Assembly (NCBI GenBank): GCA_023487205.1
Contig: JAMDBT010000051.1
Location: 1-64,000, forward strand
Origin: Thermoplasmatota archaeon
Lineage (GTDB): Archaea; Thermoplasmatota; Thermoplasmata; Thermoplasmatales; Thermoplasmataceae
DNA length: 64,000 nt
Direction of reading: 5' to 3'
The stretch's first letter is position 1; every line of letters starts with the position of its first letter. Of the stretch, positions 1 to 64,000 are shown piece after piece. The position numbers and the translations under genes were made by a program. Below the pieces are notes generated by a model. It was not told the origin of the DNA and searched no databases. It saw only the letters and a program-made list of their open reading frames with translations.

Positions 1-1
1 A

Positions 2-109
2 CGTTCTCCCCCGCTGAAAAATAATTCGGAGTTATTCATTTTGAAAAGTGCGGAAAGTAAGATGGAACGGTTCATTCAACAGATCATCAATTTGGAAGAA
101 ATAAAATAG
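2..109 (+). CDS. C-terminal end of an unidentified protein (cut by window edge)
   Basis: One frame is open from the first bases to TAG at 107-109 and gives 35 residues rich in Lys, Glu and Ile, ending in a helical stretch (QQIINLEEIK). It stops shortly before the vapB gene on the same strand. The upstream part lies outside the window, so no family can be named. It could also be a chance open frame. Confidence 0.3.
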   Translation, partial: RSPPLKNNSELFILKSAESKMERFIQQIINLEEIK

Positions 110-136
110 TGCACTCACATAATTACATGTGAATAC

Positions 137-352
137 ATGAAGAATGTGACTATTTCAGATGAACTATACGAGAATCTCGCTTTAATGAAGCAGCCGGGGG
201 AGAGCTTCTCAGATGTAATAAACAGATTAGTGCATAGAAGGAAAGTGAAGTTGAAGACATTTTACGGTAGCCTGAGAGAAAGCAAGTTCCTTGATGAACT
301 GGAAAGTGAAGTCGAGAGAGTCAGGAAAGAGTCAAGAGGGAGAGAATTCTAA
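137..352 (+). CDS. vapB: VapB-type antitoxin
   Basis: This 71-residue protein matches the small archaeal VapB antitoxins of the UPF0330/DUF217 type. It starts with a short ribbon-like strand (KNVTISDELYENL), followed by a conserved SFSDVINRLV helix and a charged C-terminal tail that would wrap the toxin. Its TAA stop overlaps the vapC ATG by one base (TAATG), so the two are translationally coupled. A TATA-like stretch lies at about 101-109, roughly 30 nt before the ATG. Such proteins neutralise the PIN toxin and usually autoregulate the operon by binding its promoter; both are family knowledge. Confidence is high for the family and lower for the DNA target. Confidence 0.85.
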   Translation: MKNVTISDELYENLALMKQPGESFSDVINRLVHRRKVKLKTFYGSLRESKFLDELESEVERVRKESRGREF

Positions 353-747
353 TGATTGTTCTCGACACATCGTATTTAATCTCAATAGCCAGAGGAGAAC
401 CGGACTTAGGAAGCAAAATAGGACAGTTGGATGAAGAGGATGTATTCCTCACCGCTATAGCGCACTTTGAAATTTTCAGATCCGGGGCGAAAATGGGGCA
501 GAAAGAGCATTCCTTTTTTTCTAACTTATTCAGCGCCTACGAAATATTGCCGTTTGACACCGAATCCTCGAGGAGAGCGTCAATTATTCAGGAGAAACTG
601 GATAAAGTTGGCCTGAAAGTAAACATTATGGATGTATTGATCGCGGGGACATCTCTGGGTCATGGTATATCAAGAATTGCTACAAGAGACGAAGATTTCA
701 AAGTAATTGCCAAAGTGGAGCAATTGAATGTAATGGATGAACTCTAA
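352..747 (+). CDS. vapC: VapC-type PIN-domain ribonuclease toxin
   Basis: This 131-residue PIN domain has all four acidic positions expected for Mg-dependent RNA cleavage: D5 (MIVLDTS), E40 (AHFEIF), D93 (NIMDVLIA) and D112 (ATRDEDF). Length is normal for VapC. It overlaps the antitoxin stop by one base. Family members cleave tRNA or rRNA at defined sites; the target cannot be read from sequence. The pair sits next to a decayed transposon end, typical of mobile accessory toxin-antitoxin modules. Nothing suggests inactivation. Confidence 0.88.
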   Translation: MIVLDTSYLISIARGEPDLGSKIGQLDEEDVFLTAIAHFEIFRSGAKMGQKEHSFFSNLFSAYEILPFDTESSRRASIIQEKLDKVGLKVNIMDVLIAGTSLGHGISRIATRDEDFKVIAKVEQLNVMDEL

Positions 748-804
748 GCCTAGGAGTCTACTTTCCTGCCGGTAGTCGCAAGAAATAATAGGTTCTCTTT
801 TTGA

Positions 805-1060
805 GATCTGCATTCTCTGTGGTAATCTGATCGAACATGCCGCAGTGAAGTCCGTGGGTTTGAAATGGATCGTGATCTCAATGCTGCAATAAACATCCGG
901 AATATCGGATTGATAAAAGTAGGGAAGGGGATTCCCGAATTAACGCCTGTGGAAAGTGCTACGGCGGCGGAACTCTCAAAGGGAGGTCTACGAGTTGCCA
1001 CTCTATGAATCAGGAACCTGAGTTCCCGAAGGGGAACCCCACGAATTTATTCGTGGGAGG
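805..1060 (+). pseudogene. Decayed IS200/IS605 tnpB 3' end with right-end hairpin
   Basis: Only the C-terminal end of a TnpB (RNA-guided nuclease of IS605-type elements) remains. A zinc-finger remnant with two Cys codons lies at 809-820 (CILCG). The frame then shifts, with part of the finger deleted. From 859 the frame reads FEMDRDLNAAINI, the conserved last RuvC-like motif, then TPVESATAAEL up to TGA at 1006-1008. Just after the stop, 1038-1057 forms a perfect 8-bp stem with a TTTA loop (CCCACGAA/TTCGTGGG), the usual right-end palindrome of these elements. The upstream gene body and tnpA are missing, so the element cannot move by itself. Confidence 0.75.
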
Positions 1061-1307
1061 ATGGCAGGAAGTTTTTGTCTCCGGGGAATTTCTCTCAAAT
1101 CCTGTCTCCTTGATCATTGGCATACCTGTAGCCTGGGTGGTGTATGCAGTGATTGTCATGATTCCTATGAGGATGATCGACTTCAATAGGAAAGTGAACA
1201 GGCATGGTTCTGTGCTTCTGGCCTTGGGAGTACCATTCGTGATTCCTGAAATCGTTGCAATAGTTTGTGTGGTTGCACTTGTACAGTTGGGGGCGCCCAT
1301 CGCTTAG
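1005..1307 (+). CDS. Small membrane protein beginning inside the transposon end
   Basis: The frame gives up to 100 residues. The first 17 or so come from the transposon right end, so the true start may be GTG at 1053 or the gene may be a truncated remnant of a longer one. The rest has two hydrophobic segments (around SLIIGIPVAWVVYAVIV and PFVIPEIVAIVCVVALV) separated by a basic loop (RKVNRHG). No family was recognised. The insertion may have removed the original N-terminus, leaving a relic with an acquired start. Confidence 0.4.
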   Translation: MNQEPEFPKGNPTNLFVGGWQEVFVSGEFLSNPVSLIIGIPVAWVVYAVIVMIPMRMIDFNRKVNRHGSVLLALGVPFVIPEIVAIVCVVALVQLGAPIA

Positions 1308-1397
1308 GTTATCCAGATCACGTTCTTCCGTCGCACAGTAACGGTGAGAGTTTGGGCATCAACGTTAGAAAGGACAAATCAAATACCTGACAGGTCT

Positions 1398-2252
1398 CTA
1401 GCAGTTGACTATCGAGGAATCCTGTCGCAATATTGCCCCCACGGTTTCATTCCCGCTCTTAATATCACTGACTGAAATCGGGTTGGAGAGCAACACAGTC
1501 GCATTCATACCGCTGAGAACACTGGGATCAAACAATGGTCCATTCAGAACCCAGGCGCCTCCCTTGCCTGTGATAATTACGTTTGTATTGATGTGTTGAA
1601 AGTACTGACCGCTTGGCGTGGGACTCTGACTCGTTGAGATTCCCGTTGTCGAAATATTCTCCATAATGCTGAACTCGATGGAGTAGATGCTCGCAGGAAG
1701 TTTTGCCTGAAGTTCCTTAAGTCCCAGTGAAAGTGCATTGCTGATGTTTACAGGAGTACCGTTTGTGGTGGCATTCAGGCGTTGGTTGTATACATAATAG
1801 GGGTGGAATCCGGTACCCAGAACAGAAAATGATCCGTTGAAAATCAGACCCGGTGTATTCGGATAACTGTCATTGGGATTGGAATAGTGGGGTTGAACGT
1901 ACTTCGTTATGTTTCCGAGGGAGGACAGGTAGGCATAGAATGCCCATGAATCTGCGGCACCAATGGGGCAGCCGTACCACGATACGAAATAGATGGTCTC
2001 ATTGCTTCCAAAATAGGAGTTGGATACTTTGGTGAAGTTCCCCCACACTATGGACGAGGGCGGGGTAAAGCCCTTGTTGTGAGGAGTAAGATATGGATAG
2101 ATTACACCAATTGCGACCAGCAATATCGCAACAATCACGATAACCAGCAGAAGATATATTCTCCGCCTAGGCCCGGTCTTGTCGGGAGTCTCTTCCACTT
2201 TCTCCATTGTCTTAAGAACATCTCCAGAGGAGTTAATAAAACCTCTTTTCAA
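1398..2252 (-). CDS. DUF929 family membrane-anchored protein
   Basis: The product is 284 residues. It has a basic N-terminus, one transmembrane helix (about residues 32-52), and an extracytoplasmic domain with several NxS/T sequons. The motif YFVSWYGCPIGAADSW is the signature of DUF929, a family found mostly in acidophilic archaea (Thermoplasmata, Sulfolobales). The region around that Cys resembles thioredoxin-fold proteins, but the second Cys of a CxxC is absent. An internal Met at residue 16 (about 2207) is a possible alternative start. Function is unknown; a role outside the membrane is inferred from topology. Confidence 0.75.
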   Translation of the reverse strand: MKRGFINSSGDVLKTMEKVEETPDKTGPRRRIYLLLVIVIVAILLVAIGVIYPYLTPHNKGFTPPSSIVWGNFTKVSNSYFGSNETIYFVSWYGCPIGAADSWAFYAYLSSLGNITKYVQPHYSNPNDSYPNTPGLIFNGSFSVLGTGFHPYYVYNQRLNATTNGTPVNISNALSLGLKELQAKLPASIYSIEFSIMENISTTGISTSQSPTPSGQYFQHINTNVIITGKGGAWVLNGPLFDPSVLSGMNATVLLSNPISVSDIKSGNETVGAILRQDSSIVNC

Positions 2253-2324
2253 GTTGGCCTATTCTGGAGAGTCGCTCCAACTACCATTTTAGATGGGATT
2301 CCCGGAAGTTCACAGCAAAGGGGA

Positions 2325-2474
2325 CTAGATCTTCTCTATCTTTCGCTTCAGATCATTTATCTCGTTCTGTAACTCCTTGTTCAGCGGGTTTTTTCTTGCT
2401 TTTTCCTGTAGTTCCTGCAACTTATCCTCCAGACTCTTCTTCTTTCGGGACAAGTCCCTCTTACTCAACCCCAT
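2325..2474 (-). CDS. Short charged coiled-coil protein, 49 aa
   Basis: This small gene is easy to miss. ATG at 2474-2472 is preceded by a good Shine-Dalgarno sequence (gaggtga, about 7 nt upstream), and the frame ends at TAG (2327-2325). The 49 residues are almost entirely charged and helical: MGLSKRDLSRKKKSLEDKL followed by heptad-like Leu spacing to the end. One Asn-Pro break near residue 30 suggests two antiparallel helices. No Cys and no hydrophobic segment. It lies between DUF998 and DUF929 genes on the same strand. Function unknown; the ribosome binding site and clean composition argue for a real gene. Confidence 0.6.
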   Translation of the reverse strand: MGLSKRDLSRKKKSLEDKLQELQEKARKNPLNKELQNEINDLKRKIEKI

Positions 2475-2539
2475 TCTCGTTCACCTCAGCTGTCCGGGAA
2501 TCATCACGGTAAAGGTAAGCATTACGATAAAGCAGAACT

Positions 2540-3121
2540 TCACGCTTCACCACGGTAGCTCATCAGGAAAGCGGAAACTGCAGTAGCCCAGAGCAGTGCT
2601 GGATATACAATCATTCTCTCCATTCCTCCCTGGCCTATTCCATAATAGTTTCCTGTTTCGAACAGGACTAGGGCGGTGAGAGAAATGATTCCCATTATTG
2701 GTGACAGGTACCTGAGCATGGTATCCTTCCTCACGATAAACGCAATTGAACTAATGCCTGCGAATATGAATGTGATAGCTGAAAATATGGTATGAAGGCC
2801 GTCTGGGCTTCCTTCCGTGAAGATTCCAACGCCCGCGGCACCGATCCCGGTGATGACGATGGTGAAGACCCATACCTGCTTCCATCCTGAAGTGAGAAGC
2901 AGGATTCCCCCTATTACGATTAGAGCACCGAGAGTTATTATCGCGTAGTCGAAGACCCAGGCATTAGCTCCCACGCCCAGGTCACTAATAAACCTTTGAC
3001 TGACAGAATATGTTGGTCTGAGACCTTCGGCAATGAGCATGGCCAATGTAAAGATCACAGTGCCGAGGAATACAAGAGCACCGGCTGCTCTGACTCGGGA
3101 ACTTCCCTTGGAATTACCCAT
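2540..3121 (-). CDS. DUF998 family membrane protein
   Basis: The product has 193 residues with about six hydrophobic segments. The features SVSQRFISDLGVGANAWVFD and FTEGSPDGLHTIFSAI are typical of DUF998 integral membrane proteins: a conserved Ser/Arg-containing first loop ending in a Gly-rich SDLG, and an H in the middle loop. Family function is unknown. It starts right beside the transposon-derived segment at 3161-3412, which may lie in its promoter region. Confidence 0.8.
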   Translation of the reverse strand: MGNSKGSSRVRAAGALVFLGTVIFTLAMLIAEGLRPTYSVSQRFISDLGVGANAWVFDYAIITLGALIVIGGILLLTSGWKQVWVFTIVITGIGAAGVGIFTEGSPDGLHTIFSAITFIFAGISSIAFIVRKDTMLRYLSPIMGIISLTALVLFETGNYYGIGQGGMERMIVYPALLWATAVSAFLMSYRGEA

Positions 3122-3160
3122 GCAGCGAGTACGACGTTCTCTAATTTAACATTTCCGAGC

Positions 3161-3412
3161 GGGAAATCCCACACCATTTATGGGTGGGATGAAAGCGAAC
3201 CGTTTTATGTCGTTATTGGATGTAATTTCTGTCCGCTGGCAGACAGAAGTGAAAGAGGTCGGATCGCATATTGCTTCATGCGTGCCTGCATCCGTAAAGT
3301 CAGGTGGCTTAGCATGGAGGACAGAGTACCTTCGGACCGAGGGGAATTCACGCCTGTGGAGACTCCGCCAGCAGTCGCTGAAGCAGGAAGCCCGCGGCTT
3401 TAGTCGTGGGAG
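3161..3412 (+). mobile_element. Short IS200/IS605-derived element (MITE-like)
   Basis: Two palindromes of the type that bounds IS200/IS605 elements lie about 220 bp apart. The left one (3166-3190) is ATCCCAC-a-CCA / TGG-GTGGGAT with a TTTA-type loop. The right one (3391-3410) is CCCGCGGC / GTCGTGGG with TTTA in the loop. Immediately before the right hairpin is the last stretch of a tnpB frame, with the typical GEFTPVETPP...EAGSPRL ending at about 3403. The gene body between the ends is deleted. It resembles a nonautonomous derivative that a related TnpA could mobilise. The right end differs in sequence from the relic at 1 kb, so it derives from another element. Confidence 0.65.
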
Positions 3413-3548
3413 GAGGTCACAATATCGCCTTACAACAACTTCTGGAATGTGAAATGAGTCTAGATGAATTGAGAAAAGAAATCCAAATGATAATTAGAGC
3501 TACAGGGAGATATTAAGCTGGAGCGCGATACAGTTGTGAAAGCGTTCG

Positions 3549-4220
3549 ATGACGACAGGTAACGGGCATGAGTCAGGCATTAAGCTGGTAGCGTTCGACA
3601 TGGATGGTGTCCTGACTCGTGTAAAGAGCAGTTGGAAGTACGTGCACGATAGAATGGGTGTCGACAATTCTGTCAATCTCACCAGATATCTCAGGGGGGA
3701 GATAAACTACGAACAGTTCATGGTGAGCGACGTAAAGTTATGGCTGGATAAATATGGGAAGGTGCACCGCGACACAATTTCAGAAGTTCTCTCGGAAATA
3801 CCCCTAAGGACAAACGTCGCCCATGCAATTGGCTCTTTGCGTGATAAGGGAATAAGGGTGGCAATTATTTCTGGTGGCATTTCCTGGTTATCCGACAGGA
3901 TAGACGACGACGTCCCCTTTGACGAAGTATTTGCAAACGAGATTGGGACCGACACCGAAGGATTCCTGACCACCGTATGCCATCCTACGGTAGTTCCAGA
4001 AAGGAAAGGCGACGTGGTCCGCGCGTTGCAGGCCAAGTGGGGACTTGCCAAGCAAGAGTGTGTATCAGTTGGAGATTCCATCTTTGACAGATCCATGTTC
4101 GATGCCTCAGGCCTGTCGATCGCGTTCAATCCGGAAAATCTTGAAGTATCTCATCACGCGACAAGAATGCTGGAATCCGACAATCTGGACGATCTGCTTC
4201 CCCACATACTCTTAAAATAA
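3549..4220 (+). CDS. HAD-family phosphatase (SerB-like)
   Basis: The 223-residue protein has the HAD signature: motif I AFDMDGVLT with nucleophile D17 and acid D19, motif II IISGG, and motif III/IV CVSVGDSIFDRSMF. The small helical cap after motif I (about residues 25-80) is of the phosphoserine phosphatase class (HAD-IB). Substrate could be phosphoserine or another small phosphate; the cap is too divergent to decide. It lies 21 bp before radB on the same strand and may share a transcript. Antisense frames over it are shadows. Confidence 0.8.
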   Translation: MTTGNGHESGIKLVAFDMDGVLTRVKSSWKYVHDRMGVDNSVNLTRYLRGEINYEQFMVSDVKLWLDKYGKVHRDTISEVLSEIPLRTNVAHAIGSLRDKGIRVAIISGGISWLSDRIDDDVPFDEVFANEIGTDTEGFLTTVCHPTVVPERKGDVVRALQAKWGLAKQECVSVGDSIFDRSMFDASGLSIAFNPENLEVSHHATRMLESDNLDDLLPHILLK

Positions 4221-4241
4221 GAAGGATGGCTGATCATATAA

Positions 4242-4970
4242 ATGGACAAGGTCGAGATTCAGAAACTGGATAAGCTGCGATCTGGAATCTCCTGTATCGA
4301 CAGCTTGATGGATGGCGGCCTTGAACCCGGCATAATCACGGAAATATTCGGAGAAGGCGGGGCAGGAAAGACTAACCTGTGCATGGTCTTCTCCCTATCT
4401 GCTCTCCTGGCAGGGGAGCGGGTAATATACCTGGACAGTGAAGGCTTCTCGTCGGAGAGATTCCTTCAGTTGACAAGAAGCGCACCGGAAGTCCTTCCCA
4501 ATTTCTCACTGTACAGGATCGGATCGCTTGAGGACCAGGAGATTTCCCTTATGAGGGTCTCTAAGACATTAGAAAAGAAGAAACATTCCCTTGTGATCAT
4601 CGACTCGTTTACTGAGCATTTCAGGCTGGAGAAGACCGGAGACCCTTCCAGATACTCAATTCTTCAGAAACAGTTATCTCTCGCTCAGGGGATTGCATCA
4701 AAATTCACCATCCCTGTATTGATCACCAATCAGATTTACCTTGACATAGATTCCGGCAATCTATCGCCCTTCGGAGGATTTGTGATGGATCATGTGATGA
4801 AGGCAATATACCGGATCGACAAGTTGAAGGACGGCAAGAGAACCATCATGGTGACAAAGCATCGTTCCATAGGAGAGGGAAGGAGAGCCGAGTTTTACAT
4901 CACTGGAGAGGGGTTAAGTTGCATTCAAACCGGCAACGATATAAGAATGCAGCCACAGCAGATTCGATAA
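4242..4970 (+). CDS. radB: DNA repair and recombination protein RadB
   Basis: This 242-residue RecA-fold protein lacks the N-terminal helix-hairpin-helix domain of RadA, as expected for the paralog RadB. Walker A is GEGGAGKTN at 37-45, and the Walker B strand is HSLVIIDSF. The LITNQIYLD region and the PFGGFVMDHVMKAIYRI segment match the core of the archaeal recombinase family. RadB is thought to assist RadA in homologous recombination with weak ATPase activity (family knowledge). Start ATG at 4242 follows a purine-rich tract. High confidence. Confidence 0.93.
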   Translation: MDKVEIQKLDKLRSGISCIDSLMDGGLEPGIITEIFGEGGAGKTNLCMVFSLSALLAGERVIYLDSEGFSSERFLQLTRSAPEVLPNFSLYRIGSLEDQEISLMRVSKTLEKKKHSLVIIDSFTEHFRLEKTGDPSRYSILQKQLSLAQGIASKFTIPVLITNQIYLDIDSGNLSPFGGFVMDHVMKAIYRIDKLKDGKRTIMVTKHRSIGEGRRAEFYITGEGLSCIQTGNDIRMQPQQIR

Positions 4971-5112
4971 CCCGAGGCGTTTGAACTCACCGGCTATTTT
5001 CTTGCTACCTGGAGGACTGCGTCGCCGTTACCGACTATCAATTCAGGGAGGGGATGATCTTGAATTAAATTTGGTGGTAAAAGTTTTAGTACAAAAATAA
5101 ATTCTTCAACGG

Positions 5113-6870
5113 ATGCAATACAAGTGGACAGTTCTCACAAACACCACTCTGGGCGGGCTCATGGCCTCCATCAACATGACAATTGTTATGATTTCACTGC
5201 CAACCATTTTCCGGGGACTGAACATCGACCCGACCGCTCCGGGACAGTTCACCCTCTTGTTGTGGATGCTGATGGGATACAGCATAGTGATGGCTACCAT
5301 GCTTGTTACCTTCGGTCGTCTTTCAGACGTTTTCGGCAGGACAAAGCTTTACACCATCGGTTTCTTGATTTTCACCGTTGGGTCGATCCTTTTGTCCGTG
5401 ATTCCCGGAGGGTCCGGGATCAACGGGGCATACATGCTCATCGGCCTCAGAATGGTCCAGGCAATTGGCGGTGGGCTCCTCATGGTAAACAGCACCGCGC
5501 TCATTACAGATGCCTTTTCGTCGAAGGAACGCGGCAAGGCCCTTGGAATTAACCAGATATCTTTCATTGCAGGTTCTCTCATCGGGCTTATTCTCGGAGG
5601 CATTCTTGCCGCCTATGACTGGCATATGGTGTTCCTGGTCAATGTGCCATTCGCGGTGGCGGGTTCCTTGTGGTCAATATTCAGGCTGCACGAGATAACA
5701 AAGGGACAGAAGGTTCCAATCGACCTGGTTGGAAACGTCCTCCTCGGCGGAGGGCTTATTTTTGTTAGCCTGGGATTCACGTACAGCCTGGTTCCCTATG
5801 GATCATCATCCATGGGCTGGGGAGACCCCTGGGTGCTTTCATCCTTTGTCATAGGCATAGCGATGGTCGTTATCTTCGTATTTTATGAGCGAAAAGCTCC
5901 ATATCCGCTTTTCAACATGAAATTGTTCAAGATCAGGCCATTTGCCTTTGGAAACTTTGCAGGCTTTCTTTCGTCACTGGGCCGGGGAGCGGTGATGTTT
6001 CTCACAATTATCTGGCTTCAGGGGATTTACCTGCCACTGAACGGTTACCAGTACTCACAAACACCGTTCTGGGCGGGCGTATATACGCTTCCAATGATGG
6101 CGGGATTCATCATTCTTGGCCCGGTAAGCGGAATGCTTACGGACAGATACGGGGCCAGACTTTTTGCGACCACAGGAATGGTCGTTGCTGCAGTTTCACT
6201 CTATCTGATGACCCTGCTTCCTGCAAACTTCAGCGGGTCTCTTTGGGAGTTTGAAGGCATACTCTTGCTGAACGGAGTTGCAATGGGGCTATTCGCATCT
6301 CCCAACACCACTTCCATAATGAACTCCCTCCCACCGGAAGACAGGGGCGTAGGAAGTGGAATGCGAGCTACGCTTCAGAACATCGGCCAGACCATCAGCA
6401 TGGCGGTATTCTTTTCCATCACGATCACGATATTCTCCAGCAATCTCCCCGGATCAATGGAGTCGCTTGGAGCGTCCCTAAATCTTCCTGCGAAATTGAT
6501 AAGCATGCTGGTGTCGATTCCGCCATCCGGCGCCCTATTCGCGGCGTTCCTTGGGATCAATCCCATATCTTCTCTTCCTGCGAGTGTGCTCAGCCAGCTT
6601 CCTCCCAGTACAGTCAAACTGATAACCTCACCAACGTTCTTTCCAAATGCCATAGCATCTTCCTTCATGATTGGTCTCAGGGAGGCGCTGTACATCGCAG
6701 TAATTATTTCCCTCATTGCTGCGTTTTTCTCGGCAATGAGAGGAAAAAGATATGTTCATGGAGAATCGGAAGCAATGGAAGGCGGCATCGCAATTCCCGG
6801 AGCTGCGGAAACCGATAAGGAAACCCTACCGCATGCGGTTGCAGAACCGGGATCAGGAGGCAGCAAATGA
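5113..6870 (+). CDS. DHA2-type MFS multidrug exporter, 14 TM
   Basis: The 585-residue protein has about 14 hydrophobic segments. It carries the MFS motif A (GRLSDVFGRTKLY, around residue 75) and a motif C-like region near GSLIGLILGG. Length and topology match the EmrB/QacA (DHA2) drug:H+ antiporter family. The long loop near residues 455-500 and a hydrophilic C-terminal tail are family variation. The last 4 bp overlap the following MarR gene (ATGA), so exporter and regulator form one operon. Substrate unknown; export of toxic or hydrophobic compounds is inferred. Confidence 0.88.
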   Translation: MQYKWTVLTNTTLGGLMASINMTIVMISLPTIFRGLNIDPTAPGQFTLLLWMLMGYSIVMATMLVTFGRLSDVFGRTKLYTIGFLIFTVGSILLSVIPGGSGINGAYMLIGLRMVQAIGGGLLMVNSTALITDAFSSKERGKALGINQISFIAGSLIGLILGGILAAYDWHMVFLVNVPFAVAGSLWSIFRLHEITKGQKVPIDLVGNVLLGGGLIFVSLGFTYSLVPYGSSSMGWGDPWVLSSFVIGIAMVVIFVFYERKAPYPLFNMKLFKIRPFAFGNFAGFLSSLGRGAVMFLTIIWLQGIYLPLNGYQYSQTPFWAGVYTLPMMAGFIILGPVSGMLTDRYGARLFATTGMVVAAVSLYLMTLLPANFSGSLWEFEGILLLNGVAMGLFASPNTTSIMNSLPPEDRGVGSGMRATLQNIGQTISMAVFFSITITIFSSNLPGSMESLGASLNLPAKLISMLVSIPPSGALFAAFLGINPISSLPASVLSQLPPSTVKLITSPTFFPNAIASSFMIGLREALYIAVIISLIAAFFSAMRGKRYVHGESEAMEGGIAIPGAAETDKETLPHAVAEPGSGGSK

Positions 6871-7301
6871 TTTCCGAGTATGGTGAGCTTCTTGGGAGTG
6901 TGGCAATCCTCAGGAAACTGCGGATGAAGATAATGAATGAAATCAGTTCCCAGCTTGGCGACCTGACTGCAACTGATCTGTTCGTGCTGACAAGAATTTG
7001 CGAGGGAGACCCCGGCCTGACCATGACTGATCTTTCTAATCTCACGGGGTTTTCTAATGCCATCATAACCTTCTCCGTGGACAGTATGGAGGAGAAGAGC
7101 CTGGTAAAGAGAGAGAGGGGAGAAGACAGGAGGATTTACCAGGTCAGCGCAACAGAGCGCGGCATTGAGAAATACGAGGAAATTCTGGTGGATCAGGGTA
7201 AGGTTGTCGACAGAATATTCAGCCAGATGAGCAAGAAAGACAGGGAAAGACTGGTAACCCTGCTCTCCGAGTTGAAGAAATTGCTCTCCAATTATTTTTG
7301 A
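6867..7301 (+). CDS. MarR-family transcriptional regulator
   Basis: This 144-residue winged-helix protein has the MarR layout: an N-terminal dimerisation helix, a DNA-binding helix-turn-helix in MTDLSNLTGFSNAIITFSVDSMEEKSLV, then a wing with the conserved DRRIYQVSATERG motif. It is translationally coupled to the MFS exporter upstream. MarR proteins usually repress a linked exporter and release DNA when a phenolic or lipophilic ligand binds, so autoregulation of this operon is likely (inference). Confidence 0.88.
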   Translation: MISEYGELLGSVAILRKLRMKIMNEISSQLGDLTATDLFVLTRICEGDPGLTMTDLSNLTGFSNAIITFSVDSMEEKSLVKRERGEDRRIYQVSATERGIEKYEEILVDQGKVVDRIFSQMSKKDRERLVTLLSELKKLLSNYF

Positions 7302-7367
7302 GAATAGTGATGTCCCGGTAATCCCGTTTCTTGGTGAAGATAATATTCACCTGCCATATGCTTGAAC

Positions 7368-8384
7368 ATGGGCGTAGACATATCTTCCCTAGTTGAACGA
7401 AGACCCACAACCTTGAAGGACCATTCGGGATGGTATGTGGCAGTTGACGCTTTTAACGTGCTATATCAGTTTCTCAGCAGCATTCGCCAGCCCGACGGGA
7501 CGCCGTTGATGGACGACTCAGGGCGGATCACATCACACCTTTCTGGCGTTTTCTACAGGAACATCACGCTCCTGGAGAATGGAATTGTTCCCGTGTACGT
7601 GTTCGACGGGAAGCCGTCTCCCCTTAAGTCGGGAACAATCGAGGAAAGGCGGCTGGTGAAGGAGAAAAACAGGCAGGCACTGGCAGAAGCGCTGCAGGAG
7701 GGAGATACGGAGAGGGCGAGATCCCTTTCTTCCAGGATTAACGTGATCACGGGAGAGATGATCGGGGAGGTCAAGCGGCTCCTCGAACTGATGGGCCTTC
7801 CCAGCGTGCAGGCACCCTCTGAGGGGGAAGCACAGGCTTCCGCAATGAACAGCAGCGGCCTCGTGAGAGGGGTGGTATCACAGGACTATGACTGTCTCCT
7901 CTTTGGCGCAACCAGCGTACTGAGAAACTTCACAATGGGAGGAAGAAGAAAGGTTCCCGGCAGGAATTTTTACGTAAACGTCAGCCCCGAGATGATCGAT
8001 CTTCCCGCAACGCTGGAGAAGAACGGGATCTCCAGGGAGCAGCTGATTGATATCGGCATAATGGTGGGCACCGACTTCAACAACGGGCTGGCAAGGGTGG
8101 GAGCAAAGACCGCCCTCAATCTCATAAGAAAGCATGGGAATATCAGGTCCGTCCTGAAGGAGAAGGGCCTGGAGATCCCGAATCTTGATCAGGTGAGAGA
8201 CCTCTTCTTGAATCCTCCATCGGTAGGAGTTAACCCTCCCAGGCTGTCACCCCCTAACGCGGAAGGAATCAAGAAATTCCTGTGCGAGGAGAGGGGCTTT
8301 GGTTCCCTTAGGGTGGATCCATATCTTAACAAGCTCGAGGATCTGAGCAGAAAGGGCAGGCAGTCAAGCCTTGATCTGTTCTGA
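7368..8384 (+). CDS. fen: Flap endonuclease 1
   Basis: The protein is 338 residues when started at the second ATG (7368), which gives the family N-terminus MGVDIssLV; an in-frame ATG 6 nt earlier exists. It has the N and I nuclease regions: D in VAVDAFNVLYQF, D in VYVFDGKPSPLK, acidic cluster APSEGEAQA, QDYD of VVSQDYDCLLFG, and VGTDFNNG with the helix-hairpin-helix that follows. The C-terminus QSSLDLF fits the PIP box that binds the PCNA clamp. FEN1 removes 5' flaps during Okazaki fragment processing and base excision repair. A single gene, separate from radB upstream. Confidence 0.95.
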   Translation: MGVDISSLVERRPTTLKDHSGWYVAVDAFNVLYQFLSSIRQPDGTPLMDDSGRITSHLSGVFYRNITLLENGIVPVYVFDGKPSPLKSGTIEERRLVKEKNRQALAEALQEGDTERARSLSSRINVITGEMIGEVKRLLELMGLPSVQAPSEGEAQASAMNSSGLVRGVVSQDYDCLLFGATSVLRNFTMGGRRKVPGRNFYVNVSPEMIDLPATLEKNGISREQLIDIGIMVGTDFNNGLARVGAKTALNLIRKHGNIRSVLKEKGLEIPNLDQVRDLFLNPPSVGVNPPRLSPPNAEGIKKFLCEERGFGSLRVDPYLNKLEDLSRKGRQSSLDLF

Positions 8385-8405
8385 TTCCGCATCCTGCAAT
8401 GTTCT

Positions 8406-9479
8406 TTATGGATTCCCGGACCTGGCTTCGTTAATTTCTTTGATTACGGCGCTGTTCTTTCTGGCCACTTCCAAAGCCGGCTTCATTATGGTCGAGAGAT
8501 GCCTCACTACAAACTCCTTCAGGTCCATGGGATGAATTTCTCCCCCCTGGAATCTGGCAACCAGATCCGATGCATTTTCAAGCTGCAGGTCTCCCCCCTT
8601 CTTTTCCGGCCTGTGAATCAAGATCGAATTCCTCAAGTGGGGAACGACAATCCAGCGAGCGATGTCCAGGACGGGATTGCCCTCCACTTCCCTGGGAGGA
8701 CACACAGCCCCTGAAATCTTCCTGGCCACTTCCTCCGGCCCGTCGCTGATGAAAATCCCGGAGTTCGGGTCGCTTTTTGACATCTTATTCATCTCCCCGC
8801 TGACTGCATCCATCCTGCCGCCTCCCCTCAGGCTTGAAATGAGGGGGGTGTGCAACGCCACAACTTTCTTCAGGCCAAGTTTAGAGGAAATGTCCCGCGA
8901 CAGCATGTGAGCGTGCCTCTGGTCCATTCCGCCAAGGGCAAAATCGTAATTCCTGTATGCAATATCGGTGACCTGCATTAACGGGTAGATCAGCTTGCTG
9001 AAATCTGATCCTGCGTCTTCCTCGGACCGACCCATGATGGGAAGGGCCCTCCTGACCCTGGTGAGACTCGTCGCCTTGGCCATCTTCAGCAGCATTTTCC
9101 AGTAGTTTCCATCAGAGGAAAGATCCTCGGCCCAGGTGAACCGCACCTTTTGACTCACTCCCATGGCCTTAAAGGTATCCTGGAAAATGTTTCCGCTTTT
9201 CCGGATCAGGTCAAGGTCACCCAGCAGCTTATCGTTGACCATCGCATGCCAGTCCGCGAGCAATACCTCCATCTCAATTCCCGCAGAGACCAGATCGTTG
9301 ATTTTCGCAGGGAACAGTATGCCTGTTCCAAGGTGGGGGATTCCTGATGGCTCGAAACCTATGTATCCTGTTGGATTCCCGCTCAGCGCCTTTTCTGCTT
9401 CTTCCTCCGTAACGACTTCAAGAAGGTTGCGTTCCAGTAGATCTAAATTCTGATTTCTGTTGACCGTAATAACATCCAC
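8406..9479 (-). CDS. tyrS: Tyrosine--tRNA ligase
   Basis: The 357-residue class I synthetase has the HIGH-like motif PHLGTG (48-53) and the KMSKS loop MNKMSKSDPNSG. The GFEPSGIPHLG context, the ...QVTDIAYRNYDFALGGMDQRHAH substrate-binding helix and the short C-terminal domain identify archaeal TyrRS rather than TrpRS. It charges tRNA-Tyr in the cytoplasm. It is convergent with FEN1 and lies just downstream of the smc-scpA-nuclease operon, from which about 80 bp separate it. Confidence 0.92.
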   Translation of the reverse strand: MDVITVNRNQNLDLLERNLLEVVTEEEAEKALSGNPTGYIGFEPSGIPHLGTGILFPAKINDLVSAGIEMEVLLADWHAMVNDKLLGDLDLIRKSGNIFQDTFKAMGVSQKVRFTWAEDLSSDGNYWKMLLKMAKATSLTRVRRALPIMGRSEEDAGSDFSKLIYPLMQVTDIAYRNYDFALGGMDQRHAHMLSRDISSKLGLKKVVALHTPLISSLRGGGRMDAVSGEMNKMSKSDPNSGIFISDGPEEVARKISGAVCPPREVEGNPVLDIARWIVVPHLRNSILIHRPEKKGGDLQLENASDLVARFQGGEIHPMDLKEFVVRHLSTIMKPALEVARKNSAVIKEINEARSGNP

Positions 9480-9560
9480 CTTTGTAAGTTGCTATCCCGC
9501 AGAATAGCAGGATGCTTACACTCCTCTGGTACAACTCAACACCATCTATCAAGGTTACTC

Positions 9561-10118
9561 TCATTGTTGGACATATTCATAGCGAGGTTCCTGCCAGCCA
9601 TCGTTGTTGATTAAGCTTTGCGGGCAACTCTGCCTGAAGGAGCAGGAAATGCACCTTCTCGGGTTGGAATGGGCCCTGTCCGGCATTGAATACGTTGATC
9701 TCATCTCGCGCATTGTGTACAGGAGATCGGTTCGCAGCTTCAGGGAGTTCCGTACCCTGAATGCAGATCCTTCGTACTTGAGCACCCCATATGGTATTTT
9801 GAGGTTCGGGTAAACTTCCTCAAGAATCAGGAAATAGGCAGCCATCTGCAGCAAGTGCCCGTCTCTGGGATTTGTTGCCCTTGAGGACTTGTACTCGTAT
9901 GGAATTATGAAATTTCCAGTTCGGATAACCATGTCCGGTTTTCCCGAGAGCCCATAGTTGTTGGACCTCAGCACTGTCCCCTTTGATTGCAGGTCACCAT
10001 ATACTATCCTTCCTGGAGGAACTGCCGTGATCCCGGACCTCGATTTGACCAGTACCAGAATTATGAGTAGGAAGATGAGAAAAAGAAAGAGGAAAAAGGC
10101 TAAAGTGGCAGCTACCAA
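9561..10118 (-). CDS. Cas4/RecB-like nuclease, C-terminal part with TM helix
   Basis: The 185-residue frame starts at TTG (10118), overlapping the stop of the upstream frame by 7 bp. A strong TM helix (residues 3-24) precedes a PD-(D/E)XK nuclease core: D62 (SGKPD), E75 and K77 (YEYKS) and the QxxxY motif (Q91, Y95). The C-terminus has three Cys of a Cas4/AddB-type 4Fe-4S site (C156, C159, C165: RRCISCSFRQSC). The fourth Cys and motif-I His are in the neighbouring frame (10112-10354), so neither product alone is a complete enzyme. An in-frame TGA lies just upstream of the TTG. Either the pair is translated as two coupled subunits or a frameshift has split a single gene. Not near any CRISPR. 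Confidence 0.72.
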   Translation of the reverse strand: MVAATLAFFLFLFLIFLLIILVLVKSRSGITAVPPGRIVYGDLQSKGTVLRSNNYGLSGKPDMVIRTGNFIIPYEYKSSRATNPRDGHLLQMAAYFLILEEVYPNLKIPYGVLKYEGSAFRVRNSLKLRTDLLYTMREMRSTYSMPDRAHSNPRRCISCSFRQSCPQSLINNDGWQEPRYEYVQQ

Positions 10119-10354
10119 ATCAATAGCACCGCCAGGATCACAGAAACCAGTATGACTGCACCAGTAAGGATCGCGGTCGCGGATCTGAAAACTGAAACCT
10201 TCCTGTCCAGGCTTGCATGCATGCGCTGTCCGGTCCGGAGCCTGGTATTGGAATTCACGTCCCTGGGCACGCCTTCCTTGTTAAGGTACCATGAAACGTT
10301 GCAGAAGGAATACTGTGCAATTTCAGATGCTGCAAGTATATCGTCCTGTGCCAT
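10112..10354 (-). CDS. Cas4/RecB-like nuclease, N-terminal part with TM helix
   Basis: The 80-residue frame carries the front of a Cas4-like domain: SEIAQYSFC with the first cluster Cys (C18), then GQRMH with the motif-I His (H46). It ends in a TM helix (about residues 58-79) and TAG at 10114-10112. The ATG overlaps the scpA stop by one base (TGATG), so it is translated in the smc-scpA operon. The split from the C-terminal frame falls between two adjacent membrane helices. Function is inferred as single-strand or end-processing nuclease at the membrane; the link to SMC is by operon only. Confidence 0.7.
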   Translation of the reverse strand: MAQDDILAASEIAQYSFCNVSWYLNKEGVPRDVNSNTRLRTGQRMHASLDRKVSVFRSATAILTGAVILVSVILAVLLIW

Positions 10355-11184
10355 CAGGCATCCGCCTTCTCAACCCTCACGACTATTGGACCAAAATCCA
10401 CCTTCTGATCAAGCGTGATTAATTTTCTTCTGCACAGGAACATGGAATATGCGAGGAACGCCTTTCTCTCTTCCCCCTCTCCCCACGTCTCTTCCATCAG
10501 GAAATGCCTGGCAGTATTCGCCATTATCCTCTGCCGGAGTGCCTCGATCTCTTTCTCCGGTTCCTCGGAATGGAGTTCTTCAACGATCTTCTCCATCTGC
10601 GCGGGAGTTATGACTATCTCATCCTTCTGGCCCGTGAATGGCTTCACGCTGACGCTGGAAGCTTTTCTCAGTGCCACCAGTAGGTCCAGTAGCGTAATTT
10701 TCCGTGTCTCCGAGTGTCTCATGGGTGGAATAATCCCGACATCGTCATTCTCCTGTGTGGGCATCTCTAAATCAGTGTTTTCCTGGTTGAATACGTTCAC
10801 GTCAAAGCCGAACCCTTCCTCCAGGTCGGGCAGGAGGACTTCCTTCACAATTTCTGGAGAGGCCCTGCGAAGCATGATCTCGCTTTTCCTGTACAGCAGG
10901 TGCCACGCACTCAGCATCAGGTACCCCGCCCCTGCGAAGTCTGTAAATTTCTCGTCAAGTATTTCCCGCAACACTCTTGCAAAGCTGGAAATATCCACAT
11001 TCCATGGATCCATGATGCCGCGCTCGCACATTGACACTAGCCTGGACGCAATCCTCGAAAGCAGGTCCGTTTCTCCAACGGAAACTTTCTCCGACTCGGT
11101 GACAAGGTGTTCGTAGAATTCGGTCTCCACTTCCATCATGGTGCCCTGCACGATAATATTCTTCAGCAGGTCTTTAGAAATCAT
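10354..11184 (-). CDS. scpA: Segregation and condensation protein A
   Basis: The 276-residue kleisin subunit has the N-terminal SMC-neck-binding region with DLLSRIASRLVSM and MDPWNVDISSFARVL, an acidic variable middle, and a C-terminal winged helix (TLLDLLVALRKASS) that would bind the SMC head. It overlaps the smc stop by 4 bp (ATGA). Together SMC and ScpA form a ring that folds and segregates DNA. No scpB was found in this window; the archaeal complex often lacks an obvious one beside scpA. Confidence 0.9.
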   Translation of the reverse strand: MISKDLLKNIIVQGTMMEVETEFYEHLVTESEKVSVGETDLLSRIASRLVSMCERGIMDPWNVDISSFARVLREILDEKFTDFAGAGYLMLSAWHLLYRKSEIMLRRASPEIVKEVLLPDLEEGFGFDVNVFNQENTDLEMPTQENDDVGIIPPMRHSETRKITLLDLLVALRKASSVSVKPFTGQKDEIVITPAQMEKIVEELHSEEPEKEIEALRQRIMANTARHFLMEETWGEGEERKAFLAYSMFLCRRKLITLDQKVDFGPIVVRVEKADA

Positions 11185-14100
11185 ACGGGTACCTCCGAGA
11201 AGCTCTTGGTGAACACTTCAGTATTTTCGTCGTCAAACGTTGTTACGCCCACAATCTGGTCGGCATATTTCAGCATGGCCTTCCTGAGGGACACAATCAG
11301 GACCTGTGATGTCTTGGAGTTCTCCTTGAGCATCTTCCCTATGCGCTCAGCGTTGGAACCGTCAAGGAACATGTCGACTTCGTCAAGGTAATAAACGGGT
11401 GACGGGTTGATACGCTGTACCGACATTATGAAAGCCATTGCTGTGAGGCTCTTTTCACCCCCGCTGAGTGCACCTATCTTGTTGAAGTTGCTTCCTTTTG
11501 GCTTGGCTCTTATGTTGATCTCGGATTCCAGAGGTTTATCCTCGTCAGACATTACGAGCGAAGCTTCCCCTCCGTCGGAAAGTGCATAGTATATTGAATT
11601 CATGTGGAGGTTGATATCCCTGAAAAGTCGCATGAAGACAACCTTCTTCTGCTCTATGAGGGACTCTTCCAGCTTTTCGAGTTCGCGCCTCTCTGCCCTG
11701 AGCTTTTCCATTTCCCCGTCCAGTGAGGCCAGAAAGTCTTTTTCTGTCTGGTACTCCTCTATCGCCTTCAGGTTGACCGCACCCATAGCTGTTACTTCAT
11801 TTTCCTTAGTGCTGACTGCGGACTTCATTTCCTGCAGTCCCATGGAGGTTACCATTACCGAACCGCCTGACTCCAGTATCTGAGACTCGGTGAGTGCAAT
11901 TCTGTCCCTGAGAACTCCGCTCCTTACCTCGAAATCCGTAATGATCTCGCTCTTGGAGGTAACCTCAGATCCAACGCGATCCATATCCTGCGTCCCTGCG
12001 TTTATGATCTTCTCAAGTTCCAGTATCCTCGCGTTGATGGCCCTGACCTGCTCGTTGATTGAATCCTCAACAGCAGTAAGCTTCGCAAGCTCCTCCCTTA
12101 GGACTGAAGCCTTCTGCTTTTCCTGTGCTCTTTTCACCCCAATTTCAGATTTCCTGTTCCTGCACTTTAAAATATTCTGGTTGGCTGCTTCGATGCTTTT
12201 CTGCAGATTTTCGAGCCTGAGTCTATCCCCGGTAAGATCTGAAGACTTGCCTGAAAGGTCGTCTCTCAGCAGGTGCAGTTCCTTCTCGATGGAATTCTTC
12301 TCCTCGATCATCTCAGGTGAGAAGGACTTCATCTTCTCAAATATCTGCTCTTTCGTCTTTTCAAGCTCGGTGATGTGATCGACCAGTACGCCTTCCTGCT
12401 TCCCGAATTCGGCGATTCTTCCATCCAATCCTGACAGCGACAGCCGTTCCTTCTCGATTTCGCCCCTGCATTTCGCAAGCAGCGGGTCGTTCTTGACTAT
12501 CGTCTCACGATAGAAAGAAATCTTTCCGGAGTCCGTGCCCTCACTTCTGGAACTCTCGTGGAGCTTTGATGTGACAATGTCCAGTTCGTCGTTTGCATCA
12601 GCGATGAGCTGGCTGATCTCCGCGAGCCTTGCGTCCATGGTTGAAAGCTCAGCAGAGAGTTCCCGTAGCCTGGCTTCTGTAGCAAGTGGAGACTTGCGAT
12701 CGGCGTATCCGCCAGTAATTGCACCACCAGCATCGAAAATGTCCCCTTCCATTGTGACCAGCCTGACTCCTCCCATATGCTTTCGTGCGGTGGGAACGTC
12801 GGCCATAATGAGGGTATCCTGGAAACAGTACCAAATGATGCTCTCGTATTCTGGCCCGTACTTGACGTTCTCGAAAATGTATCCGAGACTCTCGCCGGAG
12901 TTCCTCACCATAATCGCTTTTCCTCTCGGCCTTGCTGGAGACATCTTGTTCAGCGGCAGCAGAGTGATCCTGCCGGCCTTTTCCCTCTTAAGCACATTGA
13001 GGCACTTCTCCGCAACTTCGTCTGTGTCAACAACAAGCGAGTTGAGCCTGTTTCCCGCTGCAGCTTCAATGGCAAGTGCGTATTTCTCGTCGAAGGACAA
13101 AAGTTCCCTGACCGTTCCGTGGATTCCAGTCAGTTGCCCATTTGACCTTGCCGCAGCGATGGCGGAAAGCGCCCTGGATGAGGGGCCAAACCTCGCGTTG
13201 GAGGACGCGCTTATCCTTTCATACTCCTTGCCTGCTTCAGAATGCCGCTTGGTAAGTCCTGATTTCTCAGTATTCAGCGATTCTAGCGTGTTTCTGAGCT
13301 TATAATATCGATCACTAAGCGATTTGGTCTCCTTCTGGCTCTTCTGTGTCGATTCCTCGATGTCCCTGATTCTCCACTTTGCATCCTTGATTTCCGATTC
13401 CAGCGATTTTTCCTTTTCCTCCAGCACCGAGAGGCGCTGCAGTACGGAGTTCTTTTCCGATTCAACATATCCGACCTGTGAATTCAGATCCTGTTCTGCC
13501 TTTCTTGCCTCCGCCATTCTGGAGTCATTCTCAACAAGCTTACCCTGCAGTTCTGATATTTCCTTCGAAGAACTTCCTGTCACCGAGAGCAAATCGGAAA
13601 ATCTCTCATCAAGTTCCTTCTTCCTCTTCTCAAGACCGGCCAGTTTCTCCGTTTCCCCGGCAATTCTCTCTTCCAGCTGCCGGATCTCCACGTTCGAGGA
13701 AGTGATATCATCAGAATCACCTGAAATCTCAGTTTCCAGATTCTGGTCTTCCCTGTCGAGGGACTTGATGTCCAGTTCCACCTCGCCTATGGAGATCCTG
13801 GCCTGTTCTATCTTTCCCCTGATCTCCCTTGACTCCTCCGAGGATGATCGCTCGCGCAGTTCCTGCTGCTTAGCGATTTCCTGTCTTGCTGAGTCTATCT
13901 TTTCCTTTATCGATTGCTTCTGCTTTTCCAGATTGCCTATCTCAGATCGTACCAGTTCGACCTGCCTGGACAATCCTTCCATTTCCTTTGTCTGGGTCGT
14001 CAGCTGCCTTGTCAGAATCGTGGTCTTGAGATTCTTGATCTCGGATGTAAGGATGTTGTACTTTTCTGCCTGTGCTTTCTCTGCCTGCAGCTGGTCAAGC

Positions 14101-14711
14101 CTCTTATTGTGGTCATCCCTGAGAATTCCAATCTTCTCGAGGTTCACAGCCACTCCCCGGATGTCGGTCTCTGCTTTCTCTATCTGGTTATTGTAGCTCT
14201 CTATCCCTGCAATGGATTCCAGCAGCTTCCTCCTCTCGGTTCCAGACATTTCTATGAGATTGTTTATGTCACCCTGCAGTACAAAACTGTACGAATCCAG
14301 GTAAATCTGGGAAACGTCAAGGAGATGTTCCACGTCGGATCTCTTGCTCCGAGCACCGTTGATGAAGTAGGTACTGCGGTAATCTCCCCCCTCAAGTTCC
14401 AGTTCACGGGTTATGTTGATTCTTCTTTGCTCTTCGGGCACGTCCTCCCTTTCGGTATCTATTATCAGGGACACCCGGCAGCTGTTTCGTTGCCTCTGCG
14501 CATTGGATGCCTTATGTATCAAATCTGATAATCTCTCTGCGCGAATAGTCTTGGAAGATCGAACGCCAAGAACAAAAAGCATCGCGTCCCCTATGTTGCT
14601 TTTCCCGCTGCCATTCGGACCGCTGATGACAGTCAGACCCTTCCTGAAAGTAATTTTCCTCTTATTCCCGAAGGATTTGAAGTTGTCCAGTTCAATAGAT
14701 TCTATAAGCAT
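11181..14711 (-). CDS. smc: Chromosome segregation protein SMC
   Basis: The 1176-residue ATPase has the full SMC plan: N-terminal head with Walker A GPNGSGKS (31-38), a first coiled coil to about residue 500, a hinge near 510-660 with Gly-rich turns, a second coiled coil, and a C-terminal head with signature LSGGEKSLTAM and Walker B PVYYLDEVDMFLDG. Length is normal. First gene of an operon smc-scpA-nuclease. A TATA-like box at 14741-14749 lies about 34 nt before the ATG, implying a very short leader. The many frames on the opposite strand here are shadows of the coiled coil. Confidence 0.96.
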   Translation of the reverse strand: MLIESIELDNFKSFGNKRKITFRKGLTVISGPNGSGKSNIGDAMLFVLGVRSSKTIRAERLSDLIHKASNAQRQRNSCRVSLIIDTEREDVPEEQRRINITRELELEGGDYRSTYFINGARSKRSDVEHLLDVSQIYLDSYSFVLQGDINNLIEMSGTERRKLLESIAGIESYNNQIEKAETDIRGVAVNLEKIGILRDDHNKRLDQLQAEKAQAEKYNILTSEIKNLKTTILTRQLTTQTKEMEGLSRQVELVRSEIGNLEKQKQSIKEKIDSARQEIAKQQELRERSSSEESREIRGKIEQARISIGEVELDIKSLDREDQNLETEISGDSDDITSSNVEIRQLEERIAGETEKLAGLEKRKKELDERFSDLLSVTGSSSKEISELQGKLVENDSRMAEARKAEQDLNSQVGYVESEKNSVLQRLSVLEEKEKSLESEIKDAKWRIRDIEESTQKSQKETKSLSDRYYKLRNTLESLNTEKSGLTKRHSEAGKEYERISASSNARFGPSSRALSAIAAARSNGQLTGIHGTVRELLSFDEKYALAIEAAAGNRLNSLVVDTDEVAEKCLNVLKREKAGRITLLPLNKMSPARPRGKAIMVRNSGESLGYIFENVKYGPEYESIIWYCFQDTLIMADVPTARKHMGGVRLVTMEGDIFDAGGAITGGYADRKSPLATEARLRELSAELSTMDARLAEISQLIADANDELDIVTSKLHESSRSEGTDSGKISFYRETIVKNDPLLAKCRGEIEKERLSLSGLDGRIAEFGKQEGVLVDHITELEKTKEQIFEKMKSFSPEMIEEKNSIEKELHLLRDDLSGKSSDLTGDRLRLENLQKSIEAANQNILKCRNRKSEIGVKRAQEKQKASVLREELAKLTAVEDSINEQVRAINARILELEKIINAGTQDMDRVGSEVTSKSEIITDFEVRSGVLRDRIALTESQILESGGSVMVTSMGLQEMKSAVSTKENEVTAMGAVNLKAIEEYQTEKDFLASLDGEMEKLRAERRELEKLEESLIEQKKVVFMRLFRDINLHMNSIYYALSDGGEASLVMSDEDKPLESEINIRAKPKGSNFNKIGALSGGEKSLTAMAFIMSVQRINPSPVYYLDEVDMFLDGSNAERIGKMLKENSKTSQVLIVSLRKAMLKYADQIVGVTTFDDENTEVFTKSFSEVPV

Positions 14712-14740
14712 TTAGAACCCTGTCCGACATTTGTCAGCTA

Positions 14741-14749
14741 TTATATAAC
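14741..14749 (-). promoter_or_regulatory. TATA-like box of the smc operon
   Basis: Read on the minus strand the site is gttatataa, within a very AT-rich tract (14736-14770). Its centre is 34 nt before the smc ATG, which puts transcription start about 7 nt before the codon by the usual archaeal spacing. The neighbouring run of TATA-like steps may give more than one start point. Confidence 0.55.
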
Positions 14750-14833
14750 TAAATATTATATTATATATAATCCTTTGGTGAAGCCCAAATTCCTGCTACC
14801 TTCGCGTTCAGTCCTTCCACATCTGTCCATCGT

Positions 14834-14842
14834 TATATAAAC
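14834..14842 (+). promoter_or_regulatory. TATA-like box without an obvious nearby gene
   Basis: The sequence ttatataaa on the plus strand is a near-consensus archaeal TATA box. By the usual spacing, transcription would start near 14863, but the threonine synthase start chosen here is at 15109. The transcript would carry a leader of about 245 nt, or it may be a separate small RNA. It could also serve a longer reading of the gene starting at 14944. Confidence 0.35.
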
Positions 14843-15057
14843 CAAATAATGTCCATAGTACAGCAGACAATACTCCGCACATAGAGAATTACTGAATTTT
14901 CGTTGTCTGCCAGAAATCCATGTGAAACTTAGAACGAGAAAAAATGGTCAGGAATGGGTTCTCTTTTCCTGAATTCCTGCCGAGCATTGGAACAAGGGCA
15001 ACATGGGACCTTGCAAGAATTGTACATCGCGGTACTCCTGGCGGTTACCTCTCCTGC

Positions 15058-15066
15058 GATATTAAG
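15058..15066 (+). promoter_or_regulatory. TATA-like box for threonine synthase
   Basis: The site gatattaag is 47 nt ahead of the ATG at 15109 and would start transcription near 15088, leaving a 20-nt leader with the ribosome binding site ggaga. It supports the downstream start over the longer frame from 14944. Confidence 0.4.
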
Positions 15067-15108
15067 CGATCAATGCTATTAGTACGCTCGCCTTGGAGAA
15101 ACGTGAAA

Positions 15109-16128
15109 ATGGTTCGGGTGCTGTGCGTATCTTGCGGATCGGAAAGGAAACAGTTCGAGCACGTGTGCTCAAACTGCGGGTCCGTCTTCGAAATTAAGCC
15201 TGACTGGAAATACCGCGGAACTTACAGGGAAGATTTTCCCTATGTCAGGAACTGGGTAAGCCTTGGCGAAGCAGAGACACCACTCGTGGATCATGGAAAA
15301 ATGCTGCTCAAACTGGACTATTTCCAGCCGACTTTCTCGTACAAGGATCGGGGTTCACGCGTTCTCGTATCCAGGGCTGCTGATGTGCTGAACAAGGGGC
15401 AGGACATCAACGAGGATTCATCCGGAAATGCGGGTGCTTCGGTTTCCGCATATGGGAAAGCGGCAGGGTTCAAGGTGCATATTTTCGCCTCCGAGGGCGC
15501 CATTGAGTCCAAGCTGAAGCAGATCCGTGCATACGGCGCATCAGTCACGCAAGTCAGGGGAAGCCGGGAAAATGTAACGGAAGCCGCAATAAAGGCACCC
15601 GGCACTTACATGGGACATTCGTACATTCCCGAGTTCCGGGACGGGATACGATCCCTTGCATACGAGCTGTTCAGGCAGACGGGCGGGAAAATCCCGGACG
15701 TGATCTATGTTCCCCTGTCCGCAGGCACTCTTCTCCTTGGCGTTCACTCTGGATTCACGAATCTCCTGGATTCCGGCGAAATAACGCAAATGCCCTCTAT
15801 CGTGGGAGTGCAGCCGCAGGGTGTGGACCCAATCTGCGCACAGATCAAAGGAGCGGCGTATGATCCGAACAACGGGATCACATCGATTGCCGATGCCCTT
15901 GTCACCAAGAAGCCGGTGCTCCGGAAATTGGTCGTTTCTGCACTTTCTGGGTCCGGAACTTGCGTTCCCGTGACCGATGCTGAAATAATGGAATCTTGGA
16001 AGGATCTATCGACTTCGGGATATCTTGTTGAGCATAGCTCTGCTGCAGCCCTGGCCGGATACAGGAAACTGCGCAGGGGAGAGAGACCTGCAATAATCCT
16101 GACCGGAAACGGGCTGAAATCGATCTAA
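15109..16128 (+). CDS. thrC: Threonine synthase
   Basis: The 339-residue PLP enzyme (from the ATG at 15109) starts with a zinc ribbon (C6, C9, C20, C23), as in archaeal threonine synthases. The PLP lysine is K79 in TFSYKDRGS, and the phosphate loop is EDSSGNAGAS. It converts O-phosphohomoserine to threonine. The frame is open back to 14944 but those 55 residues are not family-like, and ggagaaacgtgaaa before 15109 offers a ribosome binding site. A homologous PLP enzyme of another specificity cannot be ruled out. The 3' end overlaps the convergent osmC gene by 4 bp. Confidence 0.85.
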   Translation: MVRVLCVSCGSERKQFEHVCSNCGSVFEIKPDWKYRGTYREDFPYVRNWVSLGEAETPLVDHGKMLLKLDYFQPTFSYKDRGSRVLVSRAADVLNKGQDINEDSSGNAGASVSAYGKAAGFKVHIFASEGAIESKLKQIRAYGASVTQVRGSRENVTEAAIKAPGTYMGHSYIPEFRDGIRSLAYELFRQTGGKIPDVIYVPLSAGTLLLGVHSGFTNLLDSGEITQMPSIVGVQPQGVDPICAQIKGAAYDPNNGITSIADALVTKKPVLRKLVVSALSGSGTCVPVTDAEIMESWKDLSTSGYLVEHSSAAALAGYRKLRRGERPAIILTGNGLKSI

Positions 16129-16592
16129 CTCTCCAGGTCTGCTATTCTGCCCGGCTCTTCCGGCTTCAGCCGATCGCACACTGTTTTTCCGTCAATTATT
16201 ATGCTATACCTGACGTCAGCCCCGCCCCTGTGCGCAAGAATGGAAATATGGCAGTACTTGGTCAGAGAGAGATTGATGCATTTCTTGACCTTTTCGGGAT
16301 CCGGTGAACCTGTGAACTGGTACTTTATGTTGACATACTTGAGAGTTTTCGGGTGATGTTCGTTTCTTTCCGCCTCCACCGAGGTGCTGAAAGACTTGTA
16401 TGCAACCCTCATCTTCGGAAGAATGGTGACCACATCCGCGGACGTGCACCCACCCATTCCGATCAAAAGATAATCGGTGGGGCTGTAACCGTTGTCGTCG
16501 CTCCTGGTGGGATCCCTGATCCTTGTCTCTGGTTTCCCCGGGACGGTGGTAAAGAATCCTTTTTCAGGACGGTATTCGAAAGAAACCTCCAT
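16125..16592 (-). CDS. OsmC-family peroxidase-like protein
   Basis: The 155-residue protein has both catalytic cysteines of the OsmC/Ohr fold: C49 in GMGGCTSADVV and C114 in LSLTKYCHIS, plus the usual Pro- and Gly-rich strand order. It probably reduces organic hydroperoxides with a thiol partner, although the Arg partner position is not obvious. Convergent with thrC, sharing 4 bp. Confidence 0.85.
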   Translation of the reverse strand: MEVSFEYRPEKGFFTTVPGKPETRIRDPTRSDDNGYSPTDYLLIGMGGCTSADVVTILPKMRVAYKSFSTSVEAERNEHHPKTLKYVNIKYQFTGSPDPEKVKKCINLSLTKYCHISILAHRGGADVRYSIIIDGKTVCDRLKPEEPGRIADLES

Positions 16593-16678
16593 GCACGATG
16601 ATCTGAATTTGGTATATTAATTATGGACGGGTACTGTTGCTGAAAACCAATGGAAGATGGGAACTGTAGAGTTGGAAT

Positions 16679-17164
16679 CTATTCCGGTCCCACCCGCCTG
16701 AATGCCCTTCCGAGGAATTTGATCGCATTTATCAGGGAAGTGAGGCCTGCGGCGACTTCCTCATCCTTCAGTATCGCAAGCAGCCGCATCAGGGTGAATC
16801 TGTTCGGGGACTTTGCACCCGAGACCATTTCATCGAACAAGATGTCAGAGTCGTACAGGACAGACTTAATTGCGTCTGATCCGGTTTCGTCCGAAATGGC
16901 ATGCATCAGAGCAGGTAGGATATTCAGGCCCTTCGAAAGGTCGTAGACCATATCCGATCTCTTCAACGGCTCAAGGAACGTGTCCGGATCCGAAGGCATG
17001 GAGTTCTCCGCGATCTTCTCGATCAACTGAGGTATTCCGGCCTTGGCCAGTCTGTCCACAACCCTTGCAATAGAAAGCAGGGCTTCACCGTTCGATAGCA
17101 GAATAGACAGAGCCTCTTCCGTCAAGTCTTTCTTTTCAACCAATTCTTTACTTTCATCTTCCAA
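16679..17164 (-). CDS. DUF1641 protein
   Basis: This 161-residue, mostly helical protein matches DUF1641, which is often encoded beside flavoprotein oxidoreductases of the sulfide:quinone reductase type in acidophiles. The start is TTG at 17164, immediately after the TAA of the upstream flavoprotein (no gap), so the two are coupled. No catalytic motif is visible. The conserved neighbourhood suggests a partner or scaffold of the oxidoreductase; that is inference. Confidence 0.8.
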   Translation of the reverse strand: MEDESKELVEKKDLTEEALSILLSNGEALLSIARVVDRLAKAGIPQLIEKIAENSMPSDPDTFLEPLKRSDMVYDLSKGLNILPALMHAISDETGSDAIKSVLYDSDILFDEMVSGAKSPNRFTLMRLLAILKDEEVAAGLTSLINAIKFLGRAFRRVGPE

Positions 17165-18310
17165 TTATATCATCCCCCTCACAAGCACCGAAAAATATTC
17201 ATCCGATCCGGTTTGTCTGAAATGGTAATCTAGACTCGCGTCCCTTCCAATGTTGGCGTCTCCCTGTTTCACGTTGACCGAGAATGCAAGTTTGTCCCCG
17301 CAGTATACGTGAAGAGGAGCTTCCCCACGATATTCCCTGTCAGTGTATTTTCCGCCCAGTTCTCGAGATAATTCCTCTGCGACAACGCCGCTCTGCATAA
17401 CGGTAGATCCTATGGTCTTGGGAACGTACATTGTCTTGAAATCCACGGCGTCTCCCACCCCGAAGATTTCCGGGAACTTTTCATTCTGCAGAGTCGCCTC
17501 TTGAACGGGCATCAGGCAGTTCTTCTCCGCCAGCCCGGACTTGCAAACGAAACCCTGGCCCTTCATGGGCTGTGGCATAACAAGAAGGTTGTACTTCAGG
17601 AGAGCGCCCTCTTCTGATGCAATCTCCCCATTCCTCTGGCTGACACGTTTCGGCGAAAAATTCTCAGTGCATGAAATATTCTTCCGACCCAGGACCTCCA
17701 TCATTCTGGTTGAAACACTCCCAATCGGCAGTATCTCTTCTCCCGGGAAAAAGAACTTTATGTCTATCTTGTTCCTTACGCCTTTCCGGCCGAGAAATTC
17801 GTCCGCCAGGACGGCAAACTCAAATGAAGATGTGGGAGAGTACACACTGTCCGGGCTTCCAATGACCAGGTCGCCTTCCGTCATACCATCCAGTAAGGTA
17901 TGCAGTTCTGCAGCGTGGTTAAAATCCTGAAAATGCTTAGCCTCTCCATCGGAACCGGGAATGTCTTCAGGTGAAGGCCTCAACCCTGATGCTATAACGA
18001 GGTAATCATAATCGTACCTGTTCCCGGACTTAGTCAGTATGTTTTTATTGCGTGCGTCAACCCCCTCGACCGTGTCCCTGCGGTAAGAGATTTTGGAATT
18101 CAGAAGGAACCGGACATCCTTGGAGTACTTTCTGTAGTCTCGTGATCCAAGCGAAATAGCCAGACCAGCAGGACGGTAGGAGAGTTTCGGCGAGTTTCCC
18201 ACAATCATGATTTCCGCGTTCTCGGGTGGTATCCTGGCACTCAGCTTGTTGGCGGTGCAAATCCCGCCAGTACCGTCCCCGACAATGATTATCCTCTTTG
18301 GTGCCACCAT
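17165..18310 (-). CDS. Sulfide:quinone oxidoreductase-like flavoprotein
   Basis: The 381-residue protein (start ATG at 18310, preceded by ggtgatct) has an FAD-binding GDGTGG motif at the N-terminus, the second nucleotide site in DYDYLVIASGLRPSPEDIPG, and the GVGDAVDF FAD motif near the C-terminus. Overall layout matches SQR / flavocytochrome c sulfide dehydrogenases of the FCSD-like branch. Several Cys are present, but I cannot assign the catalytic pair. The expected role is oxidation of sulfide or another donor into the quinone pool. An in-frame ATG eight codons upstream is also open. It heads the operon with DUF1641. Confidence 0.78.
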   Translation of the reverse strand: MVAPKRIIIVGDGTGGICTANKLSARIPPENAEIMIVGNSPKLSYRPAGLAISLGSRDYRKYSKDVRFLLNSKISYRRDTVEGVDARNKNILTKSGNRYDYDYLVIASGLRPSPEDIPGSDGEAKHFQDFNHAAELHTLLDGMTEGDLVIGSPDSVYSPTSSFEFAVLADEFLGRKGVRNKIDIKFFFPGEEILPIGSVSTRMMEVLGRKNISCTENFSPKRVSQRNGEIASEEGALLKYNLLVMPQPMKGQGFVCKSGLAEKNCLMPVQEATLQNEKFPEIFGVGDAVDFKTMYVPKTIGSTVMQSGVVAEELSRELGGKYTDREYRGEAPLHVYCGDKLAFSVNVKQGDANIGRDASLDYHFRQTGSDEYFSVLVRGMI

Positions 18311-18409
18311 GAGATCACCAAAGCTCCAGCACATTCGCGATCTTCACCGTGAAATGGGTGGCAAGATTAAGCATCCGGCGGCATTATCGGTGAACATTAT
18401 TTGTAGTTT

Positions 18410-18499
18410 GGTTTTTGGTGATCAGGTGGCCCGGGAGCACCTAGGAGACGAAAGCTGCCGATCTCGGGAGTGGAAGCAACCGCGAGATCAGCCGAAACC
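18410..18499. other. Structured GC-rich intergenic element
   Basis: The region between the divergent flavoprotein and zinc-ribbon genes can fold as a three-way junction: outer stem GGTTT (18410-18414) with AAACC (18495-18499), hairpin AGGTG/CACCT (18424-18428 and 18438-18442), and a perfect 7-bp stem GATCTCG/CGAGATC (18460-18466 and 18483-18489). A TATA-like motif at 18501-18509 is usable in both directions, so the element may lie in the leader of the minus-strand flavoprotein transcript, or be a separate ncRNA. No known class was recognised. Confidence 0.35.
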
Positions 18500-18500
18500 A

Positions 18501-18509
18501 AATTATAAA
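18501..18509 (+). promoter_or_regulatory. TATA-like box of the zinc-ribbon gene
   Basis: aattataaa lies with its centre about 28 nt before the ATG at 18533, so the plus-strand transcript should be leaderless. Read on the opposite strand the same bases also form a TATA-like box that could serve the divergent flavoprotein operon. Confidence 0.5.
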
Positions 18510-18532
18510 TCAAGCCGGCTATTACCCGCTAA

Positions 18533-19462
18533 ATGAATTGTATAAGTTGCGGTGCAGAGTTACCGGAAGGGGCGCAGCTTTGTCCCGTGTGCAGTACAAA
18601 AATACCCGGGACTCTTTCACAGAAATTGGCGGTCGGAATCGACCAGGCGGTGGGGAAGGACGGGGCAGCTGGGCCACTTGTTTCTGCAGCTAAATTCCAG
18701 GCAGCTGCTTCTTTCATCCCGCTCGTTATCATATCGATAATCTGGATCGGTTTTTTTTCCTTTGCCATTTTTGAGGGTCTTCCCGTTTGGATGGGTGCAC
18801 CGTTTATAGGGCTGATCGTATTATTCTGGGCTTTTGGCTATTACCGGTGGAAGAGGCTGTCCAGGCTCGATCTGAGCAATCCACAGCAATACTACAAACA
18901 GGAATTCGACAGGAAATATGGCTCCAAAACCAAGAAAGTGTCTCCAGGAATAAACGCCATGGAGGGGGACAAGTTCCAGCTTCTCTCCGGTGAATCGATC
19001 GTCGGATTTGCAAGCCCAGTGTATCGTATGCAGAATACTGGGTCGATTGGACCAGTCGGAATAGAAAAGTACACCGAGAACGCAATCATCATTACAGACA
19101 GGCGCTTAGTATTCCTTACAGTTCCTATGCCTGGTCAGGGTGTTATTATCAATGGCGGTTCAATGGATATGTATAACGATGCGGTGAAGCGAAGAACGAT
19201 CAGGGAACTTTCATCCAAATCGGTTGACCTTTTGAAATCTGGGTCAAACGTGGACCGCTTTCCTAATGACTACTACATTGACAGAAGCGATATCCAGGAA
19301 TCTGCGTATCTGAAGGTCGTTGGGCCCGTAAGGTTCGCAAGTGCAGGTGCGGTAAGATTCCGCACTACCGGGGGGATGAAAGTGAGATACAGCATCATTG
19401 ACGAGGGCGATCTTGAAATGATAGTCTCTAACACAAACGCAGTCAAGAAACGCGTAATGTGA
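18533..19462 (+). CDS. Zinc-ribbon membrane protein
   Basis: The 309-residue protein starts with a zinc ribbon (C3, C6, C17, C20: CISCG...CPVC), followed by two TM helices (about residues 60-80 and 83-105) and a soluble C-terminal domain of unknown fold (VVGPVRFASAGAVRFRTT). Such one-ribbon membrane proteins are common in Thermoplasmatales and have no defined role. The soluble domain is rich in beta strand and resembles nothing recognised. Leaderless start. Confidence 0.7.
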   Translation: MNCISCGAELPEGAQLCPVCSTKIPGTLSQKLAVGIDQAVGKDGAAGPLVSAAKFQAAASFIPLVIISIIWIGFFSFAIFEGLPVWMGAPFIGLIVLFWAFGYYRWKRLSRLDLSNPQQYYKQEFDRKYGSKTKKVSPGINAMEGDKFQLLSGESIVGFASPVYRMQNTGSIGPVGIEKYTENAIIITDRRLVFLTVPMPGQGVIINGGSMDMYNDAVKRRTIRELSSKSVDLLKSGSNVDRFPNDYYIDRSDIQESAYLKVVGPVRFASAGAVRFRTTGGMKVRYSIIDEGDLEMIVSNTNAVKKRVM

Positions 19463-19545
19463 ACATGCAGTTGATCAAGGAATCGCTGTTTTTGAAGTAA
19501 GGTAAGGACCACCTCCGCAACAATGCCGTACGTTGAGGTCGGTCA

Positions 19546-19730
19546 GATATCTTGCTCAACGTAATCCATCAGGGCTACTGCGTTGTTTTAATCCATTTTC
19601 TTTGCGGAGAACACAAAAACCACTTCTCTGTCACGACACAACTGCACTAAATCCGGAATGAAGGGATTTTGGTACAGCTCTGTGAAGCATCTTTCCTTGA
19701 ATCCCTCTACACTTCCCAGGAATTTTAAAG
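19546..19730 (-). pseudogene. Remnant of a DUF488-like gene
   Basis: On the minus strand one frame reads EGFKERCFTELYQNPFIPD, then VQLCRDREVVFVFSAKKMD, a stop codon, and NNAVALMDYVEQ. This resembles the end of DUF488 proteins (FKERYxxEL ... VTLLYAAKD ... HNxAVVLxxYL). The N-terminal half is missing and stops interrupt the end, so it is a relic. It abuts a second relic upstream. Confidence 0.5.
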
Positions 19731-19737
19731 GGATTCC

Positions 19738-20088
19738 AGGCATCTTTTCATGAAGGAGTGGTAAATCGGGTAATCCTCCATGAACACTACGGATGCAATT
19801 GGGTCCCAGTGCTCGAAGACCTTCTTCTCCTCCCAGAACAGTTTTTTAAGGTGGACAGCCGGAAACTCCCAATCCCATTCAAAGAGAAATCAAATGAGAA
19901 GGGGCCACGACGCGAACAGGATCTCACTGAACGTATGCAATGTCTCGCAGTAAAGGGACCATGGTATCGCCAGTTGCCTTGGCTGGCATTTTCCCGGAAA
20001 GGTGCTGTTTGGACACTGCAAGTCGCCTCGCAGTCTGCAGGGAAATGGAAATCACAGGACTCATGCGCGTACCAATGCGCGCATCCAT
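19738..20088 (-). pseudogene. Remnant of a YcaQ/DUF1006-like winged-helix gene
   Basis: A minus-strand frame from an ATG at 20088 or 20064 reads ISISLQTARRLAVSKQHLSG and LLRDIAYVQ, then an in-frame TGA, DPVRVVAPSHLISL, a second TGA, a frameshift, and then HLKKLFWEEKKVFEHWD and MEDYPIYHSFMKR. These are successive conserved blocks of the YcaQ (winged helix DNA-binding, DUF1006) family, in the right order, with stops and a shift between them. The C-terminal two-thirds is absent. Members of the family unhook DNA crosslinks or regulate; here the gene is dead. Confidence 0.6.
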
Positions 20089-20227
20089 AATGATTCGACT
20101 ATTTCAAGCCCCCTCCGTGCTCAATCTCGGGATCCGAAACGACTTCGTCGGATGTGCATTCTTTAGGCGAACCAGGAACAGAAGTGCGCTGAAGGGGGAA
20201 TCTTGTCCTGATCTGCAGTCGTGTACT

Positions 20228-20236
20228 AATTTATAC
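20228..20236 (+). promoter_or_regulatory. TATA-like box of the amino-acid permease
   Basis: aatttatac is centred 24 nt before the GTG at 20256, consistent with a leaderless mRNA, and supports that start codon since no in-frame ATG lies upstream. Confidence 0.45.
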
Positions 20237-20255
20237 TTACCAATGTTCCCCCACG

Positions 20256-21671
20256 GTGGCTGACGAACAAGCGCTGAAGAAAGACTCCATAGGTTTTGTC
20301 GGACTTGTTTTCCAGAGCCTGACCTCCGTAGCTCCGCTCATGGACATGATCGCACTGATGACAGTCACCGCACTCTTCGCTCTTGCCTCAATGCCTCTGG
20401 CATTTCTCCTTGCTTTTGTGCTTTCCTTCCTGACCACAAACACCATTTTCCAGTTCTCAAAAAAGATAGCCAGCAGCGGGGGTTACTACAGCTTTGTGGG
20501 CAACGGGCTTGGATCGAGATCGGGTCTCTTTGCGGGCTGGATTTATCTATCCTACAATGCACTCGTCGTTCCGAATGTTGCCATCTTCTTTGGAGCATTG
20601 CTGGTTCCCGCTACGTTTGAGCTCGTCACGGGAACAGCACTTCCTGCATTCCTGTGGATCGTTCTCAGTCTTGTCCTGATCGCGTTTGTTTCTGGAATGG
20701 CATACTGGGGGATCAGGCCATCGTTGAAGTACAGCGTCGTTACTGGAATAATAGAAGTCGCAGTAATGATTGTATTCAGTACCGTCGTGATTGTTACGTC
20801 TGGCTCAGCTAATACCCTTCAGGTATTTACTCCAACAATCGCCCACGGTGGTGGCCTCTCCGGGGTCGCGCTCGGCATGATATTCTCGATCACTTCCTTC
20901 GCTGGTTCCGGATCCTCGGTCACGCTTGGAGAAGAGGCAAGACTTCCGCACAGGACTATCGGCAGAGCCATTATCGTATCTGTTGTCATTTCTGGCACGG
21001 CAATACTTCTTGCGGCATACGCACTGACCATAGGCTGGGGCACATCGGGTATGTCGGGTTTCGGGCTTCAGCTTATTCCCGGAATAATTGAATCGAAAAC
21101 CTATCTTGGCTGGGCAGGAGCCCTGATCGTGGTGATATTCGGAATAAACAGCTTCATGAATCTTGGGCTTTCCTACTTCAATGCAGGGGTCAGGTCGATG
21201 CATGCGATGGCAAGGGACGGGGTGATTCTCCCGCGGAAGCTTGCCGCAGTCAATGAAAAGCGGGGAACACCGCACTTTGCCATAATCACCGAAACCGCCA
21301 TAGCTATTGCGTTGTCTGTTCCCATCGCGCTGTGGATAGGACCGCTGGATGCCTTCCTCATCGAATTGGCTGCAGTCACTACCGGGTACCTCATAGTGCA
21401 TATTCTAGCCAACATTTCCCTGGGCATCTTCTTCAGGAAGATAGGAGAACTCAGTATTCTAAAGCACATCATTATTCCCGCCTCCTCCACTGCGGTTTTT
21501 CTTCTCACTTTATATTATTCCATAGGCTATAATTCGTTCCCCATAGACTACGGGGTAGTTGCAGTATTCTTGTGGGCTGTGGTCGGAGCAATCTATGTTT
21601 CAACCCGCAAGGAAGAGAAAGTGAAGGGAGCGGCACTGCACAATGCGCTGCATAGTGAACCACAACTGTGA
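20256..21671 (+). CDS. APC-superfamily amino-acid permease
   Basis: The 471-residue protein (GTG start) has about 12 TM segments and the APC features: a Gly-rich first helix (SIGFVGLVFQSLTSVAPLMD), the FAGSGSSVTLGEEAR segment of helix 6, and the conserved PRKLAAVNEKRGTPH loop between TM8 and 9. Likely uptake of an amino acid or amine; the substrate is not readable. It stands alone between decayed genes and a secreted protein. Confidence 0.87.
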   Translation: MADEQALKKDSIGFVGLVFQSLTSVAPLMDMIALMTVTALFALASMPLAFLLAFVLSFLTTNTIFQFSKKIASSGGYYSFVGNGLGSRSGLFAGWIYLSYNALVVPNVAIFFGALLVPATFELVTGTALPAFLWIVLSLVLIAFVSGMAYWGIRPSLKYSVVTGIIEVAVMIVFSTVVIVTSGSANTLQVFTPTIAHGGGLSGVALGMIFSITSFAGSGSSVTLGEEARLPHRTIGRAIIVSVVISGTAILLAAYALTIGWGTSGMSGFGLQLIPGIIESKTYLGWAGALIVVIFGINSFMNLGLSYFNAGVRSMHAMARDGVILPRKLAAVNEKRGTPHFAIITETAIAIALSVPIALWIGPLDAFLIELAAVTTGYLIVHILANISLGIFFRKIGELSILKHIIIPASSTAVFLLTLYYSIGYNSFPIDYGVVAVFLWAVVGAIYVSTRKEEKVKGAALHNALHSEPQL

Positions 21672-21825
21672 TGGCGGGGTCATTGCTTTACTGGGGCGGG
21701 AATAGCATTCCTATGCTTCCCGACTGGTTATGTGGAATATCTGGCGCTCCCATTGCTGATTTCATAGTTCGGTTGCGGACGATCTTCGCAGATCGTCACG
21801 TCAACGTCTCCCCGAGTACCTTCTC

Positions 21826-23541
21826 TTACTCTCCAAGGTATGGAACGTAGAGGTACTCGCCAACATATATTGTGCCAGATGAGAGGCCATTTGCGTCCTC
21901 CACCAGATAGTAAAGGTTCCCGTTTCCATATGCGTCATAGGCTATTCCCCACAGGGAGTCTCCGCTCTGCACAGTGTAGTAATATCCCTGGGTCGGACTT
22001 TGTGAGGAAAAGGTGCTCGGAGTGGGGCTCAGGTAGTTCATTGCGACCCACCCAATCACGTTATTTGTGAACACCGCAGGTGCCCACACGTAGCCATTGT
22101 TATCAACGAGACCGCCGAATTCAACGTATCCGGTTTGTCCATTATCGACCAGACCCAGGTCCTCATAGGATGTACCGGGGCCGCTATGCACATACAGTGC
22201 AGAGGCGGTTACGTACACTTCTGCAGAGGGCCAGAAATTCTCTGAAGAAGTGTAGTAACCTGATGGTCCATTATCCGTCAGGAATTCATCAGCTGCCCAC
22301 CCGACAATGGATCCGAAAGTGACGGATACCCAGACGTACCCGTTATCAGACACCTTGCCCCCAAATCCTACGACGCCAGTGGATCCAGACGACTCTGATG
22401 CTAATATCGAGTATCCTGTACCCGGCCCGCCTCTCACGTTCAGCGATGAGACGGCCACAGCAACATTGTCTCCGGGATTATACTGCGGAGGCTGGCTGAA
22501 CTGTATATTAACGTTCACGTTGGAACCGCTAACGCTCACCGTCCCCGATGCCGGGTTTGGAACATATCCATTGACATCAGGAATGCTGAACGAGTAAGAT
22601 CCATCGGGAATGCCGGTGAACTTCCACGAGCTTGATGTGGATTGGTACGTGTAGGGACTGCCGGTCTGCCCGTCAAAATTAATTGTCCACGTTGTATTAT
22701 AAGGCAAGCCTGTTTCGGTGAAAGTGACCGAATAGGTTGGCGCGGGGGGAGATTGAACGCCGCCAATTTCCGCAATTACCGCATTAAGGCCAACCGCAAG
22801 CTTCCAGTCGTAAGATCCGTACGTGTAACCGCTGCTGCTGGATGACGCATACATCATCATGTCCCAAACGTCGTTTCCCACTCCGCCCGAGTATGTGGAG
22901 GAGGGATAGACCTGCCCGGCGTTATAGGCTGATCCAATGAGCATCGGATCCTGCCCGTATTTTGAAACCTCCGGGGATAGGTAATCGGCAGCAGCCTGGT
23001 AGATTGAAGCTGCCGATCCCGTGTATGTGACTCCATTAGCCGCTGTGAAGGAACCGGTATATGCACCTTCCTGCATAACATTCCCTCCGCCCTGGCCACC
23101 GCTTGACTCCACTAGCATTATGGCATATATCAGGTCGGTGGGTACTGAGTACAGGGAAGAGGCCCCGCTGATGTCCCCCGCATAATTGCTCTCCTCGTAT
23201 TGGACATCGCTCTCATAGGCGCTCAGCGAGCCCTGGGACGAGGAGGTTGGTTCGCCGTTAAATCCAGTTGCCGGATCGTTGAGGTTTATCGATGAAGTGG
23301 TCAGATCCCAGCTCATCTGCGAGCCAGAGGTTCCTGTAACAAGCCAGACTCCGTTTGCATTAGACCTGCCGTCAAGTCCGCTGTAATATGCCCAAGGCTC
23401 GGTGCTAAGATAAACGGTTACATTAGACGATGCTGTAGTATTGGATTCGCTACTTCGGAACTCAAATGCATTGGAGGAGGCGCCTATAAGAATTATGGAG
23501 GCGAGCGAGACCGCTATCGCTACTAGAATTAGCCTTTTCAT
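21826..23541 (-). CDS. Secreted lysozyme-like (SLT) protein with SH3 and LysM domains
   Basis: The 571-residue protein has a signal peptide (about 25 residues). Residues 125-245 resemble the lysozyme/transglycosylase fold: VPTDLIYAIMLVESSGG with catalytic-type E145, and AYNAG at 205-209. Then come a thermopsin-type beta domain (VTFTETGLPYNTTW...), found in secreted archaeal proteins, two bacterial-type SH3 domains (LNVRGGPGTGYS, LYVHSGPGTSYE) and a C-terminal LysM (YTVQSGDSLWGIAYDAYGNG). This is a bacterial cell-wall-targeting architecture in an organism with no peptidoglycan wall. Attack on bacteria or scavenging are plausible roles. It could also bind other glycans. Confidence 0.75.
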   Translation of the reverse strand: MKRLILVAIAVSLASIILIGASSNAFEFRSSESNTTASSNVTVYLSTEPWAYYSGLDGRSNANGVWLVTGTSGSQMSWDLTTSSINLNDPATGFNGEPTSSSQGSLSAYESDVQYEESNYAGDISGASSLYSVPTDLIYAIMLVESSGGQGGGNVMQEGAYTGSFTAANGVTYTGSAASIYQAAADYLSPEVSKYGQDPMLIGSAYNAGQVYPSSTYSGGVGNDVWDMMMYASSSSSGYTYGSYDWKLAVGLNAVIAEIGGVQSPPAPTYSVTFTETGLPYNTTWTINFDGQTGSPYTYQSTSSSWKFTGIPDGSYSFSIPDVNGYVPNPASGTVSVSGSNVNVNIQFSQPPQYNPGDNVAVAVSSLNVRGGPGTGYSILASESSGSTGVVGFGGKVSDNGYVWVSVTFGSIVGWAADEFLTDNGPSGYYTSSENFWPSAEVYVTASALYVHSGPGTSYEDLGLVDNGQTGYVEFGGLVDNNGYVWAPAVFTNNVIGWVAMNYLSPTPSTFSSQSPTQGYYYTVQSGDSLWGIAYDAYGNGNLYYLVEDANGLSSGTIYVGEYLYVPYLGE

Positions 23542-23617
23542 GAAAAGTTAAATGCCCAAATGAGTATGTAAATTTTTTCTTGCTGCGAGTTTAAGTATCT
23601 TTAGGCAGGCAGTTTGA

Positions 23618-23692
23618 CGGGCCCGGTGGGATTCGAACCCACGATCACCGACTTAGAAGGACGGTGCCTTATCCAAACTAGGCCACGGACCC
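23618..23692 (-). tRNA. tRNA-Arg (anticodon TCT)
   Basis: A 75-nt cloverleaf on the minus strand: acceptor GGGTCCG/CGGGCCC (one G-U), D arm GCCT/AGGC, anticodon loop CTTCTAA giving UCU, T arm GTGGG/CCCAC with TTCGAAT loop, discriminator G. The anticodon stem CCGTC/GTCGG carries a U-U mismatch at 30-40. No intron. CCA is not encoded. Confidence 0.9.
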
Positions 23693-23763
23693 GGGAATAC
23701 GTAATGCTGGTCGCACTTTAAATTATTATGTGAACATCAAGACCCGGTCCATTCGCTTCGCTA

Positions 23764-24060
23764 ATGATGGAAAAGGAATGGGACACACCTAATAGGTCTG
23801 ATGCCATTAATGTGTCCGTGGAAACATCCACAATTTCAATCACATTGAGCCTTAAACTGCCGGATCAGAGAATGCTGGCGGAATCAATAATGCCAGACCT
23901 TGCATCAAAGGGAAGCAGGGTCTCCATAGACTTTGAGGAGAAGGACGGAAAATTTCACATTTATATACGCGCCGCCGATGATGTTGCATTGCGAGCAGCC
24001 TTAGGGACTGTGTCAAGGCAACTGATGACTGCCCTGAAGGTCAGCAAAGGAGTGAAATGA
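23764..24060 (+). CDS. pcc1: KEOPS complex subunit Pcc1
   Basis: The 98-residue protein matches Pcc1: three-strand sheet ISITLSLKLPDQ, the dimer helix, and the C-terminal RAADDVALRAALGTVSRQLM helix with the conserved A-L-R positions. In the KEOPS complex it mediates dimerisation for t6A tRNA modification. It is immediately followed by prefoldin beta (TTG start after the TGA), a conserved archaeal neighbourhood. Confidence 0.85.
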   Translation: MMEKEWDTPNRSDAINVSVETSTISITLSLKLPDQRMLAESIMPDLASKGSRVSIDFEEKDGKFHIYIRAADDVALRAALGTVSRQLMTALKVSKGVK

Positions 24061-24426
24061 TTGGAACAGAATCCTTCAGAACAAGTTCAGAACCAACTTA
24101 GGCAGGCACAGCAGATAGAACTTCAGCTTGAGCAGACAGCCTCCCAGAAGTACCAACTAGACTTGAGGATAAAGGAACTGGATAAGACCCTGAGAGAACT
24201 TGAAGAGGTGTCGTCGGAATCTCCCCTGTACAAGGCTGTCGGCATGATTGTCTACCAGGTCAGTGATCGCGCGAAACTCAAGAGTGAACTGGAAGAGCAG
24301 AAGGAGCTTAGTGAAATCAGGACAAAGACACTCGATAAGCAGCAGAAAGTCCTGGAAGACAAGTACAAGGAGATAGAGCAGTCCCTCAGGCAGAGCTACA
24401 GTTCCCTGAAGAAGGGAGGGGATTGA
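24061..24426 (+). CDS. pfdB: Prefoldin beta subunit
   Basis: This 121-residue protein is the classic beta-prefoldin: two long coiled coils flanking a short beta hairpin (LYKAVGMIVYQVSDRAKL), with heptad charges throughout. The complex (two alpha, four beta) passes unfolded proteins to the thermosome. The TTG start at 24061 directly follows the pcc1 stop codon. Confidence 0.9.
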   Translation: MEQNPSEQVQNQLRQAQQIELQLEQTASQKYQLDLRIKELDKTLRELEEVSSESPLYKAVGMIVYQVSDRAKLKSELEEQKELSEIRTKTLDKQQKVLEDKYKEIEQSLRQSYSSLKKGGD

Positions 24427-24435
24427 TTCACTGAA

Positions 24436-25257
24436 ATGCAGGATTCCCGTCCCCTAGTGCCGGTTAGGATCAACAGGGTTGGCGTCCTGGAGGTCAGGAT
24501 ACACATCCCTTACACCTCGGATTCGTATTTTATATCCAATGCCTTTTCCAGCATTCTTTTTCCAGTCGATGTGAAAAGACGCGGTGCACATCTGCCTGAA
24601 GTCGCGCCACAGGTTTCATATCCAGAGGGAAAAGTCACGGAATTGCAGGAACTCTTCACGGTTTCAGAACATGTTTCTACTGGCTTGAAAGGGGGGCAGG
24701 CAGAACCTCCCGAAGTCTCCGTACAGGCAGAGGTCACGGAATTTGCAACGGGGAGGTCCTTTACCGTTTATTCTGAATCGCTGGGTGGGAAGATTTCTGG
24801 CTACGGGCTGGAAATGGTTGGGATAAATGCCTGTCCGTGCGCGCAGGCGACAATTGCAAGGAAGACGAGTGTCATTCATGCAAGTTCTTCGGCAGGGTCG
24901 GATATAATCTCGCATAATCAAAGGATTCGCGTAACCGTGATGGTCAAATCGGAAACGCTAGTTCCGTTTACAGATTTTTTCAGCATCGTGTCAGGGGCAT
25001 CCAAGGGACCTCTCTCTACCGTCCTGACGCCAGATGCAGAAGCAGACCTCCTGCTTTCAATTCATAGAAGGCCGGCGTTCGTGGAGGACGTGGCAAGGGA
25101 TATTGCAGCCGGCATCGCCGGGATCAGTCAAATTCCCGCGAAAGATAAACTCAAAGTGACATGCAGAAGTATGGAAAGCATCCATCCTCATGACCTGTAC
25201 GCCGAGATAGATTCGACCTTTGGCGAAATCAGGAATTCTCTGAAGAATGCATTGTAG
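24436..25257 (+). CDS. mptA: GTP cyclohydrolase MptA (FolE2 type)
   Basis: The 273-residue protein belongs to the FolE2/MptA branch of GTP cyclohydrolases. The metal-site motifs are visible: NACPCAQ, and IHPHDLYAEI near the C-terminus. MptA is the Fe-dependent enzyme that begins methanopterin-type and archaeal folate-like cofactor synthesis by converting GTP to 7,8-dihydroneopterin 2',3'-cyclic phosphate. Nine bp after prefoldin beta on the same strand, so likely co-transcribed. Confidence 0.9.
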   Translation: MQDSRPLVPVRINRVGVLEVRIHIPYTSDSYFISNAFSSILFPVDVKRRGAHLPEVAPQVSYPEGKVTELQELFTVSEHVSTGLKGGQAEPPEVSVQAEVTEFATGRSFTVYSESLGGKISGYGLEMVGINACPCAQATIARKTSVIHASSSAGSDIISHNQRIRVTVMVKSETLVPFTDFFSIVSGASKGPLSTVLTPDAEADLLLSIHRRPAFVEDVARDIAAGIAGISQIPAKDKLKVTCRSMESIHPHDLYAEIDSTFGEIRNSLKNAL

Positions 25258-25307
25258 TCAAGTTTCTTCTTCGCTTACCCGTGAAACCATCGCCGCAGAT
25301 GAGTGAA

Positions 25308-25715
25308 TCAAATGCCTTTCAGCGCTTTGACCATCTTGACTACGGAATCAACGGCGTCCCTGGCTTTCTCAATCCTTGCCATTGCCTGTATCCTTGTTTC
25401 CCCCGGACCTGATATTCCCAGCGCAACCGGTTTTCCGTGCTCCACCATTATGTCTTCTATCTTCCTGGCAGCGTTCTGCATGATTACCTCGTCGTGATCG
25501 GTCTCTCCCTTGATCACGGCACCCAGCGCAACCACGCCGTCTATTTCCTTATTCTCCACCAGCTTCTTCACGCCCAGAGGTATGTCAAAAGTTCCCGGGA
25601 CCATCAGGGTCTTGGCTATTTCCACTCCGAGAAACTTTGCCTGCTCTTCCGCGCGTGAAAGCATCATCGTCGTAATGTCCCAATTGTATTCCGATACCAC
25701 TATTCCAATTTTCAT
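25308..25715 (-). CDS. ribH: 6,7-dimethyl-8-ribityllumazine synthase
   Basis: The 135-residue protein has the lumazine synthase layout: VVSEYNWDITTMMLSRA, GTFDIPLGVKKL, VALGAVIKGETDHDEVI. It condenses the butanone phosphate from RibB with 5-amino-6-ribitylaminouracil. Last gene of the rib operon, with a short gap after ribC. Confidence 0.93.
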   Translation of the reverse strand: MKIGIVVSEYNWDITTMMLSRAEEQAKFLGVEIAKTLMVPGTFDIPLGVKKLVENKEIDGVVALGAVIKGETDHDEVIMQNAARKIEDIMVEHGKPVALGISGPGETRIQAMARIEKARDAVDSVVKMVKALKGI

Positions 25716-25725
25716 GTCTGTTCAC

Positions 25726-26642
<917 letters not shown>

Positions 26643-27330
26643 TGGTCCACTGCTCGATTATCGCCTTTCCCTCTATAAAAGTTAGGGAGTTTCTCTCGGC
26701 GTAATCAAGCGCTTCCTGTCTGGTCATTGACTTCCCGGAATCAGAAAGCATTTCCACTATCGTTGCAGTTGGTATCAGTCCCGCCTCTTCCATAACGTAG
26801 GTGGAAAGTTCTGTGTGACCCTTCCTTCGGGAGAAGTATCCTTCCCTTGCAATCAGCAGGTGCACGTGGCCCGGAGACCGGAAGGACTCCTGAAACCTGT
26901 TCCTGATTCTTGTATCTGAATCCATATCCCCGATAAGGTCAGAGAATTCCCTGGCCGTAATGCTCCTATCAACGTCAGATATCCCCGTGAAGGTATTTCT
27001 GCTGTTTATCGTGAGCGAGAACGAACTGCTCTTATCGTACTTCAGGTCGCTCTGATCAAACAGATCGCCAAGACCAGCAACCGCATTTCCCAGGGACTCC
27101 TGCATTAGCGGAAGGCCCAGGACACGGGCTTCCTTTTCCCGGATAGTGGTGCATATTAGCCCTCCAGCGTCCTTTCTCATCCTCCTGATCACATCAGGGG
27201 TTGCGAACTGCGACGCAATCACCATATCCGTTTCCCCTTCTCTCCCCTCGAAATCAAAAATGAGTACCGGCGTTCCTGCCCTGAGATCAGAAAGGGCTTT
27301 TTCCCACATAAATCCAGAATCTAATGAGTT

Positions 27331-27338
27331 GATATTAA
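27331..27338 (-). promoter_or_regulatory. TATA-like box of the rib operon
   Basis: Read on the minus strand as ttaatatc, centred 26 nt before ATG 27309. That spacing implies a leaderless rib mRNA and is why the start at 27309 was chosen over 27357. Confidence 0.45.
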
Positions 27339-27407
27339 GATATGGGTAATTACTCATAACTGAGTAGAATATGATCCCACCTGAATAATATTTATTTTCG
27401 TTTTAGC

Positions 27408-27878
27408 ATGATTGCAGCGTTGTATATCAAGCGGTTTGCCCCTGAGGACATAAAGGAAGTCGTGGACCTCGAAAAACGTGCCTTCCCTGTTGGCCCGTAC
27501 ACCAGGGAAGAGTTGGACCTTGCGTTTTCAAGTTCAGGGTCGTTCAATTTTCTACTTTACGATAATGATACACATAACCTCCTGGGATACGTCGTGGCAA
27601 CAGAGATAGATCGGCTCACGGCAAACATAGAGAGCATCGCTGTGGATCCAGATATTGAGGGAAAGGGCGCGGGGTCAGTGCTGCTCAAGTACATAGAGGA
27701 TGAGATGATGGCCAGGGGTTACAAGGTCTCAACGCTGGAAGTCAGGGAGAAGAACGACCGGGCCATCGAATTCTACAAGAAGAAAGGATACCAGATGTTA
27801 GAGGTGGTGAACGACTTTTATCAGCTTTCCTTCAAGGGTTCGAAGCACGCGCTCAGGTTCATCAAGAAGCTTTCCTGA
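27408..27878 (+). CDS. GNAT N-acetyltransferase (RimI-like)
   Basis: The 156-residue GNAT protein has the acetyl-CoA loop with VDPDIEGKGAGSVLLKYIE and the EVREKNDRAIEFYKKKGY motif of RimI and archaeal N-terminal acetyltransferases. It probably acetylates protein N-termini. It is divergent from the rib operon, with TATA-like steps at 27385-27396 upstream. Its end overlaps the convergent HD gene by 17 bp. Confidence 0.82.
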   Translation: MIAALYIKRFAPEDIKEVVDLEKRAFPVGPYTREELDLAFSSSGSFNFLLYDNDTHNLLGYVVATEIDRLTANIESIAVDPDIEGKGAGSVLLKYIEDEMMARGYKVSTLEVREKNDRAIEFYKKKGYQMLEVVNDFYQLSFKGSKHALRFIKKLS

Positions 27879-29028
27879 ACTTTCTCTCGTCCAGCGAAGC
27901 GGGAAGGCTACCCGCACGCAATCCTGATACCGAAAGCACAATTGTCCTGTTCTCCAGGGTATCTTCAAGCGCCCTTATGAGTGGGGAAACCTTGCCAGCA
28001 GGCATTTCCTCGCTTCCCACAAGCACTGAAATGTTGCTTTTCACCCTCTCGGAACCCACAAAATCCACCGGCGGGATGACATCAAGAATGTATTCGTGAT
28101 CCTTCAGGTCCGTCCTCGAAATCAAATCCTTCAGCTTGGAGAAATTTTCCTCGGTGTAGGGATACCTGCCATGAACCTTGAACAGCTTTCTTGCAAGAAT
28201 GGATTTCACCAGATCACCGGCCTTCCTGTCTTGGACCATTATGCTGACAAGTTCGTCATCCCGCAGGACAAAGGGGTTTGGTATGTCCGGATCCGCAAGC
28301 TGAAGTGCATTCTGAAACATTCCCTGTGCAATCCTGGCGGTTTTATGCCAGTACACCGTCCTGTACATCTGAATCCTTGCAACGGACACGTTCTCCAGAG
28401 CCGGAATCCCCTTTTCCTCTGCCAGTATCTGGTCTTTCCGCAATACAACGGTGTTGATGACCCTGCGGTAATCCACAAAACCAACGGACACTCCGCAGTA
28501 GTATGCGTCCCTTCTGACATAGTCAAGTTCGTCAGAATCCAATGGGCCGCTCACGATCCTGCTGTAAGCCTTGCTTCCCGGTTTCTTCTGAAGAATCCCG
28601 GTCACAAACTTCAGGTCCGCGCCAGTTTCTTCAATAAGTGCGGGAATGCTGGAATTCTCAAATGGCGCTTCTCCCCGGATAATTGCCAATCCCGCGTCCT
28701 CATGGCTCATCCCGGTTTTCTGCTTGAAATACTGCTCAAAAGAATGGCTGAAAGGAGTATGCCCAATATCATGAAGAAGGGCGGCAATTTCAAGCTCCGA
28801 TCTCCTCGGAAGGGAGAAGTGCTCAGCAAATTCCCCTGCCAGGAACATGCTTCCCAGGGAATGCTCAAAACGGGAGTGGTTTGCTCCAGGGTAGACAAGA
28901 TTCGTCAGGCCCAACTGCTTCACGTACCTGAGTCTCTGAAATGACTGGTCATCGACGATTCTCTCGATGCCTTCTTCCAGCCTTATGGGTCCGTTTATTG
29001 AGTCCTGCACTATCTTGAAGCTCAGCAA
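27862..29028 (-). CDS. HD-domain phosphohydrolase
   Basis: The protein is about 388 residues from the TTG at 29028. The HD site is intact: H of NHSRFEHSLG, HD of ALLHDIGHTPF, and the distant D of PLDSDELDYVRRDAYY. It resembles the dNTPase/SAMHD1-like branch (RLRYVKQLGLTNLVYPGANHSRFEHS). The frame is open to GTG 29106, but that start and its first residues lie inside the SRP RNA, so the shorter start after the RNA end is preferred (start uncertain). Function: dNTP or phosphate ester hydrolysis, inferred. Confidence 0.8.
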   Translation of the reverse strand: MLSFKIVQDSINGPIRLEEGIERIVDDQSFQRLRYVKQLGLTNLVYPGANHSRFEHSLGSMFLAGEFAEHFSLPRRSELEIAALLHDIGHTPFSHSFEQYFKQKTGMSHEDAGLAIIRGEAPFENSSIPALIEETGADLKFVTGILQKKPGSKAYSRIVSGPLDSDELDYVRRDAYYCGVSVGFVDYRRVINTVVLRKDQILAEEKGIPALENVSVARIQMYRTVYWHKTARIAQGMFQNALQLADPDIPNPFVLRDDELVSIMVQDRKAGDLVKSILARKLFKVHGRYPYTEENFSKLKDLISRTDLKDHEYILDVIPPVDFVGSERVKSNISVLVGSEEMPAGKVSPLIRALEDTLENRTIVLSVSGLRAGSLPASLDERKFRKAS

Positions 29029-29040
29029 ATCACCGTGAAA

Positions 29041-29344
29041 GCCAGGCTCACCCAAATTGGGCCGGATGTCCTGGGAGGTACCCCCTGATTTGTCTCCACC
29101 CCGCACCCTTCCAGCACCGGTAGTGCAACTTACCGTTGCTCCCTTCCGGTCCTAGCGGGTTCCGTTGCCTGACCACCACCTGGTCTTCCTGTGAAGAGCA
29201 GGCAGGGGACCTCCGATCCGGAAGGACGGGGTATCCTCAACGCCTCAGGGCCTAGCAGAAGTCCGGGTGACCTCTCCGGGCCGTCGCCTCCGCGTGTAGA
29301 CTTCGGATAACAGAGGACGCCTAATTCCTCCGGTCAAGCCTGGC
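29041..29344 (-). ncRNA. Signal recognition particle RNA (7S)
   Basis: On the minus strand a 304-nt transcript is bounded by perfectly complementary ends (GCCAGGCT at 29344-29337, AGCCTGGC at 29048-29041), forming helix 1 as in archaeal SRP RNA. The helix-8 core is present (AGGACCGGAAGGGAGCAAC near 29154-29136). The long helix 5 is seen in ACCCCGTCCTTCC pairing with GGAAGGGTGCGGGGT, and CCCTGA with TCAGGG. A TATA-like box (29365-29374) lies 26 nt upstream of the 5' end. It forms the SRP with SRP19 and SRP54. Its 3' end is about 12 nt from the HD gene start. Confidence 0.85.
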
Positions 29345-29364
29345 ATTGTGCAGAATGTGTACAG

Positions 29365-29374
29365 TCTAAAAAAC
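29365..29374 (-). promoter_or_regulatory. TATA-like box of the SRP RNA gene
   Basis: Minus strand gttttttaga, centred 26 nt before the inferred SRP RNA 5' end at 29344, the standard archaeal spacing. Confidence 0.5.
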
Positions 29375-29504
29375 ATTGTTGATACAAAACGCGTCGTACC
29401 ACATTGGTGCCGGGATATCGGTGACAGGCAACTCCAATGGGCAAGGACCATTCCTGCCTTGAATGAAGTATATTCACCCGTGAATGATGTGGTGAGGAAC
29501 CTGC

Positions 29505-30092
29505 ATGAACTCCCGTCAGAACATGGTAATTTTCATAAGGCATGGAGAGAGTGAGTCGAACGTCGCAGGGGTTCTGACCCACGATGTCACCGGATATCCG
29601 CTTACGACGAAGGGAATCGGCCAGGCGCAGAAGGTATCCAAAGTGCTGATGGACCTGGCTATAGACCAGGTCTATTGCAGTCCGCTCTTGAGGACTACGC
29701 GGACTGCTGAGATCATTGCTCAAGACAGGGGTTTGGCCGTGAACTCTGATGCCAGACTCCGGGAGTCTGGAATGGGAAAACTCAATAAGACGCGAGCAAG
29801 AACAGTAACCGACGCCGAAAGAAAGGAGTTCGAAATGGAGCCGTGGGAAGATATTGTCTCCAGGATGAAGCAGTTTGCGGAGTCGTGCACCGGCATTTCC
29901 GTTGCGGTGAGCCACGCACTCCCCATTCGTGCGCTGGTTTCCGATACCCTCGGAATGGACGATGCCTCCACTCATGGCGTAAACATAGGGTTTTGCAGCA
30001 TAACTGCGTTTGCAACGGTTCCGATGAGGGTGCTTTCGATCGGATCCCGGTCTCTTCCACAGGCTGTAATCGGCTTTGCGGGTACGGGATGA
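29505..30092 (+). CDS. Histidine phosphatase (phosphoglycerate mutase family)
   Basis: The 195-residue protein has the RHGE motif (FIRHGESESN, phosphorylated His), the second His (SHALPIRALV) and LRTTRTAEII between them. The family spans cofactor-dependent mutases and small-molecule phosphatases; the lack of a long insert favours a phosphatase. A ggtgagg site 7 nt before ATG 29505 supports this start over the later MVIFIRHG Met. Confidence 0.85.
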   Translation: MNSRQNMVIFIRHGESESNVAGVLTHDVTGYPLTTKGIGQAQKVSKVLMDLAIDQVYCSPLLRTTRTAEIIAQDRGLAVNSDARLRESGMGKLNKTRARTVTDAERKEFEMEPWEDIVSRMKQFAESCTGISVAVSHALPIRALVSDTLGMDDASTHGVNIGFCSITAFATVPMRVLSIGSRSLPQAVIGFAGTG

Positions 30093-30194
30093 AATGAGGA
30101 AGCCGCAATGAATGGGGCAGGGATATCTGCCGAGATTGTAGTGAAATCTCTCTGTCTGGTGTTAAATAGCGTCTGGGCATAAGCCATAGTCCTA

Positions 30195-31469
30195 ATGAAC
30201 TACTCTTTCTCGTTGCGATCTCTGGACAAGAGAGTCAGATACCTGGCTTGGACAAGATTTATCAGGTCTTTCGGTCGCGGGTCGACTTTCATTTTTGTAC
30301 CCCTGATTTTCATCATGTATTATCAGGTCTCCTTCCTTACCACCGGAATCCTGCTAGGATCAGCGACTGTGATACAGTCCCTGGTACAGTATTATTCGGG
30401 TAAATGGACTGATCTCGTGGGAAGGAGAAAAATACTGGTGTACACCCAGATCCCGAATATTCTCTTCTATCTGGCGCTTTTTCAGTCTGTGGCCGCGCTT
30501 TACCCGGTTATTCTTGTGATCTTGTTCTGGTATCTGACCATACTCATCAACGCCCTTCAATACCCAGCAGTTCAAGCCGCAGTGGCAGACGTGACCAGCG
30601 TGCAGGACCGGATGTCGGGATACACGGTTCTCAGGGTAATGGCCAACCTCGGAATTGCAATCGGACCAATGGTGGGAGCCTACTCCTACGTGCTGACTGG
30701 CGGGTTCCAGTACATTTTCATGATAGCCGGAATTGCCACTATTGCCGAGGTGGTCCTGCTTTACCAGTATATGAGGGAAACTTTTGAGCCAAACCACAAG
30801 GAGGCAACGAAGTCGATTAGCAACCTTCACAGGGTGTACAAGGCAGACAGGCTGTTCCTTCTCTTCACTGCCGCAGGGATAATTACCGGTTTCTTCCTGA
30901 GGCAAAGGGGTACCTCCCTGACCATCTTTACCGTCCTGCTGCAGAACGAGCCAGTGCAGTATCTTGCGTACATTTGGGCACTGAACGGCCTTCTGGTAGT
31001 TCTCCTTCAGGTGCCGATACTGTCCATAATGACCCGGGGACTGAACGCTATGTTCTGGAGAGGCGTCGGCGTCATTTTCTATGCGGCTTCTTTCATCATT
31101 CTGTTCTTCAGCGCCGGGCTGATCTACCTGCTTGTTTTCATGACCATTTCCACTGTGGGAGAGGACTTCCTTTCACCCACGACACAGAGCATCATAACAA
31201 CGATGGCACCGGAGAATCTCAGGGGATCCTATATTGGTGTCTATAACCTGTACACAAGCATCGGATCCCTGCTAGGATCTGCCCTCGGACTTTACGTCCT
31301 GTACGAGTTGAGTTCCGTCAGCGAGATCTTCTGGATTTACATTGCGATCGGGACGGCAATAGTTTCCGCGATGTATTTCCTCCTCGGGCCATCATTCAAC
31401 GACAGGTTTGAAATTGAGACAGTATCCCAACCGGAATCCACCCAGTATTTCGTCGATTTCAGGAGATAG
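30195..31469 (+). CDS. MFS transporter, 12 TM
   Basis: The 424-residue protein has 12 hydrophobic segments and the MFS motif between TM2 and TM3 (GKWTDLVGRRKILVY). The second half has a weaker repeat. It resembles small drug or sugar exporters of the MFS; substrate unknown. A TATA-like gttaaatagc about 30 nt before the ATG indicates a leaderless mRNA. It stands alone. Confidence 0.86.
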   Translation: MNYSFSLRSLDKRVRYLAWTRFIRSFGRGSTFIFVPLIFIMYYQVSFLTTGILLGSATVIQSLVQYYSGKWTDLVGRRKILVYTQIPNILFYLALFQSVAALYPVILVILFWYLTILINALQYPAVQAAVADVTSVQDRMSGYTVLRVMANLGIAIGPMVGAYSYVLTGGFQYIFMIAGIATIAEVVLLYQYMRETFEPNHKEATKSISNLHRVYKADRLFLLFTAAGIITGFFLRQRGTSLTIFTVLLQNEPVQYLAYIWALNGLLVVLLQVPILSIMTRGLNAMFWRGVGVIFYAASFIILFFSAGLIYLLVFMTISTVGEDFLSPTTQSIITTMAPENLRGSYIGVYNLYTSIGSLLGSALGLYVLYELSSVSEIFWIYIAIGTAIVSAMYFLLGPSFNDRFEIETVSQPESTQYFVDFRR

Positions 31470-31697
31470 CCGTACAAGATCATTCCAATCCACATGACCT
31501 GTCAAATCCCCATTAATGTGATCTGCCTTCCCGCCACCTGATCCACGCCTATGAACTGCTTCACGGCTTCCCCTGGAGGGCCTTTTTCCCATCGGAAGGA
31601 TCGCACAGGCATGGTGCATGCTTTTACTTTACGATCCTTTCACGCGTGACATCCCCATCCATAAGAAAAGTAAATTACCCCCACTACATGGCATTGT

Positions 31698-34280
31698 GTG
31701 CAAATAGCAGTCAAGAGGAAGAGGGGCATTGCCTCACTGGCCGGCCTTGTTGTTGCCATTGTCATTATTTCGATTCCACTTGGTCCACTGCCTCCGCTTT
31801 CGGGTTTTCTGAGCCCGAACAACGGAATATGGCATGCACAACTGCCTCCTTATGCAACCGGTGTCCAGTACCTCAACATAACGCAGAACGGCTCATCTGC
31901 TTCCGTCGTTATCTACAGGGAATCGGACGGTTTCATCGGAATCGCTTCGGACCACAACTGGTCTCTCTATTATGAGCAGGGATACCTGCAGGCGGAATAC
32001 AGGCTCGAGCAACTTGAATTCCTCAAGCTTGCGTCGATCGGGGACCTGTCCTCGCTCATTGGAAGCGGGGGACTCCCCTCAGACAATTTTGCGAGGCAGA
32101 TTGAAGACCTCCAGGTTGCCTGGCAGGAATACAAGAGTCTGCCCAAGTCGAGCTATACGTATATGGCATTGAATGAATTCGTCATGGGCATAAACCACTA
32201 CATATCCGGACTCAGTCCAAGCAATTACCCGATCCTTTTCAAGATACTCAGTTACACCCCGACCGCGTGGAACATCACCGATGTGTTTGCCCTGCAGCAG
32301 ATCTTCCTCTGGGAAAACAGCGCGGGAGGCACAACTCCACTGAACTTCAACTATGCACTGCAAAAAATGAATTCCACGGTCGTGAAGGCGTTCTACCCTG
32401 CTTATCCGGCAGGGATCCAGCACCCCATCGTTCCGGAATCCCTTAACCCGTCAGTGTATAACTTCACCGGTAATATTGGAAACCTCAGTTTGTATTCTCC
32501 ATCCTACAACTATTCCTCTGCTGTCACCACGTCTACCCTGAACTCAGTGCGCGAATTCCCGGGCTTTCAGACTTCCACCAGCGGCGTACCCTCTGATCAG
32601 GTCTTAAAGAGCCTGAATCTCCAGAACTTTCCATTCCATGACCTGGGCAGCAACAACTGGGCTGTCAACGGGAACAAGACAGGCAGTTCCGGAGCACTTG
32701 TTGCGAACGACCCCCACCTGAGCACCACCGTTCCCTCCATCTGGATTGGCTTCCAGCTGGTATCTCCCGGGCAAAATGTTATCGGTGTCACGTTCCCCGG
32801 CTTTCCGGGCATAATCCTGGGGCACAACCAGGCGGTAGGTTGGGGTGCGACCAATGGACAGGTGCAACAGACCTATTTCTACGCTGAGACAGCGAATTCC
32901 AGCAATCCGTGGCAGTATTACATGAACGGCACCTGGCATAAATTTTCGGTAATCAATGAGAGTGTGCCCGTGTCCGGAGGAAGCCCGGAAAGCCTCGCCG
33001 TTGAAAGGGCCGCAAACGGCGTCGTTATTCAGACCAGTCCCGCGACAATAGCGATGGACTGGACGGGACTCAATCCTACTGACGAAATACAGTGCTTCCT
33101 GAATATTGATCGGGCAGGGAGCGTGCTTCAGTTCAAGGATAACATTAGTGAATCTTTCAAGGTCGCGATTCAAAACTGGGCAGTTGCGGATTCGCATGGG
33201 AACATAGGAATTTTTCCGTTTGGTGATTATCCCGTGATAGAGAAGGGAAACCCTAGGGGAATTCTCCCGGGTACCGGACCGTACAACTGGGTGGGGTTCA
33301 TCCCTCAGAACAGGGAACCATACCTGTACGACCCGTCAAACGGGTTCGTATTTTCGAGCAACCAGATCACGGTTTCAAGTAACTATCCGTACTATATCGG
33401 ATGGGACTACGAGTCAGGCTTCAGGGCGGACGAATCCTACACCGTCCTGAATTCTACCGGATCTTACGATCTTGCTAAGATGCAGGAAATGCAGCTTAAC
33501 GTCCACGACTTCAGCACAAACGTGTTCCTGGGTCCCTTAATAAAGGCACTTCAGGACGCTGGAATGTCAGGCACTCCGGTATTCTCGACACTGTCTTCCT
33601 GGAACGGGAATTTCACACTGAATTCCACAGCCGCAACCTTCTATTATTTCTGGCTCAGCCAGTATCTCCGGGATGTGTTCGGTCCATATATGAAAAAATA
33701 CGGCATAAACTCCTCTGAGGGATTCAATTCAAGTTCCTTCTTCCTTGGATCGGATGCAACCTACCACGGCCCTCTGGTGGAGGACCTGATGAACTGGACA
33801 ATGAATTATCCGGGTGTACAGTGGTTCAATGACCCGGTTACGGGGCAGACCAGAAATTCATCTACAGTAATGATCCAGGCGTTTGGGGAAACCGAGTCTT
33901 ACCTGAATTCCACCTATGGTTCAATCTCCTCGACCTGGGCGTGGGGGAACATCCATAAGAGGCAACTTACCAGCTTCTTCGGCGTGAATTCCTTCAACAC
34001 ACAGGAGCTTCCTTCGGCAGGGGACTCAAACACATTAGATGCCTCTTACGGGCTAATCTCGTCTTTCGGCCCATCGTGGAGGCAGGTCGTTAACATGAGC
34101 GACCCCCTGAATGGCATGGGAATATACCCCGGAGGGGTGTCCGAGAATCCGTCCAGTCAGTATTACAACAATACGTTCATACCCTGGAACAATGGCGTCT
34201 ACTATCTTCTGATTCCATACACCGACACTTCGCTTCCCGCCCAGTTCCTCTATATGTATAATGGAGGGACCTCGCCATGA
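31698..34280 (+). CDS. Exported penicillin-acylase-family hydrolase
   Basis: The 860-residue protein has an N-terminal hydrophobic anchor (residues 11-35) and the Ntn-hydrolase nucleophile Ser at residue 318, in DLGSNNWAVNG. That is the first residue of the beta chain after autocleavage; GALVANDPHLSTTVPSIW follows as in penicillin acylases. It would hydrolyse amides outside the cell, such as acyl-homoserine lactones or peptides. GTG start at 31698 (no better ATG in frame). It overlaps the next small gene by 4 bp (ATGA). Confidence 0.85.
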   Translation: MQIAVKRKRGIASLAGLVVAIVIISIPLGPLPPLSGFLSPNNGIWHAQLPPYATGVQYLNITQNGSSASVVIYRESDGFIGIASDHNWSLYYEQGYLQAEYRLEQLEFLKLASIGDLSSLIGSGGLPSDNFARQIEDLQVAWQEYKSLPKSSYTYMALNEFVMGINHYISGLSPSNYPILFKILSYTPTAWNITDVFALQQIFLWENSAGGTTPLNFNYALQKMNSTVVKAFYPAYPAGIQHPIVPESLNPSVYNFTGNIGNLSLYSPSYNYSSAVTTSTLNSVREFPGFQTSTSGVPSDQVLKSLNLQNFPFHDLGSNNWAVNGNKTGSSGALVANDPHLSTTVPSIWIGFQLVSPGQNVIGVTFPGFPGIILGHNQAVGWGATNGQVQQTYFYAETANSSNPWQYYMNGTWHKFSVINESVPVSGGSPESLAVERAANGVVIQTSPATIAMDWTGLNPTDEIQCFLNIDRAGSVLQFKDNISESFKVAIQNWAVADSHGNIGIFPFGDYPVIEKGNPRGILPGTGPYNWVGFIPQNREPYLYDPSNGFVFSSNQITVSSNYPYYIGWDYESGFRADESYTVLNSTGSYDLAKMQEMQLNVHDFSTNVFLGPLIKALQDAGMSGTPVFSTLSSWNGNFTLNSTAATFYYFWLSQYLRDVFGPYMKKYGINSSEGFNSSSFFLGSDATYHGPLVEDLMNWTMNYPGVQWFNDPVTGQTRNSSTVMIQAFGETESYLNSTYGSISSTWAWGNIHKRQLTSFFGVNSFNTQELPSAGDSNTLDASYGLISSFGPSWRQVVNMSDPLNGMGIYPGGVSENPSSQYYNNTFIPWNNGVYYLLIPYTDTSLPAQFLYMYNGGTSP

Positions 34281-34663
34281 AGGTCAACAGGCAAATCATT
34301 GCGATCCTGCAGATTCCCGCGTCTTTCGTCCTGTCAGTTTATGTCTTTTGGATCGTGCTTGCCGTTTCTGCCGGAGTTCTCGGATTGTATTGCGGGGGCC
34401 GCAAGCTGAATTCCCTGCTCTCCGGAGTTTATTCTGCCATTGGTGTTGTGCTCGCGGTCTTTGTATTCGACTCTGGGAACGGGATTTCGCAGGCTTCCCT
34501 GTTCTCTTCCGCCGCAGGGATTCCGGGCGGAATCGGGTTTCCGATTCTCCTGACGATTCTGATTGCATTCTTCCTTGGGCTGCTGGCGTACCTGCTGGGG
34601 TCCTCGTTCGAACTTGGTGGCTCCAGTGGGACCGCGAACGAGAAACCGGAGAAAAGCCAGTGA
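34277..34663 (+). CDS. Small membrane protein coupled to the acylase
   Basis: The 128-residue protein starts inside the acylase stop (4-bp overlap) and has four hydrophobic segments. No family recognised. Translational coupling suggests it helps export, anchoring or processing of the acylase; that is inference. Confidence 0.6.
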   Translation: MKVNRQIIAILQIPASFVLSVYVFWIVLAVSAGVLGLYCGGRKLNSLLSGVYSAIGVVLAVFVFDSGNGISQASLFSSAAGIPGGIGFPILLTILIAFFLGLLAYLLGSSFELGGSSGTANEKPEKSQ

Positions 34664-34691
34664 TGCAAGTCTGGAATAGAAAATCAGGAAC

Positions 34692-35636
34692 TTAGTCCCT
34701 TCCGCCTGCGTCAATCCTGTACAGGTTCTGGATGTAGATTTTCCACTCCGGGAATTTTTTCCTGGCAGCATTCACCAGCGACATTATGGAAGCATTGAGG
34801 GGACTCGGGAAAATCATCTCGACATCAAACTGTCCGTTGTGGAGTTTCTGCACTGATCTGGAGTGATAAATCTTCTTTTCGGTTCCAACTTCCCAAAGGA
34901 ATCTGAGAAGATCATTGTGCGTCACACATCGATAAATCCCGGCGTTCTTGTTGATTGCGGTGCATTTGCCCGTAGTTTGTGTTTCCCCATCTATGTAAGA
35001 CACAGAGTCTATGAAATCGTCTGATGGGTGATATCTTATCTCCCTGGACCATGAGTCGCCCATTGGATTTGATTGGGCGTTCAGTTCACTTTCCGGGGGC
35101 TCGGAATGAAGTGAAAGGACCTCCACTCCCAGACTTTCCATCCCTGGTATGCCGATGTCGTTCATTTCCAGAGTCGGGCCGAAATATTCGACCTTCGAGA
35201 ATTCGGGAGAATCGGAAACATCCATCAGCAGGTCCGAAACAATCCCCTGGTGCAGGTGGTGGAACCTTATTGAAAAGTGCGTCATTCCGTCTCCGACAAA
35301 ATGCTTTCCGACAACCACAGACTCGATGTTTATGGCACTTTTGATGAACTTCTCGAAAGCGCTCGTAACATTGCTCGTCGTTACGGCCATTATGTCCTTT
35401 CCCTTCTTCGGGTTAAGGCTCAATATTGCAGCCTGCACCCTGCTATTGTCTGCCTGCGAAGGAAAGTAGGACGTGACAGTGACCTTCTTCTCCGATACGT
35501 TAAGCAGGCAGGGAGCCACGACTCCAGAATCACGGGTAATGCCCTCCTGCTTCGGATCCATGGATAAGGAGACGATTGCCTGCATGTCCAGCTTGTGCCT
35601 AACCTCCTTCCAGATCATTAAGAGCCTATGATTCAA
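34692..35636 (-). CDS. Unrecognised soluble protein, 314 aa
   Basis: No family was recognised. The protein has no TM segment and no obvious catalytic motif. It looks mixed alpha/beta, with an HHLHQG stretch and the C-terminal VNAARKKFPEWKIYIQNLY. It stands alone between the acylase unit and tRNA-Arg, convergent with the former. It may be one of the lineage-specific regulators, but that is a guess from absence of evidence. Confidence 0.6.
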   Translation of the reverse strand: MNHRLLMIWKEVRHKLDMQAIVSLSMDPKQEGITRDSGVVAPCLLNVSEKKVTVTSYFPSQADNSRVQAAILSLNPKKGKDIMAVTTSNVTSAFEKFIKSAINIESVVVGKHFVGDGMTHFSIRFHHLHQGIVSDLLMDVSDSPEFSKVEYFGPTLEMNDIGIPGMESLGVEVLSLHSEPPESELNAQSNPMGDSWSREIRYHPSDDFIDSVSYIDGETQTTGKCTAINKNAGIYRCVTHNDLLRFLWEVGTEKKIYHSRSVQKLHNGQFDVEMIFPSPLNASIMSLVNAARKKFPEWKIYIQNLYRIDAGGRD

Positions 35637-35770
35637 GCACCATAAAGGTTAAAAACATTTGTCGCAGCACTTCTCTCCTCTAAACCTCCACTCGAAACCA
35701 ATGCGTGCTGGAAGAACCTCCTCCCGCAGCGTGCATATTCTGCGTATTTCTGGAAAAACACAAGGGGCAG

Positions 35771-35843
35771 CGGACCTGCCGGGATTCGAACCCGGATTAA
35801 GGGCTCCGGAGGCCCTTGTGATAATCCGTTACACCACAGGTCC
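35771..35843 (-). tRNA. tRNA-Arg (anticodon CCG)
   Basis: A 73-nt cloverleaf: acceptor GGACCTG/CAGGTCC, anticodon stem AGGGC/GCCCT with loop CTCCGGA giving CCG, T arm CCGGG/CCCGG around TTCGAAT, discriminator G. No intron or mismatches in the anticodon stem. Confidence 0.92.
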
Positions 35844-35878
35844 TATCAATGGGTTGACACCGTAGCCCGCAAAAGTAT

Positions 35879-37486
35879 TTGAGCAAAAGCATTCTGGCGT
35901 GCGCGGAGATGGAAACGACCCAAGACCCTTATGTTGCGTTCCTGGCCGAAGTTCACGCAGGATTCATGAGCGGATCACTGAAGTCGAAGGACGATCTGCA
36001 GAAGCTCAAGATGGAACTCGCATCAAAGTATTCTCTGTCACGGATACCGTCGGACGTGGAAATATTGAACTGCCTCCCGGCAACTCCGGAGGAGAAGAAA
36101 CTGTTCAGGATCAAACGCACCCGCACTATCTCCGGGGTTGCAGTGGTAGCAGCGATGACTTCGCCTGAAGCATGTCCCCACGGAAAATGCATTTACTGTC
36201 CTGGCGGACCTGATATTAACTCGCCTCAGGCTTATACGGGCCATGAACCGGCAGCATTGCGTGGAAGAACCCACAATTATGACCCGTACAATCAGGTGTT
36301 TCACAGGCTTGCGCAGCTTGAGACAATCGGGCACGACGTGAGCAAGGTGGATCTCATCGTAATGGGCGGGACATTTACAGCGCGCACGGCTGAATATCAG
36401 AATGGATTCGTGAAGGGGTGCTTCGACGCCATGAACCGGTCACTTTCCGGAAGCCTCGACGAGTCCATGCATCTGAACGAGCATTCCGCCAGAAGGTGCG
36501 TCGGAATAACAGTTGAGACAAAACCGGACTGGTTCATGGAGAAGGATATTGACATTGCGCTTTCATATGGCACGACTAAGGTGGAGCTGGGAGCACAGAT
36601 CATTAATGACCGCATTTTGAAGCTAAACCACAGGGGGCATGGAATAGAAGAGATCAGAAAATCCACGCAACTTGCCCGCGATGCCGGGTTGAAGATAGTT
36701 TACCACCTGATGCCGGGAATGTACGGAGCAGAACCTGGAAATGATGTGGATAGTTTCAGGAAGGTCTGTGAGGACCAGGACTTCAGGCCGGACATGCTGA
36801 AAATCTACCCGACTCTTGTTGTGAAGGGGACCTCATTGTACCGGTTATGGAAGGCTGGCAGATACACCCCGCCAACCACGGACGAGGTAACATCACTGCT
36901 TACCGAGTTCATGAAGATGATTCCACCCTGGATGCGCATTCAGAGGGTGCAGAGGGACATTCCAGTTCCGTTTATTGTTGCGGGCTGCAAGAGAAGCGAC
37001 ATCAGGAACATCGTGGAGAGGAAAGCCAGGCTTACAGGAGTGAGAATTTCGGAAATCAGGGCCAGGGAGGTTGGAATCGATTCCATTTCACCCCAGGGAA
37101 ACCTGTCACGCGTAAGGCGCGACTTCGCTGCCGGCAATGGTCATGAGGTATTTCTCTCCGAAGAGGATCCTGAGGGGCATGTGGCTGGCTATTTGAGGCT
37201 CAGGAATCCTTCCCGGGGTCCCCATAGACCTGAAATGGAGGATTCGTCCATAGTGCGTGAAATCAAGGTCGTGGGAGAAGCTCTCCCAATCGGTGCGAAA
37301 CCTGAAGGTCAATGGCAGCACCGGGGAATCGGGAAAGACTTGATTGCATGGGCCGAGGAAATAAGCAGTGGGGAGTTTGATAAGAGAAGGTTGCTCATCA
37401 TAAGCGGCGTGGGCGTAAGGGACTACTTCCGCAAGCTGGGATACGAGAGGGTCGGACCGTACATGAGCAAGCTTCTATCAGGCTGA
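35879..37486 (+). CDS. elp3: Elp3-family tRNA uridine-modifying radical SAM/acetyltransferase
   Basis: The 535-residue protein joins a radical SAM domain with CPHGKCIYC (4Fe-4S Cys near residues 98-106) and a C-terminal GNAT acetyltransferase domain (QWQHRGIGKDLIAWAE). This is the archaeal Elp3, which makes the cm5U-type modification of tRNA wobble uridine. Start TTG at 35879 or ATG at 35909 (residue 11); no strong signal decides. Confidence 0.92.
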   Translation: MSKSILACAEMETTQDPYVAFLAEVHAGFMSGSLKSKDDLQKLKMELASKYSLSRIPSDVEILNCLPATPEEKKLFRIKRTRTISGVAVVAAMTSPEACPHGKCIYCPGGPDINSPQAYTGHEPAALRGRTHNYDPYNQVFHRLAQLETIGHDVSKVDLIVMGGTFTARTAEYQNGFVKGCFDAMNRSLSGSLDESMHLNEHSARRCVGITVETKPDWFMEKDIDIALSYGTTKVELGAQIINDRILKLNHRGHGIEEIRKSTQLARDAGLKIVYHLMPGMYGAEPGNDVDSFRKVCEDQDFRPDMLKIYPTLVVKGTSLYRLWKAGRYTPPTTDEVTSLLTEFMKMIPPWMRIQRVQRDIPVPFIVAGCKRSDIRNIVERKARLTGVRISEIRAREVGIDSISPQGNLSRVRRDFAAGNGHEVFLSEEDPEGHVAGYLRLRNPSRGPHRPEMEDSSIVREIKVVGEALPIGAKPEGQWQHRGIGKDLIAWAEEISSGEFDKRRLLIISGVGVRDYFRKLGYERVGPYMSKLLSG

Positions 37487-37534
37487 GAATTCTCGCTGCA
37501 AGGAACCCGCGTCAAGATTTATTCAACATGAGCA

Positions 37535-38023
37535 TTGGGGTCCGTGGTCATACCTTGCATCGTGATCGATCACAGAACCGCCGGGAAGTCTGTGAAAAGC
37601 CTGCTTGATTCCGGCTCCGAAGAACTCTTTGTCGTGGACCTGGATTCACTTAGATCAAGGAAACATAACTATGCCGTTTACACCAGTCTGGCCAAGTATT
37701 TCGATCTGACCGTGCTCAATTTTCCTTTAATGCTATTTGAGTTCATCGACACGATAATTGCCGGGGCCTCCAGAGTTGTGGTGCCGGAATATACCGGTGT
37801 GAAGGAGCTGGTGGATTTCCTTTCATATTCTGAAGGCACGGTCATCAACAACAAGGACCCCGAGGTAACGAAGCGGTTTTCTTCCCTTGGAGGGGATATG
37901 TTCCTTAGCGAAACTTTAGTAAGCGTTCCTTACAAAACCGTCTATTATTACGGGAACGGCAACTATCAGGACTACGTTAAGCTTGACGATTTTCCATTTG
38001 ACGCCATATCACGCTTCCTCTGA
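37535..38023 (+). CDS. HisA/HisF-like protein
   Basis: The 162-residue protein has FVVDLDSLRSRKHNYAVYTSL and GASRVVVPEYTG, which resemble the HisA/HisF-type TIM barrel proteins, but the length is only two-thirds of a full barrel. It could be a partial or diverged member of the archaeal HisA-like family linked to cofactor synthesis. TTG at 37535 or GTG at 37544 are both possible; a TATA-like box near 37517 favours the latter. It sits between elp3 and pyrD. Confidence 0.45.
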   Translation: MGSVVIPCIVIDHRTAGKSVKSLLDSGSEELFVVDLDSLRSRKHNYAVYTSLAKYFDLTVLNFPLMLFEFIDTIIAGASRVVVPEYTGVKELVDFLSYSEGTVINNKDPEVTKRFSSLGGDMFLSETLVSVPYKTVYYYGNGNYQDYVKLDDFPFDAISRFL

Positions 38024-38060
38024 CAAAAAAAATTTAGGCTGCAGATGATGTCTTTCGGCA

Positions 38061-38969
38061 TTGAATCTGTCCAGGCTTAACGTAAACCTCTGCGGGCTCT
38101 CTCTGGAAACTCCCTTCATCCTTGCCTCAGGGATTCTGGATCAGAACGGTTATACAATGCAGAGAATCCTGAAGGAGGGGGCTGCGGCCGTGGTCACGAA
38201 ATCCATCGGCATGGTCCCCCGAAACGGTTATGCTCCTCCCATAGTATTCCCCGGAGACGGATATCTCCTTAATGCAGTTGGATTGTCGAATCCCGGGATC
38301 GACAAGATAGGGACTGAAGTAAAGATAGCAAGCGAGGCAGGCAAGCCGATCATAGGAAGCATTTTTGGAAAGGATGCCGAGGAATTCTCCTTACTTGCCC
38401 GGAAAATGGAGTCTTACGGCTGCGCAGGGGTAGAACTCAACCTTTCCTGCCCCCACGTGAAGGGCTTTGGATCCGAGATCGGATCAGACCCTGATGCGGT
38501 GGAGGAGATTGTTGGAGACGTCAAGAAAAGCGTAAAGATTCCGGTGTTCGCTAAACTTAGCCCTAACGTTACCGACATAGTGGAAATCGCCAAGGCGGCT
38601 GATCGGGCGGATGCGCTGGTCCTCGTCAACACGCTCAGGGGAATGGCCATCGACATCTTCGCCAGGATGCCCGTCCTGAGCAACGCATACGGTGGGCTAT
38701 CCGGAAGAGCGATCAAGCCAGTGGGACTCAGGCTTGTATATGAAGTGAAGAAGGAGACTGGAAAGACAATAGTTGGCGTCGGAGGGATAAGCAGTGCCGC
38801 GGATGCCCTGGAATACGTAATGGCTGGTTCCAGCAGCGTGCAGATAGGAACCGCCGTTATGGAAAGTGGACGGGCCATATTCTCATCACTAAGCTCCGAG
38901 ATGATCTCTCTCATGAACAGAACTGGATTTGACAGAATCACCGATGCTGTAGGAGTTGCCGTTAAATGA
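38061..38969 (+). CDS. pyrD: Dihydroorotate dehydrogenase catalytic subunit (PyrD)
   Basis: The 302-residue FMN protein of class 1B: GVELNLSCPHVKGFG with the Ser/Cys base region, KLSPNVTDI, and GGISSAADALEYVMAGSSSVQIGT near the end. It oxidises dihydroorotate to orotate. TTG start. It overlaps pyrK by 4 bp (ATGA). Confidence 0.92.
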   Translation: MNLSRLNVNLCGLSLETPFILASGILDQNGYTMQRILKEGAAAVVTKSIGMVPRNGYAPPIVFPGDGYLLNAVGLSNPGIDKIGTEVKIASEAGKPIIGSIFGKDAEEFSLLARKMESYGCAGVELNLSCPHVKGFGSEIGSDPDAVEEIVGDVKKSVKIPVFAKLSPNVTDIVEIAKAADRADALVLVNTLRGMAIDIFARMPVLSNAYGGLSGRAIKPVGLRLVYEVKKETGKTIVGVGGISSAADALEYVMAGSSSVQIGTAVMESGRAIFSSLSSEMISLMNRTGFDRITDAVGVAVK

Positions 38970-39724
38970 TGGTGCGCGCCGAAGTGACAAGAGTTGCCGA
39001 AATCGCAAGCGGCGTGAAGAAGATCGACTTTGAGTGGGATGCAAAGGTTCTCCCCGGGCAGTTTCTCATGCTCTGGTATCCCGGATACGGGGAGATCCCC
39101 ATAAGTATTTCCCATATCGGGAATCCCAAGTCAATAACGGTCAAGGAATATGGAAACGTTTCAAAGCTGATCTGCAACATGGAGAAGGGTAACACAATTT
39201 ACTTCCGCGGACCTTACGGGAATCACTTCAACCCCAAGGGGAAGAAAATCCTCATTGTGGGGGGAGGATCCGGAATGGCTTCGCTCCATCCGCTCATCGG
39301 GCCAGGGGTATACGGGATTGTTGCCGGGAGAACCTCGCATGATCTGGTATTCCTCGATGAGTTTGACAGGGACAAGGTAACTGTTTCCACGGACGATGGC
39401 AGCATGGGTGTCAAGGGCAACGCTCTGGACGCGCTGAAATTACAAAAACTTGAGGAGTTCACTTCCATACACGTTTGCGGTCCGGAGATTATGATGTTCC
39501 GGATTATGGAGCATCTTGTGGGCAGGGACTTAAATGTTGAATTCTCCCTTGAAAGGACCATGAAGTGCGGCATAGGGATATGCGATTCCTGTTCAATCGA
39601 CGGAAAGCAGTTGTGCAGAGACGGCCCGGTGTTCCATATCTCGGAACTGTCTTTGATGAAGGAGTTTGGTGAGTCAAAACTTACTTCCGCGGGTGAAAGA
39701 GTTTTTACCAATGTGCATACGTGA
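38966..39724 (+). CDS. pyrK: Dihydroorotate dehydrogenase electron-transfer subunit (PyrK)
   Basis: The 252-residue partner has a ferredoxin-reductase-type FAD/NAD fold (IPISISHIGNP; ILIVGGGSGMASLHPL) and a C-terminal [2Fe-2S] site, KCGIGICDSCS...LC. It passes electrons from PyrD to NAD+ or another acceptor. Coupled to pyrD by overlap. Confidence 0.9.
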   Translation: MMVRAEVTRVAEIASGVKKIDFEWDAKVLPGQFLMLWYPGYGEIPISISHIGNPKSITVKEYGNVSKLICNMEKGNTIYFRGPYGNHFNPKGKKILIVGGGSGMASLHPLIGPGVYGIVAGRTSHDLVFLDEFDRDKVTVSTDDGSMGVKGNALDALKLQKLEEFTSIHVCGPEIMMFRIMEHLVGRDLNVEFSLERTMKCGIGICDSCSIDGKQLCRDGPVFHISELSLMKEFGESKLTSAGERVFTNVHT

Positions 39725-39762
39725 AAACGTATTTACCATAATCTGTTAAGGATCGGCAGGCA

Positions 39763-42369
39763 ATGAAAACCGATCTCTCTTTCAGGGAATGCTTCAAGTA
39801 CGTGAATTCAAGCGTAAAGAAAGGTGAGACTGGCAAGGTCTTCGTAATCACGGGCGAGCGTGGACACGGAAAGACAGAACTGGTTTCCCTTCTTGAAGAT
39901 TCCGCGAGGGAAAGCGGATTCCTGGTCTTCACCACTATCGCCAACCCTGGGAGGGAAGTTATCAGGTTTAGCGCTTTCAACAATATTCTGGACAAGATTA
40001 CCGGGAAAGTTGCATACAGAGACCCGCCCACCATTTCCGCGGAGTTCGAGAGACTTCTTTCCTCGGATAACCGTTACTTCCTGGCGTTTGAAAACATCCA
40101 TAACATGACCCAGCAGGGCTACGATCTCTTTTACTACATCATGCGCCTTGTTCCGGGTACACGATCTGTTCTGGTTGCAACGATTGGATACCAGGATACG
40201 TCTCAGTTCTGGCAGGAAGACTTCCTGAGCACGCTTTTCGGGGCTGAAGACGTTTTTGGAATTAGCATCGAAACCATAACGGTGGAAGACTTCGAGTTCC
40301 TTCTTGATGCGCGGGGCTACAGGCTTCCGGAGGACTTTGTCAAGGACCTCTACCGGATGACGAGTGATATTTCCCTACTCAAATACTCACTGATGTACTA
40401 TGAGGAAACCGGTCTCATCGGAAAGGATAAGATGGTCAATGACGCGCTGTACAGGTTCATAACGCTCCCCCCGACCATGGAGTCTTTTTTCAATAATATC
40501 GTAAACGGGCTTTCTCCCAATGGGTCCATGATATTGGCTATGCTTGTGTTGTCGGGCAGATCAATGCAGGTCGGAATGCTCGAGTCAGTGCTGGAAATTG
40601 CTGACCTTGAACTGCGTGAATCCCTGAAACGCCTTTGTGATAGCGGAATCCTGGAATTCGACGGTAACTCCGTGGAAATCGGGAGCCCTCAGTTCTATTA
40701 CGTGTACGTTCAGCACAGGAAGGATTCCGGTTACGGAGACCTCCTGAATCGCCTTTCGGTGACGGGCAAGATGGACAGCCTGCCCATCCTGACCCGCCTG
40801 AATCTTCTCGTGGAGACTGGCCAGATCGATCAACTGGGGTCGATACTTGTGGAGAAAGGATCAAGCCTGCCTAAGACTCTGTCAAATCCTGAGTCACTCC
40901 TGGATATCCTGAAAAAGACAGAGCCGAGACTGAAGGAACCTGCTGCCAGGAAAATAAGCAGGATGCTTGAATGCCAGTGCTATTACGATATGGGCTATTT
41001 TGACCAGGCAAGAGAGTGCTACGAGAACGGCAATTTCGCTGACATAGATCCGATCGGTCCCAGAATTAATCTGGCGAGAATATACCTGAATGAAGGGATG
41101 AAGGATCGGGCTTCGGAAATACTCAATACGCTTTCGTCTACACAGTCACTCCCGGTTGGCGAACAGGCTAAGGTTCAGAACGCTCTGGCGTCCCTGTATC
41201 TGGCAGAACACGAATTCGATAAGGCTAACATCACAGTTGAGAAGACGCTGAAGCTTGCACAAGAGTCTGGTCTGAGAGATGAACTGGCAGCTGCGAACTA
41301 CTCTAAGGCATCTTATCTGGTCGACGCGGGGAAGTATTCAGAAGCGCGAAAGTTCATGGAGGCCTGCCTGCAGATATCCCGGGAAATAGGGCTGAAGCAG
41401 TATGAGGTGAGATGCCTAAACTCACTGGCCATCATGAGCGACTACGGCGGGGATTTTGAGACAGCAATCTCCATGTACAGCGAGGCGACCAGGCAGTCCT
41501 ATATTCTCGGTGACATAAGGGCGCGCGGCATTTCCATATACAACCAGATGGAATTGTACGACATAATCGGTAAGCAGGACATAACTGAACGATACGTGGG
41601 TCCCCAGAAAAACCTGCTTAAGATAGTGCACGAATCACGTTTTGCATACAGGTTCTACAGGTTCCTGGCAAGACATTACGCAGAGAGTTTTCAGGCCGAT
41701 AAGGCCCTGGCAGAAATCGAGGAGGCAATCGCAGTTGCTGCCGAAATGGGCGATGATGAGTTCCTGGAAATAGCAAAAGGTTCCTGCGCACATTATAAGG
41801 TGCTCTCTGGAAAGGCGATCACTCCGGAAGAGGAAGCACTATTTGATAAGGAATTCAAGATCGTGGACGATTTCCTCCCCCTTTACTACAACTTTTCAGT
41901 ATTATATTTCAATTCCGTCGGCAAGAAGGACAGGATGGCAAAATGCGTTGACATCCTTAAGAACATGTCCAGCCAAATAGGTGACTTTTACGCTAACCTT
42001 GCGCATGCCATTTCCACAGAGTCTTATGCACTGATCAATAACGATCTGGAGGGCCTGGAAACTGCCATGAACTGGTCCCGGGATCTCGAATCTGACGTGG
42101 TGATGCCAACCGTGGTTCTCAAAGCGCTTGCGTTTGCCTATTATGTCTTAAAAAACGATAATGAAATGGCCGGGAAATATTTCGAATCCATTCAATCTAT
42201 GCTGCCAAAGGCGACACAGGTCTATAAGGTAGCTTCCACCATCATTATGGTAGGCGCATGCAAGAGAACGGGTAATAGCAGGTTTCCAATAGACATGTCT
42301 GTGCTCACCGACCCAGGTCTTCCCCCGCTGTTCAGAAGAATAATAGAGGCGGGATATGCACAGAATTGA
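39763..42369 (+). CDS. AAA ATPase with TPR repeats (STAND-like)
   Basis: The 868-residue protein has Walker A GERGHGKT (31-38), a Walker B-like AFENIH, a winged-helix segment near residues 230-310, and then at least eight TPR-like helical repeats to the end (YFDQARECYENG, AKVQNALASLYLAEHEFD). The layout matches STAND NTPases, signal-sensing switches that oligomerise on ligand. No output domain (HTH, kinase, protease) is attached, so partners must be supplied elsewhere. It might be a regulator or a defence sensor; neither can be shown. Confidence 0.75.
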   Translation: MKTDLSFRECFKYVNSSVKKGETGKVFVITGERGHGKTELVSLLEDSARESGFLVFTTIANPGREVIRFSAFNNILDKITGKVAYRDPPTISAEFERLLSSDNRYFLAFENIHNMTQQGYDLFYYIMRLVPGTRSVLVATIGYQDTSQFWQEDFLSTLFGAEDVFGISIETITVEDFEFLLDARGYRLPEDFVKDLYRMTSDISLLKYSLMYYEETGLIGKDKMVNDALYRFITLPPTMESFFNNIVNGLSPNGSMILAMLVLSGRSMQVGMLESVLEIADLELRESLKRLCDSGILEFDGNSVEIGSPQFYYVYVQHRKDSGYGDLLNRLSVTGKMDSLPILTRLNLLVETGQIDQLGSILVEKGSSLPKTLSNPESLLDILKKTEPRLKEPAARKISRMLECQCYYDMGYFDQARECYENGNFADIDPIGPRINLARIYLNEGMKDRASEILNTLSSTQSLPVGEQAKVQNALASLYLAEHEFDKANITVEKTLKLAQESGLRDELAAANYSKASYLVDAGKYSEARKFMEACLQISREIGLKQYEVRCLNSLAIMSDYGGDFETAISMYSEATRQSYILGDIRARGISIYNQMELYDIIGKQDITERYVGPQKNLLKIVHESRFAYRFYRFLARHYAESFQADKALAEIEEAIAVAAEMGDDEFLEIAKGSCAHYKVLSGKAITPEEEALFDKEFKIVDDFLPLYYNFSVLYFNSVGKKDRMAKCVDILKNMSSQIGDFYANLAHAISTESYALINNDLEGLETAMNWSRDLESDVVMPTVVLKALAFAYYVLKNDNEMAGKYFESIQSMLPKATQVYKVASTIIMVGACKRTGNSRFPIDMSVLTDPGLPPLFRRIIEAGYAQN

Positions 42370-42627
42370 GAGCAGTAATGGATTCACTTCCCTGTGCATT
42401 TTCAACGATTCCGGCATATGCCATTTGAACTCTGCATTTCCATCTCCGTGTGTCCCATGCTTCAATTTCGCCACTCCCGTGACTCCGGACGGTTCCCGAA
42501 CAAACAGGATGTTTACCATAGTGGATTTTGCGCTTCCGTCAGACAGGGTGGAGAGAATTATACCCGTTGGAACTGGAGTTCAGAAAACCCTGTGATGTTC
42601 AATAACAACAAGGCTATACCCGGTTCA

Positions 42628-42701
42628 GGGCTTGTGAGGTAGCCAGGATATCCTGTTGGCCTTCGGAGCCTATTACCCGGGTTCGAATCCCGGCAAGCCC
42701 G
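42628..42701 (+). tRNA. tRNA-Arg (anticodon TCG)
   Basis: A 74-nt cloverleaf: acceptor GGGCTTG/CAAGCCC, anticodon loop CTTCGGA giving UCG, T arm CCGGG/CCCGG with TTCGAAT, discriminator G. The anticodon stem TTGGC/GCCTA holds a U-U mismatch and the D stem (AGGT/TCCT) is also imperfect. No intron. Confidence 0.85.
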
Positions 42702-42824
42702 TACCGTTATGATCCCGTTGGGTGTTTGAGGAAGCAGTAAAATCGACAAGCTTTAGCTGTGGGATACACGGACTTCCCTCAACAAAATTCAGGATATCAC
42801 ACATTTGGATACCAAAGGAATTGA

Positions 42825-42834
42825 GTATAAATAT
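42825..42834 (+). promoter_or_regulatory. TATA-like box of the AbrB-PIN module
   Basis: gtataaatat is centred 28 nt before the ATG at 42857, so the message is leaderless and the short start of the antitoxin is the right one. Confidence 0.5.
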
Positions 42835-42856
42835 TGGTTATACACATAACGATAGA

Positions 42857-43111
42857 ATGGAACGAAAAATGAAAGTGGGTCCAAAAGGCCAGATTGTGAT
42901 CCCGAAAGAAATACGGGACAAGTTAGGCATGAAAGAATTTTCTGAAGTACTGGTAGATTTGAAAGGAGAACAAGTCGTTATAAGTAAGGCCGGTCCACAA
43001 TCAATATCATACACAGAATTCTTTGTCTCCACTTACGGAAGAAAGCTGAAACAAAAGGTGGACCTTGGCAAGATAATGGATGAAGAATACGAAAGAAACC
43101 TACTACGTTGA
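42857..43111 (+). CDS. AbrB/SpoVT-type antitoxin
   Basis: From the ATG at 42857 this is an 84-residue protein with the swapped-hairpin AbrB fold: MKVGPKGQIVIPKEIRDKLG, then EVLVDLKGEQVVI. The longer frame from 42722 has no family match and overlaps the tRNA area. It is followed, with overlap, by a PIN-domain toxin gene. The fold binds DNA as a dimer and probably represses its own promoter. Confidence 0.8.
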   Translation: MERKMKVGPKGQIVIPKEIRDKLGMKEFSEVLVDLKGEQVVISKAGPQSISYTEFFVSTYGRKLKQKVDLGKIMDEEYERNLLR

Positions 43112-43513
43112 TTCCAACGTTTTTCTCTATCCATTGTTGTACCAGGACTTGCCTGAGGCGGATGATTCTGTCGAAATACTCTCGTCGATTGAAAAAACGA
43201 CATCCATGCCCACACTGCCACGTTGACGTGGGACGAGGTCTCCTATGTATCCGGAAGGGTGTTAGGGAAAACCGATGCCATTGAAATTGGAAAGAAGTTG
43301 ATGAATTTTCCAAACTTGAGATTTATATCAGTGGATGAGGAGATAATGAGAAGGAGCCAGACCATAAGGGAGAGATATAACCTCAAACCCAGGGATTCTA
43401 TACATCTTTCATGCGCCCTCACAAGAAATATCGAGAAAATAATCAGCGACGACAAGGACTTTGATAACCAGAAAGAAATTGAACGGGTTCCGATTAAACG
43501 CCCTTCCAGTTGA
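43080..43513 (+). pseudogene. PIN-domain toxin gene with a frameshift
   Basis: The first frame starts at ATG 43080 (MKNTKETYYVDSNVFLYP, the first PIN Asp) and runs to TGA at 43224. The second continues from about 43216 as TLTWDEVSY, SVDEEIMRRSQ and ...LKPRDSIHLSCA...DDKDF, the rest of the domain including its other Asp positions. A single indel near 43205-43220 splits the gene. Either a real inactivated toxin, with the antitoxin left intact, or a sequencing error. The antitoxin end overlaps the toxin start by 32 bp. Confidence 0.7.
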
Positions 43514-43826
43514 TTATCAAGTTTAGCTACACAGGGGGACAAGGTTAGTTTACCGGCATAATCGAACCCCTCCGATTTCTCATCTCAATCAATTAGCCAC
43601 CCTAATCCGAGTTCTCGATCCCTTAGGTGGATAACCGGTGGTCTGCCGGTCAAAACCTGAGCTAAATGTACGGGCGCGATACCAATACAGTTCAAACCAG
43701 ACCAGTTCCGCAGGAACTTTTTGCCTGGATTTCCGCTGATTGAGCTTAAATTCCGCGGGATGGTGTGTAAAAATCAATCTCGGAAATATATAGGAAATCT
43801 TCACGGAATATTACATAACCAGGACA
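43514..43826. other. Gap without a recognised gene
   Basis: No supported frame, tRNA or hairpin was found in these 313 bases. Short frames here have no family match. The stretch near 43627-43672 has small inverted repeats (ccggtggtctgccgg) of unclear meaning. Confidence 0.4.
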
Positions 43827-45488
43827 CTACCTAATCTTATTCTTCAATTCCGCTTTCAGCGCCTTCCCAACTGGGTTCCTCGGTATGGAGTCTATCGTTT
43901 CCACTCGTTCAGGCCATTTGTATATGGCGACGTCATTTTCCTTCATCAGATCCTTGACGGTCTCGAGCGTCACTACCGCCCCATTCCTTGGTACAACGAA
44001 AAGGCATACTCTTTCCCCGAGCTTTTCGTCAGGCAAAGGTACCGCGGCAGCATCTGCAATCCTTGGATCCCTCTTCGCAATATCCTCGATCTCTGCGGAA
44101 CTTATGTTGAAACCCCCCCTTATGATTATGTCCTTCGCGCGATCAAAGAATGCTATTCTATTACTGTCAACTATGGTAAAAAGATCGCCTGTGTGGAAAA
44201 AGCCCTGGTCATCGTATGCGTTGTCTGTTAGTTCAGGCTGGTTATAATAGCTGGGAACCGTCATTGGACTTCGATAGCATAGCTCCCCCGTACTTCCAGG
44301 TTCGGAGAGGTCTTTGCCGGTGTTTAAGTCCACTATCCTAGTCTCAATTGGCTTGAAGAATGGCACGTCAGTCAATTTCCCTTCACCCGGCCAGGGAAAG
44401 CTTCTGGCTCTTTCCGCCAGGTCCTGGATGATCTCCTTCGTGGAGAAAAGCCCGGTTCCTTCATTCTGTCCCCAGACGTTGATGGATTCAATTCCCCACC
44501 TCTTCTTGAACTCCACAAACGTCCATGGAGGTGGTGGGGCCGACCCCTGCAGAAAGACCTTCGTAGCACTGAGATTGAACTTATCCACGTCTGGATGCTT
44601 CAGCATAGCCACTGCGACTGCGGGAACGGCCAGGGTAAAGTTCACCTTCTCGCCGATTAGTTGTCTAAAGTAGATGGTGGGATCAAATGGCTGGTGAAGA
44701 ACAAATGTCCCCGCTATCATTATCCACGGAACTATTCCCACCCCTATTCCGGTCATGTTGACCAGTGGCGCGGGATTCATCACGACATCTCCGTCCTTCA
44801 GAATGCCGCCCTTGTATTCCGGCCGATAGAAATACCTGAGAAACCCCCAGTTATTGTGGCTCATCGGGCATGCTTTGGGGTCCTTCTCTGTCCCCGATGT
44901 CCACTGAATGACAGCTATGTCATCACCAGTCAGTTCCCCTGTTCTGTCGTCTAAGTCTCCCCACACCTTATGGTTATTCATAGCTTCTCGCACATCTGCG
45001 AGCGAGACAATGTTCTTGACGGACGAGTTCTCCTTCGAAAGAGATTTCATCATGGCAAGGTGGTCAAATCCCTTAAACTCTGTAGAAATGTATAGCGGGC
45101 TCTTCGTGACTCCAAGCACCCTCTTGAGTTCATGAGTTCTCCACTGCACAGGCAATGGGGAGATTGTTGCTCCAGCTCTCCATACTGCAAGGTAAGTGAT
45201 TAACAATTCCGCAATGTTGGGGAGTTGGATAATTACAATGTCTCCCTTTGAAATGCCTAGGTCATGGAAGTACGATGCGAGACTGTCCACTTTCCGTTTC
45301 GCCTCAGAATAGCTTATTCTCTCAGGATTCAGCTTCACAAGGTCTGCCTTGTTAGGAGGATCCACAATCGCGGTTCTCTCCGGATTCCTCCTGGAGTTCT
45401 CCAGAAACATTCCAATGAGAGTCTTTCCGTCCCACCAACCATCCCTGCGATATCTTTCAGCCAGGTCCTTGCCGAAACCAGATGACAT
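43827..45488 (-). CDS. Acyl-CoA synthetase (AMP-binding)
   Basis: The 553-residue ANL enzyme has the AMP motif (AVIQWTSGTEKDPKACP), the second ATP motif (SINVWGQNEGTG) and the adenylate hinge (ALFTIVDSNRIAFFDRAKDIIIRGG). It resembles the cyclohexanecarboxylate/medium-chain CoA ligase branch. A TATA-like box at 45511-45519 gives a leaderless start. With the SDR next to it, a role in degradation of a carboxylic acid is possible (inference). Confidence 0.87.
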   Translation of the reverse strand: MSSGFGKDLAERYRRDGWWDGKTLIGMFLENSRRNPERTAIVDPPNKADLVKLNPERISYSEAKRKVDSLASYFHDLGISKGDIVIIQLPNIAELLITYLAVWRAGATISPLPVQWRTHELKRVLGVTKSPLYISTEFKGFDHLAMMKSLSKENSSVKNIVSLADVREAMNNHKVWGDLDDRTGELTGDDIAVIQWTSGTEKDPKACPMSHNNWGFLRYFYRPEYKGGILKDGDVVMNPAPLVNMTGIGVGIVPWIMIAGTFVLHQPFDPTIYFRQLIGEKVNFTLAVPAVAVAMLKHPDVDKFNLSATKVFLQGSAPPPPWTFVEFKKRWGIESINVWGQNEGTGLFSTKEIIQDLAERARSFPWPGEGKLTDVPFFKPIETRIVDLNTGKDLSEPGSTGELCYRSPMTVPSYYNQPELTDNAYDDQGFFHTGDLFTIVDSNRIAFFDRAKDIIIRGGFNISSAEIEDIAKRDPRIADAAAVPLPDEKLGERVCLFVVPRNGAVVTLETVKDLMKENDVAIYKWPERVETIDSIPRNPVGKALKAELKNKIR

Positions 45489-45742
45489 AGAATGAAATCA
45501 ACCCGATCACAATTATAATGCTTTCCAAGGGAATGATACGTGCACTCCAAAGGTCTTTCACTGGAGCTTACTGAAACTTTGTCAACCTCCCAGGGAGATT
45601 TCAGTTCGAGGAGTTCAGAATAAATCTGTCCAGCACCATGCATTGAAATCCAGTGCCAGGAAGACAAAAATACTCTCTCGATTCCAGGAAGAGCCTGAAG
45701 CATAGAGAATTGAGTTCTTCCTATGCACCATGGACACATCAT
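45335..45742 (-). CDS. Possible heavy-metal-associated-like small protein or relic
   Basis: One frame reads MMCPWCIGRTQFSMLQALPGIERV, similar to heavy-metal-associated domains (CxxC, LPGV). The end of the frame overlaps 154 bp of the acyl-CoA synthetase, and no clear ribosome site was found. It may be a real small copper or mercury chaperone, a relic, or chance. Low confidence. Confidence 0.25.
   Translation of the reverse strand: MMCPWCIGRTQFSMLQALPGIERVFLSSWHWISMHGAGQIYSELLELKSPWEVDKVSVSSSERPLECTYHSLGKHYNCDRVDFILCHLVSARTWLKDIAGMVGGTERLSLECFWRTPGGIRREPRLWILLTRQTL
45511..45519 (-). promoter_or_regulatory. TATA-like box of the acyl-CoA synthetase
   Basis: Minus-strand attataatt, centred 27 nt before ATG 45488: a leaderless promoter. 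Confidence 0.5.
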
Positions 45743-45774
45743 TTCCAGGCCGCTCCGATGCTGGTTTTCCTGTT

Positions 45775-46545
45775 CTAAAGGTTACCGGATATGAAGCCTC
45801 CCATTAAGGACTGCCCAGAATCGATTACTATCGACTGACCCGTAATGCTCTCGGATCGCAGGAGGAATACTATTGCATTTGCCACTTCTTCGGGATGTAT
45901 TATTTTCCCTGTCAGCGTATACTTTTCCCCGTATTCCTGCTCGTTGATATTCAGGAAATCAACCAAACTGCTTCCCATACGCGTTTTCACGACCGATGGG
46001 GCTACTGCATTGACCCGTACGTGTCTTGGCGAAAGCTCCATGGCAAGGTACTCGGTCATCTTGAGAATAGCCGCTTTCGTAATTCCGTAGAGAGACAGCA
46101 TTGGCATGGGTCTTATCCCCGCGAGCGACGAAACCACGATTATGGATCCATTTTCCTCAATGACACTCCCAAACTCCTGCGAACAGTAGATGTTTGACAT
46201 CAGGTTTGTCGCGATTATCTTGTTGATCAGGTTATCATCTGAAGCAAGGAAAGGCATGCCCAGACCCAGGCCTGCGTTATTCACGAGAATATGGCATTTC
46301 TGGAATGCCGAAATAGTCTCTTCTTTCAGTTTCCTGCATCCATCCCTTGTGGAAACATCAGCCTGAACCATGATGCCGTCGCCATGCTCCTTAACCAATC
46401 GCAAAGTTTCATTCCCCTCGTCAAGCCTTTTCTTAACGTTCACGACGACTCTTGCGCCCTCTTTCGATAGAAGGATAGCGGTTTCTCTGCCAATGCCTCT
46501 CCCGGAGCCAGTAACAACGGCCGTTTTTCCTTTCAACTCGTACAT
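45775..46545 (-). CDS. Short-chain dehydrogenase/reductase (FabG-like)
   Basis: The 256-residue SDR has the cofactor motif TGSGRGIGRE, the NNAG stretch (ILVNNAGLGLG), and the catalytic S-Y-K set (SSLAG, YGITKAA). FabG-like 3-oxoacyl reductases and many secondary alcohol dehydrogenases share it. Upstream of the acyl-CoA synthetase on the same strand, with a gap of about 290 bp. Confidence 0.85.
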   Translation of the reverse strand: MYELKGKTAVVTGSGRGIGRETAILLSKEGARVVVNVKKRLDEGNETLRLVKEHGDGIMVQADVSTRDGCRKLKEETISAFQKCHILVNNAGLGLGMPFLASDDNLINKIIATNLMSNIYCSQEFGSVIEENGSIIVVSSLAGIRPMPMLSLYGITKAAILKMTEYLAMELSPRHVRVNAVAPSVVKTRMGSSLVDFLNINEQEYGEKYTLTGKIIHPEEVANAIVFLLRSESITGQSIVIDSGQSLMGGFISGNL

Positions 46546-46991
46546 GAAGTCATTTATGGCTCCGGACCTACTTTACCTTTACTCGGTGAAGGCGATTCAG
46601 ATCGTCCAAAGACACCGATTTAGATGATTAAAGGCCAATCGATGGCCGGATGATATCAGACAGAGATCCAGATCAATCAAGTTGTTACCGGAACCGCTAT
46701 GTTTGGGATTTCAAGACCTTGTAATGCGGTCGAATACCCTCCAATTTGAATCGTGAGGGTACCTTTTTTAAGTCCATACATGCAGTGGGATAATCGTAGT
46801 GAAACCGGCAGCCAGTGTCAAGTGTGACAGCGGGCGTGGGAACGATTTATCATGAGGGGTCCATCCCATACAGGAAGTCGACCGTTCCATTGATGCGTGT
46901 TCCAGAGAAAATCTGCTTTCCCATCATGCAGTTTGGGTTCTTTCGCAGCCCAGAAATCATCACAGATCTCTGGGACCTCGCCATGCCTGAA
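46546..46991. other. Gap without a recognised gene
   Basis: This stretch between the SDR and tRNA-Asn contains the promoter of the SDR near 46570-46590 (weak TATA-like steps) and no recognised gene, RNA or repeat. A short open frame at 46815-47030 runs into the tRNA and is not supported. Confidence 0.4.
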
Positions 46992-47064
46992 CGCCGCTGG
47001 TCGGATTTGAACCGACGACCGTCCGGTTAACAGCCGGGTGCTCTACCTACTGAGCTACAGCGGC
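46992..47064 (-). tRNA. tRNA-Asn (anticodon GTT)
   Basis: A 73-nt cloverleaf: acceptor GCCGCTG/CAGCGGC, D arm GCTC/GAGC, anticodon loop CTGTTAA giving GUU, T arm GTCGG/CCGAC around TTCAAAT, discriminator G. A C-A mismatch closes the top of the anticodon stem. Confidence 0.92.
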
Positions 47065-47102
47065 AATGCTACGGCTGAACTCAGATTCACTCATAATTCT
47101 TT

Positions 47103-48652
<1,550 letters not shown>

Positions 48653-48692
48653 CCTACCCGTATGGGTTCTGGTGATTTAACGGTTCGCTGAC

Positions 48693-49079
48693 TCAGCGTT
48701 TCCTGCTCTTAATTTCCTGAAGGAGCATATTGTCATATGATACTGAAAACTTGACTTTCTTGCCCTTCAGAACCTTGGATATCTGTTCTGCCAGTTCCCT
48801 GATGGTGTCGGAGGGAATTCCCCTGAAAAGGATCATCTCTTTGCGATCAGCGGGGAAGACCAGCCGCACCCTGGATCCGTCTCTTATGAAACCAATGGGC
48901 TTCCTGTTGTTCCTAATCTCGTCAAGGTTCAGTTCAAGATACAGTTGATCCGACTGCATGTCTTCCTGGTTCCCCTTTGACTCCTTTTCAACAATCTCCC
49001 ATACTGAGGGAAAGGCCTTCTCAAGCGTCTTCCATTCGAATTCCGGATCAAAGACGAAATGGGCACTCCAGTTCTTCAT
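48693..49079 (-). CDS. Unrecognised protein, 128 aa
   Basis: The start at the third in-frame ATG (49079) is supported by a TATA-like gataaaaac (49101-49109 on the plus strand) 26 nt upstream. The protein begins MKNWSAHFVFDPEFEW and ends in a basic tail. An FRGIPSDTIRELAEQISKVLKG stretch suggests a small helical domain. No family recognised. It is convergent with nothing and shares no overlap. Confidence 0.55.
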   Translation of the reverse strand: MKNWSAHFVFDPEFEWKTLEKAFPSVWEIVEKESKGNQEDMQSDQLYLELNLDEIRNNRKPIGFIRDGSRVRLVFPADRKEMILFRGIPSDTIRELAEQISKVLKGKKVKFSVSYDNMLLQEIKSRKR

Positions 49080-49188
49080 TCCCCAAGTGATCATGCGGCA
49101 GATAAAAACGTTCACCATTTCAGAGGGCTGAGGGCCGTGTCAAGGGGAACACGAGACCGCAAATTGTGGTTTCATGGCCAGGCGAATC

Positions 49189-49782
49189 TCAGAAGTTCGG
49201 TGATAACAGAACAAACAGGCCGGTCAAAAGCAAAATTGCAGCGGTCAGATAATCATACTTGTCCGGGCCGACTTTCTCCATGGCAGCCTTGAGTCCCTTT
49301 GACGCAAGAAATATGACGGCAATCAGCGATGCAATGGTCGCGACTGTGAATATTATGATTGAGACATACAATTCCGTGGAAGAATCCGCATAGGCGATTA
49401 GAAGAAAGGGGACAATTGCTGGATCGGGTACCATACTCGCTAAGAGTGATGAAGAATGGATACCAGATCCGGTGTTCTCTCCCCTGTAACCCTCAATGGC
49501 GAAGTAAAGTGCGACGATGAAAAGCAGCGATGCCGCCAGGTATGTCGATATGGCCATGAAATTGGAATAGATCAAGGTCCCGCCAACAAGAACCGCAACG
49601 GCCAGAATTATAGAAAGCAAGGCATGGGAACTGCCTATCCCAGCGGAGAGCGCATATTTCTTCCGGGGAGGATATTTCCTGGCGTCGGAAATGAGGGTGA
49701 GAGGAACCCAGTGATCTGGCGCAATCATATGCAATACCGCAATGGTAGCCACGGTCGCGTAGACAGCAATCGGTGAGAGCAA
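49189..49782 (-). CDS. NicO/UreH-like metal transporter
   Basis: The 197-residue protein has about six TM segments and the HxxxxDH metal-site motif HMIAPDHWVPL near the N-terminus, as in NicO/RcnA and UreH-type nickel or cobalt transporters, with GIGSSHALL in the second helix. TTG start; a TATA-like gttaaatac about 26 nt upstream. Substrate may be a divalent metal. Confidence 0.75.
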   Translation of the reverse strand: MLSPIAVYATVATIAVLHMIAPDHWVPLTLISDARKYPPRKKYALSAGIGSSHALLSIILAVAVLVGGTLIYSNFMAISTYLAASLLFIVALYFAIEGYRGENTGSGIHSSSLLASMVPDPAIVPFLLIAYADSSTELYVSIIIFTVATIASLIAVIFLASKGLKAAMEKVGPDKYDYLTAAILLLTGLFVLLSPNF

Positions 49783-49849
49783 CCTGAACTGATCGATTTC
49801 ATGTATTTAACAGGCAACAGCGTCGATATCGACTGGGTCAAATGGTCTG

Positions 49850-50821
49850 TCAGAGACTCTTCAACACAACAAAATACCTTGTGAGGGACTTGTGCTGCCT
49901 GACTGGCGTCACGGACATCATTTCGAACTGCCCACCGGTTGTGTCCAGGTTATCTGGATCTGAAACCGCGAGTACTGCCAGCTTATCCCTTTGTAGTAAC
50001 GCGTGGAATTTGCTCAGGGAGACGGAATATAATGTTTTCAGATCTTCGCCAAGAACCTCGGAATTCCTGCCGTATGGCAAGTCTGATACGATCGCATCCA
50101 CATTCCTTTTCACCTCCAGGTCCTTGACATCGCTCCTTGAAACGACGGAATCGCTAATTCCGTAATATTTCAAATTCAACCTTGCTCCCCTGACCATTGC
50201 GTAAGATGAGTCGCTGCCAATTACATGCCGCCCCATTAGACCGGCTTCAATGAGTATGCCTCCAGTCCCGCAGAAGGGATCCAGAATTGTATCGCCAGGT
50301 TTTGTGCGGGAAATGTTCACCATAAATCTGGCGAACTTGGGGTGTATAGAAATTGGGGAGAAGAATGGTCTCTTTGGAGGACGTCTTTCCTCAAGGTCAG
50401 ACCTGCCCGCGAGACGTTCTTCAATGCCCACGTACACACACCCATCGTGGACAACCCTGACCGTGAAATCCGGATTGCGGAAGTCCACTCTTCCACGTGC
50501 TCCCAGTATATTCCCGATTTCAGACTCACTATATACAGCGCCACACCTGTCAGCGTCCCTGAACCTGACATAAAATTTGCCCGCAGGTAAAATGACGCTC
50601 CCCAAATCATCGAGATCGGAGCCCTTGAGCAATATGTTCGATATAGATTTCACAAATACAGAATCCCTGGCTGGACCTGCATTTCCCATAATTTCGAACG
50701 TGGAAGCGGAACCTCGGATGAACTGGAAATTATCTTTCCCGAGAGATTCCAGTTCAATTCTGGCCGCTTCCGGGTTCTCCTGGCTTACCTCAAGGAGAAA
50801 ATTCCCGTTTCCAACGCACAT
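49850..50821 (-). CDS. tRNA (guanine10-N2)-methyltransferase TrmG10
   Basis: The 323-residue protein has an N-terminal THUMP-like domain and a SAM-dependent methyltransferase with DPFCGTGGILIEA and the NPPY-type site SDLPYGRN. It methylates G10 of tRNA. It lies 3 bp after rpoL, in the same direction, and is probably in one operon. Confidence 0.87.
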   Translation of the reverse strand: MCVGNGNFLLEVSQENPEAARIELESLGKDNFQFIRGSASTFEIMGNAGPARDSVFVKSISNILLKGSDLDDLGSVILPAGKFYVRFRDADRCGAVYSESEIGNILGARGRVDFRNPDFTVRVVHDGCVYVGIEERLAGRSDLEERRPPKRPFFSPISIHPKFARFMVNISRTKPGDTILDPFCGTGGILIEAGLMGRHVIGSDSSYAMVRGARLNLKYYGISDSVVSRSDVKDLEVKRNVDAIVSDLPYGRNSEVLGEDLKTLYSVSLSKFHALLQRDKLAVLAVSDPDNLDTTGGQFEMMSVTPVRQHKSLTRYFVVLKSL

Positions 50822-50824
50822 TAC

Positions 50825-51124
50825 TTATTCTTTTATTTTCAACCTTTTCACTTCGGCAGCCAATTCGGTTGAAAGGTTTTCATACACCTTGCTCATCTTC
50901 CGGATAACTCTCTTTACCGCTGCCTGTGGCTTGCCAGTCTTGACCTTAACGTAGATTTGCGGGCTGTCGATGGTGGGGTGCTTCAAAAAGTATCTTGACT
51001 CGGAGACCTGCTCGTCCTTGAGCAATTCCTCCACAAGAGACCTCAACAAAGTGTTATCATAGTTGGTCATTTCAAAAGTCATGTCGTCCTTTCCTTTTGA
51101 CACGACTCTGAGCTTCGAATCCAT
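50825..51124 (-). CDS. rpoL: RNA polymerase subunit L (Rpo11)
   Basis: The 99-residue protein is the archaeal Rpb11 homolog: TNYDNTLLRSLVEELL and the conserved helix AAVKRVIRKMSKV, paired with subunit D in the polymerase assembly platform. Normal length. Confidence 0.92.
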   Translation of the reverse strand: MDSKLRVVSKGKDDMTFEMTNYDNTLLRSLVEELLKDEQVSESRYFLKHPTIDSPQIYVKVKTGKPQAAVKRVIRKMSKVYENLSTELAAEVKRLKIKE

Positions 51125-51263
51125 CTTCAGCCGATTGATGCCGCGTATATATATCCTTATTTGTAGGAGGATGTGCAGCTATGGGCGGCATTCCACTATG
51201 AATCGAAGATTCAGTCTATTCAAATCGTCCAGTTGCCCAGTCTGTACCCGACAGCCTGCTCAA

Positions 51264-51515
51264 TTACCTGTACTTCCAGCTCATCGTAGGCCCACCATGC
51301 TTCCCCTTTTCCCTTATCACATTCGGTCCGCCAGTGCGTCCCTCAATCCACCGTGCCCCGAAATAAGCAACTGTTGCTACGATGAAAGCAAACAGGGAAT
51401 TAACATATCTGAAGGGACCGCCGGAGTAATATCCAAATGCTGCAGCGCCGTATCCAAGCATGGAGACGATATTCAGGGCATGCCTCAAAAGATTCAATGA
51501 CGAGCCGTTTGCCAT
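51264..51515 (-). CDS. Small two-TM membrane protein
   Basis: From the ATG at 51515 it is 83 residues with two hydrophobic segments (SMLGYGAAAFGYYSG and FAFIVATVAYFGARW), a basic C-terminus and no known family. A TATA-like box (51536-51545) 25 nt upstream confirms the start; the longer frame from 51569 begins before the promoter. Confidence 0.6.
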   Translation of the reverse strand: MANGSSLNLLRHALNIVSMLGYGAAAFGYYSGGPFRYVNSLFAFIVATVAYFGARWIEGRTGGPNVIREKGKHGGPTMSWKYR

Positions 51516-51535
51516 AGTACAACTTAGCGTGGATA

Positions 51536-51545
51536 CGTATATTAA
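51536..51545 (-). promoter_or_regulatory. TATA-like box of the small membrane protein
   Basis: Minus-strand ttaatatacg, centred 25 nt before ATG 51515; leaderless. Confidence 0.5.
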
Positions 51546-51688
51546 CCTGCTGCACGGCCATTCGTACAATGATACTGGTTCGCGTTAACAGACTCCTGAT
51601 GCTGTTCCCCGCACAGTTGTACCTTATGTACTGTTTCCGTTCAGAGGCAAGAATCTTCGCGAAGAGGGCAGCGGGCTTTGTTCATTTC

Positions 51689-52516
51689 TCACTCACGGAT
51701 TTCAGTCTCGGATGCAACAATCGTCGCAATCACCAGTATGACGGTGAGTATGAACAGGCCAAGCAGGTAGAGACCAACCGTTCCCCATTGGGAGGCTGAT
51801 AGGGATCCGTTAATGATCACCATCCTGATCGACTGCGCTGACCACGATACGGGATTGTACTGAGCAACATTACCCAGCCAGGAAGCCATCATATCTTTTG
51901 GGAACATGGCATAGCTGGCAAACATCAGCGGCAGATTTATGAGATTTATAATTCCGAAAATCGAGTTCATCTTCGTAAGCCTGATGGCTATTATGCTGAA
52001 CATGGAGGAAAAAATGAAGGCTATCATGGTCAGGGATGCTATGAGGACAAGCAGGTCAGGCACGGTAAAACCATGTTGAAAAACTAGTCCCTGTGTAACT
52101 GATCCAAGCAACATCGCAACACCGATGAGAATCGCAGCCTGGACCATTATCCTGACAATAGACCCGAATATCTTGGAGAATACGATACTGCTTCTCCGAA
52201 TTGGCGAAATGAGGAACCGGGAAAGCGTTCCGAGGCGCCGGTCCCAGATTATGTTCGTGCCAGAAAACATGCCTGTGAAAAGAGCTGTGGTCGTAAGAAC
52301 TCCGCCAATCAGAAACGTAATATAATCCGGAGCTCCGTCAAGGATACTGGACGGAGAAATTCCGGGTATTCCGCTGGGAATGAATTTGGTGAAATCTATG
52401 GCGCTCCCGAATAGAGCGATCCAGAATATTGGTTGAAGTAAGCCAACGACAAAAAATATGGGGTCACGGTACCACTTCTTCATTTCCCGAATAAAAAGCG
52501 GCACAAGCCCACTCAC
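51689..52516 (-). CDS. ABC-2 type permease
   Basis: The 275-residue protein has six TM segments and the ABC-2 conserved region (FIREMKKWYRDPIFFVVGLLQPIFW near the N-terminus, RMVIINGSL at the end). It is the membrane subunit of the exporter encoded with the ATPase just upstream, with a 4-bp overlap. Substrate could be a drug or lipid. Confidence 0.87.
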   Translation of the reverse strand: MSGLVPLFIREMKKWYRDPIFFVVGLLQPIFWIALFGSAIDFTKFIPSGIPGISPSSILDGAPDYITFLIGGVLTTTALFTGMFSGTNIIWDRRLGTLSRFLISPIRRSSIVFSKIFGSIVRIMVQAAILIGVAMLLGSVTQGLVFQHGFTVPDLLVLIASLTMIAFIFSSMFSIIAIRLTKMNSIFGIINLINLPLMFASYAMFPKDMMASWLGNVAQYNPVSWSAQSIRMVIINGSLSASQWGTVGLYLLGLFILTVILVIATIVASETEIRE

Positions 52517-53505
52517 GATCTCATCCTCCTCATGTTTATTCTCTGTTTCATCACGTCTTCTCCCCCTTCTGCGTCCCTGATGGTTTTCCCCGTGTATTCC
52601 ATGAACACCTGATCCAGGGAGGGTCTCTCAACAGACATTGTCTTTGGCCTGATTTCATTCTTCAGAAGGTATTCAAAGAATTTCGGAAGTTCTGTATCAG
52701 CACTTTCGACCTTAATCCTGATCCGGTTTCCATCGATCACCGAGGATGACAGCGCACCGGAATACTGCCCTGCCCGATCAGTTTCTGATTGGCTGTTCAG
52801 TCCAAGTATAATTATGTCCCCCTTCAAGTCTGATTTTAATGACTCGGGGGTTCCAGTGACCTTGATCACACCGTGATCCATTATGGAGACGGTATCTGCA
52901 AGGGTATCCACTTCCTCAAGGTAGTGCGAGGTGAGTATGATAGTGATATCGAGCGCCTTCTTTACTTCCTGTATGTATTCCCACATCTTCGTCCTGGTCT
53001 GTACATCGAGGCCAATGGTCGGCTCGTCCAAGAACAACACCTTGGGCTCGTTCATCAGGCCGGCCACAAGCTCAAGCCTTTTTCGCATGCCGCCTGAATA
53101 TGTCCTGACATCCTTGCCCGCGAACTCTGTAAGGTCTACCATTTCAAGGAGCCTGTATGCTCTCTCCCGGCTCACCGATTTCGGTATGTTGTAAAAGTCA
53201 CCTATCATCAGCAGATTTTCAATGCCATGCAGGTCTTCGTCCATCGTGAGGTCCTGGGGAACCACCCCAATTATCTTCCTTACGTCAAGTGGATTCTCCC
53301 GGATGCCAAGACCAGCCACCGTAGCAGTACCGCCAGTTGGCTTGATCTGGGTTGTCAGCATTTTTATTGTGGTTGTTTTTCCCGCTCCGTTAGGCCCAAG
53401 CAGGCCGTATATCTCCCCCTCTCTAATCTTGAGGTTAAGTTGATCGACCGCTTTTACCGATCCTTTGTAGACTTTCGTCAAGTTTTCTGTGACAATGATA
53501 TCCAT
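52513..53505 (-). CDS. ABC-2 exporter ATPase (DrrA-type)
   Basis: The 330-residue ATPase (ATG at 53505) has Walker A LLGPNGAGKTT, signature YSGGMRKRLELVAG, Walker B VLFLDEPTIGLD and the H loop. The C-terminal domain matches the DrrA/NodI/CcmA drug-exporter group. A longer frame (53553) would translate the operator repeats upstream and is rejected. Coupled to the permease. Confidence 0.88.
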   Translation of the reverse strand: MDIIVTENLTKVYKGSVKAVDQLNLKIREGEIYGLLGPNGAGKTTTIKMLTTQIKPTGGTATVAGLGIRENPLDVRKIIGVVPQDLTMDEDLHGIENLLMIGDFYNIPKSVSRERAYRLLEMVDLTEFAGKDVRTYSGGMRKRLELVAGLMNEPKVLFLDEPTIGLDVQTRTKMWEYIQEVKKALDITIILTSHYLEEVDTLADTVSIMDHGVIKVTGTPESLKSDLKGDIIILGLNSQSETDRAGQYSGALSSSVIDGNRIRIKVESADTELPKFFEYLLKNEIRPKTMSVERPSLDQVFMEYTGKTIRDAEGGEDVMKQRINMRRMRS

Positions 53506-53518
53506 TGTTTCCAACTTC

Positions 53519-53545
53519 CGATATCTATATCGATATCTATTTCTG
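53519..53545. promoter_or_regulatory. Tandem palindromic repeats, likely operator of the ABC exporter
   Basis: The plus strand reads cgatatctatat then cgatatctattt, a 12-bp unit in tandem with the GATATC palindrome in each. The repeats cover the expected TATA position 14-40 nt before ATG 53505. A regulator that binds palindromes here would block the promoter. No linked regulator gene is adjacent. Confidence 0.5.
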
Positions 53546-53652
53546 GCAATCAAAACCCCATAATAAGGTTACCTGAATTGTAACTGGCTGATTCCTGACG
53601 GATGGGGGACTGGGCGAAAAAGTATTATGTAAATCGTGGGTAATCCCCGTCG

Positions 53653-54246
53653 TTGAAGAGTCCCAAATGGAACAATCGCCTGATGTCCATCCATCTCGTA
53701 GCGTCGCTGATAGGGTTCAGTCTGTTCCCTTCAATAATATTCTTCCTGTCAGGGTCCCTGAACCTTGTTGGAGACAAGTCACAGGAATATCCGCTTCTGC
53801 CGGGATTTGCAGTCGGCGGGATTCTATTCTCCATGGTGGGCGGGTTCCTTGGAAAGGGAATTGCATTTAGGTTCATATCCTGGGCTCTTTTTGTTTTAAC
53901 GGCAATTTTGCTCTTTTACTTTTCATCCACAAGCTTTGTGATGACATCCACCGACGGAATTGTATACGCAATCCTTTCCACAGGGATATGCTTGCCATTT
54001 ACCTATGAATTATCCAGTTACGGTTCTCCAGAATTTTATAAGAGAAGGAAGCACTTGAAAACTATTTTCCAGGGAATACTGCCGTTAATTGCGACAATTG
54101 TTCTTGCCGAGATTTACGTCGCAATGGGGCAGTCATTACTCCAGTTAGTAATAGTCGGCATTCTCTCGGTATTGATTGTGCTGCTTCTCGCTGCCGTTCT
54201 TATTTCGTCCCCTGCCAGAAGCGTCCTCGGAGGGGGTTCTGCTTGA
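53653..54246 (+). CDS. Membrane protein, unknown
   Basis: The 197-residue protein has about six hydrophobic segments and no known family. The TTG start at 53653 is leaderless with a TATA-like steps near 53620-53630. Its stop overlaps the next start (TTGA), so it is coupled to the exported phosphoesterase. Confidence 0.55.
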   Translation: MKSPKWNNRLMSIHLVASLIGFSLFPSIIFFLSGSLNLVGDKSQEYPLLPGFAVGGILFSMVGGFLGKGIAFRFISWALFVLTAILLFYFSSTSFVMTSTDGIVYAILSTGICLPFTYELSSYGSPEFYKRRKHLKTIFQGILPLIATIVLAEIYVAMGQSLLQLVIVGILSVLIVLLLAAVLISSPARSVLGGGSA

Positions 54247-55724
54247 AGCGATCTGTTGCAATTGCACTTGTGCTGGCATTTTTCATGGTATCGGTATCCG
54301 CTCTTCCGGTTATTCAGGCAGCTGCCGATTCAAAGTCGAGCCAGCCCAAGACCCCCATTAAGCACGTTATCGAGATAATGATGGAGAACCACACGTTCGA
54401 CAACCTGTTTGGAATCTATCCGAACGATCCCAACGGAAACAACGCAACGCTGGAAAGTGGAATATCAAGGCCGGTGAATCTGCTTAATCCGCATTCTGAT
54501 TTAAGTGGTTTGAAGGCTGTCCCGTCCGGAACCTTTTCGACGCCTGACCCCGTGGAAGGTTACACCGCCTATCACATTGACTGGAATTGGGGCAGGATGA
54601 ACGGTTTCATGAATGGATCGGGTCCTGAATCCATGACCTACTACACGTCCTCGCAGGTTGCGCCAGAATGGATAATTGCGCAGGAGTATGCAATGGACCA
54701 GTCAGATTACGTTCTGATGACGGAGAGCAATCCCAACAGGCTCTACAACCTGGCAGGTTACTCTCCAGTGGTTAACGATTATGGCCCCGCACCCTATATC
54801 CCATACTCACAGTCGGTGCTCAGTGAACTGGACCATTATTCAATTTCGTGGAAGTATTTTGTCAAGGATAAAACACAAGGGTACGAGCCCCTTAACTACT
54901 TTTGGGGGATCAACCAGCATTTATCCAACATAGGAAGCTGGACTGATTTTACTTCAGAAGTGGAAAATGGAACCCTGCCTTCAGTGAGTTGGCTTATGCC
55001 GATCTCTGGAGGAGCACCGGCTTACTATGCCCAGGGTCCGCCTGCTGAAATCCTTGCCGGGGAAATGTGGATCGTTCATGCCCTGAATCTATTGATGCAC
55101 AGCAGCATTTGGAACTCCACAGCGGTATTCATTACTTATGACGACGCTGGCGGATACTATGACCAGGTTTCACCCCCAGTGATAGACGGTATTCAGATGG
55201 GCGAGAGGGTGCCATTCATCCTTGTTTCTCCATACGCTAAGGAGAACTACATCTCGTCTACGGTGCTTGACCAGGGATCTGTCCCAGCCTTCATCGATTA
55301 TAACTGGAACATCCCTGCGCTCAACGGTTTTGTGTCGAAGTCGGGGATACCGCTTGACATGTTTGATTTCAGCCAAAAGTACGGGTCTTTGAACTATACG
55401 TCGAGGCCCCCAATTGACCTTCCCTGTATGATGGGGAGCCAGTTTTCCACCCCCTCCAGTTTATCCTTCCCGGAACCGTCTTCCACGGGGTTGAACTTTT
55501 CGTCCATTTTTCCCGCAAAATTCCAGATTCCGTTGGACGAAGTGCCATATTCCGAAAATGGCTCCACAAACTACACGCTCTCCGGAGGAGCTCTCTACGT
55601 GCAGCAAAATACCCCCTTCACGCCTTTTTACGAAACCGGCTGGTTCATTGTTGTATTGCTTGCTGCTACCATGGCAATTTCGGTCTGGCTGCCATATATG
55701 TGGAAACGGAGAAAAGCGCCATAG
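54243..55724 (+). CDS. Exported phosphoesterase (phospholipase C-like)
   Basis: The 493-residue protein has a signal peptide (about 25 residues) and a C-terminal TM helix with a basic tail, so it is anchored outside. HVIEIMMENHTFDNLFG and FITYDDAGGYYDQVSPP match the phosphoesterase family PF04185 (phospholipase C and acid phosphatases). Likely acid-stable phosphate scavenging at the cell surface. TTG start overlapping the upstream stop by 4 bp. Confidence 0.83.
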   Translation: MKRSVAIALVLAFFMVSVSALPVIQAAADSKSSQPKTPIKHVIEIMMENHTFDNLFGIYPNDPNGNNATLESGISRPVNLLNPHSDLSGLKAVPSGTFSTPDPVEGYTAYHIDWNWGRMNGFMNGSGPESMTYYTSSQVAPEWIIAQEYAMDQSDYVLMTESNPNRLYNLAGYSPVVNDYGPAPYIPYSQSVLSELDHYSISWKYFVKDKTQGYEPLNYFWGINQHLSNIGSWTDFTSEVENGTLPSVSWLMPISGGAPAYYAQGPPAEILAGEMWIVHALNLLMHSSIWNSTAVFITYDDAGGYYDQVSPPVIDGIQMGERVPFILVSPYAKENYISSTVLDQGSVPAFIDYNWNIPALNGFVSKSGIPLDMFDFSQKYGSLNYTSRPPIDLPCMMGSQFSTPSSLSFPEPSSTGLNFSSIFPAKFQIPLDEVPYSENGSTNYTLSGGALYVQQNTPFTPFYETGWFIVVLLAATMAISVWLPYMWKRRKAP

Positions 55725-55736
55725 GAGCGAAAACAC

Positions 55737-56606
55737 GTGACAGATTTTGTGATCGTATCTAACCCGAGAGCAGGCTCGTTTTCTGAGGAAGTAGAGAACA
55801 AGCTGCTGCAGGATCTAAGGGAAATTTCACCAAGAGCAATCCGGACCGAATTTCCCGGCCACGCCACGAAGATAGCAAGGGAATTGCCAGATGGCGCCTG
55901 GATTCTCGTGCTGGGCGGGGACGGAACCATTAATGAGGTAGTGAACGGTATTGTTGGAACACGGAAAGTCCTGGTTCCATATGCAGGAGGAACCGGGTCA
56001 GACCTAGTCAGGACCACTGGTCATCTGGACTCGGGTACAATTATTTCCGGATTCAAGAGTGGAAAACAAGCGAAAATTGACTGCGGAAAGATCACCTTCA
56101 AGACGGGAGAGAGGTACTTTGTCAACTCTCTCGAAATAGGCTTCGGAGCTAACGTCATGAGGCGGGTCAACGCGAAGCATAAAAGGGGCAAGCGTGCTTT
56201 CACATCATCAGTTCTTAGGGAAGTGCCTTCGCTGAAGGCCTATGATCTTGCGATTTCCTCTGAGGAATTCTCAAATAAGGTAAGCGCAATCGAAGTTATC
56301 GTTGCAAACGGGAGATTTTTCGGGGGAGGGATGCTTGCTTCTCCCGGCTCGAAGTTAGATGACGGGAAACTTGACGTACACCTGATTCACAAGATAGGTC
56401 GGGGGCGCCTCATCCTGAACTTTAAGAAGGTGGTCAATGGAAGTTACGTCAACATGGAATTTGTGTCTAATTTCAGTACCACTAAGGTAGCAATAGAGGG
56501 CGACGTTGCTTCAGTGGAGGCCGACGGAGAATCTCTGGGAGAGACACCTATTTCGGTGGAAGTCGTGCCCGGATCCGTAAGAGTACTGAAGGGAACCGTT
56601 TCCTGA
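55737..56606 (+). CDS. Diacylglycerol-kinase-family lipid kinase
   Basis: The 289-residue protein has the GGDGTINEVVNGI nucleotide motif of the DAGK/YegS group and the NSLEIGFGANVMRR region. Lipid or sphingosine-like substrates are known in the family; in archaea the target is uncertain. GTG start, 12 bp after the phosphoesterase gene; both act on phospholipids, so a membrane lipid role is plausible. Confidence 0.83.
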   Translation: MTDFVIVSNPRAGSFSEEVENKLLQDLREISPRAIRTEFPGHATKIARELPDGAWILVLGGDGTINEVVNGIVGTRKVLVPYAGGTGSDLVRTTGHLDSGTIISGFKSGKQAKIDCGKITFKTGERYFVNSLEIGFGANVMRRVNAKHKRGKRAFTSSVLREVPSLKAYDLAISSEEFSNKVSAIEVIVANGRFFGGGMLASPGSKLDDGKLDVHLIHKIGRGRLILNFKKVVNGSYVNMEFVSNFSTTKVAIEGDVASVEADGESLGETPISVEVVPGSVRVLKGTVS

Positions 56607-56630
56607 TACACTTAGAATTCCTGAATCGCA

Positions 56631-57674
56631 TCAGTGGCGAGTTATCTTGACTCCTTCCCTGGACAGTGCGCCAAACACCTGATCTGTTTGCCTCTGGTCA
56701 AACCCAATGGTCTCAGGGGGTGTAAAGCCCCTGAACTCCGGATCCCCGCTCTTTAGACTGGCCACGATTGCAGCAGTATGGCCTGTGAGTCTTGACATAG
56801 ACGTAATACCGCCGGAGGCGCAGTCCCTGAGCTCGAATGAATGCACTCCGCCGTTGAACGAGGTCACGTCCAGAATTGTTCTATCCTCCGGGTCCTTGAA
56901 TCCGGAAAAGACGCTCTCCGTAACGAACCTGGCTGAACCTGGTCCGCTTCCATTGAAGAAGCCCATGTCACGGAGAAGTTTCATTCGGTCCAGGTGACCT
57001 TTGTATCTCAAGGTCACTTCAAACAATTCCGGTACTTTTATTGTCTGCAGCAAAGTCCTGAGCCCGTCAGAATAGAATCCCTCAAATTCAGGAAAATCAG
57101 AAGTCTGGTAGGGGATTCTTTCCTCCAGCGGGTCCACTTCCGTGACCCTGCCGTTCCTCACTATTTTTGCCGGTCGGATGTACTCGTCTATGAGACCCTC
57201 GACACTCCAAGTGACGCTATGAAGAAAAGGTTCCCTCGGACTTGCAGGCAATCCTCCCACGTAAATCCCGATCCTATTGCTCCTGTACCTGGAAAATAGA
57301 TTCCCCACCATGATGTTTGAGAGTCCCGGTGCAAACCCGCAGTCCGGCATATATGCTGCTTCTCCCGTTGCGAAGTGTGCGAGCTGGAACGGGTCTTCAT
57401 TATAGAAAGACACGTCCACCACCTTCTTTCCAGATTTCAGCAGTCTCCTGACGGTAAGTTCGGCTATGCTTCCCGGGAGTGAGACAACGAAGAAATTCGC
57501 CTTTGAGAGGATTTCCGGTGAATTCTCAATTGTTCCGGCAAACTTTTCACTTGTGTTTACATTTGAAAGAGCCCTTTCACTGGGATCCAGTACCCCGCAG
57601 GATGCCGTATCAGACAGTTTGTTGGCTATTTCGGAGCCAATGTTTCCAGCTCCTATTACAACGAAATCCAGCAT
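56631..57674 (-). CDS. Saccharopine dehydrogenase-like oxidoreductase
   Basis: The 347-residue protein has the Rossmann start VVIGAGNIGSEIANKL and an Lys9-type central domain with MPDCGFAPGLSNIM. Saccharopine reductases and related lysine or spermidine dehydrogenases share it; substrate is unknown. Alone on its strand. Confidence 0.8.
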   Translation of the reverse strand: MLDFVVIGAGNIGSEIANKLSDTASCGVLDPSERALSNVNTSEKFAGTIENSPEILSKANFFVVSLPGSIAELTVRRLLKSGKKVVDVSFYNEDPFQLAHFATGEAAYMPDCGFAPGLSNIMVGNLFSRYRSNRIGIYVGGLPASPREPFLHSVTWSVEGLIDEYIRPAKIVRNGRVTEVDPLEERIPYQTSDFPEFEGFYSDGLRTLLQTIKVPELFEVTLRYKGHLDRMKLLRDMGFFNGSGPGSARFVTESVFSGFKDPEDRTILDVTSFNGGVHSFELRDCASGGITSMSRLTGHTAAIVASLKSGDPEFRGFTPPETIGFDQRQTDQVFGALSREGVKITRH

Positions 57675-57750
57675 ATGGCGTGATCAGGACAGCGTATTGA
57701 ATAACTTTTCTTCTCCATCCTCAAGCGCAATGCCACGAATGGTTGGCAAT

Positions 57751-57795
57751 GGTTATATAGCGGTTGTGTATGTGCAGTTGTCAACTATTGGTTGA
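57751..57795 (+). promoter_or_regulatory. Promoter and palindrome of hsp20
   Basis: TATA-like ggttatatag (57751-57760) would start transcription near 57780. The perfect inverted repeat TCAAC-tattg-GTTGA (57781-57795) lies right at the start point, as an operator would. The leader then has gggtga (57799-57804) 4 nt before the ATG at 57809. The downstream ArsR-type gene is the natural candidate to bind it. Confidence 0.55.
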
Positions 57796-57808
57796 TATGG
57801 GTGAAAAC

Positions 57809-58360
57809 ATGGCAAGAAGGAGAGACAGGGATTTTGATGACTGGAGGAGAGACTTTTTCGACGACATCTTTGAAGACTTCGACGATGAGATCAAGCGCAT
57901 GAATGAAAGGATGTACCGCATATTCGAGGATATGAAGAAACACGAAGGGGATTCCCAGGGAGAGCCCTACGTTTACGGATTTACATACAGGCTTGGCCCG
58001 GACGGAAAGCCTTCATTCCAGGAATTCGGGAACGTCCTTCCGCACACCGGCAGGCTGCCTGCAGGCGAAGAGTATGGAATCAGGGAGCCGATAACGGACC
58101 TTACCGAGGACAAGGAGAACGTTTACGTAACTTTCGAGTTGCCCGGAGTTTCCAAGGACAAGATTGACCTGAAGGTCGACGATAAAATGCTCACCATAGA
58201 CGTGAACGAGGATTCAAGAAAATACCACAAGGAGGTGCCATTCCAGAGCGAGGTGAATCCCGACTCAGTCTCCGCAAAATTCGTCAACGGAATCCTGGAC
58301 ATAACTCTCAAGAAGAAGAAAGAGACTGGAAGAGCCGGCAAGAAGGTTTCCATTCAGTGA
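57809..58360 (+). CDS. hsp20: Small heat shock protein (Hsp20)
   Basis: The 183-residue protein (from ATG 57809) has a charged N-terminus rich in Asp and Arg, and the alpha-crystallin domain from about residue 85, with YVTFELPGVSKDKIDLK and AKFVNGILDITLKKK. It forms oligomers that hold unfolded proteins. Earlier ATGs (57764, 57797) are open, but the ribosome site favours this one. Confidence 0.87.
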   Translation: MARRRDRDFDDWRRDFFDDIFEDFDDEIKRMNERMYRIFEDMKKHEGDSQGEPYVYGFTYRLGPDGKPSFQEFGNVLPHTGRLPAGEEYGIREPITDLTEDKENVYVTFELPGVSKDKIDLKVDDKMLTIDVNEDSRKYHKEVPFQSEVNPDSVSAKFVNGILDITLKKKKETGRAGKKVSIQ

Positions 58361-58375
58361 CGGGAGCGAAAGTCC

Positions 58376-58969
58376 ATGGATGACTCCGTGGACTCCCTTA
58401 TTTCTGCTTTGGAGAACGAGACAAGAAGAGAGATACTCCGCAGGCTCACAATCGAGCAAACCTATGCATTTGAAATCAGCAGATTTCTGGGAGTTTCCCA
58501 GCAAGCTATAAATAAGCAGCTCAGCTTCCTTGAGAACGCCCGCCTGATTGCTTCTGTTGGCGTGGTGCCCAGCATAATAGGAGCACCCAGGAAGATCTAC
58601 AAGCCCACTGGTTTTTCGACAGTGATCATCGACTATTCGAGAAACTTCCTGGATACCAGGAGTATTCCGCTCGAGTTTCCGGACACTGACGTTAACGCAT
58701 CAGGCAATAAGGATTCCGGAGGGCTGATCAGAGACCTGAAATCAGTGAATGCCGCGATCGAAGACCTGATGAAGGAGAGAACCGGACTTGTGAGAAAGAA
58801 AGATGCGATACTGGAAGTGTTGAGGAAGAGGGTTCTTTCCGGGCCGACTGACAGGCTCAGCAGAGATATCATAGAGAAGTACCTGCAGGTCCTGGACGAG
58901 TCTGCGGTGGCGGAAAAACTTGGCGTTCCGGAGAACATAGTGAGATACGTAATTGAAAACTACTTTTAG
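58376..58969 (+). CDS. ArsR-type regulator linked to hsp20
   Basis: The 197-residue protein has an N-terminal winged helix (LISALENETRREILRRLTIEQTYAFEISRFLGVSQQAINKQLSFLENARLIAS) and a long helical C-terminal half. Right after hsp20 in the same direction (15 bp), as in some archaeal heat-shock repressor pairs. It may repress hsp20 through the palindrome; this is inference. Confidence 0.72.
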   Translation: MDDSVDSLISALENETRREILRRLTIEQTYAFEISRFLGVSQQAINKQLSFLENARLIASVGVVPSIIGAPRKIYKPTGFSTVIIDYSRNFLDTRSIPLEFPDTDVNASGNKDSGGLIRDLKSVNAAIEDLMKERTGLVRKKDAILEVLRKRVLSGPTDRLSRDIIEKYLQVLDESAVAEKLGVPENIVRYVIENYF

Positions 58970-58996
58970 GCACGAGTGCTCCAGAATTGCATAGAA

Positions 58997-59878
58997 ATGA
59001 AACTGGCCTATTTCGGTCATGTCAACATAGACCGCATACTTACAGTTAACAGGATTCCCTCCGAGGGATCACAGCCAGTTGTGGCAACCAGTGAAGTGTT
59101 CGGCGGGACAGCCGGAAATTTTGCAATAGTGGCGGCGAAGCTTGGTCTGGCGTTCGACCTTTATTCGGCGGTCTCTACCGGTACACATGGGAAATTTATT
59201 TCCTACCTTGAGAGCCTTGGCGTGGACCCCAAGTTCCTGTCCGTAACCGACGGCTACGGTCCGGTTTGCACCATTGTTTCGGACGGGAGAGAACAGATCG
59301 CTCTTATGGACCAGGGTCCCATGCTGTCATGGACTCCGTCCAGTTCTTTCCGCTTTGGCAACGAATATGACTGGGTCCACTTTTCAACAGGACCTCCTGA
59401 CGAATACCTCAAGATTGCCCAAAAACTCGCAGGAAAGACACGAATCGCATTTGATCCTGGGCAGGAAGTCCATTACAGGTATGACAGGAAACAGGTCAGC
59501 GATTTCCTGGAACTGAGCGACCTTGTTCTCTGCAACAGATCTGAACTATCAAAGATGTCCTCTATTCTCGGCGTTCACGAGGACAGAATACTTGACAGTT
59601 TGCCGGACACCATTGTTACTTCCGGTGAGCGGGGTGTGGACTTCAAGATCTCTGGAAAAATAGGGCATATGAATTCTGTACCTGTGACGAAGGTTGCCGA
59701 TACTGTAGGCGCAGGAGACGCATTCAGGGCAGGTTTCTATTTCGGACTGGCGGCTGGAAAGGAAATCATGCAGTCTATCAACATCGGCCAGATGGTTGCT
59801 TCCACGGTGATCGCCCAATCGCCTACCGGATTCGATCCTTCTATCCTGTTTAAAAGACCGGAATTTTCTTCACCCTAA
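58997..59878 (+). CDS. PfkB-family carbohydrate kinase
   Basis: The 293-residue protein (ATG 58997) has the PfkB signatures: GGTAGNFAIVAAKLG near the start and DTVGAGDAFRAGFYFGLA near the end, with the catalytic Asp. Ribokinase, fructokinase or ADP-type kinases are possible; substrate unknown. Follows the regulator gene by 27 bp. Confidence 0.82.
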   Translation: MKLAYFGHVNIDRILTVNRIPSEGSQPVVATSEVFGGTAGNFAIVAAKLGLAFDLYSAVSTGTHGKFISYLESLGVDPKFLSVTDGYGPVCTIVSDGREQIALMDQGPMLSWTPSSSFRFGNEYDWVHFSTGPPDEYLKIAQKLAGKTRIAFDPGQEVHYRYDRKQVSDFLELSDLVLCNRSELSKMSSILGVHEDRILDSLPDTIVTSGERGVDFKISGKIGHMNSVPVTKVADTVGAGDAFRAGFYFGLAAGKEIMQSINIGQMVASTVIAQSPTGFDPSILFKRPEFSSP

Positions 59879-59920
59879 ACCATTTAGGTCAACAGTGGTC
59901 AGAGTAGAGATGTTGACTCC

Positions 59921-60118
59921 TTATCCGTGCGCGGCCAGCCTCTCCAGAGGACCTATGATCATTGAAAGGCAGAACAGCAGGAATCCCAGGCCCACAGACC
60001 ACTCGTAATCCAGGATAGTAAGGACGTTGTAGTAGTGGATCAGGATTCCCGGAGCCATCATCATTATTGAACCTAGGAAGAATATTGGATATTTCACTCT
60101 ATCAGCAATGCCGCTCAT
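59921..60118 (-). CDS. Small subunit of the succinate dehydrogenase anchor (probable)
   Basis: The 65-residue protein with two TM helices follows the SdhC-like gene in the same operon (10 bp gap). It resembles the small fourth subunit of archaeal succinate dehydrogenases, but there is no sequence signature. Role inferred from operon position. Confidence 0.55.
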   Translation of the reverse strand: MSGIADRVKYPIFFLGSIMMMAPGILIHYYNVLTILDYEWSVGLGFLLFCLSMIIGPLERLAAHG

Positions 60119-60128
60119 TTTTTCACAC

Positions 60129-60854
60129 TCATATCGGAATCTGGAATACTGGATTTATCGGAAAGCCTGCCATCAGTGCTCTTATGTAAATGTCAACGCC
60201 TATTACAATCACAAGACTGATGAATGCAAATTGCTCGTGGAACCTGTTCAATGCAGACTGGCCCAAATAGAATTTCTTCCGTGTATTGGGCGCCAGGGTG
60301 CAACTGTAGCACTCAACGTTTCCGCCGGTCAGGTGCCTGAACGCATGGCAGGACACCGTCCAGAGCGTGAGCGTAATGGTGTTCAGTATAATCAGGAAGC
60401 TGCCGACCCCGAACTGGAAATATCCGCCGACCCAGAACATCGATTGATACGAGTCCCAGTAGAACCACGGAAGTATGATTAATCCGACGTACAGAAAGTA
60501 CCTGTGGTAATTATTCAGTGCGAAGAGTGTTCTCTCCCCGCTGTACTTTCTACCGTCCGGCTCGCCTCTTGCATCTGCCCTGCAGGAGAGAGGGTGCCTG
60601 AATACGTTTCTATAATAGTCTTTCCTGTAGGCATAACAGGTTATTCTGAAAAGGGCAATCAGCGGTATCACCAGTACGGTTGGTGAATAAAAGGGATCTG
60701 TGAGCCCCTGATACTCTGACATCACAGGATTCAGGAAAAGGACTGCTCCAGCCATCAGTATGATGATTACAAACGACCAGAGCCTCCAGTTAAGCTCAAA
60801 CAATTCGGGCACTGCAAACCTATGTTCTTTCTTGGTTTCCGTCATATCTACCAT
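60129..60854 (-). CDS. sdhC: Succinate dehydrogenase membrane anchor subunit
   Basis: The 241-residue protein has five or six hydrophobic segments and several His in or near them (NNYHRYF, CHAFRHLTGG, RFHEQF), candidates for haem ligands, and a CYSC pair. It overlaps sdhB by 7 bp. It anchors the complex and links it to the quinone pool. Confidence 0.72.
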   Translation of the reverse strand: MVDMTETKKEHRFAVPELFELNWRLWSFVIIILMAGAVLFLNPVMSEYQGLTDPFYSPTVLVIPLIALFRITCYAYRKDYYRNVFRHPLSCRADARGEPDGRKYSGERTLFALNNYHRYFLYVGLIILPWFYWDSYQSMFWVGGYFQFGVGSFLIILNTITLTLWTVSCHAFRHLTGGNVECYSCTLAPNTRKKFYLGQSALNRFHEQFAFISLVIVIGVDIYIRALMAGFPINPVFQIPI

Positions 60855-61597
60855 TTCCTCCTCTTTACAGCCTTGACCAGCAGCCCGATCGGGTCGTACA
60901 CGTGATCCACGATTCTCTCCTTCTCCGGTATTATGGCATTGTCAGTGATCTTTATCTCTTCCGGGCAGACTTCCTGGCAGCATTTCGTAATATCGCAGAA
61001 TCCGAGGCCGCCCTGCTTATAGAGCACCTCAGACCTGTCAATGCAGTCGGCTGGATGCAAGTCCAGGGCTGCGATCTTGACTACGTGCTTTGGACCGTAG
61101 TAATCAGAATGATGCTCCCTCACTACGTGGCATACATCCTGGCAAAGGAAACACTCTATGCAGGTCCTGAATTCTTTCGACCTGGTGATGTCGATTTGCT
61201 GGATTGTATAGGGGCTATGCATTTCTGGTGACGGAGTGAATGGGGGGATCTTCTTGGCGATCTCGTAGTTGTGGGAAACATCAGTGACGAGATCCTTCAC
61301 CACAGGATATGCCCTCATGGGCTCAATCTTGATATTTTCCCCAAGATCGTCCACCCTTGTCTTGCACATGAGCCTGGGTTTACCGTTGATCTCTGCAGAA
61401 CACGATCCACAACGGGCAGCCTTGCAATTCCACCTCACTGCCAGGGTCGGATCGGAATTGTTCTCAACATAGTGCACGGCATCCAGAACGACCATACCTT
61501 CTTCGTATGGAACCTCAAACTGATCATACCTGACAGGAACGCCTGCCGAAGGTTCGGACCTCTGTATTGAAAGCTTCACTTTCTCCAAATCCTTCAC
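60848..61597 (-). CDS. sdhB: Succinate dehydrogenase iron-sulfur subunit
   Basis: The 249-residue protein has the [2Fe-2S] site with C58, C63, C66, C78 (NCKAARCGSC...C), and C-terminal clusters CIECFLCQDVC and CCQEVC for the [4Fe-4S] and [3Fe-4S] centres. It passes electrons from SdhA to the membrane subunit. Overlaps sdhA by 4 bp. Confidence 0.9.
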   Translation of the reverse strand: MKDLEKVKLSIQRSEPSAGVPVRYDQFEVPYEEGMVVLDAVHYVENNSDPTLAVRWNCKAARCGSCSAEINGKPRLMCKTRVDDLGENIKIEPMRAYPVVKDLVTDVSHNYEIAKKIPPFTPSPEMHSPYTIQQIDITRSKEFRTCIECFLCQDVCHVVREHHSDYYGPKHVVKIAALDLHPADCIDRSEVLYKQGGLGFCDITKCCQEVCPEEIKITDNAIIPEKERIVDHVYDPIGLLVKAVKRRKW

Positions 61598-63315
61598 CTC
61601 GCCTTCTGAATGTTGACTATCATTCCCTCAGGCGGCTCTTCTGACGGCGAGAATGTCATCTCGAATGTGTCTCCTGACGAGGTGAATACGATGTTCTTCT
61701 TCCACTCATCCTTCGTCTCCGGGAAATCCGATCTTGTGTGGGCCCCACGGCTCTCCTTCCTCTCGTTGGCCCCAGTAACCAGCAACTCCGCGTTCGAAAG
61801 CATGTTCTGAAGCTCAAGACAAGCCATGAGACCCGGATTGAATCTCAACCCTCCAGTCACTCCCACAGCCTTGGCCTTCTCCTTCAGGTCCCTTATTGTT
61901 CCCAGTTCGTCCTGCAGATCCTTTCCGTTTCGTATAATCCCGACCCTCTTGGACATGGACTCCCTGAGTTCGTTAATAATTGGATAAGGATTTTCGGGAT
62001 TCTTCTTGTTAAGGAATCCCATTACTCTTGAAATTTCGTCCTCAATTTCCTTATCATCGATTGGTTCAACCGAGTTTTGCTTGGAGTATTCAGCAGCAAA
62101 CTTGCCCGCCCTCCGGCCAAACACCAGAAGGTCTGAAAGTGAGTTTCCTCCCAGCCTGTTTGCACCATGGAGACCACAAGCCGCCTCTCCCGCGGCGAAA
62201 AGTCCCTCAACATTAGTCATGGTGGTTTCCGGATTCACGCGGATTCCCCCCATGTGGTAATGTGTCGTGGGTGCAACTTCCATTTTCTCCTTCGTTATGT
62301 CTATCCCTGCGAATTCCTTGTATTGCATATACATGCTGGGGAGCTTTTCGAGAATGAACTTGGCTCCCTTGTGGGATATATCCAGGTATACACCTCCATG
62401 CTCCGTTCCCCTGCCCTCTACGATTTCCTTGTAATTGCTCCTTGCGACCACGTCTCTGGCGTCCAGTTCTTTCTTAACCGGGGAGTATTTTAACATGAAT
62501 CTCTCGCCTTTATTGTTAAGTAATATTCCTCCCTCACCACGTACCCCCTCGGTAACCAGAATACCGCGCACGCTGGGAGGCCATACCATGCCAGTAGGGT
62601 GAAACTGGACCATTTCCATGTCCATCAGTGAGGCCCCTGCACGGAATGCCATTGCAAGTCCGTCTCCAGTCGATTCCCACGAGTTTGAAGTAACCTTGAA
62701 AAGCCTTCCAACTCCTCCGGAAGCGATGATCACTGCCTTGCTTCGGAAGACATAGAATTTTCCCTCACGAATGCTAAATCCAAAGGCTCCGCTGATTCTT
62801 CCATTGTTAACCAGAATCTTGGTAATCACAAACTCGTCCATCACCTTGGCGTCGGTGTGAATAACCTTGTCCTGAAGTGTCCTGATCATCTCCAGCCCCG
62901 TCTTGTCACCGACGTGGGCAAGTCTCCTGTAGCTGTGTGCCCCAAACGCCCTCTGGTTTATTTTTCCATCCGGGGTCCTGTCGAACATTGCCCCGTACCG
63001 TTCAAGTTCGAGCACCCTCTCTGGAGCTTCCTTTGCGAAAATTTCCACCGTCTTCCAGTTGCTGAGTTTTACCCCTTCATCATATGTATCAGTGAAATGT
63101 ACCTTCCAGTTATCCTGACTGTCAACATTTCCTATTGCGGCTGCCATTCCACCTTCGGCCATCACTGTATGAGCCTTCCCGAGCAGTGACTTGGACACGA
63201 TGGTGGTTTTGATCCCAGCCTCGGCCGATTCAATTGCGGCTCTAAGTCCTGCTCCCCCGGCCCCAATGATCAATAAATCAGTGTTGACGACACTATAATC
63301 GGTTTTTCCAGACAT
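61594..63315 (-). CDS. sdhA: Succinate dehydrogenase flavoprotein subunit
   Basis: The 573-residue protein has the FAD motif GAGGAGLRAA, the covalent-FAD His at H49 in KAHTVMAEGG, and the substrate loop RGEGGILLNNKGERFM. It oxidises succinate to fumarate. First gene of the operon; a TATA-like aatttataa (63341-63349) about 30 nt upstream gives a leaderless mRNA. Confidence 0.93.
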   Translation of the reverse strand: MSGKTDYSVVNTDLLIIGAGGAGLRAAIESAEAGIKTTIVSKSLLGKAHTVMAEGGMAAAIGNVDSQDNWKVHFTDTYDEGVKLSNWKTVEIFAKEAPERVLELERYGAMFDRTPDGKINQRAFGAHSYRRLAHVGDKTGLEMIRTLQDKVIHTDAKVMDEFVITKILVNNGRISGAFGFSIREGKFYVFRSKAVIIASGGVGRLFKVTSNSWESTGDGLAMAFRAGASLMDMEMVQFHPTGMVWPPSVRGILVTEGVRGEGGILLNNKGERFMLKYSPVKKELDARDVVARSNYKEIVEGRGTEHGGVYLDISHKGAKFILEKLPSMYMQYKEFAGIDITKEKMEVAPTTHYHMGGIRVNPETTMTNVEGLFAAGEAACGLHGANRLGGNSLSDLLVFGRRAGKFAAEYSKQNSVEPIDDKEIEDEISRVMGFLNKKNPENPYPIINELRESMSKRVGIIRNGKDLQDELGTIRDLKEKAKAVGVTGGLRFNPGLMACLELQNMLSNAELLVTGANERKESRGAHTRSDFPETKDEWKKNIVFTSSGDTFEMTFSPSEEPPEGMIVNIQKAR

Positions 63316-63340
63316 AGGGCTCGTTGGAATGATTAGACCA

Positions 63341-63349
63341 AATTTATAA
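63341..63349 (-). promoter_or_regulatory. TATA-like box of the sdh operon
   Basis: The minus-strand ttataaatt, centred 30 nt before the sdhA ATG, fits a near-leaderless promoter for the four-gene operon. Confidence 0.5.
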
Positions 63350-63459
63350 CTTTCGCCGAATTTTGCCTAATGCGGTGGAGGTCGTTACCGCCCCCATTCG
63401 ATACTCAGTTGACGCTTTTGAATTCCGAGCAGCAAAGGTACGGGAGAAGTGACGAGAGA

Positions 63460-64000
63460 TCACTCAAGAGGTTTGTCCTTCTCATCGGAAGATCTTTTGG
63501 TACCGGTCACGAAGGACTTGCTCTTCCGCAGGGCGGACGATATCTTCTCCTTCGTATTCCTGGATGCAAGCTTGGTCCAGTAGAGCCAGACGGCAATGAT
63601 CAGGAACGCAGCCAGAGAAACGTACTGGAATTGATCGAAGATTCCTACCACCGTTTGCCAGCCACTCCCCAGCGAGTAGCCCATATAAATCAGGACGGAA
63701 TCCCAGATTAGTGAACCAATGAATGTGTACAGGGAAAACTGTATCCTGTTCATCTTTGCAATTCCCGCAGGAATCGAAATGAAAGTCCTGAATACTGGAA
63801 CAAGTCTTGTCAGAAACACCGATATCTTCCCGTACTTCGTAAACCACGCGGTTGTCTTGTCGATGGCGGACTCGTCGAGAAGCAGGTACCGCCCCACCTT
63901 CTTTACAAAAGGTTTACCGCCAAAGTATCCAATGTGATATGCAATTAACGCACCTACGAGGTTTCCCACGGTACCTGCAAGAAGGAGGAGAACAAATGCA
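63460..64000 (-). CDS. DedA/VTT-family membrane protein (5' end beyond the window)
   Basis: The frame is open through the right edge (GTG 63969 is internal to the real protein). It has the DedA pattern: GNLVGALIAYHIGYFGGK, the F-x-x-R-x-x-P element FLTRLVPVFRTFISIPAGI and several TM helices, then a basic tail. Members are flippase-like or membrane homeostasis factors. The N-terminus is cut. Confidence 0.78.
   Translation of the reverse strand, partial: AFVLLLLAGTVGNLVGALIAYHIGYFGGKPFVKKVGRYLLLDESAIDKTTAWFTKYGKISVFLTRLVPVFRTFISIPAGIAKMNRIQFSLYTFIGSLIWDSVLIYMGYSLGSGWQTVVGIFDQFQYVSLAAFLIIAVWLYWTKLASRNTKEKISSALRKSKSFVTGTKRSSDEKDKPLE

Follow-up and report, generated by a model that had tools for sequence, protein, structure and literature searches.

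A predicted Cas4-like nuclease encoded as two overlapping membrane-protein genes in Thermoplasmatota

Downstream of smc and scpA, a 64,000-nucleotide stretch of archaeal DNA (hereafter the window) contains two short overlapping reading frames that, taken together, resemble one Cas4-type nuclease. This arrangement raises the question of whether the frames are the fragments of a broken gene, a single gene decoded by frameshifting or two genes in their own right and, in this last case, what two small membrane proteins would do in such a setting.

Two frames between scpA and a tRNA synthetase gene

On the minus strand of the window, smc and scpA are followed by the first half of the nuclease (N), its second half (C) and a class I tRNA synthetase gene (table 1). 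The smc and scpA genes meet in an ATGA overlap and, at the next junction, the scpA stop codon TGA overlaps the N start as TGATG; the scpA product has no Pfam match. The initial annotation had placed a cluster cysteine, the motif-I histidine and one transmembrane (TM) helix in the first frame, another TM helix, the D/E-x-K motif and three cysteines in the second, and a TTG/TAG overlap between the two, with the cut falling between the two helices. Both frames and the overlap are indeed present, hydropathy and residue positions agree with the position of the split, and the remainder of this description also holds except for one point, an in-frame TGA said to lie just upstream of the TTG. The TGA at 10122 belongs to the third frame; in the C frame, 54 open codons precede the TTG, the nearest stop being a TAA at 10283. 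The junction of a sister species (G001), whose proteins are 67–69% identical to the window pair, is also TTGGTAG.

Table 1. Positions of the genes of the locus and of the predicted functional elements of the N and C subunits in the window
Feature	Coordinates	Strand	Description
smc	11181..14711	(-)	1176 aa; housekeeping SMC; TIGR02169 SMC_prok_A 849.5 bits, cut-off 729.4; SMC_N, SMC_hinge
scpA (kleisin)	10354..11184	(-)	276 aa; called from position and length; smc and N flank it at 47/47 family loci
N subunit gene	10112..10354	(-)	80 aa; ATG start, TAG stop; Cas4 N-terminal region, then one terminal TM helix
Cys18 of N	10301..10303	(-)	Predicted first Fe-S cluster ligand; in all 68 pairs
His46 of N (GxxxH)	10217..10219	(-)	Nuclease motif I; in 63/68 pairs, missing only where the E and K of C are also missing
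TM helix of N, residues 61–79	10118..10174	(-)	Hydropathy; part of long helix 42–90 in the G016 fused model
N/C overlap TTGGTAG	10112..10118	(-)	TTG, C start; TAG, N stop; read from the sequence
C subunit gene	9561..10118	(-)	185 aa; TTG start, overlapping with the stop of N; PD-(D/E)XK core and three Cys after one TM helix
TM helix of C, residues 6–24	10047..10103	(-)	Hydropathy; helix 95–114 in the G016 fused model
GKPD of C, residues 59–62	9933..9944	(-)	Predicted metal-binding Asp, motif II; G59, P61 and D62 invariant in C alignment A1
E75-x-K77 of C	9888..9896	(-)	Motif III (ExK); in 63/68 pairs
Q91 of C	9846..9848	(-)	Within the QMxxYF motif
C156-x2-C159-x5-C165 of C	9624..9653	(-)	Predicted remaining three Fe-S ligands; in all 68 pairs
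tRNA synthetase, class I aminoacyl-, W/Y type, taken as tyrS	8406..9479	(-)	PF00579 132.8 bits; downstream gene in 47/47 family loci

Cys18, Gly42 and His46 are invariant in the N alignment (A2, 19 rows), and the Kyte–Doolittle values of the two predicted helices are 3.0 (N) and 3.6 (C). Basic residues at the soluble side of each helix should place both soluble parts in the cytoplasm and the cut in the outer loop of a helical hairpin.

Distribution of the split and single-chain forms

Our comparison included Thermoplasmata metagenome genomes, E-plasma, Cuniculiplasma and the complete genome ASS_A1, most of the genomes being metagenome assemblies. In an initial search of 61 relatives, the C half was found in 36 genomes, a figure that includes some single-chain relatives, and the N half in 27. 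Altogether, 68 split pairs were identified: 47 from the window's family, in which N and C lie on the same contig; 3 from two sister families (G058, G400, and G039), which we read alongside the former (n = 50); and 18 in f48, a family of another class, where a search of the phylum showed the two-gene layout at 18/18 loci examined. A profile search detected N orthologs in 48 of the 77 genomes of the window's family, and the co-occurrence of the two halves in this family is perfect, as the 40 genomes with a strong C match all have N and the 19 listed without C all lack N. With the same layout in 68 pairs, the two-frame arrangement is far beyond chance. Judging from these sequences, a Cas4-like enzyme is permanently encoded as two small putative membrane proteins in many Thermoplasmatota, each carrying part of one predicted active site. 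Automated annotation could easily take two such short overlapping frames for a pseudogene or for small hypothetical proteins. One genome of the window's family (G006, locus L140) has a 79-aa frame directly after scpA and before tyrS, with a TM-like helix at its end; the C gene is absent and the N profile has no match there, and this frame is perhaps the remnant of a deleted pair.

The position of the C frame relative to the N frame is not constant, with an offset of +2 in 39 pairs, +1 in 25 and 0 in 4. None of the 68 pairs is fused, the four in-phase pairs being separated by a single stop codon. At most junctions of the window's family, the C frame has an ATG, GTG, or TTG, in the patterns ATGA, TTGA, TGATG, or TGANATG, and these forms are, from their sequence, those of coupled translation. 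Programmed frameshifting or stop codon read-through, which would yield one fused protein, might be suspected from frames that overlap or abut, from the four genomes in which a single stop separates two in-phase frames and from the Shine-Dalgarno-like GAGGTGAT found just ahead of the stop in family f48, but we regard it as very unlikely. A recoding signal would need one constant offset and, because offsets of 0, +1, and +2 occur among orthologs and no single event fits all of them, a single recoded gene is disfavored. In addition, the 68 pairs share no slippery sequence, three different stop codons are used, and most junctions of the window's family display a start codon and a coupling pattern. 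As for a sequencing or assembly error, proposed initially as a shift near 10112–10120 that broke a single gene and conceivable for a draft contig in a 60-contig assembly, it can practically be dismissed, since the orthologs have two frames throughout the 68 pairs, with variable offsets, the layout recurs in independent assemblies that include one-contig genomes (G010, G012, G013, G018, G498, G510, and G514), and the junction of the sister species is identical.

Two minor observations concern unusual junctions. In 11 of the 18 f48 pairs (L234, L236, L237, L238, L239, L240, L242, L244, L246, L250, and L251), the codon of the C frame that overlaps the N stop (ATAG or ATAA) is ATA and not ATG, GTG, or TTG, usually with GAGGTGAT ahead, which suggests that translation of the second subunit in this family regularly starts at ATA or is coupled in some other way. 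A fusion of N to ScpA, considered on account of long open frames in G247, G409, and G266, was rejected after G247 was checked, as its open frame differs from that of scpA.

Most other Thermoplasmata families possess a single-chain Cas4-like gene of about 320–345 aa with the same motifs (L087–L098, L214–L233, and L252–L253), and a C-profile match of any form was found in 277/400 genomes of the class. Single-chain relatives with four TM segments are widespread within both class and phylum. Hydropathy indicates, in most of the single-chain forms read, four TM segments between motifs I and II, that is, at the very place where the pair is split. Because these relatives have TM segments at the same place, the two halves can be considered to belong to one protein. 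The likeness between the single-chain proteins of Thermoplasmata/Thermoplasmatota and the split pair extends to the motifs and the TM insertion point; they differ in that the former are encoded by one gene, contain about four TM segments and group separately, whereas the latter consists of two genes with one TM helix each. Phylogenies of the catalytic domain recovered the single-chain forms as one clade (support 93–94) and did not reject a single clade for all split forms (p-AU 0.655). These trees were rooted with canonical Cas4, whose outgroup branches are long, and either the split or the single-chain form may be ancestral. Both forms coexist in three genomes of the sister families (G039, G058, and G400).

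A predicted Cas4-like fold with one predicted active site from two genes

Several lines of evidence place the pair in the Cas4/PD-(D/E)XK superfamily. In Pfam, the C subunit scores above the cut-offs of both Cas_Cas4 (PF01930; 31 bits, cut-off 22.7) and PDDEXK_1 (30.4 bits, cut-off 22), while the match of N by itself is confined to the beginning of PDDEXK_1 and stays below cut-off (17.3 bits). When a pair of locus L182 is read through its single stop, PDDEXK_1 aligns over positions 1–246 of 247 with 49.7 bits (cut-off 22). With PADLOC, C matches Cas4 at 65 bits, N and C match mainly Cas4-type models, and the similarity of N, taken by itself, to the Cas4 models is weak. A joint N and C profile compared with the PDB retrieved Cas4 as the only sequence match (8d3l, 218 residues, E-value 1.4e-8), with a collinear alignment in which the N part corresponds to residues 12–64 and the C part to 103–205. 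Structure prediction is in agreement with these results: the AlphaFold2 model of the G016 pair, in which the modelled read-through chain is an artificial fusion and not a natural protein, has a pLDDT of 85 and a pTM of 0.76, and its best Foldseek matches are the Cas4 structures 7mi5 and 8d3l, followed by Dna2 and MGME1, with AdnAB and EXO5 also found. The Fe-S exonucleases of the RecB/AddB/Dna2/EXO5 group share this nuclease fold, with N- and C-terminal cysteines around it, and are soluble, with a single-chain nuclease domain that is often fused to a helicase. By profile, motifs and predicted fold, the pair thus belongs to the superfamily. Its encoding by two genes, each with one TM helix, departs from the single soluble polypeptide that is typical of known Cas4, a feature that is not strictly defining for the superfamily.

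The residues expected of such an enzyme are distributed over the two genes. The full set (C, G, and H in N; G, D, E, K, Q, H, and three C in C), which comprises the His, Asp, ExK, and Gln of the active site, was found in 63 of the 68 pairs, and the four cysteines of the predicted 4Fe-4S cluster, one N-terminal and three C-terminal, are present in all 68. The five other pairs (L158, L159, L160, L173, and L082) come from two lineages (G032 and G295/G351/G397/G407), in which the N histidine and the C glutamate and lysine have been lost jointly while all four cysteines and the position in the smc-scpA operon have been kept. If the active site is shared, such a joint loss in both genes within a lineage is to be expected. 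When the family's 12 genera are treated as units, we estimate that two N losses and two C losses would fall in the same genera by chance in about 1 case in 66, although two independent joint losses are few. dN/dS ratios for four of these pairs (G295/G351/G397/G407; the dS of the G032 pair is saturated) range from 0.06 to 0.26 for N and from 0.05 to 0.17 for C, which corresponds to purifying selection on both halves. Given such low values, the four measurable pairs are not decaying pseudogenes.

Conservation, variable offsets and joint catalytic loss together give good support to one of the two readings offered initially, namely a genuine membrane nuclease of two subunits that share an active site and an Fe-S cluster, and they argue strongly for a single composite active site and a single predicted Fe-S cluster formed by two putative membrane subunits. 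On the other hand, since five pairs are devoid of the catalytic residues, nuclease activity cannot be the only selected function. By inference, a second, noncatalytic role would exist, dependent on the predicted cluster and on the membrane helices.

In our view, N and C are very probably two genes, co-transcribed and translationally coupled, whose products are the subunits of a single membrane-bound nuclease of the Cas4 type. In such an enzyme, the N subunit would give the first cluster cysteine and the motif-I histidine and would end in a TM helix, while the C subunit would start with a TM helix and contribute the aspartate, the ExK motif, the glutamine and three cysteines. The two TM helices may come together as a hairpin, interrupted in its outer loop, and the cytoplasmic soluble parts would assemble in a 1:1 complex into a single PD-(D/E)XK fold that contains one active site and one 4Fe-4S cluster. 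Translational coupling would keep the two subunits in equal amounts, and neither half would be expected to cut alone. This putative Fe-S exonuclease, akin to Cas4 and Dna2, would most likely serve genome maintenance by processing DNA ends or single-stranded DNA on the cytoplasmic side of the membrane. In the two lineages with dead pairs, it may have become a catalytically dead DNA-binding or scaffold protein that keeps its cluster and still binds DNA or a partner.

An active site and a metal cluster shared by two separately encoded membrane subunits would be rare among enzymes. The 68 pairs, with their two natural joint inactivations, offer a system for asking why a fold usually made by one chain stays split, and the dead pairs one for studying the role of a Cas4-like protein that keeps its predicted Fe-S cluster without catalysis. 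More generally, these results would assign a membrane location, outside CRISPR, to a large group of predicted Cas4-like nucleases, which is relevant to the function of solo-Cas4 proteins.

Genomic neighborhood and possible functional partners

In the window's family, the order smc-scpA-N-C was found at 47/47 loci, and a tRNA synthetase gene (tyrS) follows the pair at these same 47 loci. Because tyrS is equally invariant, gene order does not single out SMC as a partner. Beyond this family the synteny breaks down, as the split pairs of families f3, f4, and f48 are not near smc, and neither are the single-chain genes whose neighborhoods were examined. The f3 pair (L085 and L147) follows genes that we identified by eye from their sequences as ribosomal protein L44e-like, aIF2-alpha-like, and PAC2-like, the f4 and f48 pairs have mixed neighbors, and clustering of the neighbors of the f48, f3, f4, and single-chain genes revealed mixed housekeeping genes and no common partner. 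Conversely, several genera of the window's family have smc-scpA but no pair (G007/G025/G134, G011/G154/G342, G019/G035, G020, and G006). The link to smc is thus a lineage-specific, stable operon. That the pair replaces ScpB was also considered and can be ruled out, as ScpB is encoded elsewhere in 20 of the 21 genomes searched.

The initial annotation had read the smc-scpA linkage as a sign of action together with loop extrusion. The linkage itself stands, whereas the concerted action, though possible, draws no support from it, tyrS being as constant a neighbor and other pairs lying away from smc. In its general form, this proposal has the pair work physically with SMC-ScpAB as a membrane-anchored nuclease, or as an anchor, on extruded loops. 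The invariant order at the 47 family loci, the overlapping junctions in the window and the operon position retained by pairs that are dead but under selection are consistent with it, but the equal constancy of tyrS, the location of the f3, f4, and f48 pairs and of the examined single-chain relatives away from smc, the family genera that keep smc-scpA without the pair and the housekeeping type of the SMC make such a partnership rather unlikely. A more specific version, in which an obligate heterodimeric Fe-S nuclease (a dead DNA anchor in two lineages) would tether DNA handled by SMC-ScpAB to the membrane and cut or hold it, seems to us improbable; if true, it would physically connect loop extrusion to the archaeal membrane.

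A nuclease-like pair inside an SMC operon, with a C subunit matched by the Cas4 models of PADLOC, also recalls the antiplasmid or antivirus systems in which a nuclease cooperates with SMC proteins, such as Wadjet (JetABCD) or MksBEFG, and a conceptual likeness to plasmid defense had been noted initially. This likeness is limited to the presence of a predicted nuclease in one operon with SMC and was not borne out further. In Wadjet, JetD is a Toprim nuclease that acts with a dedicated SMC core, JetABC (PMC10586767), whereas the pair described here is of the PD-(D/E)XK type and is associated with a housekeeping-type SMC and ScpA, with ScpB encoded elsewhere. The SMC is not MukB-like (JetC/MksB): it exceeds the cut-off of the chromosomal equivalog TIGR02169 (849.5 bits), while JetC models give E-values of only 2.6e-7 to 7e-6. 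No JetD match (JetD/MksG Toprim nuclease) was obtained among the operon proteins tested, and the operon showed no Toprim gene resembling JetD. Moreover, the distribution of the pair is family-wide with a fixed gene order rather than patchy, and its evolution is slow and constrained. A defense system of this type is therefore hardly probable.

Even less credible is a role as the Cas4 of CRISPR adaptation. The fold and motifs are the same, and the fused reading of one pair (L181) exceeds the cut-off of the cas4 equivalog TIGR00372 (69.6 vs. 65 bits), the C subunit of the window reaching 63.6 bits. However, the constant neighbors are scpA and tyrS, which flank the pair in 47/47 loci, and not cas genes such as cas1 or cas2, the neighbors in f3 are ribosomal and translation genes, TM segments are not part of known Cas4, and the window genome has two other Cas4 homologs above the Cas_Cas4 cut-off. 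With the Cas4 family (PF01930/COG1468) and the solo-Cas4 of archaea (PMC5704561), the pair shares the core, the His, Asp, ExK, and Gln residues, the 1+3 order of the cysteines and a fold match; it differs from them by an active site and cluster cysteines spread over two genes, two TM helices between motifs I and II and its location in the smc-scpA operon. A phylogenomic survey of Cas4 describes solo-Cas4, and its main text contains no SMC, split genes or transmembrane forms (PMC5704561). No split or membrane Cas4 was found in the open-access literature searched, which lacks most subscription papers, and this absence is no proof of novelty. The two other Cas4 homologs of the window genome lie at G000:C22:6636-7196 (L002) and G000:C26:2420-2995 (L001); one is located within a 566-aa open frame, perhaps a Cas4-Cas1 protein, and the other within a 235-aa frame.
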